A DNA stretch of 64,000 bases. Source: Celeribacter naphthalenivorans. GTDB lineage: Bacteria > Pseudomonadota > Alphaproteobacteria > Rhodobacterales > Rhodobacteraceae. Under the pieces are notes generated by a model that did not search any database, had not been told where the DNA came from, and saw only the letters and a program-made list of their open reading frames with translations. Where the stretch lies: positions 62,001 to 126,000 of the forward strand of contig NZ_JAIVLK010000010.1 in the NCBI RefSeq assembly GCF_020524585.1. Direction: 5' to 3'. Within the stretch, counting starts at the first letter, position 1. Each line of letters starts with the position of its first letter. A program made the position numbers and the translations under genes. Below are positions 1-64,000 of this stretch, one piece after another.

Positions 1-847
1 CGAGCAGCACATGTTCGGGGCGCACCGAAAGTTGCGCCTCGCCGGATGAGATGGCGATCCGGTCGCCCTCGGTGATCGGGAAGGCATGGCCAAGCACGGA
101 GACCACGCCATCGGCCACGGTGCAGGGCATCAGGTTCGTCGTGCCGATGAACCCGGCCACAAAGGCGTTGGCAGGCGTGTGATAAAGCTCCATCGGCGCG
201 CCCGCCTGTTGGATCACGCCGTCCTTCATGACGATCACCAGATCGGCCATGGTCAGGGCTTCTTTCTGGTCATGGGTCACGACGACGGTGGTCACGCCGA
301 GGCGTTGTTGAATCTGGCGCAGCTCGATCTGCATATGCTCGCGCAGGCTGGCGTCGAGCGCGGAGAGCGGCTCGTCGAGCAAAAACACCTGCGGATCGAT
401 CGACAGGCCGCGCGCGATGGCAACGCGCTGACGCTGGCCGCCGGACAATTGGTGGATGCGGCGCGATCCCAGACCGGGCAGTTGCACCAGCTCCAAAAGC
501 TCCTCGGCGCGGGCCCGCCTTGTCGCCTTGTCGACGCCGCGAATGGCCAGCGGATAGGCGATGTTGTCCGCGACATCGAGATGCGGGAACAGTGCCAAAG
601 ACTGGAACACCATGCCCATGCCGCGCTTATGCGTCGGCACCTCGGTCTGATCGGCGCCGCCGACGTAGATGCGACCGTCGGTGGGCGTCTCGAGCCCGGC
701 GATCAGGCGCAAAAGCGTGGTCTTGCCACAGCCCGAGGGGCCAAGCAGGCAAACGAATTTGCCGTTGGGAATATCGAGCGACACGGAGTCGAGCGCTCTG
801 AACGTGCCGAAGTCCTTGCTCAGGCTGTCGATGCGCAATTCGGTCAT
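1..847 (-). CDS. ABC transporter ATP-binding protein, PotA-like (3' end beyond window)
   Basis: Energises import of a polyamine-like or organic-cation substrate at the inner membrane. The start is the ATG at 845-847. Walker A GPSGCGKTT lies at residues 36-44, the signature LSGGQ at 134-138 and Walker B VFLLDEP at 154-160, followed by a switch His in VTHDQ and the beginning of a C-terminal TOBE-type region. The frame is still open at base 1, so the last part of the protein is missing. It follows the solute-binding protein at 940-2004 after a 92-bp gap on the same strand and is the third gene of the speB operon; the permeases should lie just outside the window. A second, complete PotA-like ATPase sits at 6962-7987, so the strain has two related systems here. 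The family call is secure and the substrate is inferred from context. Confidence 0.93.
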   Translation of the reverse strand, partial: MTELRIDSLSKDFGTFRALDSVSLDIPNGKFVCLLGPSGCGKTTLLRLIAGLETPTDGRIYVGGADQTEVPTHKRGMGMVFQSLALFPHLDVADNIAYPLAIRGVDKATRRARAEELLELVQLPGLGSRRIHQLSGGQRQRVAIARGLSIDPQVFLLDEPLSALDASLREHMQIELRQIQQRLGVTTVVVTHDQKEALTMADLVIVMKDGVIQQAGAPMELYHTPANAFVAGFIGTTNLMPCTVADGVVSVLGHAFPITEGDRIAISSGEAQLSVRPEHVLL

Positions 848-939
848 ATCGGGTCTCCTGTCGTCAAAAATGCGCGCCGCGGCAAGAGGGCCATCGCGAC
901 GCGCCAGGGAAAGTTTAGTGGGACAACGTCACGGGCATA

Positions 940-2004
940 TCAGCCGGTGATTTTCTCGGACCACATCTGGTTGATCCAATCGCCGCGGTCCACATAGATT
1001 TCGTTGAGCGGCAGGATCGGTGCCTTGTCGGACGACACGGCGGCGAATTCCTCGTCGGTGAGATCGGTCAGCTCGCGCGACACGGTCGGCGCAGTGCCGA
1101 CGAAGCGCGACAGTTTGGCCTGAATCGCCGGCTGGGCCATGTAGTTGATGAACTCCTGCGCAGGCTCAAGGGCCTTGGAGGCTTTCGACACCACCCAGGA
1201 GCCGCTGTCCAGAACGGCACCTTCGTCCGGGAACGAAGAGCGCACCGGCTTGCCTTGCGAGGCGGCGAGGCCCGTCACATCGTGGTAATATTGCCCCATC
1301 GGAATCTCGCCGGTTTCCAGCGCCTGCTGGAACTGGCCTTCGTCACGATACCACAGGCGCACGTTGGATTTCACCTCTGCGAGTTTGTCCATCACCTGCA
1401 ACACACCCTCGTCAGTCTTGAGAATATCCGTGCCGCCGAAATAGGTCGTCGCGGTGATTTCCAAAAGGAAAGAGTTGGTCGCCATGGACATGAGGCCCAG
1501 TTTGTCGGCATTTGCCGCATCCCAAAGCGCGGTCCAAGATGTCGGCGCCTCGGCAAACACATCGGTGTTGGTCACCAAAGTGATGTACCAGCTCACAGCC
1601 CCCGTGCCGTAGACCTTGCCATCCTCATAGCGGTGCACGAAGTGATCCGGCAGGTTGCCGAGATTGCTCAGAGCCGCCTCATCGAGCGGCGCCCAGAGAC
1701 CCGAACGCTCGCCTTTGATGCGCGCAAGTTGCGCGATCATCGACACGTCCGCCGGGGCCTGACCGGCACGCGCGGCCTGCGCCAGTTGCACAAGCCAGGC
1801 TTCGCCGGTCGGCTCGGCGATGCTTTCGATCTCGATGCCGGTGGCGGCGGTGAACTCCGGGTAGATGTATTGATCAAAGCTTTCCTGGAAATAGCCGCCG
1901 TAGGTGCCGACCTTGAGCGGGCTGTTGGCGGCGCGCAGGATCGAAGGGGCGGACAGAGCGGCCACGGTGGCGGCGCTCGCTTTGAGAAACTGACGTCTTT
2001 GCAT
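940..2004 (-). CDS. Extracellular solute-binding protein, PotD-like (Tat-type signal)
   Basis: Periplasmic receptor of an ABC importer, 354 residues. The N-terminus MQRRQFLKASAATVAALSAP is a twin-arginine-like signal with cleavage near residues 25-26. The mature part has the spermidine/putrescine-binding layout (KVGTYGGYFQESF near the start, a 'PTSWTALWDAANADKLGL' segment mid-way), which fits the PotD/PotF class. It lies 32 bp downstream of speB and upstream of the PotA-like ATPase, so the three are probably co-transcribed. A second receptor at 9616-10665 belongs to the neighbouring operon; the two are clearly different proteins. Ligand identity is inferred from the linkage to an agmatinase-family enzyme. 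Confidence 0.9.
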   Translation of the reverse strand: MQRRQFLKASAATVAALSAPSILRAANSPLKVGTYGGYFQESFDQYIYPEFTAATGIEIESIAEPTGEAWLVQLAQAARAGQAPADVSMIAQLARIKGERSGLWAPLDEAALSNLGNLPDHFVHRYEDGKVYGTGAVSWYITLVTNTDVFAEAPTSWTALWDAANADKLGLMSMATNSFLLEITATTYFGGTDILKTDEGVLQVMDKLAEVKSNVRLWYRDEGQFQQALETGEIPMGQYYHDVTGLAASQGKPVRSSFPDEGAVLDSGSWVVSKASKALEPAQEFINYMAQPAIQAKLSRFVGTAPTVSRELTDLTDEEFAAVSSDKAPILPLNEIYVDRGDWINQMWSEKITG

Positions 2005-2036
2005 GGTTGGAAACTCCCTGTGGTTCCGGCTTTGGA

Positions 2037-2993
2037 TTAGCGACCCTGCGGCACGCCGGGCAGCGCGCAGAGCATTTCAAACAGAAAATTGGCGGCGATC
2101 ACAGCGGTGTTGCCCGCCGGATCGTAGGGCGGCGAGACCTCGACGAGATCACAGCCCACGAGGTTCAACCCCGCCGTGCCGCGAATGATTTCGAGGCCTT
2201 GCATGGTGGTCAGACCGCCCACCTCGACGGTGCCGGTGCCGGGCGCAAAGGCCGGGTCGAGGCTGTCGATGTCATAGGACAGGTAGACCGGCGCATCGCC
2301 GATCTTTTCGCGGATCTCGGCCATCAGCGGCGTCAAAGATTTGTGCCAACACTCCTCGGCCTGAATACAAGTCCAGCCCTGCTCGCGGCCCCAGTCGAAA
2401 TCAGCCTTGCTGTAGCCCGTGCCACGCAGCCCGATCTGGAACACTTTATCGTTCTGCAGACAGCCCTCTTCCCACGCCCGGCGGAACGGGCAACCATGCG
2501 CCTCTTTCTCGCCGAACATATCTTCGTTGGTGTCGGAATGCGCATCGACGTGAATGAGCGCGACAGGCCCGTGTTTTTCCGCAACAGCACGCAGGATCGG
2601 CCAAGTCAGCGTGTGATCGCCGCCCAAGGTCAAGGGGATCGCACCATGGGACATCACGCCGCGATAATGCTCGGCGATGATCTCGACGGATTTCTTCAGG
2701 TCATAGAGGTTGACCGGCACGTCGCCGATGTCCGCCACTTGCAGATGCTCGAAAGGCGCGGCCCCCGTCGCCATGTTGTAGGGACGGATCATCCGGCTTT
2801 CATCGCGGATTTGACGCGGGCCAAGGCGCGTGCCCGGGCGGTTCGAGGTGCCGATGTCCATCGGAATCCCCAGAAAACAGGCATCCAGCCCCTCGGCACT
2901 TTGCGCCACAGGCAGACGCATCATCGAGGCCAGCCCGCCCGTGCGGGGCATCTCGTTGCCAGAGAGGGGTTGATTGAATCGGTGCTCGCTCAT
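2037..2993 (-). CDS. speB: Agmatinase/guanidinobutyrase-family ureohydrolase
   Basis: Binuclear Mn (or Ni) ureohydrolase of 318 residues that removes urea from a guanidino compound. Agmatine to putrescine is the classical reaction; 4-guanidinobutyrate or guanidine are alternatives within this family. Metal ligands are visible: H127 in GGDHT, D150/H152/D154 in HVDAHSD, and D241/D243 in SYDIDSLDP. It is the first gene of an operon with a PotD-like receptor and an ABC ATPase. A conserved element (3034-3110) lies about 46 bp before the start codon and recurs before the next operon. The neighbouring operon holds an aldehyde dehydrogenase and an amidase, which fits a guanidino or polyamine degradation route. 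The family is certain; the exact substrate is not. Confidence 0.9.
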   Translation of the reverse strand: MSEHRFNQPLSGNEMPRTGGLASMMRLPVAQSAEGLDACFLGIPMDIGTSNRPGTRLGPRQIRDESRMIRPYNMATGAAPFEHLQVADIGDVPVNLYDLKKSVEIIAEHYRGVMSHGAIPLTLGGDHTLTWPILRAVAEKHGPVALIHVDAHSDTNEDMFGEKEAHGCPFRRAWEEGCLQNDKVFQIGLRGTGYSKADFDWGREQGWTCIQAEECWHKSLTPLMAEIREKIGDAPVYLSYDIDSLDPAFAPGTGTVEVGGLTTMQGLEIIRGTAGLNLVGCDLVEVSPPYDPAGNTAVIAANFLFEMLCALPGVPQGR

Positions 2994-3033
2994 CGGCTTT
3001 CTCCTTAAGTCGGGCGGAGAATGCGCCAGCCTG

Positions 3034-3110
3034 TTCGTCCGATAAATATCGCGATTAAGATTTTTAGTTTGATAAAAGTCGAAGTTACAAAAGGTCGCGC
3101 CGCTTTTTTC
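3034..3110 (-). promoter_or_regulatory. Conserved upstream element, copy 1 (before speB)
   Basis: Bases 3039-3087 match 10791-10839 at 45 of 49 positions, counted by eye. They contain the 12-bp palindrome CGATAAATATCG overlapping ATCGCGAT. The match resumes at GCCGCTTTTTT (3099-3109). It lies immediately upstream of speB, while copy 2 lies upstream of the second operon. Such strong non-coding conservation points to a shared operator or promoter, plausibly for the LysR protein encoded next door. Confidence 0.75.
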
Positions 3111-3125
3111 GGCAGTTCCCGCGCC

Positions 3126-4043
3126 CTATACGCCGGCGGGCATCGGCGGGTCGACATAAATCCGCGACAGCTCCTTGAGCATTTCCTGCGCCAGAGGCGA
3201 GGCATCGACATCCGGACGGGTGATCGCCTCGAAGGTACAGCGGTAGATAAAGCGGTCGCTCAGCACCGGTTTGAGCCGACCTTCACGCACCCAAGTCGTC
3301 ACGGAATGATCGGGCAGATAGCCGATATAGGCGCCCGAAAGAATCATGATCAGCTGTTGCTCCAACCCCTGCGCCATGGCCGGAGAATTCGGAAAATCGC
3401 GGTTGTTCCAGTGATCATCGCGCCAATAGCTGCGCCCGACGGTGCGCATGGTGGTGACGAATTCCGGCGTCATTTCCTCTTCCGGCACCTTCCACAACAA
3501 GTGGTTCGAAGCGCAGTAGAGATAGTTGGTCTCGGTGTAGAGCGGTTTGTAATCGAGCCCTGCAACCTTATGCGGGAACGAGCCGATGCCGAGATGCAGA
3601 GAGCCGTCACGCACGCGGGCCTGCAACTCCTGCGGGCTGCATTGCGCCAATTCAAAGCGCAGCGAGGTGGCGCGATTTTCCAGCGCGCCTATTGCCTCGG
3701 ACAGGCGAAAATTCGGGTCCGTGACGACGTGATCGACCACACCGATCCGCAAAGTCCCCGACAGCGCACCGCGCAGCACGGCGGTTTCCGAGACGAATTC
3801 CTCAGAGGCCGCGAGAAAACGCACCACGGCGGCATGCACCGCTTCGCCCTTTTGCGTCAGACGAAACCCCGCCCGCCCGCGACGACAGAGCGTCATGCCG
3901 AGGCGGTCCTCGAAGGCGGTGATCTGGGTCGAAATCGTCGATTGGCTGACGTTCAACTCGGCCTGCGCCGCGGCAAAGCCCCGGTGGCGCACCACCGCGT
4001 CGAACACGCGCATCAATCGAACGTCTGCGCCGGAAAGTTGCAT
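3126..4043 (-). CDS. LysR-family transcriptional regulator
   Basis: 305 residues with the standard LysR plan: a winged HTH at about 5-65 (AAAQAELNVSQSTISTQITA) and a periplasmic-binding-protein-like effector domain at about 90-300. Its start overlaps the end of the nitrilase gene by 31 bp, so it is the last gene of the transporter/ALDH operon and not divergently transcribed as many LysR genes are. It is therefore under the control of the promoter at about 10.79 kb as well as lying next to copy 1 of the conserved element at 3034-3110. I infer that it controls both operons in response to a polyamine or guanidino compound. Start choice: the ATG at 4043 gives a normal-length N-terminus. Confidence 0.9.
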   Translation of the reverse strand: MQLSGADVRLMRVFDAVVRHRGFAAAQAELNVSQSTISTQITAFEDRLGMTLCRRGRAGFRLTQKGEAVHAAVVRFLAASEEFVSETAVLRGALSGTLRIGVVDHVVTDPNFRLSEAIGALENRATSLRFELAQCSPQELQARVRDGSLHLGIGSFPHKVAGLDYKPLYTETNYLYCASNHLLWKVPEEEMTPEFVTTMRTVGRSYWRDDHWNNRDFPNSPAMAQGLEQQLIMILSGAYIGYLPDHSVTTWVREGRLKPVLSDRFIYRCTFEAITRPDVDASPLAQEMLKELSRIYVDPPMPAGV

Positions 4044-4819
4044 GATACCTCGGTGTCAATCGGCCTGTAATCGCGCCCCTGCGTGGAGAGCGTCGACGGA
4101 TCATAGCACGCAGGCACGGTGGCGAGAAGCATCGCCGGATCGCGTCCGGCCTGTGCCAAAATCTTGCCATCCGCGCCGACAATGACGGAACCGCCGAAGT
4201 AGCTCAGATGCGCCTCCGTGCCACAGAGATTGGCATAGACAATGCTCAGCCCGTGATTGGCGGCCATCGCGGGAACGACATGGGCGCCGACATGATCAAA
4301 CGGGTCCATCGCCGCCGTGGGCGTGAGAATGATCTCGACACCTTGGCGTTTGAGCGCGGCAATATGCGGTGCGAATTCAACGTCGTAACAGATCAACATG
4401 GCGGCCTTGCGCCCGGCGAGATCAAACAGCGTATAGCGGTCTCCGGGGGTGAACCGTTTGGCCTCTTCCGGGCCGTAGAGCTGAATTTTGCGATGGTTAC
4501 CCAAAGTCTCGCCCGAAGCCGAGACACAGAGCGCGGCGTTGTAAATCGTGTCGCCCGCCCGCTCCGGGTAGCCGACACAGATCGCACATCCCGCCGCCTG
4601 CGCGAGCGGGGCGAGACGGGTGCGCCGCGTTTCTTGCTCAAGCGCCAGATCGGCCAGATCGGGACGTTCATAGCCGGTCAGGAACAGCTCGGGAAAGACA
4701 ATGACCTCGGCCCCCGCAAGACCTGCCGCAGCCGAGGCACTTGCGATCTGATCGAACGCCAGATCGCAATGTCCTGCGACAGAGGGCGCTTGCCAGAGGG
4801 CGACGGTCAAAGCGGTCAT
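4013..4819 (-). CDS. Carbon-nitrogen hydrolase (nitrilase superfamily amidase)
   Basis: Cytoplasmic amidase of 268 residues with the nitrilase-superfamily triad: E44 (FPELFLTGYE), K111 (HRKIQLYG) and C144 (ICYDVEF). The Cys context fits the aliphatic amidase/carbamoylputrescine-amidase branches better than true nitrilases, but I cannot fix the substrate. It overlaps the aldehyde dehydrogenase by 4 bp (ATGA) and lysR by 31 bp, showing tight coupling. In this context plausible substrates are 4-guanidinobutyramide, N-carbamoylputrescine or an omega-amide released during polyamine breakdown. Family assignment is firm. Confidence 0.88.
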   Translation of the reverse strand: MTALTVALWQAPSVAGHCDLAFDQIASASAAAGLAGAEVIVFPELFLTGYERPDLADLALEQETRRTRLAPLAQAAGCAICVGYPERAGDTIYNAALCVSASGETLGNHRKIQLYGPEEAKRFTPGDRYTLFDLAGRKAAMLICYDVEFAPHIAALKRQGVEIILTPTAAMDPFDHVGAHVVPAMAANHGLSIVYANLCGTEAHLSYFGGSVIVGADGKILAQAGRDPAMLLATVPACYDPSTLSTQGRDYRPIDTEVSCNFPAQTFD

Positions 4820-6237
4820 AGCCCGTGCACCGCTTTCACTTCGGTGAAGTCCTCGAGGCCCAAAAGCCCGCCTTCGCGACCGTTGCCAGACTGGCCGTAG
4901 CCGCCGAAGGGGCTGCCGTAATTATGCGGCGCGCCGTTGAGGTGGACCATGCCCGCGCGCAACCCCTTGGCCACACGCCGCGCCCGTGCCGGATCGCCGG
5001 TCTGGACATAGGCCGCCAAGCCATAAGGCGTGTCATTGCCAAGCGCGATGGCCTCTGCCTCGTCCGCAAACGGCGTGATCACCAAGACCGGGCCAAAGAC
5101 CTCTTCGCGCCACAGACGCATGTCGGGCGTGACATCGGCGAAGACCGTCGGGCGGGCGTAGTGACCGCGATTGAGGCCCTCTGGCTTGCCGGTGCCGCCC
5201 GCGATCAGGCGCGCGCCCTCGTCGATGCCCGCTTGAATGAGGCTCTGCACCCGGTCCCATTGCAGCGCGGACACCAGAGGGCCGATGTGATCGCCTTCCT
5301 CGGTCGGATCGCCCACCACCGTGGCCTCCGCCGCCGCCTGGGCCAGCGCGACGACCTTGTCGTAAACCGAGGCCTCAACGATGAGCCGCGTCGGCGCGTC
5401 ACAGCTTTGGCCGGTGTTGTTCATGCACTCCGCCACAGAGGCCGCAACCTGCGTTTCCAGATCGCAATCGGCGAAGACCAGATTGGGGCTCTTGCCGCCC
5501 AGCTCCAGCGTCACGCGTTTCACGCTTTCGGCGGCATCGCGGGTCACGGCGGCGCCTGCGCGGGTGGAGCCGGTGAAGGACATCATAGCAATATCTGGAT
5601 GACGCGAGAGCGCAGAGCCGACCTCCGGCCCGTCCCCGTTCACGAGGTTGAACACCCCCGGTGGAAACCCCGCCTCATGGATCATCTCGGCGTAGAGCAT
5701 GGCCGACAAAGGCGCGATCTCGGAAGGTTTGAGCACACAGGTGCAGCCGGTCAAAAGCGCCGGGATCACTTTCAAGGCGATCTGGTTCATCGGCCAGTTC
5801 CACGGCGTGATCAGGCCGACAACCCCAATCGGTTCACGCATCAGCGTGTCCCCATTGGGCAATTGCCATTCCCATTCCATCGTCTCGAGTGCTTCGAGAA
5901 AGCCCTCGACATGACCGACGCCGGTGTCCGCCTGTTGCGCGCGCGACATGGAAATCGGCGCGCCCATCTCGGTGGTGATCGCCTGCGCCATCTCCTCATA
6001 GCGGGCTTTGTAAATCTCCAAGAGGCGTTCCACACAGGCACGTCGTTCCGAGAGCGGCGTCGCGGCCCAGCCCGGGAAGGCAGATTTGGCAGCGGCCACC
6101 GCACGATCGACATCGGCGGCGGTGCCGAGGCTGATCTGGGTGACGATGTCTTCGGTGGCGGGGTTCTCGACGTCCAAGTCGCGCGCGGTGAGCGGCGCAA
6201 CGAAAGCGCCGTCGATGTAGAAGGTCTTGTGGTCCAT
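4816..6237 (-). CDS. NAD(P)-dependent aldehyde dehydrogenase
   Basis: 473-residue member of the ALDH superfamily that oxidises an aldehyde to the acid. Visible catalytic residues are N147 (TPWNW), E245 (LELGGKS) and the nucleophile C279 (GQSCDAPTR). The usual GQxC motif is followed by D-A-P and not by the more common T-A, a mild deviation near the active site. It sits between an MBL-fold hydrolase and a nitrilase with 1-bp and 4-bp overlaps. In a polyamine route it would oxidise 4-aminobutanal or 4-guanidinobutanal to GABA or guanidinobutyrate; that substrate is inferred from the operon only. Confidence 0.93.
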   Translation of the reverse strand: MDHKTFYIDGAFVAPLTARDLDVENPATEDIVTQISLGTAADVDRAVAAAKSAFPGWAATPLSERRACVERLLEIYKARYEEMAQAITTEMGAPISMSRAQQADTGVGHVEGFLEALETMEWEWQLPNGDTLMREPIGVVGLITPWNWPMNQIALKVIPALLTGCTCVLKPSEIAPLSAMLYAEMIHEAGFPPGVFNLVNGDGPEVGSALSRHPDIAMMSFTGSTRAGAAVTRDAAESVKRVTLELGGKSPNLVFADCDLETQVAASVAECMNNTGQSCDAPTRLIVEASVYDKVVALAQAAAEATVVGDPTEEGDHIGPLVSALQWDRVQSLIQAGIDEGARLIAGGTGKPEGLNRGHYARPTVFADVTPDMRLWREEVFGPVLVITPFADEAEAIALGNDTPYGLAAYVQTGDPARARRVAKGLRAGMVHLNGAPHNYGSPFGGYGQSGNGREGGLLGLEDFTEVKAVHGL

Positions 6238-6965
6238 CAGAGGCCCTTTTCTTTCAACCAGGTGGTGATGATGTCGGTGAGACGCGCGCCGGAGAACGAC
6301 GGAAAATGACCGCCATGCACCACGCGCACCGGCAGACGCGCAAGGCGCTGCATCGAGCGGATGTAGGCCTCCGCATCGGCATGGTAGGTGTCTTCAATGA
6401 GCGGCCCATCATAGACGAGATCGCCGGAAATCAAGACGCCCGTGGCCGCCTCCCAAAGCGCGATGCCGCCGGGGCTATGGCCGGACGTGTGGATCACTTC
6501 GAAGGTCCGGTCGCCCAGATCGATCATGTCGCCGTCTTCGAGAATGCGCGTCGCGGGGGCGGCTTTCACGGCATAAGTCGTCGAGCTGTAGGGCACATCC
6601 GGCAGGGCGTCGAAAATCTCGTCGGTGACATAGGGATCGGCCAGCGTGTTGGCGCGTGTCGGATCGGCGAGGATCTCGGCCTCGGCACTGTGACAGAGGC
6701 GACAGGGGAATTCGTGGTGGCATCCGATGTGATCGAAATGCGTGTGGCTTGCCACGGCATCGAGAGGGCGTTCGCTCACGAGCGGCACCCATTCGCGCAG
6801 GGACACCACCCCCATGCCGCTGTCGACCATCAGGTCGCGATCACGGCCCCGCACATGCCAGATGTTACAGCGGTAGAATTCCTGAATGTAAGGCTCGTCG
6901 ATCCAGGTGATGCCATCGCCTGCGGCGCGTTGGCGATACCAGTTCTTGGGTAGAATACGGGTCAT
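6237..6965 (-). CDS. MBL-fold metallo-hydrolase
   Basis: 242 residues with the metallo-beta-lactamase fold. The HTHFDH motif is at 74-79, a third histidine at H163 (SGHSPGG), the bridging Asp at D182 (SGDLVYD) and a terminal His at H220 (HGGHFPS), so a two-metal site is complete. No signal peptide is seen, so it should be cytoplasmic. The closest families by layout are glyoxalase II-like or quorum-quenching-lactonase-like hydrolases, which cleave thioesters or lactones. It overlaps the ABC ATPase by 4 bp and the aldehyde dehydrogenase by one base. It may hydrolyse a lactam or thioester formed during substrate breakdown, but I cannot name it. Confidence 0.88.
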   Translation of the reverse strand: MTRILPKNWYRQRAAGDGITWIDEPYIQEFYRCNIWHVRGRDRDLMVDSGMGVVSLREWVPLVSERPLDAVASHTHFDHIGCHHEFPCRLCHSAEAEILADPTRANTLADPYVTDEIFDALPDVPYSSTTYAVKAAPATRILEDGDMIDLGDRTFEVIHTSGHSPGGIALWEAATGVLISGDLVYDGPLIEDTYHADAEAYIRSMQRLARLPVRVVHGGHFPSFSGARLTDIITTWLKEKGL

Positions 6966-7987
6966 GCGGCCTCCGGCGTGGCGTGCGGCAGGATCACCGG
7001 ATTGCGGCCGAACAGCTCGACCTCCGCGCCGATCTGCGGATGCGCGCCCTGCGGCAGATGTGCAACCAGCGTCAGATCGGGGGCGTTCACCGGCGTGAAG
7101 TGACAGCGGTGATGCGCGCCGAAGAATGACGCCTCAGTGAGGCGCGCGGCTCCAAGGCTGAATTGCCCCTCAAGACCGATGTTTTCGGGCCGCAGACAGA
7201 GAAGGCCCTCCCCCGCCGGAACATCCAATGGACCAAGCGGCGAGGCCCCCGCCCCGCTCACCGGAATGCGGTTCATCTCGCCCATGAAATTGGCGGAGAA
7301 CAGTGTTTTGGGCGTGAGGTACACCTCTTCGGGCGTGCCGCAATGTTCGATACGCCCGTGGTTCATCACCACGATGCGGTCGGCGATGGCCATGGCCTCT
7401 TCCTGATCGTGGGTGACATGCACAAAAGTGGTGCCGACACGGCGCTGGATGGCTTTCAATTCGTCCTGCATCTGGCGGCGCAGCTTGAGATCGAGCGCGC
7501 CCAGAGGTTCGTCGAGCAAAAGCACATCCGGCTCCACCGCCAGCGCACGCGCGAGTGCGACACGTTGCCTCTGCCCGCCCGAGAGCTCGTGCGGTTTGCG
7601 CCCGGCCTTTTCCGCGAGCCCCACCATGTCGAGCATCTCCATGGCTTTTTCACTCCGCGCCGCCTTGGACATGCCGCACATCCGCAACCCAAAGGCCACG
7701 TTGTCGCGCAGGGTCATATGCGGAAACAGAGCGTAGTCTTGGAACATGGTCGTGGTCGGGCGGTCTTTTGGGCCGACATGAGTCATGTCCTTGCCGCCGA
7801 TCAGAACCTGCCCCTCAGAGGGCGTGTAAAACCCGCCGATGATGGACAAAAGCGTGGTCTTGCCACAGCCCGACGGGCCAAGCAGAACGATAAATTCGCC
7901 CGCTGCAATCTCAAGATCGACCCGATGCAGCGCGGTGAAACTGTTGAACCGGTGCTCGACGGCGTTGATATGAACATCGGCGGTCAT
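6962..7987 (-). CDS. Spermidine/putrescine-type ABC ATPase (PotA-like)
   Basis: 341 residues. Walker A GPSGCGKTT is at 37-45, signature LSGGQ at 135-139, Walker B LLLDEP at about 156-161, then a HDQEEAMA switch region and a TOBE-like C-terminus (about 265-335). It energises the two permeases encoded directly upstream; their reading frames overlap by 4 bp (ATGA at 7984-7987), so subunits are translationally coupled. It is followed by catabolic genes, so uptake and breakdown are in one transcript. Confidence 0.93.
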   Translation of the reverse strand: MTADVHINAVEHRFNSFTALHRVDLEIAAGEFIVLLGPSGCGKTTLLSIIGGFYTPSEGQVLIGGKDMTHVGPKDRPTTTMFQDYALFPHMTLRDNVAFGLRMCGMSKAARSEKAMEMLDMVGLAEKAGRKPHELSGGQRQRVALARALAVEPDVLLLDEPLGALDLKLRRQMQDELKAIQRRVGTTFVHVTHDQEEAMAIADRIVVMNHGRIEHCGTPEEVYLTPKTLFSANFMGEMNRIPVSGAGASPLGPLDVPAGEGLLCLRPENIGLEGQFSLGAARLTEASFFGAHHRCHFTPVNAPDLTLVAHLPQGAHPQIGAEVELFGRNPVILPHATPEAA

Positions 7988-8754
7988 TTCGATCCCTTTC
8001 GAAACAGGGTGAGTTCCAGCACCACGACGATGGCGATGGACACGAGGAAGACGAGAGAGCCGACCGCGTTGGTCTCGGGCGACAGACCCGAACGTAGCAT
8101 GGACCAGATCTCAACGGGCAAGGTGACGTCGAAGCGGGTCAGCAGGAAGGCAATGATGAACTCGTCCCAAGAGAAGGTGAAGGCGAGGAAAAATGCCGCC
8201 GCCAGCGAGGGCATGAGCATGGGAGCGGCGACCAGCCAGAGCACCTGCCACTCGCGCGCGCCCAAATCCCGCGCGGCTTTGAGCGCGCTTTTCTGATGCT
8301 CACCGATGGCCGCATAGATGATCGCGAAGCAAAGCGGCAGGTTGATCACCACATGGCCGATCCCGGTCGCCAAAAGCGAAGGGCGCAGACCGATCTGGTT
8401 GAACATCTGCAACAGACCCAGCGCGATGATCAGGTAGCTCACCGTCATCGGCGCAATGAGGGCCCCGCGCATGAGGGCTGAACCGGGCAAGATGACGCGG
8501 GCGAGACCCGATGCGGCGAGAAATCCGAGAGTAAGCGCGCAGAGCGAGGACATCAGAGCGACGATCAGAGAGTTGAGCAGCGCCTCCATCATGGCGCGAT
8601 CCGAGAGCACTTTGGCATACCATTCAAAGGTGACGCCCTTGAACGGCGGCACCGGCAGGCGACCATCCTGAAAGGAAAACACCACGAGGGTGACGACCGG
8701 CAAAAGGATAAAGGTGAAGAGCGCCAGAAGGTAGACCCAAGAGAGATACCGCAT
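7984..8754 (-). CDS. ABC transporter permease, PotC-like
   Basis: Inner-membrane permease with about six hydrophobic segments and the EAA-type loop near 'AARDLGAREWQVLWLVAAPM', which contacts the ATPase. I use the ATG at 8752-8754 because it overlaps the TGA of the upstream permease as ATGA, the pattern seen throughout this operon. A longer frame reaches 8778 but would overlap the upstream gene further. Length from this start is 256 residues, normal for PotC/PotI. Confidence 0.92.
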   Translation of the reverse strand: MRYLSWVYLLALFTFILLPVVTLVVFSFQDGRLPVPPFKGVTFEWYAKVLSDRAMMEALLNSLIVALMSSLCALTLGFLAASGLARVILPGSALMRGALIAPMTVSYLIIALGLLQMFNQIGLRPSLLATGIGHVVINLPLCFAIIYAAIGEHQKSALKAARDLGAREWQVLWLVAAPMLMPSLAAAFFLAFTFSWDEFIIAFLLTRFDVTLPVEIWSMLRSGLSPETNAVGSLVFLVSIAIVVVLELTLFRKGSK

Positions 8755-9608
8755 CACACACGCTCCATTTTCAGCCAACGTGCAGAGGCCGCATAGGCCA
8801 GCGTCACGATTGCCATGAGCACAATCGACAGCGCCGAGGCCATCGGATAATCACCGCGCCGCCCAAGCTGCAACATGATGAGCTGCGGCAGGGTCAGCTC
8901 GTTATTGCCGCCAAGGATTTGCGGCGTGATGTAGTCGCCGATGCACAGAACAAAGGTCAGGAACGCGCCCGTCATCACCCCCGGCAAAGTGAGCGGAAGG
9001 ATCACGAGGCGGATCACTTGCCATTGCGAGGCGCCCAAATCCTGCGCCGCGCGGGCGTAGTTGGGCGAGAGTTGAATGAGGTTGGAATAGATCGTCAGCG
9101 TCAAAAGCATGACGAAAAAATGCACAAATCCCGTGACGGTGGCGGCGCGGGTCGCCATGATCTGAACGGGTTCCGCCAAGAGGCCCAGCCCCACCAGCGC
9201 ATTCATCACCACGCCCTTTTCGCCCAAAACCAAAGCCCAGGAATAAGACCGCACCACATAGGAGGTCCAAAACGGCAAGACCGCCAGCAAGAGCACCATG
9301 CGCCGCCAGCGCACGGGCACGCGGGTGGCGATGATCCACGCCAAGGGCCAAGCCAGAAGCACGGAGATCACCGTCACGGTCGCGGTGATTTCCAGCGAGA
9401 CAAAGATGCCACGGCGCAAGGAGGGATCGGTGAAAATCCGAAGGTAATTTCCGAGGTCATGCCCCTGCACGATCTCGCGGCCTTCCAAATGCGCAAGGCT
9501 CATGAGCGCCATCGCCCCGAAAGGCACGGCGAAAAAGACGAGGGTCCAAAGGAGCGCGGGGGTGACGAGTGCCACCCCCTGCCGTTTTTCCTGGGCTTCG
9601 ATGCTCAT
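8754..9608 (-). CDS. ABC transporter permease, PotB-like
   Basis: First permease of the importer, 284 residues from the ATG at 9606-9608 (MSIEAQEKRQ...). This start leaves a 7-bp gap to the solute-binding protein stop; the frame is open to 9671 but that would run into the receptor gene. Hydrophobic segments begin at about residue 12, and the EAA-like loop 'AAQDLGASQWQVIRLVILP' is visible. It pairs with the PotC-like permease, overlapping it by 1-3 bases at 8754. Confidence 0.92.
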   Translation of the reverse strand: MSIEAQEKRQGVALVTPALLWTLVFFAVPFGAMALMSLAHLEGREIVQGHDLGNYLRIFTDPSLRRGIFVSLEITATVTVISVLLAWPLAWIIATRVPVRWRRMVLLLAVLPFWTSYVVRSYSWALVLGEKGVVMNALVGLGLLAEPVQIMATRAATVTGFVHFFVMLLTLTIYSNLIQLSPNYARAAQDLGASQWQVIRLVILPLTLPGVMTGAFLTFVLCIGDYITPQILGGNNELTLPQLIMLQLGRRGDYPMASALSIVLMAIVTLAYAASARWLKMERV

Positions 9609-9615
9609 GTCCGGC

Positions 9616-10665
9616 TCAGTTCTGAAGCATATCGGTCCAGAGATCCTGCATCCCCGCATCGGTGTCGGCATCCGGCACCGGGTAGAGCTGGGCGCGGGTC
9701 AGGTAGTCTGCCTGATCGTCCCAGCGCAGGATATCTTTTTGCGCCTCAGTCAGCACGTCACCGGCGGCTTTGTTTGCCGGCATGCCCCAGTAACAGGACG
9801 AGGTCGCAAGCCGCGCCTGACCTTCGGGAGAGGTGACGTATTTGATGAACTCCGCCGCCAGCTCCGGCTTTTCGGTGCCTTCGACGATGGCCAAAGATTG
9901 CGCCCAAAGCAGGCCGCCTTCTTCCGGGATGGTCCAGTCGAGATCGGGGTTCTCGGCATTGAGCACGGCGGTCAGCCATTCGCCGCCACCGATCAGCACA
10001 TCGACCTCGCCGGTCGCCAGAGCGGTCTGGCTGCCGACCACATCGGAGACCTGTTTCGAAGCGGCTTTCAATTGCATCAGCGGATCGCGCAGGCTCTCGA
10101 CCGCCGAGGCATCGAGGTCCGCCGTGGCGACACCTGCGTTCAGACCGACAAGGCCCAATACCGGCAGGTAATAGTCATAGATCGCGATGCGCCCATCGTA
10201 TTTGCCGGACCAAAGCGCTGCGAGGCTGGTCATATCCGCCGGGTCCACAGCGGATTTATTGTAGGCGACCGTGTTGTAGCCGAATTTCTCGACGGCAGCA
10301 TAGGTGGTGCCGTCAATCGTGACGTGATCGTCGAGCCGCACTTCGGGGAAATAATCGCTGGTCGGGGCGGTGCCCTCGGGCAGCGGCGCCAAAAGGCCAC
10401 GCTCCACCGCGCGCCCGACATCGACCGCGTCGATCACCATGACATCCCAGTCGCCGGGGCGCGATTGTTCCAAAAGCGTCAGACCGGCTGCGGTACCTTC
10501 GTATTCCTTCACATTCACCCGCACGTCATGGGCGGTCTCGAAGGGTTCGAGAAGTTCGGGATCGGCGTGGTCGCACCAGATCAGGGCATTGAGGTCTTCG
10601 GCATAGGCGGCCGGGGCGAGACCGGCCATGAGGGCTATGAGCGCGCAGCTGTGTTTGAAAGTCAT
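9616..10665 (-). CDS. Periplasmic polyamine-type solute-binding protein (PotD-like)
   Basis: Receptor of the complete ABC importer. The ATG at 10663-10665 is preceded by AGGAG with six intervening bases, better than the upstream in-frame ATG that touches the AGGAG. It gives 349 residues with a classic Sec signal (MTFKHSCALIALMAGLAPAAYA, cut before E-D). The mature part starts LNALIWCDHADPELL and carries PotD-class features. It is the first gene of the operon continuing to lysR (3126). The 5' leader of about 125 bases contains copy 2 of the conserved element. Confidence 0.92.
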   Translation of the reverse strand: MTFKHSCALIALMAGLAPAAYAEDLNALIWCDHADPELLEPFETAHDVRVNVKEYEGTAAGLTLLEQSRPGDWDVMVIDAVDVGRAVERGLLAPLPEGTAPTSDYFPEVRLDDHVTIDGTTYAAVEKFGYNTVAYNKSAVDPADMTSLAALWSGKYDGRIAIYDYYLPVLGLVGLNAGVATADLDASAVESLRDPLMQLKAASKQVSDVVGSQTALATGEVDVLIGGGEWLTAVLNAENPDLDWTIPEEGGLLWAQSLAIVEGTEKPELAAEFIKYVTSPEGQARLATSSCYWGMPANKAAGDVLTEAQKDILRWDDQADYLTRAQLYPVPDADTDAGMQDLWTDMLQN

Positions 10666-10785
10666 TGTCATCTCCTGTTGGCATGTCGGCTTGTTGGGTC
10701 GCCGTATGGGAAGGGCCAAGGGGAGATTGCAACGCTGTTCGCCCTCGGCTTTCTTCTGAAGTCCGGCGCAGCATGCGTTGGAGAT

Positions 10786-10868
10786 TTCATCCGATAAATA
10801 TCGCGATTAAGATGTTTGGTTTGATGAAAATCGAAGTTAGGAGACGCCACGCCGCTTTTTTCAGCGGC
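10786..10868 (-). promoter_or_regulatory. Conserved upstream element, copy 2 (before the PotD-like operon)
   Basis: Bases 10791-10839 are almost identical to 3039-3087 (four mismatches in 49). They again carry CGATAAATATCG overlapping ATCGCGAT, then TTTGAT and TCGAAGTTA. Downstream on the plus strand GCCGCT and AGCGGC (10851-10856/10863-10868) can pair across six bases. It sits about 125 bases before the receptor start codon. The two copies probably bind the same regulator, most simply the operon's own LysR protein. Confidence 0.75.
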
Positions 10869-10933
10869 TCATCCGGCCTTCGCGACAGGTTCTATGCACT
10901 CCGCCCGGCAGCTCTGCCGAGCGTCACGATGGA

Positions 10934-11461
10934 TCACAGCGGCTGAACCGCATTATAGCGCCGGTCGTGCCAGACAAGCGGTCGCGCCGCGCGGTCAAGC
11001 GCAATGCCTGACAGGCCGCCCGCAAAGAGGATGTGACTGCCCAAGTCGATCTCGCCGATCACGGCGCACTCCATCGTGGCCACGGCCTGTGTCAGACGCG
11101 GATGACCTGAGGGCCAACTGTCCCAAATTCCCTGTTCAAACCGCTGCTCCGGCGGGCGTTTCCCGGCAAAGGCATCGGCGATGTCGCGTTGCCCCTCGGC
11201 CAGCATGGCAAAGGAAAATCCCGCACGCTTTCGGATCAAGGCAGCAAGTTCTGATGTGGCATCAATCGACACAAGGATCGCGGGCGGCGCCCCCGTGAGC
11301 GACATCGCCGCCGTCACCGTGCGCCCAAGCCGCATCTCGCCCTCGCCCGCCGTCACCAAACACGCGGTTGCGGCCAGAGACGCCATGGCATCGCGGAAAT
11401 CCTGCATCTCGATCCCGCTCTCAAAGCGCGGGTCCAGCTCCAGATGTTGCACCACAGTCAT
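10934..11461 (-). CDS. Flavin reductase-like domain protein
   Basis: 175 residues with the FMN-binding split-barrel of the flavin reductase family (HpaC/NtaB/RutF type): '[18 protein letters not shown]' near the start, a [19 protein letters not shown] segment at about 48-66 and '[13 protein letters not shown]' near the end. Such proteins supply reduced flavin to a monooxygenase or act as small NAD(P)H:flavin oxidoreductases. No monooxygenase is adjacent. It overlaps the ferredoxin gene by 4 bp, so the two are made together and electron transfer between them is possible. Confidence 0.85.
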
Positions 11462-11796
11462 GATCCGCTCCCCGGCTTGGGTGAGAACAGCGTCTCGAAT
11501 TTATTCGGCACCCCGTCCATCTCACTGGCGTTGGCGGGGGGCGTGCCGATCTGGGTGATCACTGGCCAGATCTCGGCATATTTGCGGTTCATCTCGACCC
11601 ATTGTTCGGCATCCGGCTCGGTGTCCGGGCGGATCGCATCGGCGGGGCATTCGGGTTCGCAGACACCGCAGTCGATGCATTCGTCCGGGTGGATCACCAA
11701 CATGTTCTCGCCTTCGTAAAAACAATCGACGGGACAGACTTCGACGCAGTCCATGTGTTTGCAGGCGATGCAGTTTTCTAACACGACATAGGTCAT
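11458..11796 (-). CDS. fdxA: 7Fe-8S ferredoxin (FdxA family)
   Basis: 112 residues, the usual size of alphaproteobacterial FdxA. Cysteines C9, C17, C21 and C50 fit the 3Fe-4S site, and C25, C40, C43 and C46 the 4Fe-4S site ([18 protein letters not shown]). The long C-terminal tail with [13 protein letters not shown] is typical of this family. It is transcribed into a flavin reductase with a 4-bp overlap. The sodB terminator separates it from sodB, so it is likely transcribed from its own promoter in the 60-bp gap or by read-through. Confidence 0.95.
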
Positions 11797-11820
11797 TGGG
11801 GGGCTTCGACTTCAGAGGGC

Positions 11821-11855
11821 AAAAACGTCCCGCCCGCAGGGGGTGCGGACGGGAC
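11821..11855 (-). terminator. Rho-independent terminator of sodB
   Basis: Bases 11827-11838 and 11844-11855 form a 12-bp stem with one mismatch and a GGGGG loop. Read on the minus strand, the hairpin is followed by TTTTT (complement of 11821-11825). It lies 28 bp after the sodB stop codon and before the fdxA start. Confidence 0.85.
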
Positions 11856-11882
11856 AGGTCTGTCGCACGGGGGGGTGTGCGA

Positions 11883-12485
11883 TCAGGCCAGATTGGACTC
11901 AGCGAATTCGTAGTTCGCCAGAGTATCGAGGAAATTGGTGACGTAATCCGGGCGACGGTTGCGGAAATCAACGTAGTAGCTGTGCTCCCAGACATCGAGA
12001 CCCAAGAGAGCCGTACCTTCGCCGGTCGCCAGCGGGTTCACACCGTTGGGCGTTTTGGTCACGGCGAGCGTGCCGTCCGCTTTTTGGATCAACCATGCCC
12101 AACCGGAGCCGAACTGACCGACAGCGGCGGCTTTGAAGGCGGCTTTGAACTCGTCGACCGTGCCGAAGGCTTCGGTGATTTTGGTCTCAAGCTTGCCCGG
12201 GATGCCGCCGCCGGTCGGGGACAGAGCGTTCCAGAAGTGGATGTGGTTCCAATGCTGGCCCGCGTTATTGAAAATCGGCGCACGGGCGTCGTCGCCATAG
12301 GTCAGCGCGATGATCTCCTCAAGGCTCTTGCCTTGCAGGTCGGCATTGGCGTCGACAAAGCCATTAAGCGCGGTGACATAGGCCTGGTGGTGTTTGTCGT
12401 GGTGCAGCTCAAGCGTTTCCTGGCTCATGCCACGCTGGGCCAAAGCAGCGTGTGCGTAGCTCAGGGAGGGAAGTTCAAAGGTCAT
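11883..12485 (-). CDS. sodB: Superoxide dismutase, Fe-type
   Basis: 200-residue cytoplasmic Fe/Mn-family SOD that converts superoxide to peroxide and oxygen. Metal ligands are H28, H81, D164 (LDVWEH) and H168. Q77 in the N-terminal half (NNAGQHWNH) is the position of the active-site Gln in Fe-SODs; Mn-SODs have Gly here, so iron is the likely metal. It is transcribed away from a SufR-like Fe-S regulator with 117 bp between the start codons, so that regulator may control sodB. Confidence 0.97.
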   Translation of the reverse strand: MTFELPSLSYAHAALAQRGMSQETLELHHDKHHQAYVTALNGFVDANADLQGKSLEEIIALTYGDDARAPIFNNAGQHWNHIHFWNALSPTGGGIPGKLETKITEAFGTVDEFKAAFKAAAVGQFGSGWAWLIQKADGTLAVTKTPNGVNPLATGEGTALLGLDVWEHSYYVDFRNRRPDYVTNFLDTLANYEFAESNLA

Positions 12486-12602
12486 GTGCGTCTCCTTTCA
12501 AGGCGGGGCGGTTCTTGGCAAGTCGACCTCAGCAGGGCTTGCGTCATCGCGGCCGTCACGTTATTAAAACAAGTACGCACTTTGAAAAACATTGAGGGCA
12601 AT

Positions 12603-13340
12603 ATGTCAAGTGATGACTTGGAAAAATATCGCCAAGATGGTGATGACCCTGAAAACCGCGCGGCGACGCGCGCCTCGGATCAGTCCGCATGGTCGCCTCG
12701 CGCGCCCTCGGAGCGCATCCTGATGACCCTCAAAATGCATGGCGCGATGACCTCCGCGCAGGTCGGCAAACAGTTGCAGATCACCGGCGAGGCCGCGCGC
12801 CAACAGCTTGCCAAACTCATGGACGACGGTCTGGTCACCGAAGAGCGCCGCGCCGCCGGGCGCGGGCGCCCGGCCATCTATTGGCATCTGTCGGAAAAGG
12901 CGCAAACGCGCTTTCCCGACACCCATGCCGCGCTCACCGTCGAGATTTTGAACAACATCTCCGCCGTGCTTGGCGACGAGGCGCTGGACAAGATCATCGC
13001 CGCGCGTGAGGCCGGAACGGAGGCGCAATATCGCGCCGCGATGACCGGTTGCAGCGACTTGCCCGCCCGCGTCCACAAACTTGCGCAGCTGCGCAAGGAC
13101 GACGGCTATATGGCCACGGTCGAGGACCCCGGCGATGGCACGCTCTATCTGGTCGAAAACCATTGCCCGATCTGCGCCGCCGCGAGCATCTGTCAGGGAT
13201 TTTGCCGTGCCGAGATGGAGGTCTTTCGCGCCATTTTGGGCCCGGGCGTCCAGATCGAACGCGCCGAACATATTCTGAGCGGAGGGCGGCGCTGCACCTA
13301 TGTGATTTCCGAAGTTCAACCTGCAGAGGCGCTCGGATAA
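12603..13340 (+). CDS. SufR-like Fe-S cluster-sensing transcriptional regulator
   Basis: 245 residues from the ATG at 12603; the open frame extends far upstream but overlaps sodB, so it is not used. The N-terminal winged HTH (about 35-95, with TSAQVGKQLQITGEAARQQL) is DeoR/MarR-like as in SufR. The C-terminus has a Cys cluster C188, C191, C197, C201 and C231 (HCPICAAASICQGFC and RRCTY), which in SufR-type proteins ligates an Fe-S cluster. It is divergent from sodB and 6 bp before murB. A role as a redox/iron repressor of sodB and of itself is likely; no suf genes are in view. Confidence 0.88.
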   Translation: MSSDDLEKYRQDGDDPENRAATRASDQSAWSPRAPSERILMTLKMHGAMTSAQVGKQLQITGEAARQQLAKLMDDGLVTEERRAAGRGRPAIYWHLSEKAQTRFPDTHAALTVEILNNISAVLGDEALDKIIAAREAGTEAQYRAAMTGCSDLPARVHKLAQLRKDDGYMATVEDPGDGTLYLVENHCPICAAASICQGFCRAEMEVFRAILGPGVQIERAEHILSGGRRCTYVISEVQPAEALG

Positions 13341-13346
13341 CCCCTC

Positions 13347-14339
13347 ATGCGACTCACGGATTATTTCGACCTTTCTCCCCGCAACAGCTTCGGCTTTTCG
13401 TCTCGTGCCCGCTATGGCGCGGAGGTGACGCGTGTCGAAGAGATTGCCGAGATTGCTCAGCTTTCTGAACGTCTCGACCTGCCGCTTTATGTGCTGGGCG
13501 GGGGGAGCAATTGCCTCTTGCCGGAACGTCTGCGCGCGGTGGTGGCGGTGATGGCGATCGAGGGCTGGTGCGTCGACGACAGCGCAGAAGATCACATCAA
13601 GATCACGGCGCAAGCGGGCGAAGATTGGCCCTCTCTGGTGGCGCAGATCACGGGGGCTGGCCTCGGCGGATTGGAAAATCTCGCGGGCATTCCCGGCACG
13701 GTCGGCGCCGCGCCGATCCAGAATATCGGCGCCTATGGCGTGGAACTGTCCGATGTCTTCGCGCACCTAACCGCCTATGATCGCAAAGAGAAGAGGATGG
13801 TGACGCTGACCAAGGCCGACTGTCGGTTTGCCTATCGTCACAGCGTCTTTAAGGACCATCCGGGGCGTTACATCGTCTCTGAGGTGACCCTGCGCCTTTC
13901 CCGTCCTTGGACCCCGATTCTGAGCTATGCGGGGCTTCGCGACCTGCCCCAGCCGCAGAGGCCCGAGACGGTGATGCAGGCGGTTCTCGCGCAACGTGCG
14001 ACCAAGCTGCCGGATTGGCGGGTGCTCGGCAATGTCGGATCGTTCTTTCACAACCCTGTTGTCACGGAAGAAACATGGCGCACCCTGCCCGAGATGCCCG
14101 GACATCCGACCGACGGCGGCGTGAAGCTCTCTGCGGGCTGGCTGATCGATCACGCCGGGCTCAAAGGTCTGCGGATCGGCGATGCGGCGGTGCATGAGGG
14201 GCATGCTCTGGTGATCGTGAACCATGGGCAGGCGACATTGCCAGAGGTTCAGGCGCTGGCCAATCAGGTGATCCGCCGGGTGCGCGCCAAGTTTGGCGTC
14301 ACTTTGGTGCCCGAACCGATCACGCTTGGGAGCGGCTAA
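13347..14339 (+). CDS. murB: UDP-N-acetylmuramate dehydrogenase, type I MurB
   Basis: 330 residues. Reduces UDP-GlcNAc-enolpyruvate to UDP-MurNAc in peptidoglycan synthesis, FAD- and NADPH-dependent. FAD-binding motifs LGGGSN (at about 50-55) and 'ENLAGIPGTVGAAPIQNIGA' are clear, the reductase segment is NVGSFFHNPVV, and the C-terminal part has AAVHEGHALVI. The length and the YRHSVFK region match the E. coli type I enzyme. The shorter type II MurB is the usual one in the alphaproteobacterial dcw cluster. It is only 6 bp from the Fe-S regulator gene, unlike the dcw context, so it is probably a second or displaced MurB. Confidence 0.92.
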   Translation: MRLTDYFDLSPRNSFGFSSRARYGAEVTRVEEIAEIAQLSERLDLPLYVLGGGSNCLLPERLRAVVAVMAIEGWCVDDSAEDHIKITAQAGEDWPSLVAQITGAGLGGLENLAGIPGTVGAAPIQNIGAYGVELSDVFAHLTAYDRKEKRMVTLTKADCRFAYRHSVFKDHPGRYIVSEVTLRLSRPWTPILSYAGLRDLPQPQRPETVMQAVLAQRATKLPDWRVLGNVGSFFHNPVVTEETWRTLPEMPGHPTDGGVKLSAGWLIDHAGLKGLRIGDAAVHEGHALVIVNHGQATLPEVQALANQVIRRVRAKFGVTLVPEPITLGSG

Positions 14340-15304
14340 AGCCTCGCGGCCTCGCGCGCCGCTTTAGGACTTTGACCGAAGTGGCGCCGGAACTGACGGC
14401 TGAACAGGGACTGGTCCGAAAACCCGCATTTATAGCTGATCTGACCGATACTTTGCGACGCGTAACTCGGGTCCTGCAACAGGTGCAGCGCCATGGAGAG
14501 ACGCCTTTGGCCGATCATCTGGCGCACCGTAACGCCTTCGCGCGCGAAGACCCGGTTGAGATGTCTGAGCGAGATGTTCAGCGCCTCGGCGATCTGTCCG
14601 GGTGTAAGCGCGGGATCGGAAAGGTGATCGGCGATCCAGGCCTGAGCCGCCAGAAAATGTGGCCGCATCCGCCGATCCTGACCCGGAAAAGATGTGCCCT
14701 CCGAAGGCCCAAACAGCGCCGCGACCAATTCCAGCCCCTTGAGCACCTGATTGGGTTTGCGGGCAGTGTCGCTCAAAGACGCAAGCGCCTGTTCAGACAG
14801 CCAAGAGACGTTTTTTTTGCCGAGCTGCGCCTGTGTCGCCCGCTCAAGCCCGGTGATCTCGCGCCCGCACAACGCGGTAAATTCGCAGGTCGGCAGGGTC
14901 ATCACCATCTGCCGCACCGCGCGCGTGTAGATGCCCTGAAACGCCCGATCCGAGCGCAGCGCGAGGATTTCCCCCGCCTGCGCCGTCATCCACACGCCCC
15001 CCTGCCCATAGGTCGCCTCGCCTTCGAGCACCATGATCAACAGGACCATATCGCAAGGATCGTCGATCAGGTCCTGTTCGCTGCGCTCCACCACATGCGG
15101 CGTCACGCGCATGTCGGAGAAATGGATCGATCCGGTTTCGAAATTGCGCTGGGTGCCGTGCAGGGTTTCGACATTCACGGTGTGAAACCGCACCCGAAAC
15201 ACATTGGCCTGCGTGTAGTTTTGCCAAAGCGTCACCTGTTGATCCGGCTGCAAACCGCCGGTGTCACAGGTCGAAATATGAGACGCGTGCGCTTTGGGAC
15301 GCAT
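14336..15304 (-). CDS. AraC-family transcriptional regulator
   Basis: 322 residues from the ATG at 15304, which has GAGG nine bases upstream; the frame continues to 15370. The C-terminal AraC DNA-binding domain (about 215-320) shows both HTHs, the second with 'IGQISYKCGFSDQSLFSRQF'. The N-terminal half resembles the AraC-binding-like effector domain of XylS/FeaR-type regulators. It is divergent from the cytochrome/flavoprotein operon across 286 bp. That spacer has three CCCTC-containing repeats (about 15404, 15441 and 15463) that could be half-sites. The gene ends convergently with murB, overlapping by 3 bp. Confidence 0.88.
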   Translation of the reverse strand: MRPKAHASHISTCDTGGLQPDQQVTLWQNYTQANVFRVRFHTVNVETLHGTQRNFETGSIHFSDMRVTPHVVERSEQDLIDDPCDMVLLIMVLEGEATYGQGGVWMTAQAGEILALRSDRAFQGIYTRAVRQMVMTLPTCEFTALCGREITGLERATQAQLGKKNVSWLSEQALASLSDTARKPNQVLKGLELVAALFGPSEGTSFPGQDRRMRPHFLAAQAWIADHLSDPALTPGQIAEALNISLRHLNRVFAREGVTVRQMIGQRRLSMALHLLQDPSYASQSIGQISYKCGFSDQSLFSRQFRRHFGQSPKAAREAARL

Positions 15305-15590
15305 GGGGTGGCCTCGTGATCCAGAAATCCGGTGGCGCAGACCGCGCCTCTTCCTTTCATACGCGCCCATAGCGCCTGCATCAATGCGGAGTAGCTTTGA
15401 CGGCCCTCACAGAGGCTCTCTCGGCCTTAGCGAACCACGTCCCTCAGAGCCATAACTTTGGTCCCTCTGCGACAAGACCACCCGCCTGCGTCGTTTTATA
15501 TCTGCCTCAAAATGTCGCAATTTGTGCAGCCGGGAGTCGGGAACATCCATCGTTCGCGAGGCCGCCGGTACGGAGACCCAAGCAAACGCC

Positions 15591-16880
15591 ATGTCCTCAC
15601 CTACGCCCTCCTCCCCCTCGCCGCTCCGCCGCAAGCTGATCACAGGCGTCGCCGTCCTCGCCGTCGCCGGGATCGCAGTCGCAGGGTATATGTTCAGCCC
15701 GGTCAAACGCCAAGTTGCCGAGACGCCGATACCCGCTTTGGGGCAGCATCTCGACGATGAGATCGCGCGTGGCGCATATGTCGCCCGCGCCGCCGATTGT
15801 GCGCCGTGCCACACCGCGCCGGACGGCATTCCTTATGCGGGCGGCTTGGTGATCAACACGCCCTTTGGCAAGATGGCCAGCCCCAACATCACCCCCGACC
15901 CGGAGACCGGCATCGGCGGTTGGAGCCGCGATGAGTTTGCCAGCGCCGTGCGCGAAGGCGTGACGGCGCATCCCGGCAATCTCTACCCGACGATGACCTT
16001 TACGTCTTACACCAAGATGTCGGACGCCGACATCGACGCGCTTTACGCCTATATGATGTCGATCCCGCCGGTGACCCAAGAGGCGCCCGATCTGGAGCTG
16101 GATTTCCCGTTCAACCAGCGGCTTTTGCTGAGCGGTTGGCGCAAGCTGTTCTTCGACAACAGTGAATTCGAAGCCGACCCCGCGCTGAGCGACGAAGTGA
16201 ACCGCGGTGCCTATCTGGTGCAGGGTCCGGCGCATTGTTCCGAATGCCACACCCCGCGCAACGCCTTTGGTGCCCAAAAGGCCAGCATGATGTTGGCGGG
16301 CGCGCAGATCGACGGATTCTGGGCTCCGAACCTGACGCCGGATGCGGAAACCGGTCTGGGCAAATGGTCGGAAGACGATCTCTACACCTATCTGTCCGGC
16401 AAAGACGGCGTGCATGGCGGCCCCTTCGGCCCGATGTATGACGTGGTCGCCGAGGGCACCTCGCATCTGACCGAAAGCGACCTGCGCGCCATGGCCGCCT
16501 ACCTCCATCAGTTGGAGCCGATCCGGCACGCTACAGGTGCGGCGCTCGATCATGCCGACGCCAGCGCCTCGATCGAGCGCGGGCGCGTGGCCTACCGCGT
16601 CAACTGTTCCGCCTGTCACCGCCTGAACGGCGAAGGCGTGCCCGATTTCGCGCCCGCCATTGCCGGGCATCACGCCGTGGGCGCCTCCGCCGACAATGTG
16701 ATCGCGCCGGTGCTGACCGGCCTGTCGGACAAGGACGGGCGCATCGCGATGCCGGCCTTCCTGCTGGACGACACCTCCATCGCCGACATCGCCAACTATG
16801 TGCGCAACGCGATGAACGACACCGAAAGCGCCACTGCCACGCCCGAACAGGTCGCGGCGGCGCGTGAGACCCTTCACTGA
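15591..16880 (+). CDS. Membrane-anchored triheme cytochrome c (alcohol-dehydrogenase type)
   Basis: 429 residues from ATG 15591. An N-terminal hydrophobic anchor (about 17-34) is followed by three heme c domains: C70-APC-H74, C216-SEC-H220 and C339-SAC-H343. This is the plan of the cytochrome subunit of periplasmic alcohol/gluconate/aldehyde dehydrogenases, which passes electrons to the quinone pool or terminal oxidase. It begins an operon with a monoheme cytochrome, a Tat protein and a VAO-family flavoprotein, so it probably accepts electrons from that flavoprotein. The frame is open upstream to 15522, but the ATG at 15591 gives a normal anchor. Confidence 0.92.
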   Translation: MSSPTPSSPSPLRRKLITGVAVLAVAGIAVAGYMFSPVKRQVAETPIPALGQHLDDEIARGAYVARAADCAPCHTAPDGIPYAGGLVINTPFGKMASPNITPDPETGIGGWSRDEFASAVREGVTAHPGNLYPTMTFTSYTKMSDADIDALYAYMMSIPPVTQEAPDLELDFPFNQRLLLSGWRKLFFDNSEFEADPALSDEVNRGAYLVQGPAHCSECHTPRNAFGAQKASMMLAGAQIDGFWAPNLTPDAETGLGKWSEDDLYTYLSGKDGVHGGPFGPMYDVVAEGTSHLTESDLRAMAAYLHQLEPIRHATGAALDHADASASIERGRVAYRVNCSACHRLNGEGVPDFAPAIAGHHAVGASADNVIAPVLTGLSDKDGRIAMPAFLLDDTSIADIANYVRNAMNDTESATATPEQVAAARETLH

Positions 16881-16896
16881 GACCGCGGAGAGAGCC

Positions 16897-17286
16897 ATGC
16901 GATTTTCCAAAACCCCGCTGCGCGTCTGCGCCCTTGCCCTTGGGCTCTTGACCTTCGGGTCGGCCACAGTTGCGCAGGAGATGACCGTCGATCCGGCCGC
17001 CGCCGAAATGCAAGGCGACCGCACCGGCGCGCGTCTGGCGCAGAACACCTGTTTTCAATGCCACGGCACCGGCGTCGGCCCGGATTTGCGGCTGCAAAAG
17101 CTGGAATTTGAGACCCTGCGCCATGTCACGCGGCATGGACTGAATGCCATGCCCGCCTTCCGTGAGAGCGAAATTTCTGACGACGAGCTGCGTCAGGTGG
17201 CCGCCTATATCGCCTCCTTGCGGGTCGAGCCGGGCGAAAAACCGGGCAAGGCGCCGGGCACCGTCCACCATGTGGAGGAACATTGA
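16897..17286 (+). CDS. Small periplasmic monoheme cytochrome c
   Basis: 129 residues from ATG 16897 with GGAGAG upstream, 16 bp after the triheme cytochrome. A Sec signal (about 1-26, ending TVAQ) and a single heme site CFQCH are visible, with LNAMPAF supplying a likely Met ligand. The size and position match the cytochrome subunit of flavocytochromes such as p-cresol methylhydroxylase (PchC) or eugenol hydroxylase, which bind the VAO-type flavoprotein directly. It ends TGATG with the next gene. Confidence 0.88.
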   Translation: MRFSKTPLRVCALALGLLTFGSATVAQEMTVDPAAAEMQGDRTGARLAQNTCFQCHGTGVGPDLRLQKLEFETLRHVTRHGLNAMPAFRESEISDDELRQVAAYIASLRVEPGEKPGKAPGTVHHVEEH

Positions 17287-17780
17287 TGTCCACCACCACA
17301 CTCTCACGCCGGGGGTTCATGGCCTCGGGTTTTGCGGGGCTGTCGCTCTCGGCGCTGCCCCTCTCTTCGGCCCTGGCCAATCCGGCCTTGTCTCGCCCGC
17401 CGCTTCGGGTGATCCTCTCCCTGCCGCAAAGCAACACGCTGACGCATACGCTTCAGGATGCCGGATGTGTCGTCACGGAAAGCGACACCGGCGCCTTCCT
17501 GACCGATCCCGCGCGTCTTGCGGCTCTCAAAGGCCAGCGCGTGATGCTGATCGGGCGCGAGGCCGATCTTGTGCTTTTCGATCTCGCCCTTGGCGATCAT
17601 GCCCCGAAAGCCCGCGTGATCCAGCGCAGCCGTCACCAGATGCCGCTGACCGCGACCACCGCAGGCTGGCAGGCGCAAGACCTCTCAAAGCTTCTCGCCG
17701 AGACCCTGAACCAGCCCCATTCCGAAATGACGTGGACCGACGCCCCCAGCGCCTTTTCCACCCTGATTGCCGATCTCTGA
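17286..17780 (+). CDS. Tat-exported protein of unknown function in the flavocytochrome operon
   Basis: About 164 residues from the ATG at 17286, which overlaps the preceding stop as TGATG. The N-terminus has a twin-arginine signal (LSRRGFMASG followed by a hydrophobic stretch and ALA). The rest is a compact alpha/beta-looking domain with a single cysteine (DAGCVVTES) and no motif I recognise. It lies between the small cytochrome and the flavoprotein, so it may help assemble or export that complex, or bind its substrate. The Tat signal suggests it folds in the cytoplasm, and it could carry the co-exported flavoprotein, which has no signal peptide of its own. Confidence 0.7.
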   Translation: MSTTTLSRRGFMASGFAGLSLSALPLSSALANPALSRPPLRVILSLPQSNTLTHTLQDAGCVVTESDTGAFLTDPARLAALKGQRVMLIGREADLVLFDLALGDHAPKARVIQRSRHQMPLTATTAGWQAQDLSKLLAETLNQPHSEMTWTDAPSAFSTLIADL

Positions 17781-17792
17781 GGGAGACCCCCC

Positions 17793-19340
17793 ATGGCCAC
17801 TGAAGATATGACTTTCCTGCCCCCGGGCGTGTCCCACAGCGACTTTGCCGCCGCGCTTCGCGAATGGCGCGCGATTGTTGGCGAAGACAATGTGCACGCC
17901 GATGTCGAGAGCCTTGCGCCCTACTCGAAAGTCATGCTGCCCGAACCCGACGCGCGTCACCGCCCGGCCGGTGCCGTTGCGCCTGCGTCTGTCGAAGAGG
18001 TGCAGGCCGTCGTCAAAATCGCCGATGCTTACGGCATCCCGCTTTGGATGATTTCGACCGGCAAGAACCTCGGTTATGGCGATGCCGCCCCCGCGACCCC
18101 CGGTCAGGTGGTGCTCGATTTGAAACGCATGAACCGGATCATCGAGGTGGATGAGACGCTGGGCTACGCTTTGGTGGAACCGGGCGTGACCTATATGCAG
18201 CTCAAGCAATTCCTTGAGACCAACAACATCCCGCTGTGGATTTCCTTCCCCTCCTCCGGGCCGGTTGCCGGGCCGATGGGCAACACGCTGGATCGTGGTG
18301 TGGGCTACAACCGCTACGGTCAGCATTTCGAGAACTTCTGTGGTCTCGAAGTGGTTCTGGCCGATGGCTCTTTGGTGCGCACCGGCATGGGTGGCGTCGT
18401 GAACAGCCGCGAATGGAACGTCTATCGCTGGGGCTACGGGCCCTGGGTGGACGGGATTTTCAGCCAATCGAACTTTGGCGTCGTGACCAAGATCGGCATC
18501 TGGCTGATGCCGAAACCGCCGATGAGCCTCGGGTTCCTGTGCGGTTGGAACGATGACGACGGCATGGCCGCAGGCGTCGACGCCGTGCGCCACCTGAACC
18601 TCAACAAGGTGATCGAGAACGGCGTTTTGGGCCACACGATGTATCACATCGCCCAGACCTATCGCCGCGACGAGATCTACACCGGCCCCGGCGCCATCCC
18701 GCGCGACCGGGTGCGGGAGATCTGTAACGACATGGGGCTCGGCATCTGGGGCCACATCTCGACGCTCTACGGCACCGAGGAACAGATCGAGGTCAACCTG
18801 AAGATCGCACGCGAGGCCTTTGCCTCCACCGGTGGCGAATTCCTGACGGAACGCGACCCGGCGATCGAAGCCACACCGTTCCATCACTGGAACCTCAATA
18901 TGACCAACGAACCGACCCTGACCGAGTTCACGATCTACAACTACAAAGGCGGCGGTGGCTCGTCCTGGCTGGCGCCTGTGGTGCGCTGCGAAGGCTCCGA
19001 GGCGCTCAAGCAAATGAACCTGATGCACGGTGTGCTGGACGACTATGGTTTCGACTATATCGGCGGCTTCCTGTTCGGCGGACGCCACGCCGAACAGCTC
19101 ACCGACATTCTCTATGACCGCAACAACGCCGAGGAAATGGACCGTGCGCGGCGCTGTTACCTCGCGCTGATCGACGCGCTGCATGGCGCGGGCTACGGGA
19201 TTTACCGCACCTCGACCTCGTTCATGAACGAGGTGGCGGAGACCTATGGTCCGGGACAGCGCGATCTGAACCGAAGGATCAAACGGGCGCTGGACCCGAA
19301 CGGCATTCTTGCCCCGGGAAAATCCGGCATTACCATTTGA
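17793..19340 (+). CDS. VAO/4-cresol-dehydrogenase-family flavoprotein oxidoreductase
   Basis: 515 residues, the size of the PchF (p-cresol methylhydroxylase) and eugenol hydroxylase flavoprotein subunits. The N-terminal PCMH-type FAD domain (about 50-250) carries 'WMISTGKNLGYGDAAP' and the C-terminal cap/FAD domain ends in the typical 'KRALDPNGILAPGKSGI'. Such enzymes dehydrogenate or hydroxylate the para-side-chain of phenols and give electrons to the cytochrome encoded beside them. I do not assign the covalent flavin residue. A GGAG motif precedes the ATG, and a strong terminator follows at 19363. Confidence 0.9.
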   Translation: MATEDMTFLPPGVSHSDFAAALREWRAIVGEDNVHADVESLAPYSKVMLPEPDARHRPAGAVAPASVEEVQAVVKIADAYGIPLWMISTGKNLGYGDAAPATPGQVVLDLKRMNRIIEVDETLGYALVEPGVTYMQLKQFLETNNIPLWISFPSSGPVAGPMGNTLDRGVGYNRYGQHFENFCGLEVVLADGSLVRTGMGGVVNSREWNVYRWGYGPWVDGIFSQSNFGVVTKIGIWLMPKPPMSLGFLCGWNDDDGMAAGVDAVRHLNLNKVIENGVLGHTMYHIAQTYRRDEIYTGPGAIPRDRVREICNDMGLGIWGHISTLYGTEEQIEVNLKIAREAFASTGGEFLTERDPAIEATPFHHWNLNMTNEPTLTEFTIYNYKGGGGSSWLAPVVRCEGSEALKQMNLMHGVLDDYGFDYIGGFLFGGRHAEQLTDILYDRNNAEEMDRARRCYLALIDALHGAGYGIYRTSTSFMNEVAETYGPGQRDLNRRIKRALDPNGILAPGKSGITI

Positions 19341-19362
19341 TCATACACGTTGATTGAACATG

Positions 19363-19389
19363 GGCGGAGGCACGGTGCCTCCGCCTTTT
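19363..19389 (+). terminator. Terminator after the flavoprotein gene
   Basis: Arms GGCGGAGGCAC (19363-19373) and GTGCCTCCGCC (19375-19385) are perfect complements and are followed by TTTT. It lies 20 bp downstream of the flavoprotein stop and only 20 bp upstream of the SDR start, so the SDR is probably expressed by partial read-through. Confidence 0.85.
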
Positions 19390-19409
19390 AGATTTTAAGG
19401 AGACTGAAA

Positions 19410-20174
19410 ATGAGCGACGCAATTCTCGATTATGACGGCAAAGTGGTTCTGATCACCGGGGCCGCGACCGGCATCGGGCGCGCCACGGCGCTGGCCTTCG
19501 CCAAACGCGGCGCGCGGCTTGTGATCGGCGATATGGCCGATGCGGCAGAAGAGACCGCACAGGCCTGTCGCGATCTCGGCGCCGAGGCCGTATTCGTCAA
19601 AACCAACGTCGCCGAGGCGGCGCAGGTCGAGGCACTTGTGGCCGAGGCCGAAAGCCGCTTTGGGCGGTTGGACGTCGCCTTCAACAACGCGGGCATCCTG
19701 CCTGCGACGAAACCCTTGGCCGAGGTCAGCGACGAGGAATTCGACCGCATCATCTCCGTCGATTTGCGCGGCGTATTCCTGTCGATGAAATACGAAATCC
19801 AGGCCATGCTGCGCGCAGGCGGCGGCGCGATCGTCAACACCTCGTCTGTGGCTGGCGTGGTCGCCGACCCCGACATGGCGCCCTATGCGGCGGCGAAACA
19901 TGGCGTGGCGGGTCTGACCAAGGCGGCGGCTTTGGACTATGCGACGCAAAACATCCGCATCAACGCCGTGGCGCCGGGTCTCATCGAGACGCCGATGACC
20001 AAACGTTGGCTGGCTGACCCGGAGATCTCCGGCGCGTTGATGGCCAACAGCCCGATGAAACGCGCAGCTCAGCCCGAAGAGATCGCAGCGGCGGTACTCT
20101 TCCTCGCCTCGCCGGGCGCGTCTTTCGTCAATGGCACGGTGTTTGTCGCCGATGGGGGCCAGACCGCGCACTGA
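19410..20174 (+). CDS. Short-chain dehydrogenase/reductase
   Basis: 254-residue classical SDR. The nucleotide-binding motif TGAATGIG is at 16-23, NNAG at 92-95, and the catalytic residues are S146, Y159 and K163 (YAAAK). D41 after the second strand (VIGDMAD) favours NAD over NADP. RBS AAGGAG precedes the ATG. Directly downstream of the flavocytochrome genes, it could oxidise the benzylic alcohol formed by the flavoprotein to the aldehyde or ketone; this role is inferred. Confidence 0.92.
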   Translation: MSDAILDYDGKVVLITGAATGIGRATALAFAKRGARLVIGDMADAAEETAQACRDLGAEAVFVKTNVAEAAQVEALVAEAESRFGRLDVAFNNAGILPATKPLAEVSDEEFDRIISVDLRGVFLSMKYEIQAMLRAGGGAIVNTSSVAGVVADPDMAPYAAAKHGVAGLTKAAALDYATQNIRINAVAPGLIETPMTKRWLADPEISGALMANSPMKRAAQPEEIAAAVLFLASPGASFVNGTVFVADGGQTAH

Positions 20175-20195
20175 AGCGTCACGCGTTGGAAACGT

Positions 20196-20231
20196 GAAAA
20201 ACGCCAGAGCGGTTTGATCCGCTCTGGCGTT
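20196..20231. terminator. Bidirectional terminator between SDR and efflux operon
   Basis: AACGCCAGAGCGG (20200-20212) pairs perfectly with 20219-20231 over a six-base loop. On the minus strand the hairpin is followed by a T run (complement of AAAAA at 20196-20200), so it mainly ends the efflux operon; on the plus strand it can end the SDR transcript. Confidence 0.85.
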
Positions 20232-20262
20232 CTATATGAACAAAGCGTGTCTTACTCAAAAT

Positions 20263-21150
20263 CTACGCCCCGGACGCGCTGTCCTCGACAGTAACGCTGG
20301 CCGTCATCCCCGCCGCAAGCGCCATGCCGTCAGGCACCTCATCAATGCCGATGCGCACCGGAATACGCTGCGCCAGACGCACCCAGGTGAACACCGGTTC
20401 CACCGAGGGCAGGCCCTGCGCGTTGGAGGCGGTGTTGCTGTCGGCGATGCCTCGGCCAAAGCTTTCGATATGCCCCGACAGGTCGTTGCGCGTGCCCATC
20501 AGGCCGATGCGGACGGGATCGCCCACCTCGATCCGCGCCAGTTGGGTTTCGCGAAAATAGCCGGTCACCCGAAAGCTGTCGGCATCCAAAAGCGCCACCG
20601 TCGCCGTGCCCGCCATGGCATAATCGCCCTGACGCAGATGCAGGTTGGTGACATAGCCCGTCACCGGCGCGCGCACCGTGGTGCGTTCGAGGTTCAGCTT
20701 GGCGACATCCAGCGCCACCTGCGCGCTGCGATAGGCGGCTTTGGCGGCGGCGGCTTCCTGGGCGGCTTGCTCGGCGTTTTCCTGACTGGTCGAGCCCTTC
20801 TCGCGCAGGGTCGCATGGCGCGTGGCCTGCGATTGTTTGAAGGTCATGGTTTCGTGCGCGGTGTCGAGATCGGCCTGCGCCGCCTTGAGCGCCAATTGAA
20901 ACCGCTCCTCCGAAATCTCGAACAGCACATCGCCCGCCTGCACCAGTTGGTTGTCGGTGACATAGACGGTCTGGATCGGCCCGGAAACCTCGGGCGCGAC
21001 GCGCACCACATCCGCGGTGACCTTGCCGTCGCGGGTCCAGGGCGCGTTGACATAGTAATCCCAGAGATGATGCCCAAGCACCAAAGCACAGGCAAGCACG
21101 GCAGCGGTCAGGGCAAATCCCCCGGCCTTGAGTTTAAGTTTCGACATCAT
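20263..21150 (-). CDS. HlyD-family efflux adaptor (AaeA/EmrA-like)
   Basis: 295 residues from the ATG at 21150, which overlaps the DUF1656 stop (ATGATG). There is one N-terminal membrane segment (about 10-28), a lipoyl-like half motif 'GPIQTVYVTDNQLVQAGDVL', a coiled-coil hairpin (about 75-150) and a beta-barrel region. As in AaeA, it would link the FUSC-type pump to the outer membrane. Gene order MarR - FUSC - DUF1656 - HlyD matches the E. coli aaeXAB p-hydroxybenzoate efflux genes in content, though not in order. Confidence 0.9.
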   Translation of the reverse strand: MMSKLKLKAGGFALTAAVLACALVLGHHLWDYYVNAPWTRDGKVTADVVRVAPEVSGPIQTVYVTDNQLVQAGDVLFEISEERFQLALKAAQADLDTAHETMTFKQSQATRHATLREKGSTSQENAEQAAQEAAAAKAAYRSAQVALDVAKLNLERTTVRAPVTGYVTNLHLRQGDYAMAGTATVALLDADSFRVTGYFRETQLARIEVGDPVRIGLMGTRNDLSGHIESFGRGIADSNTASNAQGLPSVEPVFTWVRLAQRIPVRIGIDEVPDGMALAAGMTASVTVEDSASGA

Positions 21151-21356
21151 GATATGGTTTGCTCCAGACACAGCATGACGGTTCCGAGAACCGTGAAATA
21201 AAGGGCGACATCGAACAGCGCAGGGTGCCAAACGTGTCGGTAAAGCCCGATGCGCGCCAGCCAGGCGTGCAGCAGCCGGTAGACGAGGTAACAGCCGAGT
21301 GCTGCAATCAGCAGCGTCGGGATGAAGACGCCGAAAAGGTCGATATCCGGTTTCAT
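21147..21356 (-). CDS. DUF1656 (AaeX-like) small membrane protein
   Basis: 69 residues with two hydrophobic segments (about 8-30 and 45-65), as in AaeX/DUF1656 proteins that accompany FUSC pumps. It overlaps both neighbours by 4 bp. Function is unknown; a role as a small pump subunit is assumed from strict co-occurrence in this family. Confidence 0.9.
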   Translation of the reverse strand: MKPDIDLFGVFIPTLLIAALGCYLVYRLLHAWLARIGLYRHVWHPALFDVALYFTVLGTVMLCLEQTIS

Positions 21357-23416
21357 GCGATCAGACTCCGTGCGGGACGCGTGAATGTGGGTGGGGCCAG
21401 CCCCGGACAGGCACCGCTGCGCAGACCGACAAGCGCGTCGCGCAGACGTGAGGACGCAGGCCCCGCCTCGAAAAGCACCTCGTTCAGACAGCGGTCGAGG
21501 GCCTCGGCCACCGCCTCCTTGCGCTTGGCAAGCCCTGCGGTGCCCTGTTGATAGTGCGTGGCGATCTGATCGAGCAGATCGTCCAGAAGTTTGTCATCCC
21601 GGCGTGGCATTTCGCGCCGGATGCGCTGCAGTTCGAGCACCGTGAGACCGACGCGCAGATCGCGCAGGATGTCGTTTTCCTGCACCTCCGAGCCCGCTGG
21701 CAAAAGCGCCAAACGCGGCGCGATCAGACCCAGCCGGTCGGTCATCCGCCCGGCGATCAGCTCAGGATCGACCCGGCGCGTACCGGAGGCCACATCGGCC
21801 ACCGCCCGCCAGCCGGAGTGCAACAGCCGCGCGGCACTCCATTCGGTGCTGACCGCACGCACCGTCGCCAGTGTGATCATCGCCAAAGCCACACCGCCGA
21901 AGGTCGCGAGGCTGGCATTGGCGAAAGCGTTGAAATTCGTGCTCACCTGGTTGTCCAACGTCAGCATGTAGATCAGGTTGACGCTGATCTGAAAGCCCAT
22001 GAGCCAAGTGGCAGGCACGGCCAAAAGCACACCGGCGGGGATCAGCACGAGCCCCAGGGCAGCGGCCAGCGCATAGAAACTTCCGACCATCGGCATGATG
22101 GCGAATTTGTAGAAAAAAGCGGCACCCAAGGCGATGAGCATCAGGGTCACAACCTTACGCAGCACGGGCGTCGCATTGTCCATCGCTGCGAGAACGCAGC
22201 ACAGGATGGTGCCGATCTGCGCAATGCCCGCGCCGTAGGACCAGCCGGACCAGATCCAGATGCCACAGCCCACCAGCGTGACGATGACCACCGAAAGCGC
22301 TGAGCGCAGCGCGATGCCGTAGTCGATGTGCAGCTCCCGCCCCTGCCGGTGCCGGGTGGCGAGCGTGCGGCGCAGCGTGTGGGCTTCGCCGGAGGAGAGA
22401 TCGGAGCGCAGCACTTCGCAATCCGCCCAGACCTCGACCAGGTCCTTGAGCCGCCCGGTCAGACGCAGCGCCAACAGGACATCCCAATCGCGCGCACGCT
22501 CTTCGAGATGTGCCCTGTCCTGATCGATGTCTGCCAAAAGCGCGTCGGTTTCCGCCTTGGCGGCGGAGAGATCAAAAGCACCCGGCGTCAGCCAATGCAC
22601 CACCCGCTCCAAGATCGAGCTGCGATCTACAGAGGTCGGAGCATCGCGGCCCAGAGCCGCCAGAAGGTCCTCGATCTCGGAGAGCAGGGGCAGCACCGCG
22701 ATCATCCGCTGTTGCAGCGCGGCCATGCGGTCGGCCATGACGCGCCCCGCGGCACCTTCGTGATCGACCTGATCGGTAAAGCCGCGCAGCGCCACCGCAT
22801 CGGCGGCCAATTTGTGGCGCTCTTCGCGCAGCACGGCGTTGTCGGCCTCGCCGGTCAGCACATCACGCGTGAGCTTGCGGGCGTTGTCCAACCAACCTTC
22901 GACCCGATGCGCCAGCACTGGTCCGGCCTGTTGCGGAAAGACCACCCGCGAGATCACCGAGGCACAGAGGATGCCTATGGCGATCTCCTCGACCCGCGCC
23001 ACGGCCACATCGAAACTCGTGCCCGGCACCTGCACCAGCGTGAAGCCACTGAGCGCCACCGTATAGCCCGCCAGCATGAAGACATAGCTGCGCGGCGAGC
23101 GGTCGAGCATGCTGACGAACAGACACAGCCCGCACCAAAACGCGATCCCGAGGCTCAAGAGCAGCGGCGAGAACACCAGATTGGGCACCAGAACGACGAT
23201 CATCACCGCACCCAAAACGGTGCCCGCCAAACGGTAGACGGCGCGCGAGGTGGTGCCACCTGACAGCGGCGTGGCGACGATATAGACCGTGCCGATCGCC
23301 CAATAGGGATTGGGCAGACCGCATTGCAGGGCGATCCAATAGGCCAGAATGCCCGCCCCGAAGGTCTTGAGCGAAAAGAGCACATGCTCCATCCGAATGC
23401 CGCCAGGGACCATCAT
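21353..23416 (-). CDS. FUSC-family aromatic acid exporter (AaeB-like)
   Basis: 687 residues with two blocks of transmembrane segments (about 15-175 and 370-520) separated by and followed by long cytosolic helical parts, the AaeB/YccS plan. The ORF starts at ATG 23416, overlapping the MarR stop. It should export aromatic carboxylic acids using the proton gradient together with the adaptor encoded downstream. Its position beside a phenol-oxidising gene set suggests that it relieves aromatic acid accumulation; this link is inferred. Confidence 0.9.
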   Translation of the reverse strand: MMVPGGIRMEHVLFSLKTFGAGILAYWIALQCGLPNPYWAIGTVYIVATPLSGGTTSRAVYRLAGTVLGAVMIVVLVPNLVFSPLLLSLGIAFWCGLCLFVSMLDRSPRSYVFMLAGYTVALSGFTLVQVPGTSFDVAVARVEEIAIGILCASVISRVVFPQQAGPVLAHRVEGWLDNARKLTRDVLTGEADNAVLREERHKLAADAVALRGFTDQVDHEGAAGRVMADRMAALQQRMIAVLPLLSEIEDLLAALGRDAPTSVDRSSILERVVHWLTPGAFDLSAAKAETDALLADIDQDRAHLEERARDWDVLLALRLTGRLKDLVEVWADCEVLRSDLSSGEAHTLRRTLATRHRQGRELHIDYGIALRSALSVVIVTLVGCGIWIWSGWSYGAGIAQIGTILCCVLAAMDNATPVLRKVVTLMLIALGAAFFYKFAIMPMVGSFYALAAALGLVLIPAGVLLAVPATWLMGFQISVNLIYMLTLDNQVSTNFNAFANASLATFGGVALAMITLATVRAVSTEWSAARLLHSGWRAVADVASGTRRVDPELIAGRMTDRLGLIAPRLALLPAGSEVQENDILRDLRVGLTVLELQRIRREMPRRDDKLLDDLLDQIATHYQQGTAGLAKRKEAVAEALDRCLNEVLFEAGPASSRLRDALVGLRSGACPGLAPPTFTRPARSLIA

Positions 23417-23895
23417 TTGGATTTCGACCTGTCTTCGAGGCTATCGAGCACGGCGGAGACTTTGCTCAGAAGTTTGAGCGTCTGGGACAACTCTTCGGGC
23501 GCCACCTCGGCCAAAAGTTCCTGCCGGAGTTCGCGGGCGATGCGGTCGGCACGGGCGCCGAGGGCGAGGCCGTCGTCCGTCAGTTCGAGAAGTTTGGCGC
23601 GCCGGTCCGACGGGTCCTCGACGCGCCGCAGCAGCCCGCGCGTCTCCAGAGAATCGAGCAGGCGCACCACGCCGGAGGTCTCAAGCCCCAGCAGCTGCGC
23701 CAATTCGTTTTGCCGCATCGACGCGCTGCGTTCGCGCCAAAGCACAAGGATCGGCAGCGCGGTCGCGTCCGACAGCCCCTCCTTGGCCAGACGTTGCCCA
23801 AGAATGCGCCGCCAAACCTGCCCCACGGCGGGGATAAGACGGCCAAGCTCTTCGCTCGGGTCTACCCCTTTCGGGGGGACGCCTTGGATCATCAT
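23413..23895 (-). CDS. MarR-family regulator of the efflux operon
   Basis: 160 residues from the ATG at 23895, which follows AGGAG by seven bases; earlier in-frame codons up to 23949 lack a comparable RBS. The winged HTH (about 55-120) shows 'QNELAQLLGLETSGVVRLLD' and a wing with VEDPSDRRAK. It is the first gene of the efflux operon and overlaps the pump gene by 4 bp. Palindromes just upstream (23973-23993) are probable sites for autoregulation by this protein. Confidence 0.9.
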   Translation of the reverse strand: MMIQGVPPKGVDPSEELGRLIPAVGQVWRRILGQRLAKEGLSDATALPILVLWRERSASMRQNELAQLLGLETSGVVRLLDSLETRGLLRRVEDPSDRRAKLLELTDDGLALGARADRIARELRQELLAEVAPEELSQTLKLLSKVSAVLDSLEDRSKSK

Positions 23896-23972
23896 CCTAA
23901 TCTCCTGTGTCTTGTGCGACATCCGACGGCCCCGAAACCATTGCGGCACGAGTCGTCGATTATTGGTGATTT

Positions 23973-23993
23973 ATCATTTGATGATGTATCATC
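23973..23993. promoter_or_regulatory. Overlapping palindromes, likely MarR operator
   Basis: ATCAT-TTG-ATGAT (23973-23985) overlaps GATGAT-GT-ATCATC (23980-23993), both perfect. They lie about 80-100 bp before the marR start in an AT-rich stretch. This is the size and location expected for a MarR-type operator covering the promoter. Confidence 0.6.
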
Positions 23994-24101
23994 TAAATAT
24001 ACGAAGACAAGGCCCGCGCATATTTAGATGGTTCGCGCTTGCACAGCGATGGTTCTCAGATGTGACACGTCATGCGGGACGAGGCCGCATGACGCAGCCG
24101 A

Positions 24102-25139
24102 TCACATATTTGCGCGACGGTTGAAGCGCAGCGAGGACACGAAAGACAGCGCGATGATCGTCGCCCCCAGAAGGCCGGTGACGACCTCAGAGATATGCAC
24201 GAGGCTTTGCGCGAACATGATGACCGCGAGCGCAAGGATGGAATAGAAAGCGCCGTGTTCGAGAAAGCGGAACTCATTGAGGGTTTCCTTTTCCACCAGC
24301 ATGATCGTCATCGAGCGCACATACATCGCACCGATGCCGAGGCCGATGGCGATCAGAAACAGGTTGTTGGTCAGAGCGAAGGCGCCGATCACGCCATCGA
24401 AGCTGAAGGAGGCATCGAGCACTTCGAGATAGAGAAAGGCGCCGAGACCGCCGGCCCGTGCGGCGCTTTGAATTTCGGCTTCGGCATCCAAAACATGGCT
24501 CAGCGTCTCGACGCACATGAAGACCACAAGCCCCATGATCGCAGCTTTGAAGAACGTCGCCTGTTCGTCCGTGCCCAGAAACAGTCCGAACCCCAGAACC
24601 AGCAAAAGCACCGTGCCATAGGTCACGCCCTTGATCGTCCCCATGGAGCGCAATTTGCGTTCGATCCGGCAGATCCAATCGATTTCCTTGGCCTCATCCA
24701 TGAAGAACGACAACGCCACCATACCCAGAAACGCACCGCCAAAGGCCGCGATGGAGAGGTGGCTCTCGTCCATGATGCGCGCATATTCCTGCGGCTCGCT
24801 GATCGACAGGCGCAGGGCCTCGACCGGCCCGACCCGCGCGGCGATGGCGACGATGGCCAGGGGAAAGATGATCCGCATCCCGAAGACAGCGATCAGGATG
24901 CCCCAGGTCAGAAACCGCTGTCGCCAGACCGGCGTCATCGTCTTGAGTTTATTCGCGTTGACGATGGCATTGTCGAAGGACAGGGAGATTTCCAGAACGG
25001 CCAGCACCGAGCCGATCATCAGGAATGACAGGGCCGATGACAGCGTTCCGTCATAGCGCCAGCCAAGCCAGAAACTTCCGACCAAACCGATAAACGTGAC
25101 CAAGAAGGCCCATTTGAAGTAGTGCAAAGCGTTTGTCAT
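24102..25139 (-). CDS. DUF475 (TerC-like) integral membrane protein
   Basis: 345 residues from the ATG at 25139 with GAGGGAG upstream. There are at least eight hydrophobic segments with acidic residues inside them (SLSFDNAIVNANKL at about 55-68 and LDASFSFDGVIGAFAL further on), the repeated Asp-containing motif shared by DUF475 and TerC proteins. These are thought to handle metal ions or tellurite stress, but the role is not settled. It stands alone, with the esterase 56 bp upstream on the same strand. Confidence 0.85.
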   Translation of the reverse strand: MTNALHYFKWAFLVTFIGLVGSFWLGWRYDGTLSSALSFLMIGSVLAVLEISLSFDNAIVNANKLKTMTPVWRQRFLTWGILIAVFGMRIIFPLAIVAIAARVGPVEALRLSISEPQEYARIMDESHLSIAAFGGAFLGMVALSFFMDEAKEIDWICRIERKLRSMGTIKGVTYGTVLLLVLGFGLFLGTDEQATFFKAAIMGLVVFMCVETLSHVLDAEAEIQSAARAGGLGAFLYLEVLDASFSFDGVIGAFALTNNLFLIAIGLGIGAMYVRSMTIMLVEKETLNEFRFLEHGAFYSILALAVIMFAQSLVHISEVVTGLLGATIIALSFVSSLRFNRRANM

Positions 25140-25195
25140 GAAGGGCTCCCTCGGCAGGAGCTGCGACGGCACATCCGTCGCAGCCAAAGTAAATG

Positions 25196-26146
25196 TCAGT
25201 CAGTTGTGCGCAGGGTTCGGATGAAGAAATCAATCAGCCCCTGTTCGATCTGCAGGGTGGTCATCGTGTCCTCAATCGAGTGCCCCAGCCCTGCGACCCG
25301 CAGAAGCGTGGCGTCGACGCCCGCGTCGGTCAGCGTCTCGTAGAAACGTTCGCTTTGCGTGACCGGCACGATGGCGTCGGCCGTCCCATGGATCAGCAAA
25401 ACCGGCGGATCGCCTGCATCGACATGGGTCTCGGGCAAACCGGGCGCCACCGCGTCTGCATTGGCCGGGTCACCCGCCATCAGACCGAAGTGCTGATTGA
25501 TGAGGCTCAGACCGTCGCCCGCCATTTCGTCGGGATAGATCGCCGGATAGATCGCGGCGATGGCCTGCACGGCGGCGCTCTCCCCCTCGCCCCCGGCGCC
25601 AAAGGCCGTCTCGTCGCTCAGCCCGGCCAGAAGCGAGATATGCCCACCTGCGGAATTGCCCAAGATGCCGATGGCCTCGGGATCGATGTTCCAGGTTTCA
25701 GCATGGGCGCGAATATACCGGATCGCGCGCTTCACGTCCTCCTGTGGCGTGGGGAATGTGACCTCACCAATGCCGCGATAGTCAACTGCCGCCACGGCGA
25801 AACCCGCCTCAGCGAGCGGCACGAGTTGCGGCAACACACGGCTGACCTCGACCGGTTGCCAGCCGCTTCCCAACACGAAGACAATCACCGGCGTGGGCGC
25901 ATCTGTCACCGGGCGCAGCAGATGAAAATAGAGGGCGTCGCGTTTAAAACCGTGATCGTTTTGCGCGAACTGGATTTGAGGCAGGAAATCGACCGGCAGA
26001 CGCGTGGCATATTCGGGGGTGATGTCAATGATGTCGGCTTCAGCCTTGAGACCAGTGACCCCGAAAAGGGCTGCGATCAGCGCCAATCGCCCACAGTTGG
26101 ACAGTGTTTTCCATGTCAGCATTTGCCTCACGATGTGTCGTGTCAT
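25196..26146 (-). CDS. Exported alpha/beta-hydrolase (esterase/lipase-like)
   Basis: 316 residues from the ATG at 26146 with a strong RBS (AGGAGGGG). An N-terminal signal (about 1-38, ending KAEA) directs export. The nucleophile elbow GNSAGGH is clear, with an acid in HGTADAIVP and a His in GLGHSIED, giving a complete triad; the fold resembles the HSL/BD-FAE esterases. The substrate is unknown. It lies between the Dpp-type ABC operon and the DUF475 gene on the same strand, 74 bp from the ABC ATPase. Confidence 0.85.
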   Translation of the reverse strand: MTRHIVRQMLTWKTLSNCGRLALIAALFGVTGLKAEADIIDITPEYATRLPVDFLPQIQFAQNDHGFKRDALYFHLLRPVTDAPTPVIVFVLGSGWQPVEVSRVLPQLVPLAEAGFAVAAVDYRGIGEVTFPTPQEDVKRAIRYIRAHAETWNIDPEAIGILGNSAGGHISLLAGLSDETAFGAGGEGESAAVQAIAAIYPAIYPDEMAGDGLSLINQHFGLMAGDPANADAVAPGLPETHVDAGDPPVLLIHGTADAIVPVTQSERFYETLTDAGVDATLLRVAGLGHSIEDTMTTLQIEQGLIDFFIRTLRTTD

Positions 26147-26220
26147 TGAAATTTCCCCTCCTTGGAAATCCAGTTGGGGCGCGGCGGCGCCCTGTGCCAT
26201 CCCGCGCCACAAAATCAGCC

Positions 26221-27837
26221 TCAGCCAAGCGCCAGACGCGCGGCACGGCGGTCGGCCTGGACGTCCGGGTCGGAATCGAGACCTGCGGCCAAAAGCCGTT
26301 GCGTGTATCCTTGTTGGGGCGCTTCGAAAATCTGCCGCACAGTGCCCTGTTCGACGATCTCCCCGCGCTTCATGACCAAAACCCGGTCAGCGAAGTCGCG
26401 CACGACCGGCAGGTCATGGGCGATGAAGATAAACGCGATACCAAGGCGGTCGCGCAGCTCGCCCAAAAGCGCGATCACCTGCGCCTGAATGGACACGTCG
26501 AGCGCGGAAACCGCCTCGTCGCAGATGATCAGATCGGGTTCGAGCGCCAAGGCCCGCGCAATCGCGATCCTCTGACGTTGGCCGCCGGAGAATTGATGCG
26601 GATAGCGCAGCGCGTGATCGGCCTGAAGCCCGACCTGCTCTAAAAGCTCCTCGACGCGCGCCCGCCATTTTGCTTTCGGCAGGATGTCGGGATGGATCAC
26701 CCAAGCCTCGGAAATAATGTCGTACACCGACATATGCGGATTGAGGGATTGGGTCGGATCTTGGAACACCATCTGCAACTGACGCCGCAGCTTGCCCATC
26801 TCTTTCGGGGATTTCGTGAGAATATCCTCGCCTTTCCACATCACGGTGCCGCCCGAGGCCTCCTCCAAACGCAACATCAGCCGCGCAATCGTGGATTTCC
26901 CGGAACCGGATTCGCCCACCACGGCCAGAGTTTCACCGGCATGCAGGTCGAACTCCGCGCCCTTCAGGGCATCGAAGGCCCCATAGGTTTTCTTCAACCC
27001 ACGCACCTTAAGGATCGGCGTTTTGCCCTGTTCATGGACGCGCATCGCGCCCTTGCCGGGAGCGGCGGCCAAGAGCTTGCGCGTGTAGGGATGCTGCGCG
27101 TTGTGATAAAGCGCGCGCGGCGTACCGCTCTCGACAATCCGCCCGCCTTCCATCACCACCGCACGATCGGCGGCCTCGGCCACCACGCCCAAATCGTGGG
27201 TGATCAGCAAAAGCCCCATGCCGGTCTCTTCCTGCAATTCTTCCAACAGTGACAGAACCTCGGCCTGCACCGTCACATCGAGCGCCGTGGTCGGTTCATC
27301 CGCGATGAGAATGTCGGGTTTGAGCACCAAAGCCATTGCGATCATCAGGCGTTGCCGTTGCCCGCCGGAGAATTCATGCGGGTATTTGCCCATCGACTCC
27401 TTGGCGTTCGGGATGCCCACGCGCTCCATCAGCTGCAAAGCACGCTCATAGGCTTCGGTTTTCGAACGCCCGTGCGCCATCGCGGTTTCAGCGATCTGCC
27501 AACCAACCGGATAGACCGGATTGAGGTGGCCCAGAGGGTCTTGGAAAATCATCGAAATCCGTTTGCCGTTGAGGCGACGCCGGTCTTCCTCGGAGGCTTT
27601 CAGCAAGTCCATGCCGTCGAAGAGAATTTCGCCGCTGGTGATCTCACCCGGCGGCATGTCGATCAGGTTCATGATCGCAGAGGCCGAGACCGATTTGCCC
27701 GACCCGCTTTCCCCCAAGATCGCGAGAGTTTCGCCGCGGTCGAGATGCCACGAGATGCCATTCACCGCATGAACGATGCCATGCGCGGTGTGAAACCGGA
27801 CGGAAAGATCACGGACTTCGAGAAGATGATCAGCCAT
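26221..27837 (-). CDS. Dipeptide/oligopeptide-type ABC ATPase, DppD-DppF fusion
   Basis: 538 residues from the ATG at 27837 (GGAGGG upstream). There are two complete ABC domains in tandem: Walker A GESGSGKS at 42-49 with FSGGQ at 156-160, and Walker A GESGSGKS at 308-315 with a second FSGGQRQR near 425. Each half has the oligopeptide-type C-terminal extension (HPYTRKLL). The two-in-one ATPase is common in opine/dipeptide/glutathione-type importers such as GsiA. It overlaps the permease by 8 bp and is the last gene of the operon. Confidence 0.93.
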   Translation of the reverse strand: MADHLLEVRDLSVRFHTAHGIVHAVNGISWHLDRGETLAILGESGSGKSVSASAIMNLIDMPPGEITSGEILFDGMDLLKASEEDRRRLNGKRISMIFQDPLGHLNPVYPVGWQIAETAMAHGRSKTEAYERALQLMERVGIPNAKESMGKYPHEFSGGQRQRLMIAMALVLKPDILIADEPTTALDVTVQAEVLSLLEELQEETGMGLLLITHDLGVVAEAADRAVVMEGGRIVESGTPRALYHNAQHPYTRKLLAAAPGKGAMRVHEQGKTPILKVRGLKKTYGAFDALKGAEFDLHAGETLAVVGESGSGKSTIARLMLRLEEASGGTVMWKGEDILTKSPKEMGKLRRQLQMVFQDPTQSLNPHMSVYDIISEAWVIHPDILPKAKWRARVEELLEQVGLQADHALRYPHQFSGGQRQRIAIARALALEPDLIICDEAVSALDVSIQAQVIALLGELRDRLGIAFIFIAHDLPVVRDFADRVLVMKRGEIVEQGTVRQIFEAPQQGYTQRLLAAGLDSDPDVQADRRAARLALG

Positions 27838-28783
27838 TCTTATTCCCTCCGATTTCAAGACGCCAGCGCTGGGTCGGATTGAGCGCAACGCGCATCCAGC
27901 TCGACAGCAGGTTCAGGGACATGGTGGTCAGGATGATCGCGAGACCCGGCCAGAACGCGAGCCACCACGCGTTGGTGAGATACTGACGGCCTTGGCTCAC
28001 CATGAGGCCCCAAGTGACCTCCGGTGCCTGAATGCCAATGCCCAGAAAAGACAGCGCGGATTCCGCCAGCATGACAAAGGCGAAGTCGAGCGTGGCGATG
28101 GTCAGAAGCGTCGGCAGGATCACCGGCAGGATATGTTTGAAGATGATGCGGCGGTTCGAGGCCCCCATGACTTTGGCGGCTTGGACGAACATCCGTTCGC
28201 GCACCTCCAAAACCTCGGCACGGGTCGTCCGCAGGTAGATCGGGATGCGTGTGATCGCCAAGACAAGCACGAGATTCCCGATAGAAGGCTCCAGCATATA
28301 AAGCACGATGACGGCCAAAAGGAGCGAGGGAAAGGACATGATCACATCGGCCAGACGCATGATGACTTCGCCGGTCCAGCGCCCGGCATAGCCCGCGATC
28401 AGCCCCAAAGTCGCACCGACCGTCAGAGACCCAAGCACCGCCCCCGCCGCAATCACCATGGTGTTTTGCGAGGCAACAATGATCCGGGCCAAAAGCGGCC
28501 GCCCCAAAGCATCCCCGCCGAGGATGTAGAAAAACCCACGCGACAGATCGAAGGGCGGCGCATTGCGCGCCCGCAGGTTGGTTTTCGTCGTCATCTCCTC
28601 GAGAGACATCGGACCGAAGAGAGCGCCCAGAAGCACGACGAGCAGAAAGAGCATCGCCATAAAAGCCAGCTTATCGGCCCAAAGCATGCGCAGAATGCGG
28701 CGCAGGCCGGTCGCCCCGGTGGTTGCCGTGACGGGAGGGGTCTTGGCGGCATCGGTGGCGGTATCGGTGGTGGTCTCGCTCAT
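27830..28783 (-). CDS. ABC permease, DppC-like
   Basis: 317 residues from ATG 28783 (GAGGAGGG upstream). A flexible Thr/Ala-rich N-terminus (about 1-30) precedes the first membrane segment, as in DppC/GsiD. The EAA loop 'VQAAKVMGASNRRIIFKHI' is present. It pairs with the DppB-like permease encoded 10 bp upstream. Confidence 0.92.
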   Translation of the reverse strand: MSETTTDTATDAAKTPPVTATTGATGLRRILRMLWADKLAFMAMLFLLVVLLGALFGPMSLEEMTTKTNLRARNAPPFDLSRGFFYILGGDALGRPLLARIIVASQNTMVIAAGAVLGSLTVGATLGLIAGYAGRWTGEVIMRLADVIMSFPSLLLAVIVLYMLEPSIGNLVLVLAITRIPIYLRTTRAEVLEVRERMFVQAAKVMGASNRRIIFKHILPVILPTLLTIATLDFAFVMLAESALSFLGIGIQAPEVTWGLMVSQGRQYLTNAWWLAFWPGLAIILTTMSLNLLSSWMRVALNPTQRWRLEIGGNKNG

Positions 28784-28793
28784 GCGTCCCTCC

Positions 28794-29708
28794 TCAAGCC
28801 CGGATACGCGGATCGAGCAGCGCATAGGCGATGTCGATCAGGATATTCATGATAAAGATCGCGATGGCCGTCACCATGATGGCCGCCAGGATCACGTTGA
28901 AGTCGCGCTGAAGGATCGAGTCGATCATCAGCTTGCCGACACCGGGAAAACCGAAAATCGTCTCCACCACGACCGCGCCATTCAAAAGCGCCGCCGCCTG
29001 ATCGCCGATCACGGTGATGACCGGCAGCATGGCGTTGCGCAGCGTATGGACGAAAATCACAGGGCGGTTCTTGACCCCCTTGGCGCGCGCGGTTTTGACA
29101 TAGGGCGCGCCCAGCGCATTGATCATCGACCCGCGCACGACCTGCAAAATGAGACCGAAGGGGCGGATGAACAGCACGGAAATCGGCAAAATCCAGTGCC
29201 AGACCGATCCGGTCCCCGAGGTCGGCAGCCAGCCGAAAGTGACGGAAAACAGAACGATGCCGACGATGGCGATCCAGAAATCCGGCGCAGAGGCTCCGAT
29301 CAGCGACAGCACCGAGGCAAAGCGATCGAAAGGCCGCCCGACCTTAAAGGCGGCGATGGAGCCGACGATGATCGCGGCCACTGTCACGAGCGCCATGGTG
29401 ATCACCGCCAGTTGCAGCGTCCAGACGAAGGCTTCGAGAACCACCTCGATGGCGGGACGTGCCTTGCGCAGGCTGTCGCCGAAATCGAGATGGATCAAAT
29501 CGGAGAGATACCGACCGAACTGGACCAGAACCGGGTCGTTCAGCCCATGGATCTCCCGGAAATTCTCCCGCATCGCCTCAGAGGCATCGACCGGCAGATA
29601 CAGCGCGGCCGGATCGCCCGTCAGGCGCGACAGGAAGAACACGAGGACGATCAGGACCATCAGCGAGACAAAGCTCGACAGCGCCCGTTTTCCCAGCATC
29701 TTTTTCAT
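28794..29708 (-). CDS. ABC permease, DppB-like
   Basis: 304 residues from ATG 29708 with GGAGAG upstream. The N-terminal membrane helix is followed by the DppB-type periplasmic loop (LGLNDP-like segment 'IHGLNDPVLVQFGRYLSDL') and the EAA loop 'VKTARAKGVKNRPVIFVHT'. It is separated from the binding-protein gene by a long stem-loop, a common way to give the receptor higher expression than the permeases. Confidence 0.92.
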   Translation of the reverse strand: MKKMLGKRALSSFVSLMVLIVLVFFLSRLTGDPAALYLPVDASEAMRENFREIHGLNDPVLVQFGRYLSDLIHLDFGDSLRKARPAIEVVLEAFVWTLQLAVITMALVTVAAIIVGSIAAFKVGRPFDRFASVLSLIGASAPDFWIAIVGIVLFSVTFGWLPTSGTGSVWHWILPISVLFIRPFGLILQVVRGSMINALGAPYVKTARAKGVKNRPVIFVHTLRNAMLPVITVIGDQAAALLNGAVVVETIFGFPGVGKLMIDSILQRDFNVILAAIMVTAIAIFIMNILIDIAYALLDPRIRA

Positions 29709-29729
29709 GTGTCTCTCCGTCTTCAACGT

Positions 29730-29765
29730 GAGACACGCATGAGGGGAACGCCCCATGCGTGTCTC
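29730..29765 (-). other. Intercistronic stem-loop between receptor and permease genes
   Basis: GAGACACGCAT (29730-29740) pairs with ATGCGTGTCTC (29755-29765), with an inner GGGG/CCCC stem around AACG. No T run follows on the minus strand. This is typical of an mRNA-stabilising or partial attenuation hairpin after the abundant solute-binding-protein message. Confidence 0.7.
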
Positions 29766-29777
29766 GGGAGGCAGGGC

Positions 29778-31274
29778 TTACTTCACACCGATTTCGGCAA
29801 GTTGAAGTTGGCTGTTGGTCGCGATGGTCGGGGTGAAATCAACTGCTTCACCCACGCGGGCGTGGCCCACCATATGGAACAACAGGACGTCCGCCACGAC
29901 ATCGTCATGCAGATAGCCGAAGAGTTCCGACCAAAGCGCCTCGCGTTCCTCGCCGGTGGCGGCGGTCGCTTTTTCGATCAGTTCATCGGCATGGCTGTCG
30001 TCGATACCGGACTGACGGCCATCGGAATGGTACTTGAAGTACATCGAGAACACCGGATCGCCCCGCGAGTTGTCGTGCTGAGCGCCCACGAGGACCGGCT
30101 GATCCTGCACATAGGGTTTCGAGTAATATTGCTCGTGCTCAGCCACTTCGACCATTTGCAGACGGACATTGAACCCGGCCTCGGAGAGCATCGACTGGAT
30201 CGCCTCATAGGTCTCCGTCGCGCCGGGGAAGTTGCCCGTGCGACCGACCAGCAGGATTTCAGTGTCCACCGGCACGCCATCTGCCTTGGCCTCCTCCAAA
30301 AGCGCCTTGGCCGCATCGACATCGTAGTCCCAGGCCTTGGTGTCCGGGTTCCAGCCCAGCGTGGTCGGCACGTTGATCGCGGTGGCCACTTGGGTGCCCT
30401 CGGCCAGAATGGTGCCGATAAAGGCATTGCGGTCAATGGCGAGGTTTAGCGCCTTGCGCACGCGGATGTCGTTCAAGGGCGCCATGGAGCTGTCGACCCT
30501 GAGATAGGTGGTCTCCGAGTTCGGATAGGCCATATCCATGTCGGTGGTCGCATCAATCGCGGAAATCGAGGGCGCGATATCGGCCTCTCCCGTCGCCACC
30601 ATTGCGGCGCGCACGGACGGATCGGAGCGGAAGGCATAGGTCGCTTTGGTCACGGCGGGCTGTTCGCCCCAGTAATCCTCGCGGCGCTCAAGCGTGATGC
30701 TCTGTCCCGGCTGCCAATCGGACAGGACATAGGGGCCTGTGCCCACCGGTTCGCGGGTGAATTCGATCGGCGTCTCGGACGGCACGATGGTCAGCAAAGA
30801 CAACAAAAGCGGCAGGATCGGCTGGGCCGGATCGGTTTTAAAGTCGATGGTCAGATCGTCCACCACGCTAGGCGTGATGTCGATGCCTTCGTAGTAGCGC
30901 GAGATTTCGCAGGTGATCTGATCGCTGCCCGCGCGTTCGAAAGAATGCTTCACATCGGCGGCATCGAAAGCCGTGCCATCGGAGAAGGTCACGCCCTCGC
31001 GCAGATGGAACCGCCAGGTGGTGTCATCCACCATTTCCCAGCTTTCCGCCAACCGCGGCTTGAGACCCTCATCGCCGCGCACGTCAAGCTCGGTCAGGGT
31101 TTCACTGATGTTGCCAAGCACGATGCGGCCGATATTGGAGCGCGTCGCCATGCAGGGCTCGACAAGATCGGGCTCTTCGCCGAGCACGATGGTCACATTG
31201 GCCTCCTGCGCGAAAGCCGGGCTTAACGCCGACGTCGCCAGTAGCACCCCGGCAAGAAGTGTAGACTGTTTCAT
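29778..31274 (-). CDS. Dipeptide/opine-type solute-binding protein (DppA family)
   Basis: 498 residues with a Sec signal (cut near SPAFA-QEA). The family 5 binding-protein layout is clear: 'RLAESWEMVDDTTWRFHLR' at about 75-95, then a VRKALNLAIDR segment, and a large two-lobed mature body. RBS GGAGG is four bases before the ATG. It begins the operon continuing to the fused ATPase and is divergent from the sialidase-fold gene across 318 bp. Family 5 receptors bind peptides, nickel, opines or oligosaccharides, so the ligand is open; the divergent catabolic genes suggest it is an acid-sugar conjugate or similar. Confidence 0.92.
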   Translation of the reverse strand: MKQSTLLAGVLLATSALSPAFAQEANVTIVLGEEPDLVEPCMATRSNIGRIVLGNISETLTELDVRGDEGLKPRLAESWEMVDDTTWRFHLREGVTFSDGTAFDAADVKHSFERAGSDQITCEISRYYEGIDITPSVVDDLTIDFKTDPAQPILPLLLSLLTIVPSETPIEFTREPVGTGPYVLSDWQPGQSITLERREDYWGEQPAVTKATYAFRSDPSVRAAMVATGEADIAPSISAIDATTDMDMAYPNSETTYLRVDSSMAPLNDIRVRKALNLAIDRNAFIGTILAEGTQVATAINVPTTLGWNPDTKAWDYDVDAAKALLEEAKADGVPVDTEILLVGRTGNFPGATETYEAIQSMLSEAGFNVRLQMVEVAEHEQYYSKPYVQDQPVLVGAQHDNSRGDPVFSMYFKYHSDGRQSGIDDSHADELIEKATAATGEEREALWSELFGYLHDDVVADVLLFHMVGHARVGEAVDFTPTIATNSQLQLAEIGVK

Positions 31275-31592
31275 ATTTCCTCCCTGAAAGCAGATTGCTT
31301 TCTCAACTCCCGAGCGCCTCCACGCTCTCTTATGGGCGCAGCCCGCAATTCAATGCATCACCGCCTCCCGCGGCCTCTGCGCACCCTCATTATTGGTAAA
31401 GTTGAAAACTAAAGTCAAACCCCCAATTTTGCCCGACCCAAAATTTCATTTAATTGATTGTTTTTAAATTGAATTTATAAATCTCAGACCCAACCCAAGC
31501 CCCTTGCGGCTGCGCAAAATACTTTCACAACTTGACAAGTTGCACATTAATCTGATCACTTGTCATGCAAACCATCTGGGGAGGAGACCCGC
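31275..31592. promoter_or_regulatory. 318-bp divergent intergenic region with a 15-bp palindrome
   Basis: AT-rich stretch (about 31385-31500) between dppA-like and sialidase-like genes. A perfect palindrome CAACTTGACAAGTTG lies at 31528-31542 and overlaps a TTGACA hexamer (31532-31537) on the plus strand. It is a good candidate for a repressor site, perhaps for the GntR protein at 33975, controlling one or both sides. I saw no gene in this stretch. Confidence 0.55.
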
Positions 31593-32768
31593 ATGACGCC
31601 GAAAGACATCGCTGAAAACATGGACGGATTGCTGTCATCGCGCCCCGATGGCCAGTGGGCGATTCTCCCGGCGGAGACGATTCAGAATCATGCGGCTTTT
31701 CTGGCGTGCCTGCCCGATGGAGCACTGGCCTGCGCTTGGTTCGGAGGCACACTTGAGGGCAAATCGGACATCTCCATCTATGCGACCATTCTGGAGGAAG
31801 ACGCCCCCCAATGGGGCCCCGTAGCACAGCTGACCGACGACCCGGATCGCTCCGAACAAAACCCCGTATTGTTCACGGCCCCGAATGGCAAAATCTGGCT
31901 CTTCAACACCGCACAACCTGCGGGAAACCAAGATGAATCACGCGTTTTCATGCGTCCGATCATACGCGCGGGAGACCGCCTGACGTCTGGCGAGAAACGC
32001 GACATCGGCCTGCCGAATGGCACTTTTATTCGCGCGCGCCCCTTCGTGCGCGACGATGGCGCCTGGGTGCTTCCGCTGTTTTGCTGCAACCCGCGCGACG
32101 GCATCCGCTGGACCGGCGCCTTCGACACAGCCGCCATTGCGGTGAGCACGGACGATGGTGACAGCTGGTCCGTGACGGCGGTCCCCAACTCGCCCGGCGC
32201 AGTACACATGACCCCCGTCGCACTGGAGGGTGACGACATGGCGGCCTTTTACCGCCGCCGCCAATCGGACTTTGTGCATCGCTCCGAAAGCCGGGACGGC
32301 GGCCGAAGCTGGAGCGCGCCTGCCCCGACAGATGTGCCGAACAACAACAGCTCCATTGGCGTTGCCCGCCTGACCGACGAGGTGCTCGGCATGGTGTGCA
32401 ACCCCATCTCCGCCGCCGAATCCACTTCTCGCCGCGCGTCGCTATATGACGAGCTCGAAGAGGAGGACGACCGCCCCGAAGGCGAAGGATGCCGCCCGAT
32501 TTGGGGCGTCGAGCGCGCGCCTTTGACGCTTTGCCTGTCCGCAGATGGCGGCAAGACGTTCCCCACGCGCTACACCGTCGAGACGAGCGCGGGCACTTGC
32601 CTGTCGAACAACTCCATCGACGGGCACAACAAGGAACTGTCCTATCCCGTCCTCTTGCCGCGCGCAGATGGCGGACTGGACATCGCCTATACGCTCTACC
32701 GCCGCGCCATCCGGCATGTGCGCCTGAGCCCCGAGACCGTGGCCGACCTCGTCGCCCAAACCGTTTGA
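31593..32768 (+). CDS. Cytoplasmic sialidase-fold (BNR/Asp-box) protein
   Basis: 391 residues from ATG 31593 (GGGGAGGAG upstream). There are three Asp-box motifs: S185-TDDGDSW, S233-RDGGRSW and SADGGKTF further on, so a six-bladed sialidase-like propeller is expected. There is no signal peptide, so it acts in the cytoplasm, unlike most bacterial sialidases. It is followed after 12 bp by an Fe-type alcohol dehydrogenase. It may hydrolyse a glycosidic or similar bond in a substrate imported by the divergent ABC system, but related propellers can also be lyases or isomerases. Confidence 0.82.
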   Translation: MTPKDIAENMDGLLSSRPDGQWAILPAETIQNHAAFLACLPDGALACAWFGGTLEGKSDISIYATILEEDAPQWGPVAQLTDDPDRSEQNPVLFTAPNGKIWLFNTAQPAGNQDESRVFMRPIIRAGDRLTSGEKRDIGLPNGTFIRARPFVRDDGAWVLPLFCCNPRDGIRWTGAFDTAAIAVSTDDGDSWSVTAVPNSPGAVHMTPVALEGDDMAAFYRRRQSDFVHRSESRDGGRSWSAPAPTDVPNNNSSIGVARLTDEVLGMVCNPISAAESTSRRASLYDELEEEDDRPEGEGCRPIWGVERAPLTLCLSADGGKTFPTRYTVETSAGTCLSNNSIDGHNKELSYPVLLPRADGGLDIAYTLYRRAIRHVRLSPETVADLVAQTV

Positions 32769-32780
32769 AAGGAGCGCAAC

Positions 32781-33905
32781 ATGTCGACCATGGATCGCCT
32801 TATCACCATCCACCAACCCAAACGCCTTGAGATCGGCGTTGGCGCCGCCGCAAAGGTCGGCGATTGGGCGCAGTTTTCCAAACGCCCGCTTGTGATCGCC
32901 TCTGGTCCGACCGCCACTTATGTCGAGCGCCTCGGCCTGTCTGGCGATATTCTGATCATCGACAACGTCCCGCCCGAACCCGACCTTCCGTCCTTCAACG
33001 CCGTGCTGGAGCAGGCCCGCACCCATGCGCCCGACCTGATAGTCGGGCTTGGCGGCGGCTCGGTTCTCGATGTCGCCAAACTGGTCGCCGCGCTTTGGGA
33101 CGGCACCCAAACACTCACGGAGGTGGTCGGCCCGAACAAGGTCGCCGGGCGCAACACGCCGCTGGTCCAGATCGCCACGACCGCAGGCACGGGATCGGAA
33201 GCCGGCATCCGCGCGCTGATCACTGACCCGGAGACGAAATCGAAACTGGCGGTGGAAAGCCCGTATCTCATCGCCGATCTCGCCGTGCTCGACCCGGAAC
33301 TGACCTATTCCGTCCCGCCCGCCGTGACGGCGGCCACCGGCGTGGACGCCATGGCGCATTGCGTTGAGGCCTTTACCAACATCAACGCCCACGACCTGAT
33401 CGACGACTACGCCCGCATGGGGTTCGGACTTGTCGGCAAATACCTCAAACGCGCGGTCGAGGACGGCACGGACAGCGAAGCGCGCGCCGGGATGATGCTG
33501 GCCTCCTATTATGGCGGCATCTGTCTTGGTCCGGTGAACACGGCGGCAGGGCATGCGCTGGCCTATCCGCTCGGGACGCGGCTGTCCTTGCCGCACGGAT
33601 TGGCCAATGCGATCATCTTCCCGCATGTTTTGGCCTTCAACCAACCCGTTGCTTCCGCGAAAACCGCAGAGGTGGCCGGGGCGCTCGGGCTGCGCAATGT
33701 CGGCAGTCAGGAGGCGCTGAAAGCGGCGGCTTTCGAATTCTGTCGCGATCTTGGCATCGAAATGCACCTCAAAGCGCATGGCGCAGAGGAGCAAGACCTT
33801 CGCACCTGGGCAGAGGAAGCCCACGCCATCCGTCGCCTGATGGACAACAACCCGCGCGAAATGAGCGTCGATGAGGTTCACGCCCTCTACCGCGACGCAT
33901 TCTAA
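32781..33905 (+). CDS. Iron-containing alcohol dehydrogenase family protein
   Basis: 374 residues of the Fe-ADH/maleylacetate-reductase superfamily. The NAD-binding GGGSVLD is at about 91-97, and metal ligands D189, H193 (DAMAH), H258 (AAGH) and H272 (LPHG) are all present. It oxidises or reduces a hydroxy/keto acid or alcohol. It is coupled to the sialidase-fold gene, and a terminator of the opposing gntR gene follows. Confidence 0.92.
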   Translation: MSTMDRLITIHQPKRLEIGVGAAAKVGDWAQFSKRPLVIASGPTATYVERLGLSGDILIIDNVPPEPDLPSFNAVLEQARTHAPDLIVGLGGGSVLDVAKLVAALWDGTQTLTEVVGPNKVAGRNTPLVQIATTAGTGSEAGIRALITDPETKSKLAVESPYLIADLAVLDPELTYSVPPAVTAATGVDAMAHCVEAFTNINAHDLIDDYARMGFGLVGKYLKRAVEDGTDSEARAGMMLASYYGGICLGPVNTAAGHALAYPLGTRLSLPHGLANAIIFPHVLAFNQPVASAKTAEVAGALGLRNVGSQEALKAAAFEFCRDLGIEMHLKAHGAEEQDLRTWAEEAHAIRRLMDNNPREMSVDEVHALYRDAF

Positions 33906-33922
33906 GAGCTTTCCACCACAAG

Positions 33923-33954
33923 AAAAAGGCGCGCCTGCCTCGCAGGGCGCGCCT
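33923..33954 (-). terminator. Terminator of the DUF1537-kinase/gntR transcript
   Basis: AGGCGCGCC (33927-33935) pairs with GGCGCGCCT (33946-33954), with inner TGC/GCA pairs. On the minus strand the stem is followed by TTTTT (complement of 33923-33927). It may also stop the Fe-ADH transcript coming from the other side. Confidence 0.8.
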
Positions 33955-33974
33955 ATCATGTGATCCGCCCGACC

Positions 33975-34709
33975 TCACATCGAGAGATCGAGCATTCCCC
34001 CGCCAAACAACCGTTCCCGCGAGTGAATGATATGCCCCCGCATGACGCTGCGGGCGCGCTCTGCGTCGCGGTCCTTGATCGCCTCATAGATGGCGCGATG
34101 CTCGCCCAGAACATGCTCCAACGCCGCCGCCCCATCGGACATCAGCGCGTCGCCGTGCATTTTCATGCCGACATAAATGTGGTCGCGCAGCGCCTTCAGG
34201 GTTTCGGCGTAATATTGGTTGTTCGAGGCCCGCGCGATCGCGAGGTGAAAGGCGAAATCCGCATCTTCGCGGTGCAGGCGCGAGCCGGTCGCATCCGACA
34301 AAAGATCGAGCGCACGATCCATGTCATCGAGCACCTCAGCATTGCGGCGCTGCGCAGCAAGCCCGGCAGCATCGACCTCGACCGTCAGGCGGAATTCGTA
34401 GCACCGCTGAATGTCGGCGATGGTCTCGACCGGCGTATAGCCCAGTGCAGGCTCACGTTTGACCCGCACGAAATTGCCCGCCCCCTGACGCGAGACGATC
34501 AACCCCTCTTCGCGCAATTGCTCCAGCGCCACGCGCAGCACCGGGCGCGACACCCCGAATTGCCCGGAAAGATCCTTTTCCGCCGGAAGCTTTTCATTGG
34601 CACCGTAATCCCCACGGGTGATCCGGTTCTTCAACGCGGTATAGACCTTTTCGGACAGCGGCGGCCGCGCCGTGCGCGAGCTTGCCTTATCTACGTTTTG
34701 CTGGTCCAT
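33975..34709 (-). CDS. GntR/FadR-subfamily transcriptional regulator
   Basis: 244 residues: an N-terminal winged HTH (about 18-85, PAEKDLSGQFGVSRPVLRVA) and an FCD ligand domain with metal-binding acid/His residues (about 100-230). It is in one operon with the DUF1537 kinase, 30 bp downstream. FCD-type regulators respond to small organic acids, consistent with control of the acid-sugar genes on both sides. Confidence 0.9.
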   Translation of the reverse strand: MDQQNVDKASSRTARPPLSEKVYTALKNRITRGDYGANEKLPAEKDLSGQFGVSRPVLRVALEQLREEGLIVSRQGAGNFVRVKREPALGYTPVETIADIQRCYEFRLTVEVDAAGLAAQRRNAEVLDDMDRALDLLSDATGSRLHREDADFAFHLAIARASNNQYYAETLKALRDHIYVGMKMHGDALMSDGAAALEHVLGEHRAIYEAIKDRDAERARSVMRGHIIHSRERLFGGGMLDLSM

Positions 34710-34739
34710 ATTGCCCTCACCGCCCGCTCATCGTTTCTT

Positions 34740-35780
34740 TTACAACACATCTTTTACAAGTCCGGCCAAAAGCTCCGGCGCACCGAAACCGCCCGATTTC
34801 GTAACGACCTGCATGTTTCCCCAAGGCATCCGCACCTCACACAACGGCAGGCCCGGCCGCAACTCGGCTGTCACTTGTAAACTGTTTACCCCCAGCCGGT
34901 CCAGTATGGCTTGTGCAGATTCTCCACCACAGATCAGCAGAGCTGCGGGCCGGGCACGCTCCGCAAAATGTGCCACGCTTTCGGCAAAGCGCCGCGCAGC
35001 CTCATGTCCTGACAACCCACCCCCGCCATCGGAGATCGACAACACGAGAGGCCCCTCAGAGAGGTCGACATCCCGCACCTCACCATCCGGCGCATCCAAC
35101 ACGGTCACCTCGGACGGCAACCGCGCGATCTGCGCCAAGGTCACCGGATCACGCGATCCGTTTGCGACCATCAGAGGGGCGCGCAGACTTGCCACAGCGG
35201 GCGCCGAAACACCGGCATAACGCGCCAGCGCAAAAGACAGACCCCGCGCGCCAACCCAGAGCACCTTGCCCTCCGAATGTGCGACAAGCCGGTCCAGATC
35301 GGCGCCACTTGCACACTCAGGCACATCCACAGGGGTCTTGAAACATCCCGCAACATTCAGCGGAACCGAGACCCCCTCCCCGACCAGCATTCCCCCTTCG
35401 ACGCGGCGCCCCATCTCGGGAATCGCCGGACAGGCGACGAGGCGCGCGCCATCGAACCATTGCGCCATCGCCTCGGTCTCCGCAGCGATATTGCCCTTGA
35501 GACGCGAGTCGACTTTTTTCATGACGGCTTTGAAAGATCCGGGATGCAAACCGGCCAGCGCAGACACCACCCGTGCCGCCGCCATCTCCGGCGCCACCTC
35601 TCGGCTTGCAGTGTTCACCGCCAGAACATCCGGCAAGACATCCGGCATCAAAGCGAGCACCTCGGACACCGCCTCCGGACTGCGCGCGACAACCACCCGG
35701 CGCCCCAGGGCCGCAAAGCCGACCGCCGAGTCGAGCGCACCGGTCAAATCATCCGCCAAAATGAGCGCTTCCATCTTCAT
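34740..35780 (-). CDS. Four-carbon acid-sugar kinase family protein (DUF1537, OtnK/DtnK-like)
   Basis: 346 residues. The N-terminal IADDLTGALDSA-like motif is at about 8-18, KKVDSRLKGN at about 88-97, CGGESA near 280 and TKSGGFG near 328. These mark the DUF1537 family, which phosphorylates tetronates such as D-threonate or erythronate. It is clearly shorter than the usual ~420 residues; the shortening is in the middle and not at the ends. PdxA2-type dehydrogenases act on the phosphorylated product, and one lies divergently next to it. A second ATG at 35774 is an alternative start. Confidence 0.86.
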   Translation of the reverse strand: MKMEALILADDLTGALDSAVGFAALGRRVVVARSPEAVSEVLALMPDVLPDVLAVNTASREVAPEMAAARVVSALAGLHPGSFKAVMKKVDSRLKGNIAAETEAMAQWFDGARLVACPAIPEMGRRVEGGMLVGEGVSVPLNVAGCFKTPVDVPECASGADLDRLVAHSEGKVLWVGARGLSFALARYAGVSAPAVASLRAPLMVANGSRDPVTLAQIARLPSEVTVLDAPDGEVRDVDLSEGPLVLSISDGGGGLSGHEAARRFAESVAHFAERARPAALLICGGESAQAILDRLGVNSLQVTAELRPGLPLCEVRMPWGNMQVVTKSGGFGAPELLAGLVKDVL

Positions 35781-35954
35781 ATTTTACCAATTTTGAACAT
35801 GTTTTCACCAATCATACATGAAGAAACAAAATAAAATCCACTTATTTTTAAATGTTTACATCAAAAACCCCTCACCCCACCGCCAAGTTGTTGAAACATA
35901 TTTACCTATAGGTTACTCGTTATCACAAGATCGCCACCCCGAGGAGGAGGAAAC
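35781..35954. promoter_or_regulatory. AT-rich divergent promoter region, kinase / pdxA2
   Basis: 174 bp with no gene. It is markedly AT-rich, with GAACATGTTTTC near 35797 and a TTGAAA hexamer near 35891 that could serve pdxA2. A strong GAGGAGGAGG RBS precedes the pdxA2 ATG. No perfect match to the palindrome at 31528 was seen, only CAAGTTG half-sites. Confidence 0.45.
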
Positions 35955-36929
35955 ATGAGCGAACCAGTTGTCATCACGATGGGAGACCCCTCCGGCGTCG
36001 GCGCAGAAGTGACGATCAAGGCCCTTGCCGACCGCGACGCGGCCATGCGCGCTCAAACCATCGTCATCGGTGATCGGGACACGATGGAGCGCGCCGCAAA
36101 GGTCTGCGGGGTGTCGCTTCCGATCCTGTCACCCGAGGACGACGGCGACGGTATTCGCGTCGCACATGTCGAGATCGACGGACTTCCCGGCGCCTTCGGC
36201 GTCCTGTCTCCGGCCTGTGGCGAGGCCTCGTTTCGCTACATCGAGCGCGCTGTCGAGATGACCATGGCCGGGCAAGCCTCCTGTATCGTGACCGCGCCGA
36301 TCAACAAGGAAGCGTTGAACTCCGCAGGGCATCATTACGACGGCCACACCGGCATGCTCGCCCATCTCACGGGATCGAAGTCTTCCTGGATGTTGCTGGC
36401 CTCCGAGCGTTTGAACGTTGTGCATGTGTCGACCCATGTGTCGCTCAAGGATGCGATTGAACGCGCCAAACCCGAACGTGTTCTGGAGACCATCCGCACC
36501 GGCCACAAACATCTCAAGCGCATGGGTCTTGAAGCACCGCGCATTGCCGTCGCCGGGATCAATCCGCATTGCGGCGAGAACGGATTGTTCGGCTCGGAGG
36601 ATGATCTCTACATCGCGCCCGCTGTCGAGGCGGCCCGCGCCGAAGGCATCAATGTGCAGGGGCCGATTTCGGCGGACACGGTGTATCACCGCGCCTATCA
36701 GGGGGCTTTCGATCTCGTCATCGCGCAGTACCACGATCAGGGTCACATCCCGATCAAGCTCGTGGCCTTCGACACGGCGGTGAATGTCTCGCTCGGCCTG
36801 CCGATTGACCGTTGTTCCGTCGACCACGGCACCGCTTTCGACATTGCAGGCAAGGGCATCGCCAAGCACGACAATATGCTCTGCGCCCTCGATTACGCGG
36901 CCAAGATGGCCACTGCCAAAAGGACCTGA
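35955..36929 (+). CDS. pdxA2: 4-phospho-tetronate dehydrogenase, PdxA2 type
   Basis: 324 residues of the PdxA family. The phosphate-binding GDPSGVGAE is at 10-18, and metal-site histidines are H161 (STHVSL), H205 (NPHCGENG) and H260 (QYHDQGH). True PdxA works in vitamin B6 synthesis. PdxA2 paralogues next to DUF1537 kinases oxidise and decarboxylate 4-phospho-D-threonate/erythronate to dihydroxyacetone phosphate, which is the likely job here. Three bases separate it from the DapA-family gene. Confidence 0.88.
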
Positions 36930-36932
36930 TCC

Positions 36933-37817
36933 ATGCCTGAACAAAAAGAAGCCTTCGTCGCGCTCGTCACCTGTTTCAACGAAGACGAGACAATCAACTA
37001 TGACGCCACGCGCGCGCAGGTCCGTCGCCAGATCGAAGCGGGCAACAACATCATGTGCGCAGGCACCAATGGCGATTTCTCCGCGCTGACCTTTGACGAA
37101 AAGGTGCGCCTGTGTGGCGAAGTGGTGGACGAAGTTGCGGGCAAAGCGAAAGTCATCGTCAACGCCGGGATGCCCGCCACCTATGAGACCAAACTTCTCG
37201 CCCGCGAATTCGACCGGATCGGCGTCGATGGCATCGCGGTGATCACGCCGTTTTTCATCGCCTGCACCCAAGACGGGCTGATCCGGCATTTCACCTCGGT
37301 CGCGGATGCGGTCGAGACGCCGATCTACCTCTACGACATCCCCGCGCGGACCCAGAACCACATCGAACCGGAGACCGCCCGCGTGCTGGCCGCGCATGGC
37401 AATATCGCCGGGATCAAGGATTCCGGCGGCGCGCAGGACACGCTTGAGGCCTATATGGCCGTCGGTCGCGACAGGGACGATTTCGACGTCTACTCCGGCC
37501 CGGATCAATTGGTGCATTGGGCGCTGACCCATGGCGCCAAGGGCTGTATTTCAGGGCTTGGCAATGTGTTGCCGGATGTTCTGGCTCAGATCGTCTCCTG
37601 TGTGAACGCAGGCGACGAGGCAGGTGCAGCTGCGGCGCAGGAAACCTATGCGGCCTTCCGCACTGATCTGTATAAATTGGGTTTTCCGCCCGCTCTGGTC
37701 AAACGCGCGCTCTATCTGCGCGATCCCTCCGTCGGCGCCTCACGCCAGCCCGCGCTTTTGCCGAGCCCTGAGCAGGACGCAGAAATCGACGCCATTTTGA
37801 AAAAATACGGGCGCTGA
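36933..37817 (+). CDS. Dihydrodipicolinate synthase/NAL-family lyase
   Basis: 294-residue class I aldolase-fold enzyme. The Schiff-base lysine is K162 (GIKDSGG) and the relay Tyr Y134 (YLYDIP). The loop that is usually GTTGE is here G-T-N-G-D (44-48), so it is not a housekeeping DapA. It would split or dehydrate a 2-keto-3-deoxy or 4-hydroxy-2-oxo acid to pyruvate plus an aldehyde or semialdehyde. It is coupled to pdxA2. Confidence 0.88.
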   Translation: MPEQKEAFVALVTCFNEDETINYDATRAQVRRQIEAGNNIMCAGTNGDFSALTFDEKVRLCGEVVDEVAGKAKVIVNAGMPATYETKLLAREFDRIGVDGIAVITPFFIACTQDGLIRHFTSVADAVETPIYLYDIPARTQNHIEPETARVLAAHGNIAGIKDSGGAQDTLEAYMAVGRDRDDFDVYSGPDQLVHWALTHGAKGCISGLGNVLPDVLAQIVSCVNAGDEAGAAAAQETYAAFRTDLYKLGFPPALVKRALYLRDPSVGASRQPALLPSPEQDAEIDAILKKYGR

Positions 37818-37921
37818 ACTTTCGGGCGCGCAAGGCCGCGGCGCGTTTGGGTCGTGACCTTGCCAAAATTCTGGCCATACTGGACATCTGAACGATTGCA
37901 GTGTCTCGGAAGGACATGAGG

Positions 37922-38914
37922 ATGGATGCGCCCGACCAGAATCTGATCACCGATGTGCGCGGGGTTCTCGTGGGAAATGCGGCCTCCCCGACGTTGAAAT
38001 CGGGGGTGACCGTTTTGACCTCCGACACGCCGTTCACGGCCTCCGTCAGCGTGATGGGCGGCGCACCGGGGACGCGTGAGACCGACCTTTTGGCCCCCGA
38101 CAAATTGGTAGATCGGGTGGATGCTTTGGTGCTGTCGGGCGGGTCCGCTTTTGGGCTGGAGGCCTGTGGCGGGGTCGCAGAGGCGCTGCGGCGTGCCGGG
38201 CGCGGCTTTCAGGCGGGCACGATGTCCGTTCCGATTGTGCCCGGTGCCATCCTGTTCGATTTGATGAATGGCGGCGAGAAAGACTGGACCCAAAACCCCT
38301 ATCGGGAGCTGGGCGAGGCGGCCTATCGCAATGCGGCGACGACATTCGCCATCGGCACCGAAGGCGCAGGCTACGGCGCCCTGACGGGGACATTGAAAGG
38401 CGGATTGGGGTCGGCCTCGGCGCGCGTGGGCGAGATCACGGTTGGCGCGCTCGTCGCCGTGAACCCGGTGGGGTCGGTGACGCCGGAAAACTCCCGACAT
38501 TTCTGGGCCGCCCCCTTTGAGCAAGGCGGCGAATTCGGCGGCCTCGGTGCCGATCCGCGCTCAGGACACAGCGGCGCGCCCTTTGGACACAAGATTGCCG
38601 CGCTGCAACAAACCAATACCACCATCGCCATTGTCGCCACGGATGCCAAGCTGACCAAGGCGGAATGCTACCGCCTCTCCGTCGCGGCGCATGACGGGAT
38701 CGCCCGTGCGATCGTGCCGGCGCATACGCCCTTCGACGGCGATTTGGTGTTTGGCCTCTCGACGGGGATTGTCGATCTGCCGGAAGACCGCGCCACGACT
38801 TTGGCGCATATTGGGGCTGTGGCCGCAACCAGCCTTGCGCGCGCCATTGCCCGCGGGGTCCATGCCGCGCGTGCCGAGGCGGGCGATCTCTTGCCGTCAT
38901 GGTCTGACGCCTAA
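37922..38914 (+). CDS. P1-family (DmpA/BapA-like) Ntn peptidase
   Basis: 330 residues from ATG 37922 (AAGG eight bases upstream; 37916 is an alternative). The beta-aminopeptidase/L-aminopeptidase fold is shown by 'LSGGSAFGLEACGGV' and by the autoproteolysis site in TNTTIAIVATDAKL, where an internal Thr becomes the nucleophile of the beta chain. It may trim amino-acyl groups from a substrate. It lies 104 bp after the DapA-family gene, in the same direction. Confidence 0.86.
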   Translation: MDAPDQNLITDVRGVLVGNAASPTLKSGVTVLTSDTPFTASVSVMGGAPGTRETDLLAPDKLVDRVDALVLSGGSAFGLEACGGVAEALRRAGRGFQAGTMSVPIVPGAILFDLMNGGEKDWTQNPYRELGEAAYRNAATTFAIGTEGAGYGALTGTLKGGLGSASARVGEITVGALVAVNPVGSVTPENSRHFWAAPFEQGGEFGGLGADPRSGHSGAPFGHKIAALQQTNTTIAIVATDAKLTKAECYRLSVAAHDGIARAIVPAHTPFDGDLVFGLSTGIVDLPEDRATTLAHIGAVAATSLARAIARGVHAARAEAGDLLPSWSDA

Positions 38915-38926
38915 CCCCGCCCTTGC

Positions 38927-38941
38927 AGGCACAGCTGTCGC
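38927..38941 (+). promoter_or_regulatory. Sigma-54-like promoter before the RtcB-PrfH operon
   Basis: AGGCACAGCTGTCGC matches the -24/-12 pattern TGGCAC-N5-TTGC: GGCAC is exact, GG and GC are ten bases apart, with mismatches at the outer T and at one of the TT. It lies about 240 bp before the rtcB start and next to the RtcR locus, whose product activates sigma-54 promoters. Confidence 0.5.
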
Positions 38942-39049
38942 GGGAATGCATCACCTTGCCCGCAAGTGACATCAAGGACTTTTCAGAACCGCAACACTTG
39001 CCCTAATCAGGCGAGAGATTTTCACCCGCAACAGACAGGAGGGTAAGAC

Positions 39050-39100
39050 ATGACCGTATCCATCAAAACATCCCTTCCGCAGGATCTGACGCGGCGCTGA
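39050..39100 (+). pseudogene. 16-codon ORF, possible truncated gene start or leader peptide
   Basis: ATG at 39050 with a strong RBS (AGGAGGG, eight bases before). It encodes MTVSIKTSLPQDLTRR and stops. A short CCCC-TTTTT-GGGG hairpin follows at once. The peptide looks to me like the N-terminus of fumarylacetoacetate-hydrolase family proteins, from memory, so this could be the stump of such a gene cut by the island. A leader peptide for the RtcB operon is the alternative. Confidence 0.4.
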
Positions 39101-39183
39101 TCCCCTTTTTGGGGTTTCCCAACATCGTGTCGATTCCTCCGCGACCTGTTTCGGTCGCTTCTTTTGCTATGGAAAGATCAACG

Positions 39184-40314
39184 ATGGGCACTCCCATTTT
39201 CGGGGAGCGGGACGCCGTGCGCGCCCACATCTCCAAATTTTACAATCGCGCGACCTGGATCGACGGGCGCGCAGAACACCAACTCGAACAGGTCGCGGGC
39301 TGGCCCGGCATGCAAGCCGTCGCCGGATTTCCCGATCTGCACCCCGGTCGCTATGGCCCGGTCGGCGCGGCCTTTCTGGCCGACCGCATCTGGCCCCAGC
39401 TTGTCGGGCCGGATATCGGCTGTGGCATGGCGCTGTTTCGCCTTGAGATGCCGCGCCGTCGCCTTAAACTCGACAAGGCGGCGCGTCGTCTCGCGGTGCT
39501 GGAGGACGGGGTGGACCCCGATCTGGCCCGCGCCGCTCTGGACGCTGCGGGCCTGACGGGTCTCATCGCCCCTGACGCGCTTGGCACCCTTGGTGGCGGC
39601 AATCATTTCTGTGAAGTTCAGGTGGTCGAGGCGGTCTTCGATCCGGCGCAGACTGCTCTGCGCAAAGACGACCTGTGCCTGCTGGTGCATTCCGGTTCGC
39701 GCGGGCGCGGCGCCGGGGTTTTTCAGGGGGTGAGCGACAGCTGGACACAGGGCTTTGCCACTGGCAGTGCGGCGGCCACAGATTACCTTGCCCTTCATGA
39801 CGCGGCCACCCGCTGGGCACGCGTAAACCGCGACCTGATTGCCTCCGCCGCCTCTGAAGCGCTGGGAAGTGACGCGCAGCTGATCTGCGACACGGTGCAC
39901 AATCATGTCGTGCCGCAATCCGATGGTTGGCTTCACCGCAAGGGCGCGGCTTGCCCGGATCAGGGCCTTGTGCCGCTGGCAGGCTCGCGCGAGACGCCGA
40001 GTTTTCTGCTTCAGGTGCCGGATCTGGTGCCCGAGGCGCTTGGCTCCGTATCGCATGGGGCCGGGCGGCGGTATGATCGCACCTCCATGCATGGTCGCAT
40101 CCGCAAGACGCGCTCCGATCTGGCCGCTCTGACGCGCACGCGGTTCGGCGGGCGGGTCATTTGCGGAGACCGGGACCTGCTTTTGGAAGAGGCCGGGCAG
40201 GCCTATAAGGACCCGGAGCAGGTGCTGCAAGACCTGTCCGGTTTCGGTCTCGCCCATGCCCTCGCGCGCCTTGTGCCGCTTGTCACCTTCAAGACGACAG
40301 GGGGTGCAAAATGA
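39184..40314 (+). CDS. rtcB: RtcB-family RNA ligase, PrfH-associated type (RtcB2)
   Basis: 376 residues from ATG 39184 (GGAAAG upstream; the frame is open to 39109). Joins RNA 2',3'-cyclic-phosphate or 3'-phosphate ends to 5'-OH ends using GTP and Mn. Ligands and nucleophile are visible: D77/C80 (DIGCGM), H141 (GGGNH), H169 (HSGSRG), the HNH at 239-241 and the guanylylated H291 (SHGAGR). It is shorter than E. coli RtcB and overlaps prfH by 4 bp. RtcB2-PrfH pairs are known to deal with ribosomes cut at the decoding centre: PrfH releases the stalled peptide and RtcB2 reseals 16S rRNA. That role is assigned from family knowledge. Confidence 0.92.
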   Translation: MGTPIFGERDAVRAHISKFYNRATWIDGRAEHQLEQVAGWPGMQAVAGFPDLHPGRYGPVGAAFLADRIWPQLVGPDIGCGMALFRLEMPRRRLKLDKAARRLAVLEDGVDPDLARAALDAAGLTGLIAPDALGTLGGGNHFCEVQVVEAVFDPAQTALRKDDLCLLVHSGSRGRGAGVFQGVSDSWTQGFATGSAAATDYLALHDAATRWARVNRDLIASAASEALGSDAQLICDTVHNHVVPQSDGWLHRKGAACPDQGLVPLAGSRETPSFLLQVPDLVPEALGSVSHGAGRRYDRTSMHGRIRKTRSDLAALTRTRFGGRVICGDRDLLLEEAGQAYKDPEQVLQDLSGFGLAHALARLVPLVTFKTTGGAK

Positions 40315-40946
40315 GCGAGCGAGAAGCCCTTCTGCTGTCCAGCGGCAATGGTCCGGGCGAGTGCCGACAAGCCGTTGCGCACCTGCTGTCTTGGCTGACG
40401 GCAATGGCGGCCGAGAGCGATGTCGACCTCGATGTCTCCACGCGAGACGCCCCGCACGGACCGGCCTCCGCAGTGGTGATCCTAAGCGGCCCGCGCGCCG
40501 GAGATCTGGCGCGTCGCGTCGAAGGGGTCATCCTGTGGCGGTGTCAAAGCGAACTGCGCCCGAAACATCGGCGGAAAACCTGGTTTGCGCAGATTTTCCG
40601 TCTGCCGGGCGCCAGGAAAGCCGCCGACATCGACCCTGACACCGTCGAGATGCAGGCCATGCGCGCCGGTGGCCCCGGCGGCCAGCATCAGAACAAAACC
40701 TCAAGCGCCATCAGGGCGCGCTGGACCAGTGCCGAGGGCAAGGTCTACGCCGTCGTGGTGCGCGACAGCCGCTCACAACACCAGAACCGCCGTCTGGCGC
40801 TGGACCGTCTGGCCGCCCTCGTCGCGGCAGAGCAGGCTGAGGCCGAGGCTTCGCATCGGGGTGAGACTTGGGCGCTTCACAACCAGCTCCAACGCGGCGC
40901 CCCGCGTCGGATTTTCGAAGGGAGGCAGTTCAAAGAAACGCCATGA
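40311..40946 (+). CDS. prfH: Peptide chain release factor H (PrfH)
   Basis: 211 residues, much shorter than RF1/RF2 and without the codon-recognition domain 2/4 layout. The GGQ motif is at 123-125 (RAGGPGGQHQNKT) followed by SSAIRA and a basic tail. It hydrolyses peptidyl-tRNA on damaged or stalled ribosomes and does not depend on stop codons in the usual way. Its ATG overlaps the rtcB stop by 4 bp. It ends 24 bp before the convergent rtcR stop. Confidence 0.94.
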   Translation: MSEREALLLSSGNGPGECRQAVAHLLSWLTAMAAESDVDLDVSTRDAPHGPASAVVILSGPRAGDLARRVEGVILWRCQSELRPKHRRKTWFAQIFRLPGARKAADIDPDTVEMQAMRAGGPGGQHQNKTSSAIRARWTSAEGKVYAVVVRDSRSQHQNRRLALDRLAALVAAEQAEAEASHRGETWALHNQLQRGAPRRIFEGRQFKETP

Positions 40947-40970
40947 CGGGCCGATATGGGCGCACAGGGC

Positions 40971-42542
40971 TCAACTGGCCCTGACCTGCTCCCAGTCTAG
41001 GCCGTATTTCGCAAGGTATTTGCGCAGGCGGTCCGCGTCATTGGTGGAGGTGCGGCGCGTGCGGGACTGGGCGAAGAGCATGCGCCCGGCCTCGCTCAGA
41101 CTGGCACTTTGGCGACAACTGCGGATCACCGCAGCCAGTTGCGCGCGGTCGAACAGATCGATCTCCTCGGCCACTCGCCCCAAAAGCTCCGTCAAAAGCT
41201 TTTGATCGGCGTCACGTCCAGAGGCGGACCACAGCGCCCTCAGGCGGAGGATTTCCTCCTCGACCATGGGGCGGGTGATCCGTCCGCGCGCCGCCAAAAT
41301 GCACATCCGCCGCACCGAGGCCCCGAAATCGCGGAAGTTTCCGGGCCAGAGCGTCGCCGGATCCCGGCAGAATTTCAGATAGCGGGCGCGGGCGTCGAGG
41401 TTGAATCCGTAATGCACGCCAAGCTCCTTTTCCGCGCGCGCCAGCTCATGGATCAGGTTGGGCTCAATATCTTCGCGACGCTGACGCAGCGGAGGGATTT
41501 CAAAGGTCCAGGCTGTGAGCCGGCTCAACAAATCCTGACGAAACAGGCCGTCGGCCGCCAGTTTGCGCAGGTCGCGGTTCGCGCCTGCGATGACCTGAAA
41601 CTGGCTTGAGACTTCATAATCCGCGCCAAGAGGATAGTAGCGCCCGGTCTCGATGGCGTGCAGGATCACCGCCTGCTCGCGCAGCCCCAGCTCGTCAATC
41701 TCATCGAGGAACAACACGCCACCGTCCGCCTCACGCAGCAACCCGTTGCGTTCCGAACCGGCCTGCCCCGTGTAGCCACGGCGCTGCCCAAAGAGCATGG
41801 CAATCCCGTCAGGTCCGGCGAGCGTGGCGCAATTTACATGCACCAAACGGCCTTTGATCATCCGTCGGTCGAGTTTCAGCGCATGGATGCGCTCGGCCAG
41901 TTGCGTCTTGCCCGTGCCGGTTTCGCCCAGCAACAGGATCGGCGCCTTGGTCGCCCCAGCCACATGTTCGATCTGTGAAATCAGACTGTTATAGGCAGGA
42001 TTGCGGGTGTCGATGCCGCCTTTCAAAAGATCGCTATATTCCTGCGAGATCAGATCAAAGCGATGTTGCAACGCATTATAGCGCCGCAGGTCCAAATCGA
42101 TGATGTCGAGTTTCGCGGGGAGATGATCCTCACGCGGCGGCCCGGTTTGCAACAGATGCGCCGGGACGTGACGGCTTTCGGCCAAGAGGAACCAGCAAAT
42201 CTGGGCCACATGCGTGCCGGTGGTCAGATGCACGTGATACTGTTCGCGGTCCTCATCAAATCCATAGCCTCGCGCGAAATCAAAAAGCTTGGCGTAGACC
42301 TCTTCGAAATCCCAAGGGTCTTCAAGATCGAGCCGATTGAGCACCACCTCGGTGTCCGGGCTGGCCGCTTCGATCTCGCGCTTCACCGCATGGGCCAAGC
42401 GATTGAATTTGTGGTCATGAAGCAGTTCGAGCCGATCCACGTGAAAGTCTTCATGGGCGACCAGCGATGGTGTCGGCTTCCAGCGCCGCCTCTTTCCCGC
42501 ATCGAGCTGGGTGCCTAGAAATCCGATGACGACGTTACGCAT
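40971..42542 (-). CDS. rtcR: RtcR, sigma-54-dependent activator with CARF-like sensor
   Basis: 523 residues. The N-terminal RtcR/CARF-like sensor (about 1-180) includes HLTTGTHVAQICWFL. The AAA+ domain (185-430) has Walker A GETGTGKT at 206-213 and Walker B LFLDEI at 277-282. The sigma-54 contact loop reads RGYTGQ at 255-260 in place of the canonical GAFTGA, a clear deviation. The C-terminal part (about 460-523) would bind DNA. It senses RNA-damage signals and activates rtc genes. It is divergent from the helical-repeat/RtcB operon and convergent with prfH. Confidence 0.93.
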   Translation of the reverse strand: MRNVVIGFLGTQLDAGKRRRWKPTPSLVAHEDFHVDRLELLHDHKFNRLAHAVKREIEAASPDTEVVLNRLDLEDPWDFEEVYAKLFDFARGYGFDEDREQYHVHLTTGTHVAQICWFLLAESRHVPAHLLQTGPPREDHLPAKLDIIDLDLRRYNALQHRFDLISQEYSDLLKGGIDTRNPAYNSLISQIEHVAGATKAPILLLGETGTGKTQLAERIHALKLDRRMIKGRLVHVNCATLAGPDGIAMLFGQRRGYTGQAGSERNGLLREADGGVLFLDEIDELGLREQAVILHAIETGRYYPLGADYEVSSQFQVIAGANRDLRKLAADGLFRQDLLSRLTAWTFEIPPLRQRREDIEPNLIHELARAEKELGVHYGFNLDARARYLKFCRDPATLWPGNFRDFGASVRRMCILAARGRITRPMVEEEILRLRALWSASGRDADQKLLTELLGRVAEEIDLFDRAQLAAVIRSCRQSASLSEAGRMLFAQSRTRRTSTNDADRLRKYLAKYGLDWEQVRAS

Positions 42543-42825
42543 GATATTATTTTATATAAGTTACGATTTTTTTATATCGTATATGAGAACAACCGCAACG
42601 CAAAACCCTTAATTAATCAAATTATTTCAACACCTTAATCTCATCCCGTTTCTTCTTCGAAGTGGGGCCGCGCAACAGCGACAAAGGGCCATCGAAAGAG
42701 TGAAGAGAAAAGAACGGGCAAATCCGTGTCCGCTGCACCGCCGGGGGCCAAGGGCCCATTCCCAAAGCCCCCGGCACCAACTTCAGACAGAGACCCTAAA
42801 GTTTCCGCCCGAAAGGACGGCCCAG
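42543..42825. promoter_or_regulatory. AT-rich intergenic region with RtcR upstream-site candidate
   Basis: 283 bp between rtcR and the repeat-protein gene. TACGAT and ATCGTA form an inverted repeat with eight bases between (42562-42581), a good enhancer-like site for RtcR. The AT-rich 42543-42640 part contrasts with the GC-rich surroundings. A weak -24/-12 candidate is GGCAC at 42773-42777 without a proper GC at -12, and GG-N10-GC at 42666-42679. I could not settle the promoter. Confidence 0.5.
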
Positions 42826-43824
42826 ATGACCAAGTACATGACCATAGCCGATCAGGCACAGCGTGCCGCGACGGAGCTCTATCGGCGCAAATTCTATTGG
42901 GGCACAGCGGGTTCCGAAATCGCCGTGCTGCATACTATGCTGTCACACCTCTCTCCCGAGGAGCTGGTTCAGGCCGAGCGCGATTGTCGGCAGGCGCTGT
43001 ACGGCGCGAAATGGCGAAACCACCCGCAAAAACTCCCGCGTTCCTCCGCGAAACGTTCCCCCCTCCTGCTCTCCACATCCGAAAATGGATTTCTGCGCGA
43101 AAAAGCCCTGCGTGTCATGGGTCCGAAACCCGGTGATCTCGTCACGGCAGTTTTCCTGATGATCCGCAGCAACGATTGGGTTCCGCAGGTCCGTCAGGTG
43201 GCGACAGACAGGCTTGTCGCAATCGTGCCGCAACTCAGCACGCCGCAACTACGCCAACTGCTGCCTTTCGCCTTGCTGCGCATGCAATATTGGCAACGAA
43301 GCGCAGGGGCCGCCTTCAAGGCGCTTCGCGAGCACGCCGATTGGGCGGAGACCTTCTACGCCTTTTTGAGAGAGGCAGATCGCGGCCCGCTGTCCCGGCT
43401 GATGCGAGCAGAGATGCAGTTTGAGACGCTTGACCCTTACTTGGTCAGACTGGCCACGGAGGCGCGCTCGACACAGGTGCGCGCGGTAGCAACCGAGGTG
43501 CTGTTGAACGGCGAGGCCAAATTGCGGGTCAGATGGCGCAAAAAATGGATCAGCAAATGGGACAACTTTTACCGCTGGGATCCGGTGGTTGAAATGCGGC
43601 CCATCGCGGCCCCCCCTGACGTCGCTCTGCAGGTGCTGCTCAGTGCCGGAAATGGCACGACCCCATTGCGCAAGCTGGCAGCGGACACCTTCATCCGGCT
43701 TGGCCCGCAGATCGCTCCCGATCTTGCTGCCCGCCTGATGAAAGACCGCACCCCTTCGGTGCGCCGCCGCATGGAATTTGTGACCCGAAAATGGGTTGAA
43801 AAAGAGACATTGATGACTGGATAG
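42826..43824 (+). CDS. Helical (HEAT/armadillo-like) repeat protein of unknown function, RtcB-linked
   Basis: 332 residues from ATG 42826 (AAAGGA upstream; the frame is open to 42700). I do not recognise the family. It is all-alpha by eye, with repeat-like pairs such as 'QVRQVATDRLVAIVPQLSTP', 'QVRAVATEVLLNGEAKLR' and PSVRRRMEFVTRKW, as in HEAT repeats. It is rich in Arg/Lys and Trp, which would suit RNA or ribosome binding. No catalytic motif or signal peptide was seen. Its stop is one base before the ATG of the second rtcB, so it is translationally coupled and probably works with that ligase. Confidence 0.7.
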   Translation: MTKYMTIADQAQRAATELYRRKFYWGTAGSEIAVLHTMLSHLSPEELVQAERDCRQALYGAKWRNHPQKLPRSSAKRSPLLLSTSENGFLREKALRVMGPKPGDLVTAVFLMIRSNDWVPQVRQVATDRLVAIVPQLSTPQLRQLLPFALLRMQYWQRSAGAAFKALREHADWAETFYAFLREADRGPLSRLMRAEMQFETLDPYLVRLATEARSTQVRAVATEVLLNGEAKLRVRWRKKWISKWDNFYRWDPVVEMRPIAAPPDVALQVLLSAGNGTTPLRKLAADTFIRLGPQIAPDLAARLMKDRTPSVRRRMEFVTRKWVEKETLMTG

Positions 43825-43825
43825 A

Positions 43826-45244
43826 ATGATGACGAAAGACATGACATTGACCCCGATCACCGGGACAGATCTGATCGCATGGGGGCATCTCCCCGGGGCG
43901 CAGTTTCCGGCGCTTTTGGAGCGTGCATCTCTGATGCTGGCCGAGGGGGCAAACCCGGAGGACATTCGGGCGGTGCTTGAGGTCGAGAAGCCGAAAGTGC
44001 TGCCGAAAATCCCGCTTCACGCCACGGGCGCTGTGCCGTTTCATGAGAACATCCGCGCAGAAACCCCGGACGAAGAGGACAACGTCGCCAAGGTGCGCGA
44101 GACCATGAAGGTCCTGATGCGCACGCCCACCGTGGTGAGCGGGGCCGTGATGCCGGATGCCTGCCCGGCGGGGCCGGTGGGGACCATTCCGGTCGGCGGG
44201 GTTGTCGCGGCGAAAAACGCCATTCACCCGGGGATGCATTCGGCGGACATCTGTTGTTCGGTGATGATGACCGATCTGGGGGATGCGGACCCGAAAACCG
44301 TGCTCGATGCGGCGCAATCGGTGACGCATTTCGGGCCCGGCGGACGGCGCAATGGCGCGCGGTTCACCACATCCCTGAAGCTTCTGGACGCGTTTCGCGA
44401 GAACCCCTTTCTGAACCATCCGAAAATCATGCGGATGGCACAGGAACACATGGGAACGCAGGGGGATGGCAACCATTTCCTCTTCGTCGGGCGGTCGCGC
44501 AACACCGGTCGCGTGGCCATGGTCACCCACCACGGCTCGCGCGGGCCGGGGGCCGTGCTCTACAAACTCGGCATGGATGTGGCGCAGAAGTTCCGCAAAC
44601 AGATCTCGCCTGAAACGTTAAAACAGAACGCCTGGATTCCGGCGGACAGCGCGGAAGGCATCGCCTATTGGGAGGCCCTCCAACTCATTCGCAAATGGAC
44701 CAAGGCCAACCACAACGCGCTCCATCAGGCGACGGTCGAGGCCGGGCGTCTGGGGGATGTCGGCGAGCGGATCTGGAACGAGCATAACTTCGTCTTCAAA
44801 CGCGGTGATCTCTATTACCACGGCAAGGGGGCGACGCCCGCCTGGGATCACTATGCGCAGGATGCGACGGGGCGCACGCTCATTCCGCTCAACATGGCCG
44901 AGCCTGTGCTGGTGGTGCGCGGGAGCGATGCCGGGCACGCGCTTGGGTTTAGCCCGCACGGCGCTGGGCGGAATTTTTCGCGCTCCGAACATCGTCGCCG
45001 GATGGGCGAGGTCACACCGGAGGAACAGCTCAAGGCGGAAACCTCCGGTCTCGACGTGCGGTTTCACGCCGGAGGCATCGACGCCTCCGAACTGCCGTCG
45101 AGCTACAAAAGCGCCACCTCGGTGGTCGATCAGATCAAGGATTACGGTCTGGCCGAGATCGAGGATTACATCGACCCTTACGGCTGTGTCATGGCCGGCG
45201 ATGTGCCGCCCTTTTGGATGACCCGCAAGAAAGCGCGCAGATAA
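43826..45244 (+). CDS. rtcB: RtcB-family RNA ligase, second and divergent type
   Basis: 472 residues, longer than the PrfH-linked RtcB by nearly 100. The metal site reads D141-ICC (C144) with MHSADICC in place of the canonical DIGCGM; H217 (GDGNH), H235 (HHGSRG), the EHN at 319-321 and the nucleophile H378 (PHGAGRNF) are present. It should be a catalytically active GTP-dependent ligase. It is coupled to the helical-repeat gene and ends in a strong terminator. Confidence 0.92.
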   Translation: MMTKDMTLTPITGTDLIAWGHLPGAQFPALLERASLMLAEGANPEDIRAVLEVEKPKVLPKIPLHATGAVPFHENIRAETPDEEDNVAKVRETMKVLMRTPTVVSGAVMPDACPAGPVGTIPVGGVVAAKNAIHPGMHSADICCSVMMTDLGDADPKTVLDAAQSVTHFGPGGRRNGARFTTSLKLLDAFRENPFLNHPKIMRMAQEHMGTQGDGNHFLFVGRSRNTGRVAMVTHHGSRGPGAVLYKLGMDVAQKFRKQISPETLKQNAWIPADSAEGIAYWEALQLIRKWTKANHNALHQATVEAGRLGDVGERIWNEHNFVFKRGDLYYHGKGATPAWDHYAQDATGRTLIPLNMAEPVLVVRGSDAGHALGFSPHGAGRNFSRSEHRRRMGEVTPEEQLKAETSGLDVRFHAGGIDASELPSSYKSATSVVDQIKDYGLAEIEDYIDPYGCVMAGDVPPFWMTRKKARR

Positions 45245-45247
45245 GTC

Positions 45248-45278
45248 GAGGCAGGAGGGATGTGATCCCTCCTGCCTC
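45248..45278. terminator. Bidirectional terminator after the second rtcB
   Basis: A 14-bp perfect stem (45248-45261 with 45265-45278) and a GTG loop, lying between the convergent rtcB and HD-domain genes. It lacks long T runs but is very stable and marks the right border of the RNA-repair operon. Confidence 0.8.
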
Positions 45279-45282
45279 ACTT

Positions 45283-45867
45283 CTAAAGCGGGCATCGCCG
45301 GAAAAACGGCATGCGGTCGGTGTCCAGAAGCGCCTTGTCCGCCGCGAAAAGATCGGCGTAATGCAGGATCAACACCTCCCGATCCGGGCCACGCAGGGGG
45401 GCATGCGTCGCATGGGTGGCCACGGCGGCGGTGATCTCTTCGCCGACCCCCAGTTCGGCCAACAGCATGGCCGCCAACACCCCGTGCGGAATGCGCAGTG
45501 ACACCGGAGTTGCATGGTCCTCCCCTGCCCGACGATCCATCAACAGGGGCTTGTCCAGATCGTGCAGGAGCAGGATCGCCACCAGACGTTGCCGGTCGAT
45601 CTCCCACCCCCATTGCCGCGCCGCCATATCACTGAGCGCCAGCCCGGCCTCAACGACATCATTGGTGTGATCCACCAAACGGTCAGTCGAACCATGCGAA
45701 AACGGCACATCGAACACCGTGTCATAGGAGGAAGAGGCCACCACGCTGCACCAGGCGCAGAGCACCTGATCCCGCAACGCGCCCTCAAGCTCGACCAGAC
45801 GCGGAAAGGCCTCTGACAGCAGCGCCACCTGTTTTTCATCCGGAATTTCGATCTGATAGCTTTTCAT
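45283..45867 (-). CDS. HD-domain protein (putative phosphohydrolase)
   Basis: 194 residues with a complete HD signature: H67 (VDHTND), H102-D103 (LLHDLDK), H128 (IPHGV), H152 (THATH) and D172 (YADLFAAD). It probably removes a phosphate from a nucleotide or other small molecule, with no extra domain to say which. It is convergent with the second rtcB and divergent from rpiR (98 bp), so it could belong either to the RNA-repair island or to the RpiR-controlled transport cluster. I favour the latter because a terminator separates it from rtcB. Confidence 0.85.
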   Translation of the reverse strand: MKSYQIEIPDEKQVALLSEAFPRLVELEGALRDQVLCAWCSVVASSSYDTVFDVPFSHGSTDRLVDHTNDVVEAGLALSDMAARQWGWEIDRQRLVAILLLHDLDKPLLMDRRAGEDHATPVSLRIPHGVLAAMLLAELGVGEEITAAVATHATHAPLRGPDREVLILHYADLFAADKALLDTDRMPFFRRCPL

Positions 45868-45965
45868 TTTTCAACTTTCGGTTCAGGTTACATCTGTCTT
45901 CGGGAAAAAAGTTTCAAAGCCGTGCGCCTTGCCTCGGACACGCAGCAACACCACAGGGACACAGG

Positions 45966-46835
45966 ATGAACGACGCCACATTGGAAAGCCGGATTTATCA
46001 GGTCTATGCGGAGCTTAGCCCCTCTGAGAAACGGCTGGCCAATGTCATGCTCGAACATCAGATGGACATGCCGCTCTACACCGCCTCCGAATTGGCGGCG
46101 AAGGCCAGCGTGTCCAAAAGCACCGCCGCGCGGCTGATCCGGGTGCTCGGCTATCGCAGCTACCCGGAGGCGAAACGCGCCATTCGGGCCGAACAATTCT
46201 GGGGCTCGCCGCAGAGCGGTCTGTCGGATCGCGCGCCAGAAGACGGCGACACGCTGCGCGCCGAAACGATGATTGACACCGACATCGAAAACATTCGCCA
46301 GACCTTTGCCGCCCTCCCCGAACAGCGCCTCACCGAGGCCGCTGAGCGCATCGTGGGCGCAACGCGGGTCTGGATCATCGGGCTGCGCAGCGGTCACGGA
46401 TTGGCCAGCCATGCGGCGCATTACCTGACGCTGGTGCGCCCGGACGTGCATCTGATCGACGTCGGTTCGGGGTCTTTGTCGCATGACGTCGGCAACATGC
46501 GGCAGGGTGATCTGTTGATCGTCATCGCCTTTCGCCGCCGCCCCAAGGTGCTTGTGCCCCTGCTCGAAGCGGTGCGAGATCTGGGCGGGCAAACGCTTTT
46601 GATCACCGATATGAGCGCGGGCGCCAGTGCGCGCACCGCCGATCTCACCCTGCGTTGCCGGACCCAAAGCCCGGCGCCGTTCAACAGTTTCACGGCGGCG
46701 GTGACGCTGATCAATCATCTGGCCTGGCAGGTGCATGGGCTTCAGGGCAGCGCCGCGGCGGATCGGTATCGCCATATCGACCAGCTCGTGCGACGCCTCG
46801 ACAATGTGTCCACCCCCCAGACCAAAGACGGCTGA
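45966..46835 (+). CDS. RpiR-family transcriptional regulator
   Basis: 289 residues: an N-terminal HTH_6 domain (about 1-75, 'ELAAKASVSKSTAARLIRVL') and a C-terminal SIS domain (about 110-260, with IIGLRSGHGLASHAAHYLT) that binds a phosphosugar or similar ligand. It ends two bases before the convergent racemase gene. It is the obvious regulator of the Ugp-type transporter operon ending there. Confidence 0.9.
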   Translation: MNDATLESRIYQVYAELSPSEKRLANVMLEHQMDMPLYTASELAAKASVSKSTAARLIRVLGYRSYPEAKRAIRAEQFWGSPQSGLSDRAPEDGDTLRAETMIDTDIENIRQTFAALPEQRLTEAAERIVGATRVWIIGLRSGHGLASHAAHYLTLVRPDVHLIDVGSGSLSHDVGNMRQGDLLIVIAFRRRPKVLVPLLEAVRDLGGQTLLITDMSAGASARTADLTLRCRTQSPAPFNSFTAAVTLINHLAWQVHGLQGSAAADRYRHIDQLVRRLDNVSTPQTKDG

Positions 46836-46837
46836 TC

Positions 46838-47548
46838 TCAGTCCAACAGAGACAGACGCGTCGGACGGGCCCAGACCCCGACCCGCGAGGTCTGCGCCCC
46901 CTGTCGGGCCAATTGACTGGCGAGACCGACCGCCGCACCGACCCCCTCGATCACCGGCACGCCGTGGCGGTGTTCCAGCGCCCGGGCGAAATCGGTCATC
47001 CCGGCACAGCCCAACACGATGGCCTCGGCCCCCTGTTTCAGGGCCTGTTCGATGTGCTGCGAAATCACATCGCCCGCGCCGGTCGCCGGATCGTGCAGCG
47101 CCAGAACCGGGATGTCACTGGCAAGCACCGCAGAGCAGCGCTCGGCAAAACCGTAGCGCCGCACATTGTCGGAGATCACCGGCACGGAGCGCGACAGGGT
47201 GGTGACCACGGCAAACCTGTGCCCGAGGAGCGCCGCGATATGCATGCCCGCCTCGCCGATGCCCACCACGGGCGCGCTCAGACAGGCGCGCGCGGCATCG
47301 AGCCCGGTGTCGTCGAAACAGGCGATGACATGGGCTCCCGCGCCGTCGACCTCGGCCCTGCGCATCTGCGCCAGCATGCCGGGCACGGCCAAGGCGCCGT
47401 CAAAAGGCCCCTCGATGGCCTCGGGGCCCTGCGCGGACTGACCGGCAAGGATCTCGACATCCGGAGCCGCCGCCGCGCGCGCCGCGCGGGCGATGCCTTC
47501 GGTCATCGAGGCGGTGGTGTTGGGATTGGTGACGGCCACACGGATCAT
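46838..47548 (-). CDS. Aspartate/glutamate/hydantoin-racemase family protein
   Basis: 236 residues with the two catalytic cysteines of the family, C77 (VIACFDDTG) and C181 (LGCAGM), so cofactor-independent proton exchange at a C-alpha is expected. The closest members are hydantoin and Asp/Glu racemases. It overlaps the THI5-like gene by 4 bp and is the last gene of the minus-strand operon. Confidence 0.9.
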   Translation of the reverse strand: MIRVAVTNPNTTASMTEGIARAARAAAAPDVEILAGQSAQGPEAIEGPFDGALAVPGMLAQMRRAEVDGAGAHVIACFDDTGLDAARACLSAPVVGIGEAGMHIAALLGHRFAVVTTLSRSVPVISDNVRRYGFAERCSAVLASDIPVLALHDPATGAGDVISQHIEQALKQGAEAIVLGCAGMTDFARALEHRHGVPVIEGVGAAVGLASQLARQGAQTSRVGVWARPTRLSLLD

Positions 47549-48468
47549 GCCACACCTCCGACGTTCAAAGACAAGCTCGGCGCGCTGTCGATCAGGTCGT
47601 CATAGCGGATCGACGTTTCGGTGAGATGGGCGTCGGCAATGCCCTTTTGCCAGCGCGCATAGGATTTTTCCCCGATGCGCGGGCTGGTCCACATGTTCAT
47701 CTCGCGGTACAGATCGACCACCTCGCGCGCGATCTCTGGTGCGATGGCGGGAAAGGTCTCGGTGAGAAAATCCTTGAAACTTGCGGCTTCATGGGCATTC
47801 ACCCAAGCCATACCCCGGCCCAAAGCGCGCATGAAACGCGCGCGACGATCGTCGCCTTCGGGCACGCCCTCGGTGTAATAGACGCTCCACGGAATATCGC
47901 CGCCATCACGGGCAAAGACCGCCGCCAGCTTGCCTTTTCCCGCCGCTTGATACGCCAGCGCGCCCGGCAGGTCGATCAACAGAAAATCGCCCATACCACC
48001 TGCGAAACAATCCTGAAGGATGCCTGCGTCGAGGTCCTGAATGAAATTCACCCGCGCCGGGTCGATCCCAGCCTCGCGCAGCATCATCTTGAGGTAGATG
48101 CCGACACTCGCCCCGTTCGAACCTTTCATCAAAACGGTGCGTCCGACGAGAGAGGCGGCGTCGAAGGCATAGGACGCCTCGCGCCCCACCAGAGCCAGCG
48201 GCGCGCGGTTCGAGATCTGGGCGAAGGGCACAAGGTCCCGGCCTTTGCCGTTAAACCTACGACCGTGAAACATCGAAGGCACCCAGATGCCACCCAGCGC
48301 GGCCTCGGCCTCGCCGTCCCGGATGTGATCGAGGACAAGGTCCCAGGGGCGCGGCACGACCTCGGAGACATCGAGGCCTTCGTCTTTGAAATAGCCCTGC
48401 CAGACGGCCACGTAATGCGGCAGGTAATTCAGGCTGTGGCCGGTGGCGGAGACAAGAAAACGATCCAT
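47545..48468 (-). CDS. NMT1/THI5-like substrate-binding domain protein without signal peptide
   Basis: 307 residues from ATG 48468 (AAGGA upstream). The fold resembles SsuA/THI5 receptors: 'VSATGHSLNYLPHYVAVWQGYF' at the N-terminus is the usual first motif of the family but here begins at residue 5, with no signal sequence. It is therefore probably cytoplasmic, or exported by an unusual path. It lies between the ABC ATPase and the racemase. The operon has a separate, signal-bearing receptor (51428-52672), so this one may be an enzyme or sensor. Confidence 0.82.
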   Translation of the reverse strand: MDRFLVSATGHSLNYLPHYVAVWQGYFKDEGLDVSEVVPRPWDLVLDHIRDGEAEAALGGIWVPSMFHGRRFNGKGRDLVPFAQISNRAPLALVGREASYAFDAASLVGRTVLMKGSNGASVGIYLKMMLREAGIDPARVNFIQDLDAGILQDCFAGGMGDFLLIDLPGALAYQAAGKGKLAAVFARDGGDIPWSVYYTEGVPEGDDRRARFMRALGRGMAWVNAHEAASFKDFLTETFPAIAPEIAREVVDLYREMNMWTSPRIGEKSYARWQKGIADAHLTETSIRYDDLIDSAPSLSLNVGGVA

Positions 48469-48472
48469 GGTC

Positions 48473-49663
48473 TTATCCTTCAAAAGCAGGCTCGGGTGTG
48501 GACACCACGGGGGTTGCGGCGACGTTCTGGCCGCTGGATTTGTCGAACCAAACGACATCGCCCGCGTCGTAATCGAGACCGCAGGCCTCGCCATGAGCAA
48601 AGCCCGGATGCCCCGGCGTGCGCACGAACACCAGATCTTCGGTGCTGATCCCGCTCACATCCGCCGCTTCGGCGCCCAGCCGACAGCCCAACACGGTTTC
48701 CGCGCCGAGACGTTCGATCACCGCCACCCGTGCCGGAAGTCTCCCCGCGCCCGGCGCCGTCAGGCGGAGCTTTTCGGGACGAATGCCAAAGATCGCGCTC
48801 GTGGCCCCTTTCGGAGCACCGCCGTCATGCTGCCAGTGGCTGTCGCCCTCGGCGTGCAGGGTCTGGCCCGCGACCTTGACCGGCAAGAGGTTCATCGGCG
48901 GCGCACCGACGAAGCGCGCGACAAAGGTGTTGGCCGGTGTGTCGTAAATCTCGTCCGGGGTGCCGATCTGTTGGATATAGCCTTGGTTCATCACCACGAT
49001 GCGGGTCGCCATGGTCATGGCTTCGACCTGATCGTGGGTGACGTAGACGAAGGTGCGTTTCACCTTTTGGTGCAGCGTCGTGATTTCGGAGCGCATCTGG
49101 GTGCGCAGTTTGGCATCGAGGTTCGACAGCGGTTCGTCCAAAAGATAGAGCGAGGGATCGCGCACCAAAGAGCGCCCGAGCGCCACCCTCTGACGTTGCC
49201 CGCCCGACAGGCTGGCGGGGCGCCGGTCGAGAAGCGGGGTCAGTTCCAGTTGCTCGGCGATCCGCTCGACCGCGTCGGCCACCTCCGGCTGGCGCATCAC
49301 CTTCCAGCGCTGCACCATGTTGACGAAGGGGATATGATGCCATTTGCGGAACCGGTCCATGACCAGAGGAAAGGCGATATTCGCCCGCACGGTCATATGC
49401 GGATAGAGCGCGTAGGATTGAAACACGAAGGCGACGCCGCGCTGTTTCGGAGTCCAGTCATTGGCCAATGCGCCATCGAACAACAGCTCGCCGCCGGAAA
49501 TATCGGTCAGCCCGGCAATCATCCGCAACAGCGTGGACTTGCCACAGCCGGAGGGCCCGAGCAGCACAAGGAACTCGCCGTCCTCGACGCTGGCGTTAAA
49601 ACGACGGATGACGGTGGTGGGGCCAAAGGATTTGGTGATCCCTTTGAAATCAATCTTGGGCAT
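48473..49663 (-). CDS. Sugar-type ABC ATPase (UgpC/MalK-like)
   Basis: 396 residues. Walker A GPSGCGKST is at about 36-44, LSGGQ at about 152-156, Walker B LYLLDEP nearby, and a long C-terminal OB/TOBE regulatory part (about 250-390). A roughly 20-residue insert (DRFRKWHHIPFVNMV) precedes the signature, not typical of MalK. It starts three bases before the permease stop. Confidence 0.92.
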   Translation of the reverse strand: MPKIDFKGITKSFGPTTVIRRFNASVEDGEFLVLLGPSGCGKSTLLRMIAGLTDISGGELLFDGALANDWTPKQRGVAFVFQSYALYPHMTVRANIAFPLVMDRFRKWHHIPFVNMVQRWKVMRQPEVADAVERIAEQLELTPLLDRRPASLSGGQRQRVALGRSLVRDPSLYLLDEPLSNLDAKLRTQMRSEITTLHQKVKRTFVYVTHDQVEAMTMATRIVVMNQGYIQQIGTPDEIYDTPANTFVARFVGAPPMNLLPVKVAGQTLHAEGDSHWQHDGGAPKGATSAIFGIRPEKLRLTAPGAGRLPARVAVIERLGAETVLGCRLGAEAADVSGISTEDLVFVRTPGHPGFAHGEACGLDYDAGDVVWFDKSSGQNVAATPVVSTPEPAFEG

Positions 49664-49666
49664 GGG

Positions 49667-50497
49667 TTACCCTTTCACTGCGCCGGAGGTCAGGCCTGCG
49701 ACGATTTTGCGTTGAACGAGGAGGAAGAAGGCGACAGCCGGGATCGAAAACACCAGAGCCGCCCCCATGACCGCCGAAAGCGGGGTCTCATATTGGCCGA
49801 TGAAGCTGGCGAGGCCGACCGAGGTGGGCCAAAGTTCACGGTCCATCAGGAAGGTCGCGGCAAAGAGGAATTCGTTCCAGCCCGCGAAAAAAGAAATCAC
49901 CGCGGCGGCGGCCAGCGAGGGCGCGATCAACGGAAAGATCACAAAGCTGAGGATGCCAAGGCGCGGACAATTGTCGATGATCGCACTTTCCTCGACCTCA
50001 TAGGGAATGGCATCCATCGCGCCTTTGAGGATAAAGGCCGCCACCGGCAGGGAAAAGCCGACATTGGCCAGCACCAGCCCCCAGAGGTTGTTCAAAAGCC
50101 CCAGCGTGATGAAGATCGCGTAGAGCGGCACGACGATGAGGGCCTCGGGGATCACCTGTGTCATGAACAGCAGAAAACCGATGGCACCGCGGCCCTGAAA
50201 CCGAAACCGGCTGAGCGCGTAGCCCAGAACGGAGCCGAGCGTGAGGCTGAACACGGTTGTGCCCGCCGCGATCAGCCCGGTGTTCATCAGCCAGCGCAGG
50301 ATCGGCACCTGCGCCAGTTCGCTCAGAAGTTCCGGCAGGTTGCCGAGCTGGGGCCAGGGCACCTGACCGGTGTTGAAGAGCTGCGAATTCACATTCAGCG
50401 CGGTGGAGGCCATCCAATAGACCGGAAAGCCTGCAAAGGTCGCGAGGATCACGATCAGAAGACCGCGCGAGAGGGACAAAAGAGGATTGCGTTTCAT
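49667..50497 (-). CDS. ABC permease, UgpE/MalG-like
   Basis: 276 residues with six hydrophobic segments and the EAA loop (EVEESAIIDNCPRLGILS). It overlaps the other permease by 4 bp (ATGA at 50494-50497) and is followed by the ATPase. Confidence 0.92.
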   Translation of the reverse strand: MKRNPLLSLSRGLLIVILATFAGFPVYWMASTALNVNSQLFNTGQVPWPQLGNLPELLSELAQVPILRWLMNTGLIAAGTTVFSLTLGSVLGYALSRFRFQGRGAIGFLLFMTQVIPEALIVVPLYAIFITLGLLNNLWGLVLANVGFSLPVAAFILKGAMDAIPYEVEESAIIDNCPRLGILSFVIFPLIAPSLAAAAVISFFAGWNEFLFAATFLMDRELWPTSVGLASFIGQYETPLSAVMGAALVFSIPAVAFFLLVQRKIVAGLTSGAVKG

Positions 50498-51396
50498 TTC
50501 GACATCACCCGCGCCCGGCGGCGCTCGAAGATAAAATGGACGAGAGCGACCAGCAGCGCGAGGACCAGACCGACCGCGCCATAGGCGCTGGCCAGACCAA
50601 GATCGTAATCCTCGAAGGCGGTCAGACGAATTTGCACCACAAGCGTGCTGGTCGAGCCGATCGGCCCGCCCCCTGTGAGCAGGTAGATGATCTCGAAGCG
50701 ACGGATCGACCAGACGGCGACCAGAAGCGAGACGAGCTGCATGGTCGGCAAGATGTAGGGCAAGGTGACATTGCGGAACACATTGAGCGCATCGGCACCA
50801 TCGACGCGGGCGGCTTCGCGCACCTCATCGGGCACGGATTGCAGCGCCGCCAGCATCACCAGCATGACAAAGGGCGCCACCTGCCAAACGGTCACGATCA
50901 TGATCGACGGCAACGCCATGTCGATCGACGTCAGCCATTGCACCCGCCCGAGGCCCAGCCATTCGGTCAATTCATTGGCCACCCCGGAAGGTCCGTTGTA
51001 GATCCAGAGCCAGATCAGCGTGGCCGCCACATTCGGCACGGCCCAGCCAAAGAGCAGCACGGCACGCACGATGGTGCGCCCCGGAAAGGGCCGGTTGATC
51101 GCCAGAGCGGAAATGGTGCCAAGCCCGACCCCGAAAATCACGGTCAAAAGCGTGTAGACCACGGTGACATGCAGCGAGGTGTAAAATTGCGGGTCGGCCA
51201 GCAGGTGTCGATAATTTTCGAGCCCGATGAAATCCCCCTTGGTGGGGTTCATGAGCCGCGTATCGGTCAGGCTCATCCACATCTGGCGCAGAAGCGGCCA
51301 GAACATGAAGACCCCGAGATAGGCGAGCGGGACCGCGACAAAGGCATATGGTACGAGGGCCGTCAGGCGTTGGCGCGATATGGTCGGTGTCGACAT
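50494..51396 (-). CDS. ABC permease, UgpA/MalF-like
   Basis: 300 residues with about six membrane segments and the EAA loop 'EAARVDGADALNVFRNVTL'. It forms the importer with the permease at 49667 and the receptor encoded 31 bp upstream. Confidence 0.92.
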   Translation of the reverse strand: MSTPTISRQRLTALVPYAFVAVPLAYLGVFMFWPLLRQMWMSLTDTRLMNPTKGDFIGLENYRHLLADPQFYTSLHVTVVYTLLTVIFGVGLGTISALAINRPFPGRTIVRAVLLFGWAVPNVAATLIWLWIYNGPSGVANELTEWLGLGRVQWLTSIDMALPSIMIVTVWQVAPFVMLVMLAALQSVPDEVREAARVDGADALNVFRNVTLPYILPTMQLVSLLVAVWSIRRFEIIYLLTGGGPIGSTSTLVVQIRLTAFEDYDLGLASAYGAVGLVLALLVALVHFIFERRRARVMSK

Positions 51397-51427
51397 GTGT
51401 CGCGGTCCTTCTCAGTCTTACGTCAGA

Positions 51428-52672
51428 TCAGTTGAAATCGGCGGAAATGTCCGCCTGAGCCTCGGCCAGTGCCTCTTCGGCGGTTGCCGCCCCCAAAAGC
51501 ACCTTTTCAACCCCGGTCATCACCGGACGCATGATCGAGGTGGTCTCAAGCTCATAGCCCGGGATCAGGGTCGACCGCGAGGTTTCCGCCAATTCGGCGA
51601 AGGCCGGCGCCCAGGGGTTGGCCGCTTCGAACTCTGCTGTCACCGGCACATCGGTGGCCAGAGCATCCGGGCCAGAGGCCTCACGCAGCGCCTGTTGCCC
51701 CTCATCGGTCAAAAGCCAGGACAGGAATTCCTTGGCCACCTCCGGGTGATCGGAATGCGTGCTGACACCGAGGAAAATCTGTTGGTGTGCGCCCGGATGC
51801 GGGAAAGGCAGCGGCGCCGCACCGAGATCGCTCGACGGCATCGCACCGCCCGAAGCAATGTTCAAAGAGCCGCCGGAATTGTCGATGGAAAAGGCGACCT
51901 GTTCTTCTTTGAAGCGGGTGCGCTGGGTGCTCATCGGATCGCCGATCGGCATGATGCCGGAGGCATAGGCGGCCTTAAACGCCTCGACCGCTTCGACGGC
52001 TTCCGGCGTGTTGATGGTCAGCTTGCCCTCGGCATCGACCCAATCGACGCCGTAGCCATAGGCCCAGTTCTGGAAATCCATGAACCACGCGCTGAATTCA
52101 TTCATCGAATGACGGCCGGTAAACCCGATGGCGCCTGTCGCCGAGGCGGCTTTTTCGGCATTGGCGATCAGCCCGTCGATGTCCGTCGGCACCTCGGCGC
52201 CCGCGGCGGCAAGGACAGATTTGTTGTAGATCAGCGCATAAACGGCACGCTGCCATGCGATGCCGAGACGGGTGCCGTCCACGACCCCGTTTTCATTGGT
52301 GGCGTTCAGATTGCCGACGCCTTCGGTCACATCGTCGAGCGGCACGAGGAATTCGGCCCCGGCGAGGGTGTAGAACAGGCCCTCCTGCACGATCATGATG
52401 TCCGGCCCCTGCCCCGCGCCCATCTCGGTCATGAGACGATCCGGGTAATCCTTGGACGGGATCGCTTCTTGTTCGAGCGTCACATCGGGATGGGTTTCTT
52501 CGAATTTCTTGATCGCGGCCCAAAGGTTCTGGCCGCGCAGGGCGTCAAGCCATTGCGAGTTGGCGATGACAAGCGTGGTTTCGGCCTGAGCGCTCATCGG
52601 CGCGACCAAAGCACCGGCGGCCAGCGCCACAGACAGGGCGCTCGTCATCAGGGAACGGCGGGTGAAAGACAT
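51428..52672 (-). CDS. Sugar-type extracellular solute-binding protein (UgpB-like)
   Basis: 414 residues from ATG 52672 (GAGGAAA upstream). It has a signal peptide with an RR pair (MSFTRRSLMTSALSVALAAG, cut after SAQA) and the family 1 receptor body (DIMIVQEGLFYTLAG; ALREASGPDALATDVPVT). It supplies substrate to the UgpA/E/C-type transporter. Although sugar-type by fold, the linked hydrolase and racemase suggest an amino-acid-like or amidine ligand. Confidence 0.9.
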   Translation of the reverse strand: MSFTRRSLMTSALSVALAAGALVAPMSAQAETTLVIANSQWLDALRGQNLWAAIKKFEETHPDVTLEQEAIPSKDYPDRLMTEMGAGQGPDIMIVQEGLFYTLAGAEFLVPLDDVTEGVGNLNATNENGVVDGTRLGIAWQRAVYALIYNKSVLAAAGAEVPTDIDGLIANAEKAASATGAIGFTGRHSMNEFSAWFMDFQNWAYGYGVDWVDAEGKLTINTPEAVEAVEAFKAAYASGIMPIGDPMSTQRTRFKEEQVAFSIDNSGGSLNIASGGAMPSSDLGAAPLPFPHPGAHQQIFLGVSTHSDHPEVAKEFLSWLLTDEGQQALREASGPDALATDVPVTAEFEAANPWAPAFAELAETSRSTLIPGYELETTSIMRPVMTGVEKVLLGAATAEEALAEAQADISADFN

Positions 52673-52718
52673 GTGGATTTCCTCTTTGTTGGACGTTTTA
52701 TAGTCGTTCAGGGGCGGC

Positions 52719-54143
52719 TCAGACGCTGACGCGATGGGCCGCGAGGGGGACATGACGGGAGAGGTTCTCTGCCCCGTTATCCGTCACGAGATAGCAATCT
52801 CCGATGTTCGCCCCCGCCTTGAGCGGATCGAGCCATTGGGAGTGCAATACAAAGGTCATGCCCTCTTCGAGTTTGGCATGGTTGTTGGATTGAATGTTGT
52901 AGGGCGGCATTTTCGGCATCGACACCGAATGGCCGACATTCGGGTTGTGCGGTCCTTTTGTGGCAGGCCAGACATGGTTGATCCGGCGCCCCTTCGCTTC
53001 CCAATCCGCATCGGGGACATACTGGGTCGGGACACGCAAAGGGGCGCCGTTTTCGCCGGCCTGCCAGTTGTAAGGCATGGTCCGGCTGTCTGCAGAACTG
53101 AGATAGCCGCGCGCGATATAGGGCGCGAAAGAGGCATTGGCGATGTCGGAAATCAACGCACCGGGACGCACCAGAGCGGCGGCACATTCGACGCCCTCGG
53201 CACACATCTCCAACACCTCTTCCTGGTCGTCCGTGATGTCGCCGACGGCGATCATCCGGGCGATCTGGGTCGAATACCCGTGATATTGCACAGAGGAGAT
53301 ATAGAGGTTGATCAGATCGCCACCCCGCACGACATGGCCGTAGGGTTTGCCGCAATGGGTGCCCCAGCGGTTGATGCCGATTTGATAGCCATCGCCGGTC
53401 TCGCCGCCCCGCGCCATTTGCGCGAAGGTGAAGGCGGCGTAGATTTCATGGTCGGTCACGCCGGGACGGATCACATGATAGGCCGCCTGCATGCCGATGC
53501 AGGCCAATTCGGTGGCGGCGCGCACGACGGCCTGTTCGGCCTTGCTCCGGCGGCGCTGCATCCGGTCGATGGCCTCATGCGCCTTGGCGAAACGACAGCG
53601 CGGCAGCTCTTGTGCCAACCCCTCCCAATAGGGTGCGGAGGTCGCATCCCCGACCAGACCGATCTGGGCGGATTGAAACCCGGCGCGGATGAGATGCGCA
53701 GAGACCGCCTCGACCACCCGGTCGACACCGCGTCCGGGGCGGTTGTAGGTTTCGCGACCCCAGGTGCCGACCTGCCATATGTCATCGACCAAAAGCGGCT
53801 CACCGACCGGCGGCAGCACCACCGAGCTTGAAAAGATCGTGTAGAGGCTGAGCGGCTGATCCGTGTCGGTCGGAATGATCAACACGCCTTCGCGGGCCCA
53901 GTCGCAAATATAGCGCAGGTAGGAGTTCGAGGTCTTGTAGGACCCGATGCTGTCGCTATGCACCACCACCACATCATGCCCCGCCGCACTCGCCTCCTGA
54001 CGGATACGACGCAGGCGGTCCTCATATTCGCTCTCCGGCAGGGGATCGACCGGCTGGAATTCGAAATCCGGCTCGAAACCGTCGAGAAGGCGCTCCATCC
54101 GGGAGAGATTTTGCGAGGCAGTGGCCGTATTCGTGAGGGTCAT
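52719..54143 (-). CDS. M24-fold (creatinase-like) hydrolase lacking metal ligands
   Basis: 474 residues from ATG 54143. A creatinase-type N-terminal domain (about 40-190) precedes the pita-bread catalytic domain (about 195-460). The two Asp ligands of metallo-M24 enzymes are replaced: the region reads LINLYISSVQYHGYSTQIAR with Y281 and Q293. The usual Glu near the end is HS (434-435). H263 (WGTHCG) matches the catalytic His of creatinase and H405 (GHSVS) is kept, but creatinase's glutamates are not. So it is probably a metal-independent hydrolase of an unknown C-N bond. It is the first gene of the transporter operon. Confidence 0.85.
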   Translation of the reverse strand: MTLTNTATASQNLSRMERLLDGFEPDFEFQPVDPLPESEYEDRLRRIRQEASAAGHDVVVVHSDSIGSYKTSNSYLRYICDWAREGVLIIPTDTDQPLSLYTIFSSSVVLPPVGEPLLVDDIWQVGTWGRETYNRPGRGVDRVVEAVSAHLIRAGFQSAQIGLVGDATSAPYWEGLAQELPRCRFAKAHEAIDRMQRRRSKAEQAVVRAATELACIGMQAAYHVIRPGVTDHEIYAAFTFAQMARGGETGDGYQIGINRWGTHCGKPYGHVVRGGDLINLYISSVQYHGYSTQIARMIAVGDITDDQEEVLEMCAEGVECAAALVRPGALISDIANASFAPYIARGYLSSADSRTMPYNWQAGENGAPLRVPTQYVPDADWEAKGRRINHVWPATKGPHNPNVGHSVSMPKMPPYNIQSNNHAKLEEGMTFVLHSQWLDPLKAGANIGDCYLVTDNGAENLSRHVPLAAHRVSV

Positions 54144-54615
54144 GATCTTGGGCTCTTCTTTGTGGGGCACGCCGCGAACACCGTGCTTTGCACCCTCAGT
54201 TAAGGGGCCGAACCCGACGCGCCTTCAAGCACTGATCGGGAATTTCGACCGGCTTGCACAAAGTTTCCGCAGCTGTTCGAAGAGGTGATTTTGACGACTT
54301 TTGCCTGCAAATTCGGACCAAAAATCTCACATGTGAAAATCCAATAACCATCTTATTTCAATGCAAATTTTTAGAAATAAACGCCACATTCCACAGTGAT
54401 GATTGAAACTTTTCAAAACGACGAGGAACTTTTTTCCCAAAACCCTCTTTGGCTCATGATGATTTATTCATCACATCTAAAACACGATCGGCCCCACGGC
54501 GTCGCTCAGCGGCATATTTTTGCAGGAGATGATAGTGAGTTTGGCGGCGCGGAGACGCTGGCGCGCCTTTTACCCAGACGGCACAGGAACACACCCGCGC
54601 ACTGAAATGAAAAGC
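54144..54615. other. 472-bp gene-free region upstream of the M24/ABC operon
   Basis: It is AT-rich between about 54290 and 54480 and must hold the promoter for the minus-strand operon; no clear operator was found. A 69-codon ORF at 54396-54605 has no RBS and no recognisable features and is probably not a gene. Confidence 0.6.
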
Positions 54616-55038
54616 TCAGCTCAGGTCTGTTTGAAACACGAACCGGCGGTCCAGATGGAATTTGACGACATAGCCGATGGCCAATCCCAGGATTGCACCG
54701 ACCTCGCGCGCCATGGTGCTGTGCCAGATCGCCCAAGCGCCCGCTTCCATGCCCCAGAAAATCGCCGTCGTGATCAACCCCATCGCCGTATAGAGGCCAA
54801 ATTTGCGGCCATGCGCCCGCGCCCCGGTCTCGACGTCGAAAAAGATCCAGCGCTTGTCGAGGAGATATTTCACCACAAGCCCGATCCCGGTGCCGAGGAT
54901 CATTGCAACGAACAAGCCCTTGGGCCAGATGCCCAACACCATGCGTTGCGCACCGAGATTGGCCAGCGTCGCCAAAATGGCGAACCCGGCATAGCGCAGC
55001 ACCAGCGCAGAGGTCGACAGATGCGCAAGCGTCGTCAC
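54616..55038 (-). CDS. GtrA-family membrane protein
   Basis: 140 residues from a GTG at 55036-55038, which overlaps the UbiA-like stop (GTGA). Four hydrophobic segments and the GtrA signature 'FAILATLANLGAQRMVLG' then KYLLDKRWIFFD are present. GtrA proteins are thought to flip polyprenyl-phosphate-linked sugars. This fits the fused HAD-prenyltransferase that shares its transcript. Confidence 0.88.
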   Translation of the reverse strand: MTTLAHLSTSALVLRYAGFAILATLANLGAQRMVLGIWPKGLFVAMILGTGIGLVVKYLLDKRWIFFDVETGARAHGRKFGLYTAMGLITTAIFWGMEAGAWAIWHSTMAREVGAILGLAIGYVVKFHLDRRFVFQTDLS

Positions 55039-56459
55039 AGCGAGGCGCCCGCAAATCCGGCGCCGAGGATGAGCGCAAAACAGATCAGGCTGACCCGATC
55101 CTTGGCGGCGTAAAGCACCGGATCGTCGTTCATCTTGCCACGATGCGTGGTCATCACCATGCGGCTCAGCCAGTAGAACAGCACAAGACAAGCGCCCCAA
55201 AGATAGCCGGGCTGGGTGTAAAGCTGTGCGACTTGCGGCGAGCTGATATAGAGCGCCATGACCAGCACGGACACATAGCCGGAGGCCAGCGCCATCATCG
55301 CAACGATGGGCACGTCATCGACATGATAGCCGCGACCATGGGCTTTAAGCTTGCCGGATTTCAGGCCATCGACGAGTTCGGCCTGACGTTTGACGGCCGC
55401 AAGCGAGAAGAAGAAAAAGATCGAAAAGGCCAGAAGCCAGACCGACATCGGGATCGCGGAACTGGTGCCGCCCGCGAGAATGCGGATGGTGTACAGCCCG
55501 GCCAGCGCAAAGATGTCGACCACAAGCTGACGCTTGAGGCGCAAAGAATAGGCCATGGTCAGGACATAGTAGACCACCATGACCTTGAGAAACGGCAGGC
55601 CGAGCCAGATCGCCGGGATCAGCCCCGCAAGCAAAAGCGAGACGGCCATGACTGTGCCGCGCGCGATGGGGATCGTCCCCGCCGCAAAGGGGCGCAGGCG
55701 TTTGCGCGGATGCGCCCGGTCGCCTTTCAGGTCCAGCAAATCATTGAGAACATAGACGGAAGAGGCGATCAAACTGAACGAGGCAAAAGCAATGAGCGCT
55801 CTGAGAAAGATCATCAGGCTCAGCTCATGCGCGGCCAGCATCGGAAAGAAAATCAGGATGTTTTTGAGCCATTGATGCGGGCGAATGGCTTTGAAATAGG
55901 GGGCAAGGTCCCGCGCGGGGCGGTCGAGATGCTCGATCGGGCCATCGCAGGTCACCTTGGCTTTCAGCTCCGGTTTGGCGTTCACGGTGATCGCCCCACC
56001 TGCCTTGGACCAGATCGCCAAATCCGCCTCGTGATCGCCCATATAGGTGAACCCGCCCGCGCCGTAGCGCGCCACCAAAGTGTCGGCCTTGGCCGGGCCT
56101 TTCAAGTTTGCCGCGCCATCCGAGCCGATTACATCGTCGAACAGACCGAGATGGGCGGCGATCTGATCGGCAAGCGCCTGATCTGTCGCGGTGACAAGCG
56201 CGGTGCGCCCGCCGCTCGCGCGCCAGTCCTTCACCCGCGCCAGAACCCGGTCGTCATAGGGCAAAGTGGTGACATCGACACTGGAATTCTGCGCCAAAAG
56301 CCGTTTGAGCGCGGCCTTGCCCTTGGGCAGGGTCAGAGCGGCCCGAAACGGCAGTTTCCAATCGCCCGCAAAGCCGGACCAGAAACTTTCATACAGCATA
56401 TCGGACCGAAGCAAGGTGCCGTCGAGATCGACGACGAGGGTTTGAGAGTCCTGTTTCAA
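55035..56459 (-). CDS. HAD phosphatase-UbiA prenyltransferase fusion
   Basis: About 474 residues from a TTG at 56459 with GGAAAG upstream; no good ATG exists and the frame stays open to 56522. The N-terminal HAD domain has DLDGTLL (D11, D13) and TYMGDHEAD. The C-terminal UbiA part (about 185-474) has NDLLDLKGDRAHPRKRLRP (239-257) with the Mg-binding Asp residues and about eight membrane segments. It resembles DPPR synthase-type enzymes that put phosphoribose on decaprenyl phosphate and then dephosphorylate it. Together with GtrA it suggests a lipid-linked pentose used for a surface glycan. Confidence 0.88.
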   Translation of the reverse strand: MKQDSQTLVVDLDGTLLRSDMLYESFWSGFAGDWKLPFRAALTLPKGKAALKRLLAQNSSVDVTTLPYDDRVLARVKDWRASGGRTALVTATDQALADQIAAHLGLFDDVIGSDGAANLKGPAKADTLVARYGAGGFTYMGDHEADLAIWSKAGGAITVNAKPELKAKVTCDGPIEHLDRPARDLAPYFKAIRPHQWLKNILIFFPMLAAHELSLMIFLRALIAFASFSLIASSVYVLNDLLDLKGDRAHPRKRLRPFAAGTIPIARGTVMAVSLLLAGLIPAIWLGLPFLKVMVVYYVLTMAYSLRLKRQLVVDIFALAGLYTIRILAGGTSSAIPMSVWLLAFSIFFFFSLAAVKRQAELVDGLKSGKLKAHGRGYHVDDVPIVAMMALASGYVSVLVMALYISSPQVAQLYTQPGYLWGACLVLFYWLSRMVMTTHRGKMNDDPVLYAAKDRVSLICFALILGAGFAGASL

Positions 56460-56581
56460 AACAACTTTCCGATCGGCCACATCACGTGGCCAGAGACTGC
56501 AAGCGGCACATCGGGGTGTCAATGGCGAAGCGCCCTCAGGCGCGTATTGGCCATGCCGTTGTGGCCTTCATGCCCGCGCCG

Positions 56582-56704
56582 TCACCGCCCGAAATCCTCC
56601 CGCGAGCGCGCCGGTGTGGTCCGGCACATCTGCTTCACATGGGCGGGGTCTGTGCCGGTGCCAAAACTGCTGATCCGCAGCAGCCAGAGAAGAATTTGAA
56701 ACAT
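56582..56704 (-). CDS. Possible 40-residue small protein
   Basis: ORF of 40 codons, starting MFQILLWLLRISSFGTGTDP, with a hydrophobic start, then a basic tail containing one Cys (KQMCRTTPARSRE). GAGGA lies nine bases before the ATG, and it begins 20 bp after the EamA stop on the same strand. No homologue is known to me. It could be a small membrane-associated protein of the EamA transcript or chance. Confidence 0.4.
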   Translation of the reverse strand: MFQILLWLLRISSFGTGTDPAHVKQMCRTTPARSREDFGR

Positions 56705-56723
56705 GATCTTTGTCCTCACACTG

Positions 56724-57584
56724 TCAGGCAAAACGCTTTGCGCCCGCGACACAAAGCACGGTGATCGCGGTGCAGGCGACCATCTGCCATGCGATGGGCT
56801 CGCGCAGCAAAAGCGCCGCTAGGAGAAGGCCGAAGAACGGTTGCAGAAGCTGCAATTGTCCGACCTGCGAGATGCCGCCAAGCGCCAGCCCGCGATACCA
56901 GAACACGAAGCCCAGCATCATGCTGAACAGGGCGACATAGCCGAGGCTGATCCAGCCGGGGGTCGAAATCGTGCTGAAGGTCGCGGGCCATGTGAACAGG
57001 CTGAGCGCAGCCATCACCGGCAGCGCGATCAAAAGCGCCCAAGAGATCACCTGCCAGCCCCCCAAGCGCCGCGACAGGGTGGCGCCTTCGGCGTAGCCCA
57101 AACCACAGACGACAATCGCCGCCAGCATCAAAAGATCGCCTTTTGAGGCACCGGCCGCGCTCTGCATCAAGGCAAAGCCCGAGACGGTCGCCGCGCCTAG
57201 GAGCGAAAACATCCAGAAGGCGGCTTTGGGCCGCTCGCCGCCCCGGATCACGCCGAAGATCGCGGTGGCGAGGGGAAGCAGGCCGATAAAGACGATGGAC
57301 CGCGCCGCGGTGATGGATTGCAACGCCAGCGCCGTCAAAAGCGGAAAACCGATGACGACACCCAGAGCGACGACCCCGAGAGGCGTCAGGTCGCTTCGGT
57401 CGGGACGGCTTTGGCGCAGGGCCAAAAGGCACAACAGACCCAAAACGGCGGCGATCACGGCGCGGGCGGAGGTCAGGAACAACGGCGCGAAATCCGTCAC
57501 CGCCACGCGGGTTGCGGGCAACGACCCGCTGAAGATGAGAACGCCAAGGAAGCCACTGCCCCAGCCTGTCAGTTTGTGATCCAT
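56724..57584 (-). CDS. EamA-family drug/metabolite transporter
   Basis: 286 residues from ATG 57584, ten hydrophobic segments in two EamA halves (about 10-135 and 150-280). It is divergent from a MocR regulator across 141 bp, a pairing often seen when the regulator controls an exporter. The substrate is likely an amino acid or an amine. Confidence 0.9.
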   Translation of the reverse strand: MDHKLTGWGSGFLGVLIFSGSLPATRVAVTDFAPLFLTSARAVIAAVLGLLCLLALRQSRPDRSDLTPLGVVALGVVIGFPLLTALALQSITAARSIVFIGLLPLATAIFGVIRGGERPKAAFWMFSLLGAATVSGFALMQSAAGASKGDLLMLAAIVVCGLGYAEGATLSRRLGGWQVISWALLIALPVMAALSLFTWPATFSTISTPGWISLGYVALFSMMLGFVFWYRGLALGGISQVGQLQLLQPFFGLLLAALLLREPIAWQMVACTAITVLCVAGAKRFA

Positions 57585-57671
57585 GTCTGTGCCATCGGTC
57601 GTTTCGTGATTTTCTTCTGGGTATGCGCGGGAGGCCGTTGTAGACAGAGACAATCCCGTACAATTTCATAG

Positions 57672-57701
57672 AACTGTATGGGGGCTATGAGCGGTACAGT
57701 T
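57672..57701. promoter_or_regulatory. Inverted repeat, likely MocR operator
   Basis: AACTGTA (57672-57678) and TACAGTT (57695-57701) are exact complements 16 bases apart, in the divergent promoter between the EamA gene and the MocR gene. A further TACAATT lies about 14 bp to the left. Confidence 0.6.
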
Positions 57702-57725
57702 GCGCAAATCAGACGGAGGCTTGGC

Positions 57726-59111
57726 ATGGCAGGCACGAAGACAGATCATCTGATGCAGGTTCTGCGCGACAGGATTGCCACGCGCACACTGGGGCCGGGG
57801 GATCGCATGCCGTCGATCCGGCGCTTTGCCGAACAGATGCACGTGTCGCCCTCGACCGTGGTCGAGGCCTATGACCGGCTCGCCGCCGAAGGGGTGATCA
57901 GCGCGAAACGTGGCTCCGGCTTTTATGTCTCGAACAGCAACCTGCCGCCGATGAAACTCGCACAGGCGCGCTCGCCTCAGGCGCGCAATGTCGATCCGTT
58001 CTGGGTGTCGCGCCAGTCGCTCGATGCGCGTCCCGGCGCAATCCAGCCGGGGTGTGGCTGGTTGCCGGAGGACTGGATGCCAGAGGAGGCCCTGCGCAAG
58101 GGCTTGCGTGCGGTGGCGAAAAGCGAGGCGGCGATCCTGACCAATTACGCCTCTGCGCGCGGCTCGATGGTGCTGCGGCGCAGCCTGCTTGGGCGGTTTG
58201 CGGAAGAAAATCTGAATGCCACCGCCGAACACCTCATGCTGACCGCCTCGGCGTCACAGGCGATGGATTTGATCTGCCGATTGCTGTTGCGGCCCGGCGA
58301 TACGGTGCTGGTCGACGATCCGGGGTATTTCAACTTTCGGGCCCTGTTGCGGGCGCATCAGGTCAAGATCATTGGCATTCCCTACACGCCACAGGGGCCG
58401 GATCTGGCGGCATTCGAGGCCGCATTGGCACAGGCGCCACGGCTCTACCTGACCAATTCCGCATTGCACAATCCGACCGGCGCCACCATGTCGCCCCAGG
58501 TCGCGCATCAGCTTTTGTCGCTGGCCACGGCGCATGAGTTGACCATCGTCGAAGACGACACATTCGTCGATCTCGAACCGGAGCCTTCGCCCCGGCTGGC
58601 CGTGCTCGACGGGCTGAACCGGGTGCTCAGGATCGGCGGGTTTTCCAAGACGCTCTCGGCCTCGGTGCGCTGCGGCTATATCGCCGGGCGGACCGATTGG
58701 ATCGAGGCGCTGGTCGATCTACAGGTCGCAACGAGTTTTGGCGGTCCAAGCCCGGTGGCGACCGAGTTGCTGGCCCATGTGCTCACGGGGGGCATCTACC
58801 GCAAACATCTCGCCGAGTTGCACCGCCGTTTGGCGGGGGCGCGCAAAACGGTGGCCGCAAAGCTGGCGCCTTTGGGGATCACGCCTTGGGTTTCGCCGCG
58901 TGGCGGGTTCTACCTCTGGTGCCGCTTCCCCGAAGGCTGTGACACGGGCGTGATTGCACAACGGGCGATGGCGGAGAATGTGGTGCTGGCCCCCGGCAAC
59001 GTGTTCAGCCCCTCGCAAATGGCGACGCGTTTCATGCGGTTCAACGTGACGCAAATGCGCGATCCTCGGGTCTATGAGGTGCTGAAGAGGGCCATGCCTG
59101 AGCCGGAATGA
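57726..59111 (+). CDS. MocR/PdxR-type regulator (GntR HTH fused to PLP aminotransferase fold)
   Basis: 461 residues from ATG 57726 (GGAGG upstream). The GntR HTH is at about 5-70 (RMPSIRRFAEQMHVSPSTVV). An aminotransferase class I fold follows with ASASQAMD, NPTG (249-252), a DD pair at 277-278 and the PLP lysine K308 (GFSKTLS). It senses an amine or amino acid through PLP and likely controls the divergent EamA exporter. It ends two bases before the convergent copA stop. Confidence 0.92.
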   Translation: MAGTKTDHLMQVLRDRIATRTLGPGDRMPSIRRFAEQMHVSPSTVVEAYDRLAAEGVISAKRGSGFYVSNSNLPPMKLAQARSPQARNVDPFWVSRQSLDARPGAIQPGCGWLPEDWMPEEALRKGLRAVAKSEAAILTNYASARGSMVLRRSLLGRFAEENLNATAEHLMLTASASQAMDLICRLLLRPGDTVLVDDPGYFNFRALLRAHQVKIIGIPYTPQGPDLAAFEAALAQAPRLYLTNSALHNPTGATMSPQVAHQLLSLATAHELTIVEDDTFVDLEPEPSPRLAVLDGLNRVLRIGGFSKTLSASVRCGYIAGRTDWIEALVDLQVATSFGGPSPVATELLAHVLTGGIYRKHLAELHRRLAGARKTVAAKLAPLGITPWVSPRGGFYLWCRFPEGCDTGVIAQRAMAENVVLAPGNVFSPSQMATRFMRFNVTQMRDPRVYEVLKRAMPEPE

Positions 59112-59113
59112 CA

Positions 59114-61588
59114 TCACAATTTGATCCCTTTCAGACGCAACGCGTTCAAGATGACCGACACCGAGCTAAAACTCATCGCCAGCGCCGCAATCACCGGTGA
59201 AAGCAAAAGGCCGAAGGCCGGGTAGAGGATGCCCGCCGCAATCGGTACGCCGGCCGTGTTGTAGGCAAAGGCAAAAAACAGGTTCTGCCGAATGTTGCGC
59301 ATCACGGCTTCGGCCAGACGACGTGCCCTGAGAATGCCCGTCAGATCGCCTTTCACAAGTGTCAGCCCCGCGCTTTCCACTGCGACATCCGCGCCGGTGC
59401 CCATGGCGATGCCGACATCGGCGGCGGCCAGCGCGGGCGCATCGTTGACGCCATCCCCCGCCATCGCCACCCGCGCGCCGGACGTGCGCAGCTCTTCGAC
59501 CAGCGCGGCTTTGCCTTCGGGTGAGACCTCCGCGCGCACCTCGTCGATGCCGAGCCGTTTCGCCACCGCCTCTGCCGTGCGTTTACTGTCGCCGGTGGCC
59601 ATGACGATGCGCAGCCCTTCTGCGTGCAGGGCCTTGATGGCTTCGGGCGTCGTCTCCTTGATCCGGTCGGCCACGGCAAGGATGCCGACGACCGCGCCGT
59701 CTTTGGCAAGATACATGGCGGTTTTGCCCTCGGATTGCAGACGTTCCAGACCTTTGCTCAGAACACCGGGCTCTGCGCCTTGGCCCTGCATCAGCGCTGC
59801 GTTGCCCAAGGCGACCTGTGCGCCGTCGATCATGGCGGTCACGCCCTTGCCGGTGATTGCCTCAAAGCCGGTCGCCTCGCGTTTGGGCGCCTCCTTCGTG
59901 CCCTCAAGGATGGCCTCGGCAAGAGGATGCTCCGAGCCACGCTCAAGGGCGGCGGCGTAGGATTTCAGTTCCTCTTCCGAAATGTCTTTCGCGATGACAT
60001 CGATGAGCGAGGGTTTGCCCTCCGTCAGCGTGCCAGTTTTGTCCACGATCAACGTGTCGACCTTGGCAAAGCGTTCAAGCGCCTCGGCATCCCGGATCAG
60101 CACCCCCGCCTGCGCACCGCGCCCGGTGCCGACCATAATCGACATCGGCGTCGCGAGGCCCAGCGCACAGGGACAGGCGATGATCAGAACGGAAACCGCC
60201 GCGACCGTCGCATAGCCCAGCGCGGGGCTTGGCCCGACCGTGAGCCAGACCAGGAAGGCGACGATGGCGGTGACGACGACAGCGGGTACAAAATAGAGCG
60301 ACACACGGTCGGCCAGCCCCTGGATCGGAGCACGGGAGCGCTGGGCCTGAGCGACCATGGCGACGATACGAGACAGCGTTGTTTCTGACCCGACCGCCTG
60401 TGCCTCCATGACGAAAGAGCCGGATTTGTTGAGCGTGCCGCCGGTGACGGCATCGCCTTGTGCCTTTTTCACGGGCACGGGTTCGCCGGTGATCATGCTT
60501 TCATCGACGGAGGAGCTTCCCTCGACGATTTCCCCATCCACAGGAATGCTTTCCCCCGGACGCACGCGCAGCCGATCCCCGGTTTGCACTTCGTCGAGCG
60601 GCACATCTTTTTCTACATCTTTTTGCCCGTCCTTCGTGACAAGCCGCGCGGTTTTCGGGGCCAAATCCATCAGCGCCCGGATCGCATCTCCGGTGCGTTC
60701 CCGTGCGGTCAGCTCCATCAACTGGCCAATAAGAACCAGCACCAGAATGACCGCCGAGGCTTCGAAATAGACCGGCGGCAAGCCGTGGGCACTGAGCATA
60801 TCCGAAGGGAACACCGATGGCGCCAAGAGCCCGACGAGCGAAAACAGATAGGCCGCGAGCGTGCCAAGCGCGATCAGGGTCCACATATTGGGAGACCGGT
60901 TCACCACGGATTTCCAGCCGCGAATGAAGAAGGGCCGCGCACACCACAAAACCGGCGTGGTCAGAGCGAACTGAAGCCAGAGAAACGGTTTATGACCGAT
61001 CCACTCGGCAAAGGGCAGTCCGACATGGCTGCCCATCTCTAAGACGAAGACGGCAGCGGCAAGCGGGGCCATGATCTTGAACCGACGTTTGAAATCAATC
61101 AGTTCCGGGTTCGGCCCGCTGTCCGCAGAGGGCGTCATCGGCTCCAAAGCCATGCCGCATTTCGGGCAATCGCCGGGATGATCCTCGACAATTTCCGGAT
61201 GCATCGGGCAGGTGTATTGCGTGCCCTCCGGCATGGCTTTCGCCTTTGGACGCGCACCGAGGTAGTGCTCCGGGCTTGTCTCGAATTTCTCCTGACAGCT
61301 CTCTGAGCAGAAATAAAACCGCTCCCCATCGAGCTTGGACATATGCGCCGCGCTGGCGCGATCCACCGACATACCACAGACCGGATCGGTCGCAGTGATA
61401 TAGGCCTCAGGCTTGGCCTCGAATGTGTCGCGGCAGCCACTGGAGCAGAAATGATAGCTGTGACCACCGTGTTCGAGATGCGGTTTGCCTGCCGTCGGAT
61501 CGACGGTCATGCCACAGACCGGATCACGGATCACATCAGATGCGGCATGGTGGTGATGGTCGTGCGAAGGATGGGGCTGCGCTGTCAT
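59114..61588 (-). CDS. copA: Copper-exporting P1B-type ATPase (CopA) with two YHS domains
   Basis: 824 residues. The His-rich N-terminus (HDHHHHAA) is followed by two YHS domains (RDPVCGMTV at 21-29 to about 65; TDPVCGMSV at 68-76 to about 110) and a heavy-metal-binding motif with YTCPMHPEI (125-133) and CPKCGM (141-146). No HMA (GMTCxxC) domain is present. The core has TGEP (368-371), the CPC transport motif (472-474), DKTGT (D516 phosphorylated) and GDGVND. It exports Cu(I) from the cytoplasm. It is preceded by a CueR-type operator. Confidence 0.94.
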
Positions 61589-61631
61589 GATTCACTCCTG
61601 ATCGTGTCGGTTTCTGACCTCGCCGTCTCAG

Positions 61632-61659
61632 ATAGGGCCTCCAGCAACTGGAGGGTCAA
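61632..61659 (-). promoter_or_regulatory. CueR-type operator/promoter of copA
   Basis: On the minus strand TTGACC (61654-61659) and a TATCTG-like -10 flank the dyad CTCCAG-TTG-CTGGAG (61639-61653), 19 bases apart. The layout matches copper-responsive MerR promoters such as E. coli copA. Confidence 0.8.
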
Positions 61660-61808
61660 GGGGGCATGTGTGGATTTATCTGACCGTTTTGGATGGCGGA
61701 AAATCCCCAGCTCCTCAGATGAATCTGGCCTCAAGCGATGTGATTTCAAATGTGCCGCGCGCAGTGTCGGTCACCGCGGCTTGATTTCAGGCTTCACATC
61801 GACGTGAC

Positions 61809-61839
61809 TTTACCCTCCAGCTGGTGGAGGGTTTATAAG
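61809..61839 (+). promoter_or_regulatory. CueR-type operator/promoter of the merR-family gene
   Basis: TTTACC (61809-61814) and TATAAG (61834-61839) are 19 bases apart. Between and overlapping them is the perfect dyad ACCCTCCA/TGGAGGGT with five bases in the middle (61812-61832). It shares the CTCCAG...CTGG/TGGAG core with the copA operator. Confidence 0.8.
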
Positions 61840-61859
61840 ACATTCAAAGGAGATTTACG

Positions 61860-62261
61860 ATGAACATCGGACATGCTTCGGCCGAAACCGGCCTGCCCGT
61901 CAAAACGATCCGCTATTACGAAGACATCGGCCTCGTCTCTGCGGACCGGGCCGCGAATGGCTATCGCGATTTCGATGCGCCTCAGATTGCCCGGTTGCGG
62001 TTGTTGGCGCAGGCGCGATTGATGGGGTTTTCGCTCGAAGAGTGCCGCGCTTTACTGGCCCTTGAGGCAGACCCCACGCGACATAGCCGCGACGTGCGAG
62101 ACCTGGCCGAGCAAAACCTCATATCTGTCCGCGAGAAAATCGCCAATCTTCAGGCCTTGGAGGCGCGCCTCACCGATTTGATTTCGAAATGTCACGGCGA
62201 TGAGGCCCCCGATTGTGCGATTCTGGATGGGCTAAGCACCTCGGCTTCAACCGCGCGTTGA
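61860..62261 (+). CDS. CueR-like MerR-family copper regulator
   Basis: 133 residues. A MerR HTH (1-70, TGLPVKTIRYYEDIGLV) and coiled coil are followed by the metal loop C111-HGDEAPD-C119. The two Cys spaced by seven residues match CueR-type Cu(I) sensing. AAGGAG precedes the ATG. It is divergent from copA with an operator on each side. Confidence 0.92.
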   Translation: MNIGHASAETGLPVKTIRYYEDIGLVSADRAANGYRDFDAPQIARLRLLAQARLMGFSLEECRALLALEADPTRHSRDVRDLAEQNLISVREKIANLQALEARLTDLISKCHGDEAPDCAILDGLSTSASTAR

Positions 62262-62313
62262 CCAAGCGCGTGCCACACGCCATGATCGACATTGAAAGCC
62301 ACGGAGACCCTGT

Positions 62314-62691
62314 TTGTTCCGCCTCGTCACCCTCTTGCTCATCGGGTTGCTGACCCTCTTCTCTGCGCCCCGCGCAGGGATGGTGCATGAGATGTCCGAG
62401 GCCAAGATGACGGGCGCGACACAAACGGTCGCAACTGCCGCGCAGCATGGAGTGCATCATCATGAGATGTGCCCTGACTGCACCCACACCACCTCTGATG
62501 CGGCCCCCATGGATGGCCCCTGCCCGCATGGGGCGATCTGTGTGCTGTTCACGCCGGGGCTAAGCCTCGACTATACGGTGAGCCGTGTGCTCCAACCGGT
62601 TGGGTTCCCGCCCGTCCCCGCCGCAAAGATCATGGCGCGGGCGCCGACGATGGACCTTCCGCCGCCCCGTATCGGGATCTCCCTCGCCTGA
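62314..62691 (+). CDS. Small exported His/Cys-rich protein of the copper cluster
   Basis: 125 residues from a TTG at 62314 with GGAGA eight bases upstream; the first ATG in frame is inside the signal region. The N-terminal signal is hydrophobic (LVTLLLIGLLTLFSAP). The mature part holds HHHEMCPDCTHTT, then GPCPHGAIC, four cysteines and several His/Met residues, so it could bind copper in the periplasm. The family was not recognised; DUF2946-type proteins are similar in size and composition. Confidence 0.68.
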   Translation: MFRLVTLLLIGLLTLFSAPRAGMVHEMSEAKMTGATQTVATAAQHGVHHHEMCPDCTHTTSDAAPMDGPCPHGAICVLFTPGLSLDYTVSRVLQPVGFPPVPAAKIMARAPTMDLPPPRIGISLA

Positions 62692-62739
62692 ACTCTTCTT
62701 TTGGCGCGTCTCTGCGTCTTGATCCGATACGGAAACATC

Positions 62740-63192
62740 ATGAACAAATTTATCCTGCCCCTGGCCGGTGCCGCTGTTGTGGCGCTTGCGGCCTATGTCT
62801 TCTTCAAACCCGAACCCGCGCCGATGCACGCCCCTGCACCACTCGCCTCCTCCTCGCGCCCGGCCGAAGGCGCTCCGATTGTCGCCGTCACGCTGCCGGA
62901 GGCGCTCTCCGCCAATGCGCAAATCGGCAAACGCGCCTTCGATGGCGTCTGCGCCGCCTGCCATGGGGAGAACGCCGCAGGCAAAGAGGGGTTCGGTCCG
63001 CCCTTGGTGCATAAAATCTATGAGCCGTCGCACCACGGAGATATGTCTTTCCTGATGGCCGCAGAGCGCGGCGTGCAAGCGCACCACTGGCGGTTTGGCA
63101 ACATGCCTCCGCAAGAGGGCGTCACGCCGGGCGACGTGAAGGCGATCATAGCCTATGTCCGCGCGTTGCAGCGCGCCAATGGGATCAACTGA
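62740..63192 (+). CDS. Periplasmic c-type cytochrome of the copper cluster
   Basis: 150 residues from ATG 62740 (GGAAA upstream). A membrane anchor or signal (about 4-22) precedes a linker rich in Pro/Ala and a single heme site C71-AAC-H75, with FGNMPP supplying the Met ligand. It ends in a standard class I helix. It probably accepts electrons in a copper oxidation or respiratory chain; the partner is not in this window. Confidence 0.88.
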   Translation: MNKFILPLAGAAVVALAAYVFFKPEPAPMHAPAPLASSSRPAEGAPIVAVTLPEALSANAQIGKRAFDGVCAACHGENAAGKEGFGPPLVHKIYEPSHHGDMSFLMAAERGVQAHHWRFGNMPPQEGVTPGDVKAIIAYVRALQRANGIN

Positions 63193-63441
63193 GATGACCG
63201 GTTTCTAGACGCCCCGTTGTCAGGTCCCCGGCGGAACGGCCGCCAGGATCTAATCCCAAACCTGCCCCAGATCGCATCTGAGAGGGAGCAGATCGTGACC
63301 TCGGTTTGGCGCGGCGACACTTTGGATCGCCGCGCCATTCCCCCTCATTTGAAGAGGGAAAAGGTCTGAGCGCCACGCATTGCCAACAGACGACCCAGAA
63401 AGCCTCTCCGGAAGAGACCTCCAGCGGACAATCTGGCCGTT
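63193..63441. other. Convergent intergenic region with a 10-bp stem
   Basis: GGCGCGGCGA (63308-63317) pairs perfectly with TCGCCGCGCC (63327-63336), and CCCTC/GAGGG follows. It has no T run, so it is a weak terminator candidate between the cytochrome and the IclR gene. I found no gene here. Confidence 0.55.
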
Positions 63442-64000
63442 TCACCTGTCGCCGGTGTCCAACATCACTTCAAATCCAGCCATCGCCATCTCGGCATGCG
63501 CAACGTCACGGAATGAAATCAATGTCTCGTTATCGAGATCGACCGCCATGCCCGTGATGGCAATCGCCCCCAAGAACGACCCGTCGCTTTCGAACAATGG
63601 GAAAGCGATCGACGCAAAGTGTTTGTTGCGCTCCCCACGCGAGATGTAATAGCCGCGCGCTTTCGTGGCGGCATATGTGGGCGTCTCGGGTTCGGTGTAA
63701 GCGAACAAAAGCTGCGCCGCCGCGCCGCCTTCGTCCAGTGACACACTGCCGCCGACATCGATGAAATACCGAAAATCCTGATAGGCATGGTCGCGCGCCA
63801 GACAGGTGCGTTCATTGCCTGAACGGATGAAGAAAGAGGTCGTCTGCTCGACCCGCGCACTGATCCGCGCGATGGGCGGTTCGATGCGGGACATGAGATT
63901 CGAGGTCGCCTTGAAAATGGAAGACAGCCGGAGATTCGCCGGCCCCGGCGAATAAGCGCCGTCTCCGTTCTTCTCCAGAAAGCCCCATTGCACCAAAACT
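63442..64000 (-). CDS. IclR-family regulator, 5' end beyond window
   Basis: The C-terminal 186 residues are visible and the frame is open at base 64000. The beginning is the end of the winged HTH (VQWGFLEKNGDGAYSPG), followed by the IclR effector domain with 'RGERNKHFASIAFPLFESD' and LGAIAITGM. The ligand and target genes are outside the window. Confidence 0.88.
   Translation of the reverse strand, partial: VLVQWGFLEKNGDGAYSPGPANLRLSSIFKATSNLMSRIEPPIARISARVEQTTSFFIRSGNERTCLARDHAYQDFRYFIDVGGSVSLDEGGAAAQLLFAYTEPETPTYAATKARGYYISRGERNKHFASIAFPLFESDGSFLGAIAITGMAVDLDNETLISFRDVAHAEMAMAGFEVMLDTGDR

Follow-up and report, generated by a model that had tools for sequence, protein, structure and literature searches.

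The window, that is, the whole 64-kb stretch of DNA analysed here, contains an RNA-repair island in which two gene pairs lie on one strand and the regulator gene rtcR is set between them in the reverse direction (Table 1). The host of both pairs is a marine bacterium. The sequence-only reading of this DNA had described rtcB2 and prfH as coupled genes. The coordinates, with a 4-base overlap of the prfH start and the rtcB2 end, and the NCBIfam matches bear this out: RtcB2 passes the TIGR03073 cut-off (301.6 against 271.8) and PrfH narrowly passes that of TIGR03072 (167.4 against 166.65), so that the pair has the composition of an RtcB2-PrfH module. RtcB2 stays below the stricter NF007153 cut-off (375.7 against 407), and its gene has an alternative start at 39169. 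RtcR passes NF038308 (679.8 against 650 bits) and matches the PADLOC RtcR CARF_AAA_HTH model with 756 bits. Two further details of that reading hold as well: a single base separates the helical-repeat gene from the second rtcB, and the product of the latter is 96 residues longer than RtcB2. The hairpin behind the second rtcB is likely a transcript end or an mRNA stabiliser; it has no T run and falls outside the list of terminator-like sites.

Table 1. Features of the RNA-repair island, in window positions
Feature	Position	Strand	Remarks
Short leader ORF upstream of rtcB2, MTVSIKTSLPQDLTRR	39050..39100	+	16 codons; strong Shine-Dalgarno
Terminator-like hairpin with T-rich tail, between leader ORF and rtcB2	39141..39168	+	
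rtcB2, RNA ligase gene of the PrfH-linked class	39184..40314	+	376 aa; TIGR03073 above cut-off
prfH, peptide chain release factor H gene	40311..40946	+	TIGR03072 only just above cut-off
rtcR, CARF-AAA-HTH regulator gene	40971..42542	-	degenerate GAFTGA loop LFGQRRGYTGQAG
Inverted repeat ACGAT-N8-ATCGT, candidate RtcR operator	42563..42580	.	only exact match in window
Structured leader RNA core	42714..42777	+	two hairpins, with loops AAUCCG (hairpin 1) and CCCAUU (hairpin 2)
HEAT-like helical-repeat gene	42826..43824	+	332 aa; no family above cut-off
Long RtcB RNA ligase gene, DICC clade	43826..45244	+	472 aa
Perfect 14-bp hairpin directly 3' of the long rtcB stop	45248..45278	+	found by eye, letters checked

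RtcR and the sigma54 contact

Activation through sigma54 would combine a GAFTGA loop, a -24/-12 promoter and sigma54 in the genome, and this combination was not found for the RtcR of the window. GAFTGA is missing from all 18 Rhodobacteraceae RtcRs, and GA[FY]TGA is kept in all eight RtcRs of other families. No sigma54 domain was detected in the window genome (99.96% complete) or, counting this genome, in 11 of 16 tested Rhodobacteraceae genomes. The five genomes with sigma54 include that of a same-genus relative (G646) with the HEAT-RtcB operon. Sigma54-like sites scoring at least 12 occur at 7/7 Rhizobiales loci versus 0/17 scored Rhodobacteraceae loci; in the window, a sigma54 site close to rtcR was rejected, as 95% of shuffles reach its best score. 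On these grounds we treat the regulator as an RtcR by sequence whose mechanism has changed. The examined Rhodobacteraceae RtcRs, which lack the sigma54 contact and many of whose host genomes have no detectable sigma54, contrast with the description of RtcR as a sigma54 activator in passages of, for example, PMC9650030.

How could such a regulator act? The inverted repeat ACGAT-N8-ATCGT occurs exactly once in the 64 kb, beside rtcR and upstream of the operon of the helical-repeat protein and the long RtcB. It is exact in 5 of the 18 Rhodobacteraceae loci, and has one mismatch in two more; most Ro60-bearing loci, as well as L060 and L061, have it in weak form or not at all. RtcR may bind at this candidate operator. 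Its CARF domain would presumably sense tRNA fragments with cyclic-phosphate ends, and RtcR would then activate the divergent operon in a sigma54-free manner, probably via the repeat and the housekeeping polymerase.

The long RtcB and its helical-repeat neighbour

The long RtcB matches Pfam PF01139 (113 bits). Residues D141, C144, N216, H217, H235, H332 and H378 are invariant in alignment A2 and aligned to solved RtcBs, and we take them to include the metal and guanylate residues of the catalytic site. (In searches with alignments A1 and A2, at most four or five candidates per genome were scored, and absence there is weak.) Family match and invariant residues place the protein among RtcB RNA ligases, which join 2',3'-cyclic phosphate to 5'-OH ends. 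Its length is ordinary beside the 481-530 residues of the matched solved RtcBs. The metal loop reads SADICCSV. The DICC of this loop had been singled out earlier; it is present, but a special catalytic change was rejected, as D, C, C and S are invariant in 19/19 aligned long RtcBs and DICC thus marks the whole clade. The D and the second C align with the D and C of DINC in solved RtcBs, so the differing residue is neither of them.

Members of this clade usually lie within an RtcR-Ro60-RtcB operon, and in relatives the long RtcB adjoins RtcR and TROVE (Ro60). TROVE is present in 11 related loci. Six of the Rhodobacteraceae TROVE loci were compared with Rfam, and all six have YrlA between TROVE and RtcB (or the HEAT-like gene); no YrlA was found in the seven TROVE-less loci. 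The whole window genome has no TROVE match, and neither the Ro60 gene nor the YrlA RNA of an rsr-yrl-rtcBA operon was detected at the window locus.

The helical-repeat protein was compared with HMM and structure databases, as the sequence-only reading had proposed. No family, Pfam HEAT included, scored above cut-off in profile searches. The protein model (pLDDT 56, from a two-sequence alignment) is helical with one beta hairpin, and its best Foldseek matches are HEAT proteins, with E 4e-3 at best; with low confidence, the predicted fold may be called HEAT-like. A diverged Ro60 was rejected (TROVE hhalign probability 0.3%), and one pattern scan gave no viral relatives. Partial matches to the protein occur in genomes G325, G495 and G599.

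The same reading had proposed a helical-repeat/RtcB branch and had held that a repeat gene found mostly away from rtcB would speak against it. Among eight Rhodobacteraceae genomes with relatives of the gene, three have it adjoining rtcB and five away from it, as do 27 of 30 plasmid records (by positions). Relatives are thus mostly away from rtcB, and the refuting case set beforehand is partly realised. The gene could then be a passenger, mobile and functionally unrelated to the operon in which it landed by chance, and its protein also diverges faster than RtcB (68% against 88% identity between the window and L001). We nevertheless hold this to be rather unlikely. The linkage appears at four points of the RtcB tree, and the gene orders differ, the HEAT-like gene being upstream of rtcB in the window, L001, L127 and in L045 and downstream in L051 and L042/L043. 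A single clade of the rtcB-linked copies was rejected (AU p 0.026, on a quick tree with long branches), and a long RtcB is found in 5/8 genomes with the HEAT-like gene versus 16/240 without it (Fisher 1e-4, fragment G079 left out). The one-base spacing in the window also argues against chance. By genomic context, then, the pairing appears real and recurrent but optional, with the HEAT-like protein as a partner of the long RtcB that may bind RNA or RtcB itself.

The structured leader RNA

Upstream of the HEAT-RtcB operon, a conserved purine-rich stretch from about 42691 precedes the core of two hairpins. In the alignment 98% of cells are paired and 8 of 18 pairs show two-sided changes, either value being reached by 0/500 shuffles. 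The loops are nearly fixed while the paired positions covary, and a shift of the partner by 1-3 columns abolishes the pairing signal. Palindromes beside regulator genes can be operators, but this pattern of change makes it most improbable that the element is a DNA binding site rather than RNA. RNA model R2, trained on six of the seven leader-positive loci, scores the held-out Phaeobacter locus (L071) at 55.7 bits. Its scan of 248 genomes with stricter filters gave only four strong matches, all immediately upstream of this operon.

YrlA or another Rfam RNA was rejected as the leader: Rfam gave no match at E<=1 in window positions 42400-46000 or in L001, nor any, by gathering scores only, in the other five leader loci. 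A coding extension of the HEAT-like gene was likewise rejected, despite the window ORF that runs through the leader from GTG 42700. In L001 the HEAT ORF starts downstream of the leader (8145) and a similar stretch sits in another ORF; in L059-L061 and L071 the leader precedes rtcB itself. Because the conserved RNA lies between both starts, the ATG at 42826 and not the GTG is the likely start of the gene in the window.

The leader is found in 7/7 Ro60-less versus 0/11 Ro60-bearing Rhodobacteraceae RtcR loci (Fisher 3e-5; the count omits L069, with its broken rtcR and rtcB pieces), an association that rests on few events, because the leader loci occupy two clades of the RtcB tree. There is some chance, though we lean against it, that this RNA is a free-standing, trans-acting stand-in for Y RNA and not a 5' leader regulating translation. 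It fills the Ro60/YrlA niche and never occurs together with Ro60 among the 18 loci, and both loops are conserved while the stems covary; however, in six measured loci the distance from its end to the first start codon is 37-49 bases, no matter whether that codon belongs to the HEAT-like gene or to rtcB, which is what one expects of a 5' leader.

For the leader we tentatively suggest, as a possibility short of likely, a structured RNA of a new class, one that replaced Ro60 and Y RNA in sigma54-free RtcR operons, with hairpin 2 (GGG-CCCAUU-CCC) as a mimic of the tRNA anticodon arm and the HEAT-like protein as an RNA-binding partner. Hairpin 2 may resemble the anticodon arm of initiator tRNA. If so, the mimic, bound by RtcB, the HEAT-like protein or a tRNA-cutting nuclease, would couple the output of repair enzymes directly to the amount of broken tRNA, and the HEAT-like protein would fill the role held elsewhere by Ro60. 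In the reading that we favour for the island as a whole, the HEAT-RtcB unit is the RtcR-Ro60-Y RNA-RtcB operon in a form without Ro60. Its transcript would open with the two-hairpin RNA where relatives have Ro60 and Y RNA, and would then encode the HEAT-like protein and the long RtcB, probably for tRNA-type breaks. A covarying leader in this place offers a direct route to the part played by Ro60 and Y RNA in RNA repair, a question that, according to PMC7790460, its experiments did not address.

Regulation of rtcB2-prfH and comparison with known systems

A short leader ORF comparable to that of the window occurs in 9/13 rtcB2-prfH loci versus 7/213 background ORFs (Fisher 2e-9), the background being mechanical ORFs of at least 250 aa from 11 loci and not all genes. 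The 13 loci omit L181 (cut short) and L185 (split), and five of the 31 plasmid records in which RtcB2 gave a match were retrieved. In Tritonibacter (L190) the leader ORF MTDTINTSLPLDLMRL lies upstream of rtcB2, with a terminator-like hairpin at the same place as in the window. This hairpin is weak alone, because such matches are equally frequent in shuffles (six in the region, shuffled mean 6.6), and strict terminator criteria are passed in only 2/13 rtcB2 loci. No sigma70 promoter-like match was found in the leader region. The PA5471.1-type layout of short ORF, terminator, RtcB-like gene and prfH is present by sequence, with the terminator alone not above chance. We consider leader-peptide attenuation the probable control of rtcB2-prfH. 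If a ribosome failed to translate the 16-codon leader, or to finish it normally, transcription would pass the terminator. Damaged or blocked ribosomes would thereby induce the genes for their own release and re-sealing.

According to the sequence-only reading, one RtcR serves both RtcBs and induces together two parallel branches, for the decoding centre and for another RNA. Two distinct branches are indeed visible in the sequence; their joint switching is not supported, and we regard it as improbable. The operons adjoin each other, and in Shinella, the other such case among the examined loci, TROVE, long rtcB, rtcB2 and prfH follow in series on one strand beside rtcR, an arrangement in which a single regulator could control both units. 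Novosphingobium KACC 22771 has a TROVE gene about 4 kb from rtcB2 (by positions). Against joint induction, the exact inverted repeat stands only beside the HEAT-RtcB operon, and the sequence closest to it in front of rtcB2 carries three mismatches. The best sigma54-like match upstream of rtcB2 scores 11.5 of 14.7 and is reached by 10% of shuffles, so a weak site may exist, in a genome with no detectable sigma54. PrfH is clear in nine further genomes of the 248, and the stretches fetched around the eight rtcB2-prfH loci recovered from these genomes showed no RtcR, two of the stretches being short. Conversely, E. ulvae (L001) and G646 (L127) have the HEAT-RtcB operon and no rtcB2-prfH in the fetched stretch. 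Finally, rtcB2-prfH has a leader ORF of its own. Separate sensors are probable because a candidate operator and a leader RNA stand at one operon, and a leader ORF and a terminator-like hairpin at the other. We therefore favour, with moderate confidence, two adjacent repair units switched differently, rtcB2-prfH by its leader peptide and HEAT-RtcB by RtcR; the gene functions and the RNAs joined by either RtcB we infer from sequence.

As in the RtcR-controlled rsr-yrlBA-rtcBA RNA repair operon of Salmonella, in the portion of Hughes et al. 2020 (PMC7790460) that describes it, an NF038308-family RtcR lies beside an RtcB operon, and relatives of the locus carry Ro60 (TROVE) and YrlA. In contrast to it, Ro60 and YrlA were not detected at the window locus, RtcA is not among the six island proteins, RtcR lacks GAFTGA in a genome with no detectable sigma54, a HEAT-like gene is present, and both the structured RNA and the clade of the RtcB differ. 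The gene pair and its coupling, with TIGR03073 and TIGR03072 passed, agree with the RtcB2-PrfH ribosome rescue and repair module as outlined in sections of PMC9223846; unlike the module in those sections, the pair here adjoins an RtcR-long-RtcB operon. The short leader ORF, terminator-like hairpin, RtcB-like gene and prfH recall PA5471.1-armZ(PA5471)-prfH(PA5470) of P. aeruginosa, where attenuation is called proposed in the review PMC12057347. The leader sequence and host differ. Judging from the rtcB2-prfH pair, the armZ-type leader may accompany ribosome repair more generally and not only in Pseudomonas, from which it is known. Like the NtrC of R. capsulatus and Caulobacter, which lacks GAFTGA and acts at sigma70 promoters (as stated in part of PMC10274813), the RtcR of the window is an alphaproteobacterial member of the enhancer-binding-protein family without the sigma54-contact motif; unlike NtrC, it has a CARF sensor and an RNA-repair target.

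Gene content and the two repair modules

The gene content of the island, with the rtcB2/prfH overlap and the single-base gap ahead of the long rtcB, is present as the sequence-only reading had described it (Table). RtcR, RtcB2 and PrfH were all assigned by NCBIfam above the cut-offs, PrfH by a thin margin. Convergent with the long rtcB lies an HD-domain gene; a search of the related loci turned up no relative of its product.

Table. Features of the island and of related operons
Feature	Position	Remark
rtcB2	39184-40314	overlaps prfH by 4 bases
prfH	40311-40946	
rtcR	40971-42542	on the opposite strand
leader RNA	42714-42777 (+)	two hairpins
helical-repeat gene	42826-43824	1 base ahead of long rtcB
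long rtcB	43826-45244	directly after helical-repeat gene
HD-domain gene	45283-45867	Pfam HD
tRNA gene, Ro60-RtcB operon	L045:9013-9088	ARAGORN
tRNA gene, Ro60-RtcB operon	L054:8521-8596	ARAGORN
tRNA gene, Ro60-RtcB operon	L055:8654-8729	ARAGORN
tRNA genes, Ro60-RtcB operon	L056:10483-10750	ARAGORN
tRNA gene, Ro60-RtcB operon	L057:8668-8742	ARAGORN
tRNA gene, Ro60-RtcB operon	L058:1907-1982	ARAGORN
rtcB2 and TROVE matches, Novosphingobium sp. KACC 22771	NZ_CP117882.1 874420-880800	about 4 kb apart

Both RtcB branches had been placed under one RtcR, and the distribution of their genes speaks against this. A clear PrfH (E < 1e-25) is encoded in 10 of the 248 family genomes, the window included. 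Eight of the nine other PrfH loci fetched show rtcB2-prfH, and RtcR was found in none of these eight stretches; the locus in G026, the ninth, is split and yielded no match. Tritonibacter has rtcB2-prfH, with no RtcR found in the stretch examined. In E. ulvae and the same-genus genome G646 we detected unit B, i.e., rtcR with the divergent operon of leader RNA, HEAT-like repeat gene and long rtcB; rtcB2-prfH was not found in the fetched stretches. The two are co-located in the window and, differently ordered, in Shinella. Judged from gene neighbourhoods, the island consists of two repair modules able to occur separately. The proximity of rtcB2 and TROVE matches in Novosphingobium is perhaps another joining of two such modules.

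The long RtcB and its partners

The DICC metal loop, which had been taken for a peculiarity of the second RtcB, proved common to its whole clade: D-I/V-C-C-S occurs in 19/19 aligned members (Rhodobacteraceae, Rhizobiales and one phage-like plasmid context). Since its D and second C align with the D and C of DINC in solved RtcBs, DICC leaves those two residues unreplaced. N216, H217, H235, H332 and H378, which we take to be catalytic, are invariant. Relatives were also seen in 28 phage records, 20 among the matches listed at 45-58% identity (Rhizobium, Cellulophaga, Tenacibaculum, Mesorhizobium and Bradyrhizobium phages; e.g., L135, L136); these phages may use them against tRNA cleavage by the host. 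Long RtcBs of a distinct Rhodobacteraceae clade (L063-L068, L068 being a short contig) had no RtcR in the fetched stretches.

A TROVE (Ro60) gene accompanies the long RtcB, in an operon running divergently from RtcR, in Rhizobium, in Shinella and in the majority of the Rhodobacteraceae RtcR loci examined. Among 18 Rhodobacteraceae loci with intact RtcR adjoining long RtcB, TROVE is present in 11 (L045, L051-L058, L062, L131) and absent from seven (window, L001, L127, L059, L060, L061, L071); no TROVE match was obtained anywhere in the window genome. The count leaves out L069 (G203), where shortened RtcR and long-RtcB reading frames adjoin, seemingly an operon copy in decay. Rfam identified YrlA (the Y RNA) in 6/6 Rhodobacteraceae TROVE loci submitted and in 0/7 TROVE-less ones; two Rhizobium loci gave none at gathering score. 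Six of ten Rhodobacteraceae Ro60-RtcB operons scanned carry tRNA genes (Lys-UUU, Asn-GUU, Pro-UGG, Gln-UUG) in the interval separating Ro60 from RtcB (or HEAT), as if the operon also provided spare tRNAs. On a Rhizobium phaseoli plasmid (L076), a gene annotated as RNA ligase, possibly a further ligase of the region, is close to rtcR and long rtcB.

For the helical-repeat protein, NCBIfam, PADLOC and PDB sequences yielded nothing, and Pfam just a chance-level match (E 0.77). The protein's predicted structure, of low confidence, is helical with one beta hairpin; the best Foldseek matches were HEAT proteins, none at E <= 0.001. Profile comparison did not recognise it as Ro60. Relatives occur in 8/248 family genomes and, the window counted, in 2/61 relatives searched. 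The proposed pairing with RtcB recurs but is optional: the long RtcB adjoins in three of the eight (G000, G196, G221), lies elsewhere in two (G217, G243) and is missing in three. Linkage is also seen in E. ulvae (L001), in L127 from the same genus and on Rhizobium plasmids (L042, L043). The repeat gene lies upstream of rtcB in the window, L001, L127 and L045, and downstream in L051, L042 and L043; a single clade of linked copies was rejected (AU p 0.026). We infer an optional accessory binding RNA or RtcB. Members of the HEAT-like family are also carried, apart from rtcB, by plasmids of Pantoea, Duffyella and Eleftheria (L040, L041, L044, L133); Eleftheria has two nearly identical copies close to insertion sequences.

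A leader RNA in TROVE-less loci

The window, L001 and L127 show conserved sequence between rtcR and the gene that opens the operon. A covariance model built from these three (R1) recovered all four remaining TROVE-less Rhodobacteraceae loci at E 5e-8 to 0.03; outside these, the best match stood at E 0.27. In six sequences, whose alignment was fitted to the model and is biased toward structure, 98% of cells pair and 8/18 pairs carry two-sided changes; each value was reached by 0/500 shuffles, and the covariation signal was lost when pairing partners were slid. RNAalifold, run on a separate seven-sequence alignment, gave just nine pairs, all in hairpin 2 (5/9 with two-sided changes). Pairing by hand, loops outward, found both hairpins in 7/7 loci, and single-sequence folding beat shuffles only modestly (z -1.8 to -2.9).

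A second model trained on the six sequences (R2) gave the held-out Phaeobacter locus (L071) 55.7 bits, whereas TROVE loci reached 17.6 at best. Over the 248 family genomes it returned four strong matches (E <= 2e-10), every one directly upstream of a unit-B-type operon, and six weak ones (E 0.02-0.05) that look like noise. The leader is present in 7/7 TROVE-less versus 0/11 TROVE-bearing Rhodobacteraceae loci (Fisher 3e-5), an association that reflects few events because the leader loci fall into two clades. R2 did not find it in the TROVE-less Rhizobiales loci L043, L072, L077 and L078. This distribution suggests that in TROVE-less Rhodobacteraceae loci the leader RNA takes the place of Ro60 and Y RNA. 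A full-text search gave no rtcB-linked structured RNA, by title or abstract start, among the matches listed.

Proposed separate sensing by the two modules

GAFTGA, the sigma54-contact motif, is degenerate in 18/18 Rhodobacteraceae RtcRs, and GA[FY]TGA is intact in 8/8 from other families. With a scoring matrix that we assumed, sigma54-type sites scored at least 12 in 7/7 Rhizobiales loci, against a maximum of 11.2 over 17 Rhodobacteraceae loci. Among the 16 Rhodobacteraceae genomes tested, the sigma54 DNA-binding domain went undetected in 11, the window genome (99.96% complete) being one of them; it was detected in the other five, in the non-Rhodobacteraceae G434 and in 4/14 controls, Caulobacter and E. 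coli among these. An inverted repeat, ACGAT-N8-ATCGT, adjoins rtcR exactly in the window (its sole exact match within the 64 kb), L001, L127, L059 and L055; L053 and L071 carry it with one mismatch, and in the remaining loci it is weak. Literature matches listed for RtcR with GAFTGA or Rhodobacter included none, by title or abstract start, on a GAFTGA-less RtcR.

Upstream of rtcB2, 9/13 loci carry a small ORF that has a strong Shine-Dalgarno, versus 7/213 background ORFs (Fisher 2e-9). Only two loci, those of the window and Tritonibacter, have terminator-like hairpins that pass the strict test, which may undercount because in some other loci the ORF start used lay upstream of the likely one. 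Neither "leader" nor "attenuat-" appears in the main text of PMC1586002 or PMC9223846, both on PrfH.

The best-supported reading is separate sensing: ribosome state would be the signal for rtcB2-prfH, and RtcR, acting without sigma54, would switch the leader-RNA/HEAT/RtcB operon. For the latter, NtrC of R. capsulatus and Caulobacter offers a precedent, since it too is missing GAFTGA and is active at sigma70 promoters (PMC10274813). The rtcB2-prfH leader is similar in layout to PA5471.1-armZ-prfH in P. aeruginosa, for which relief of attenuation by ribosome-targeting drugs has been proposed (PMC12057347).
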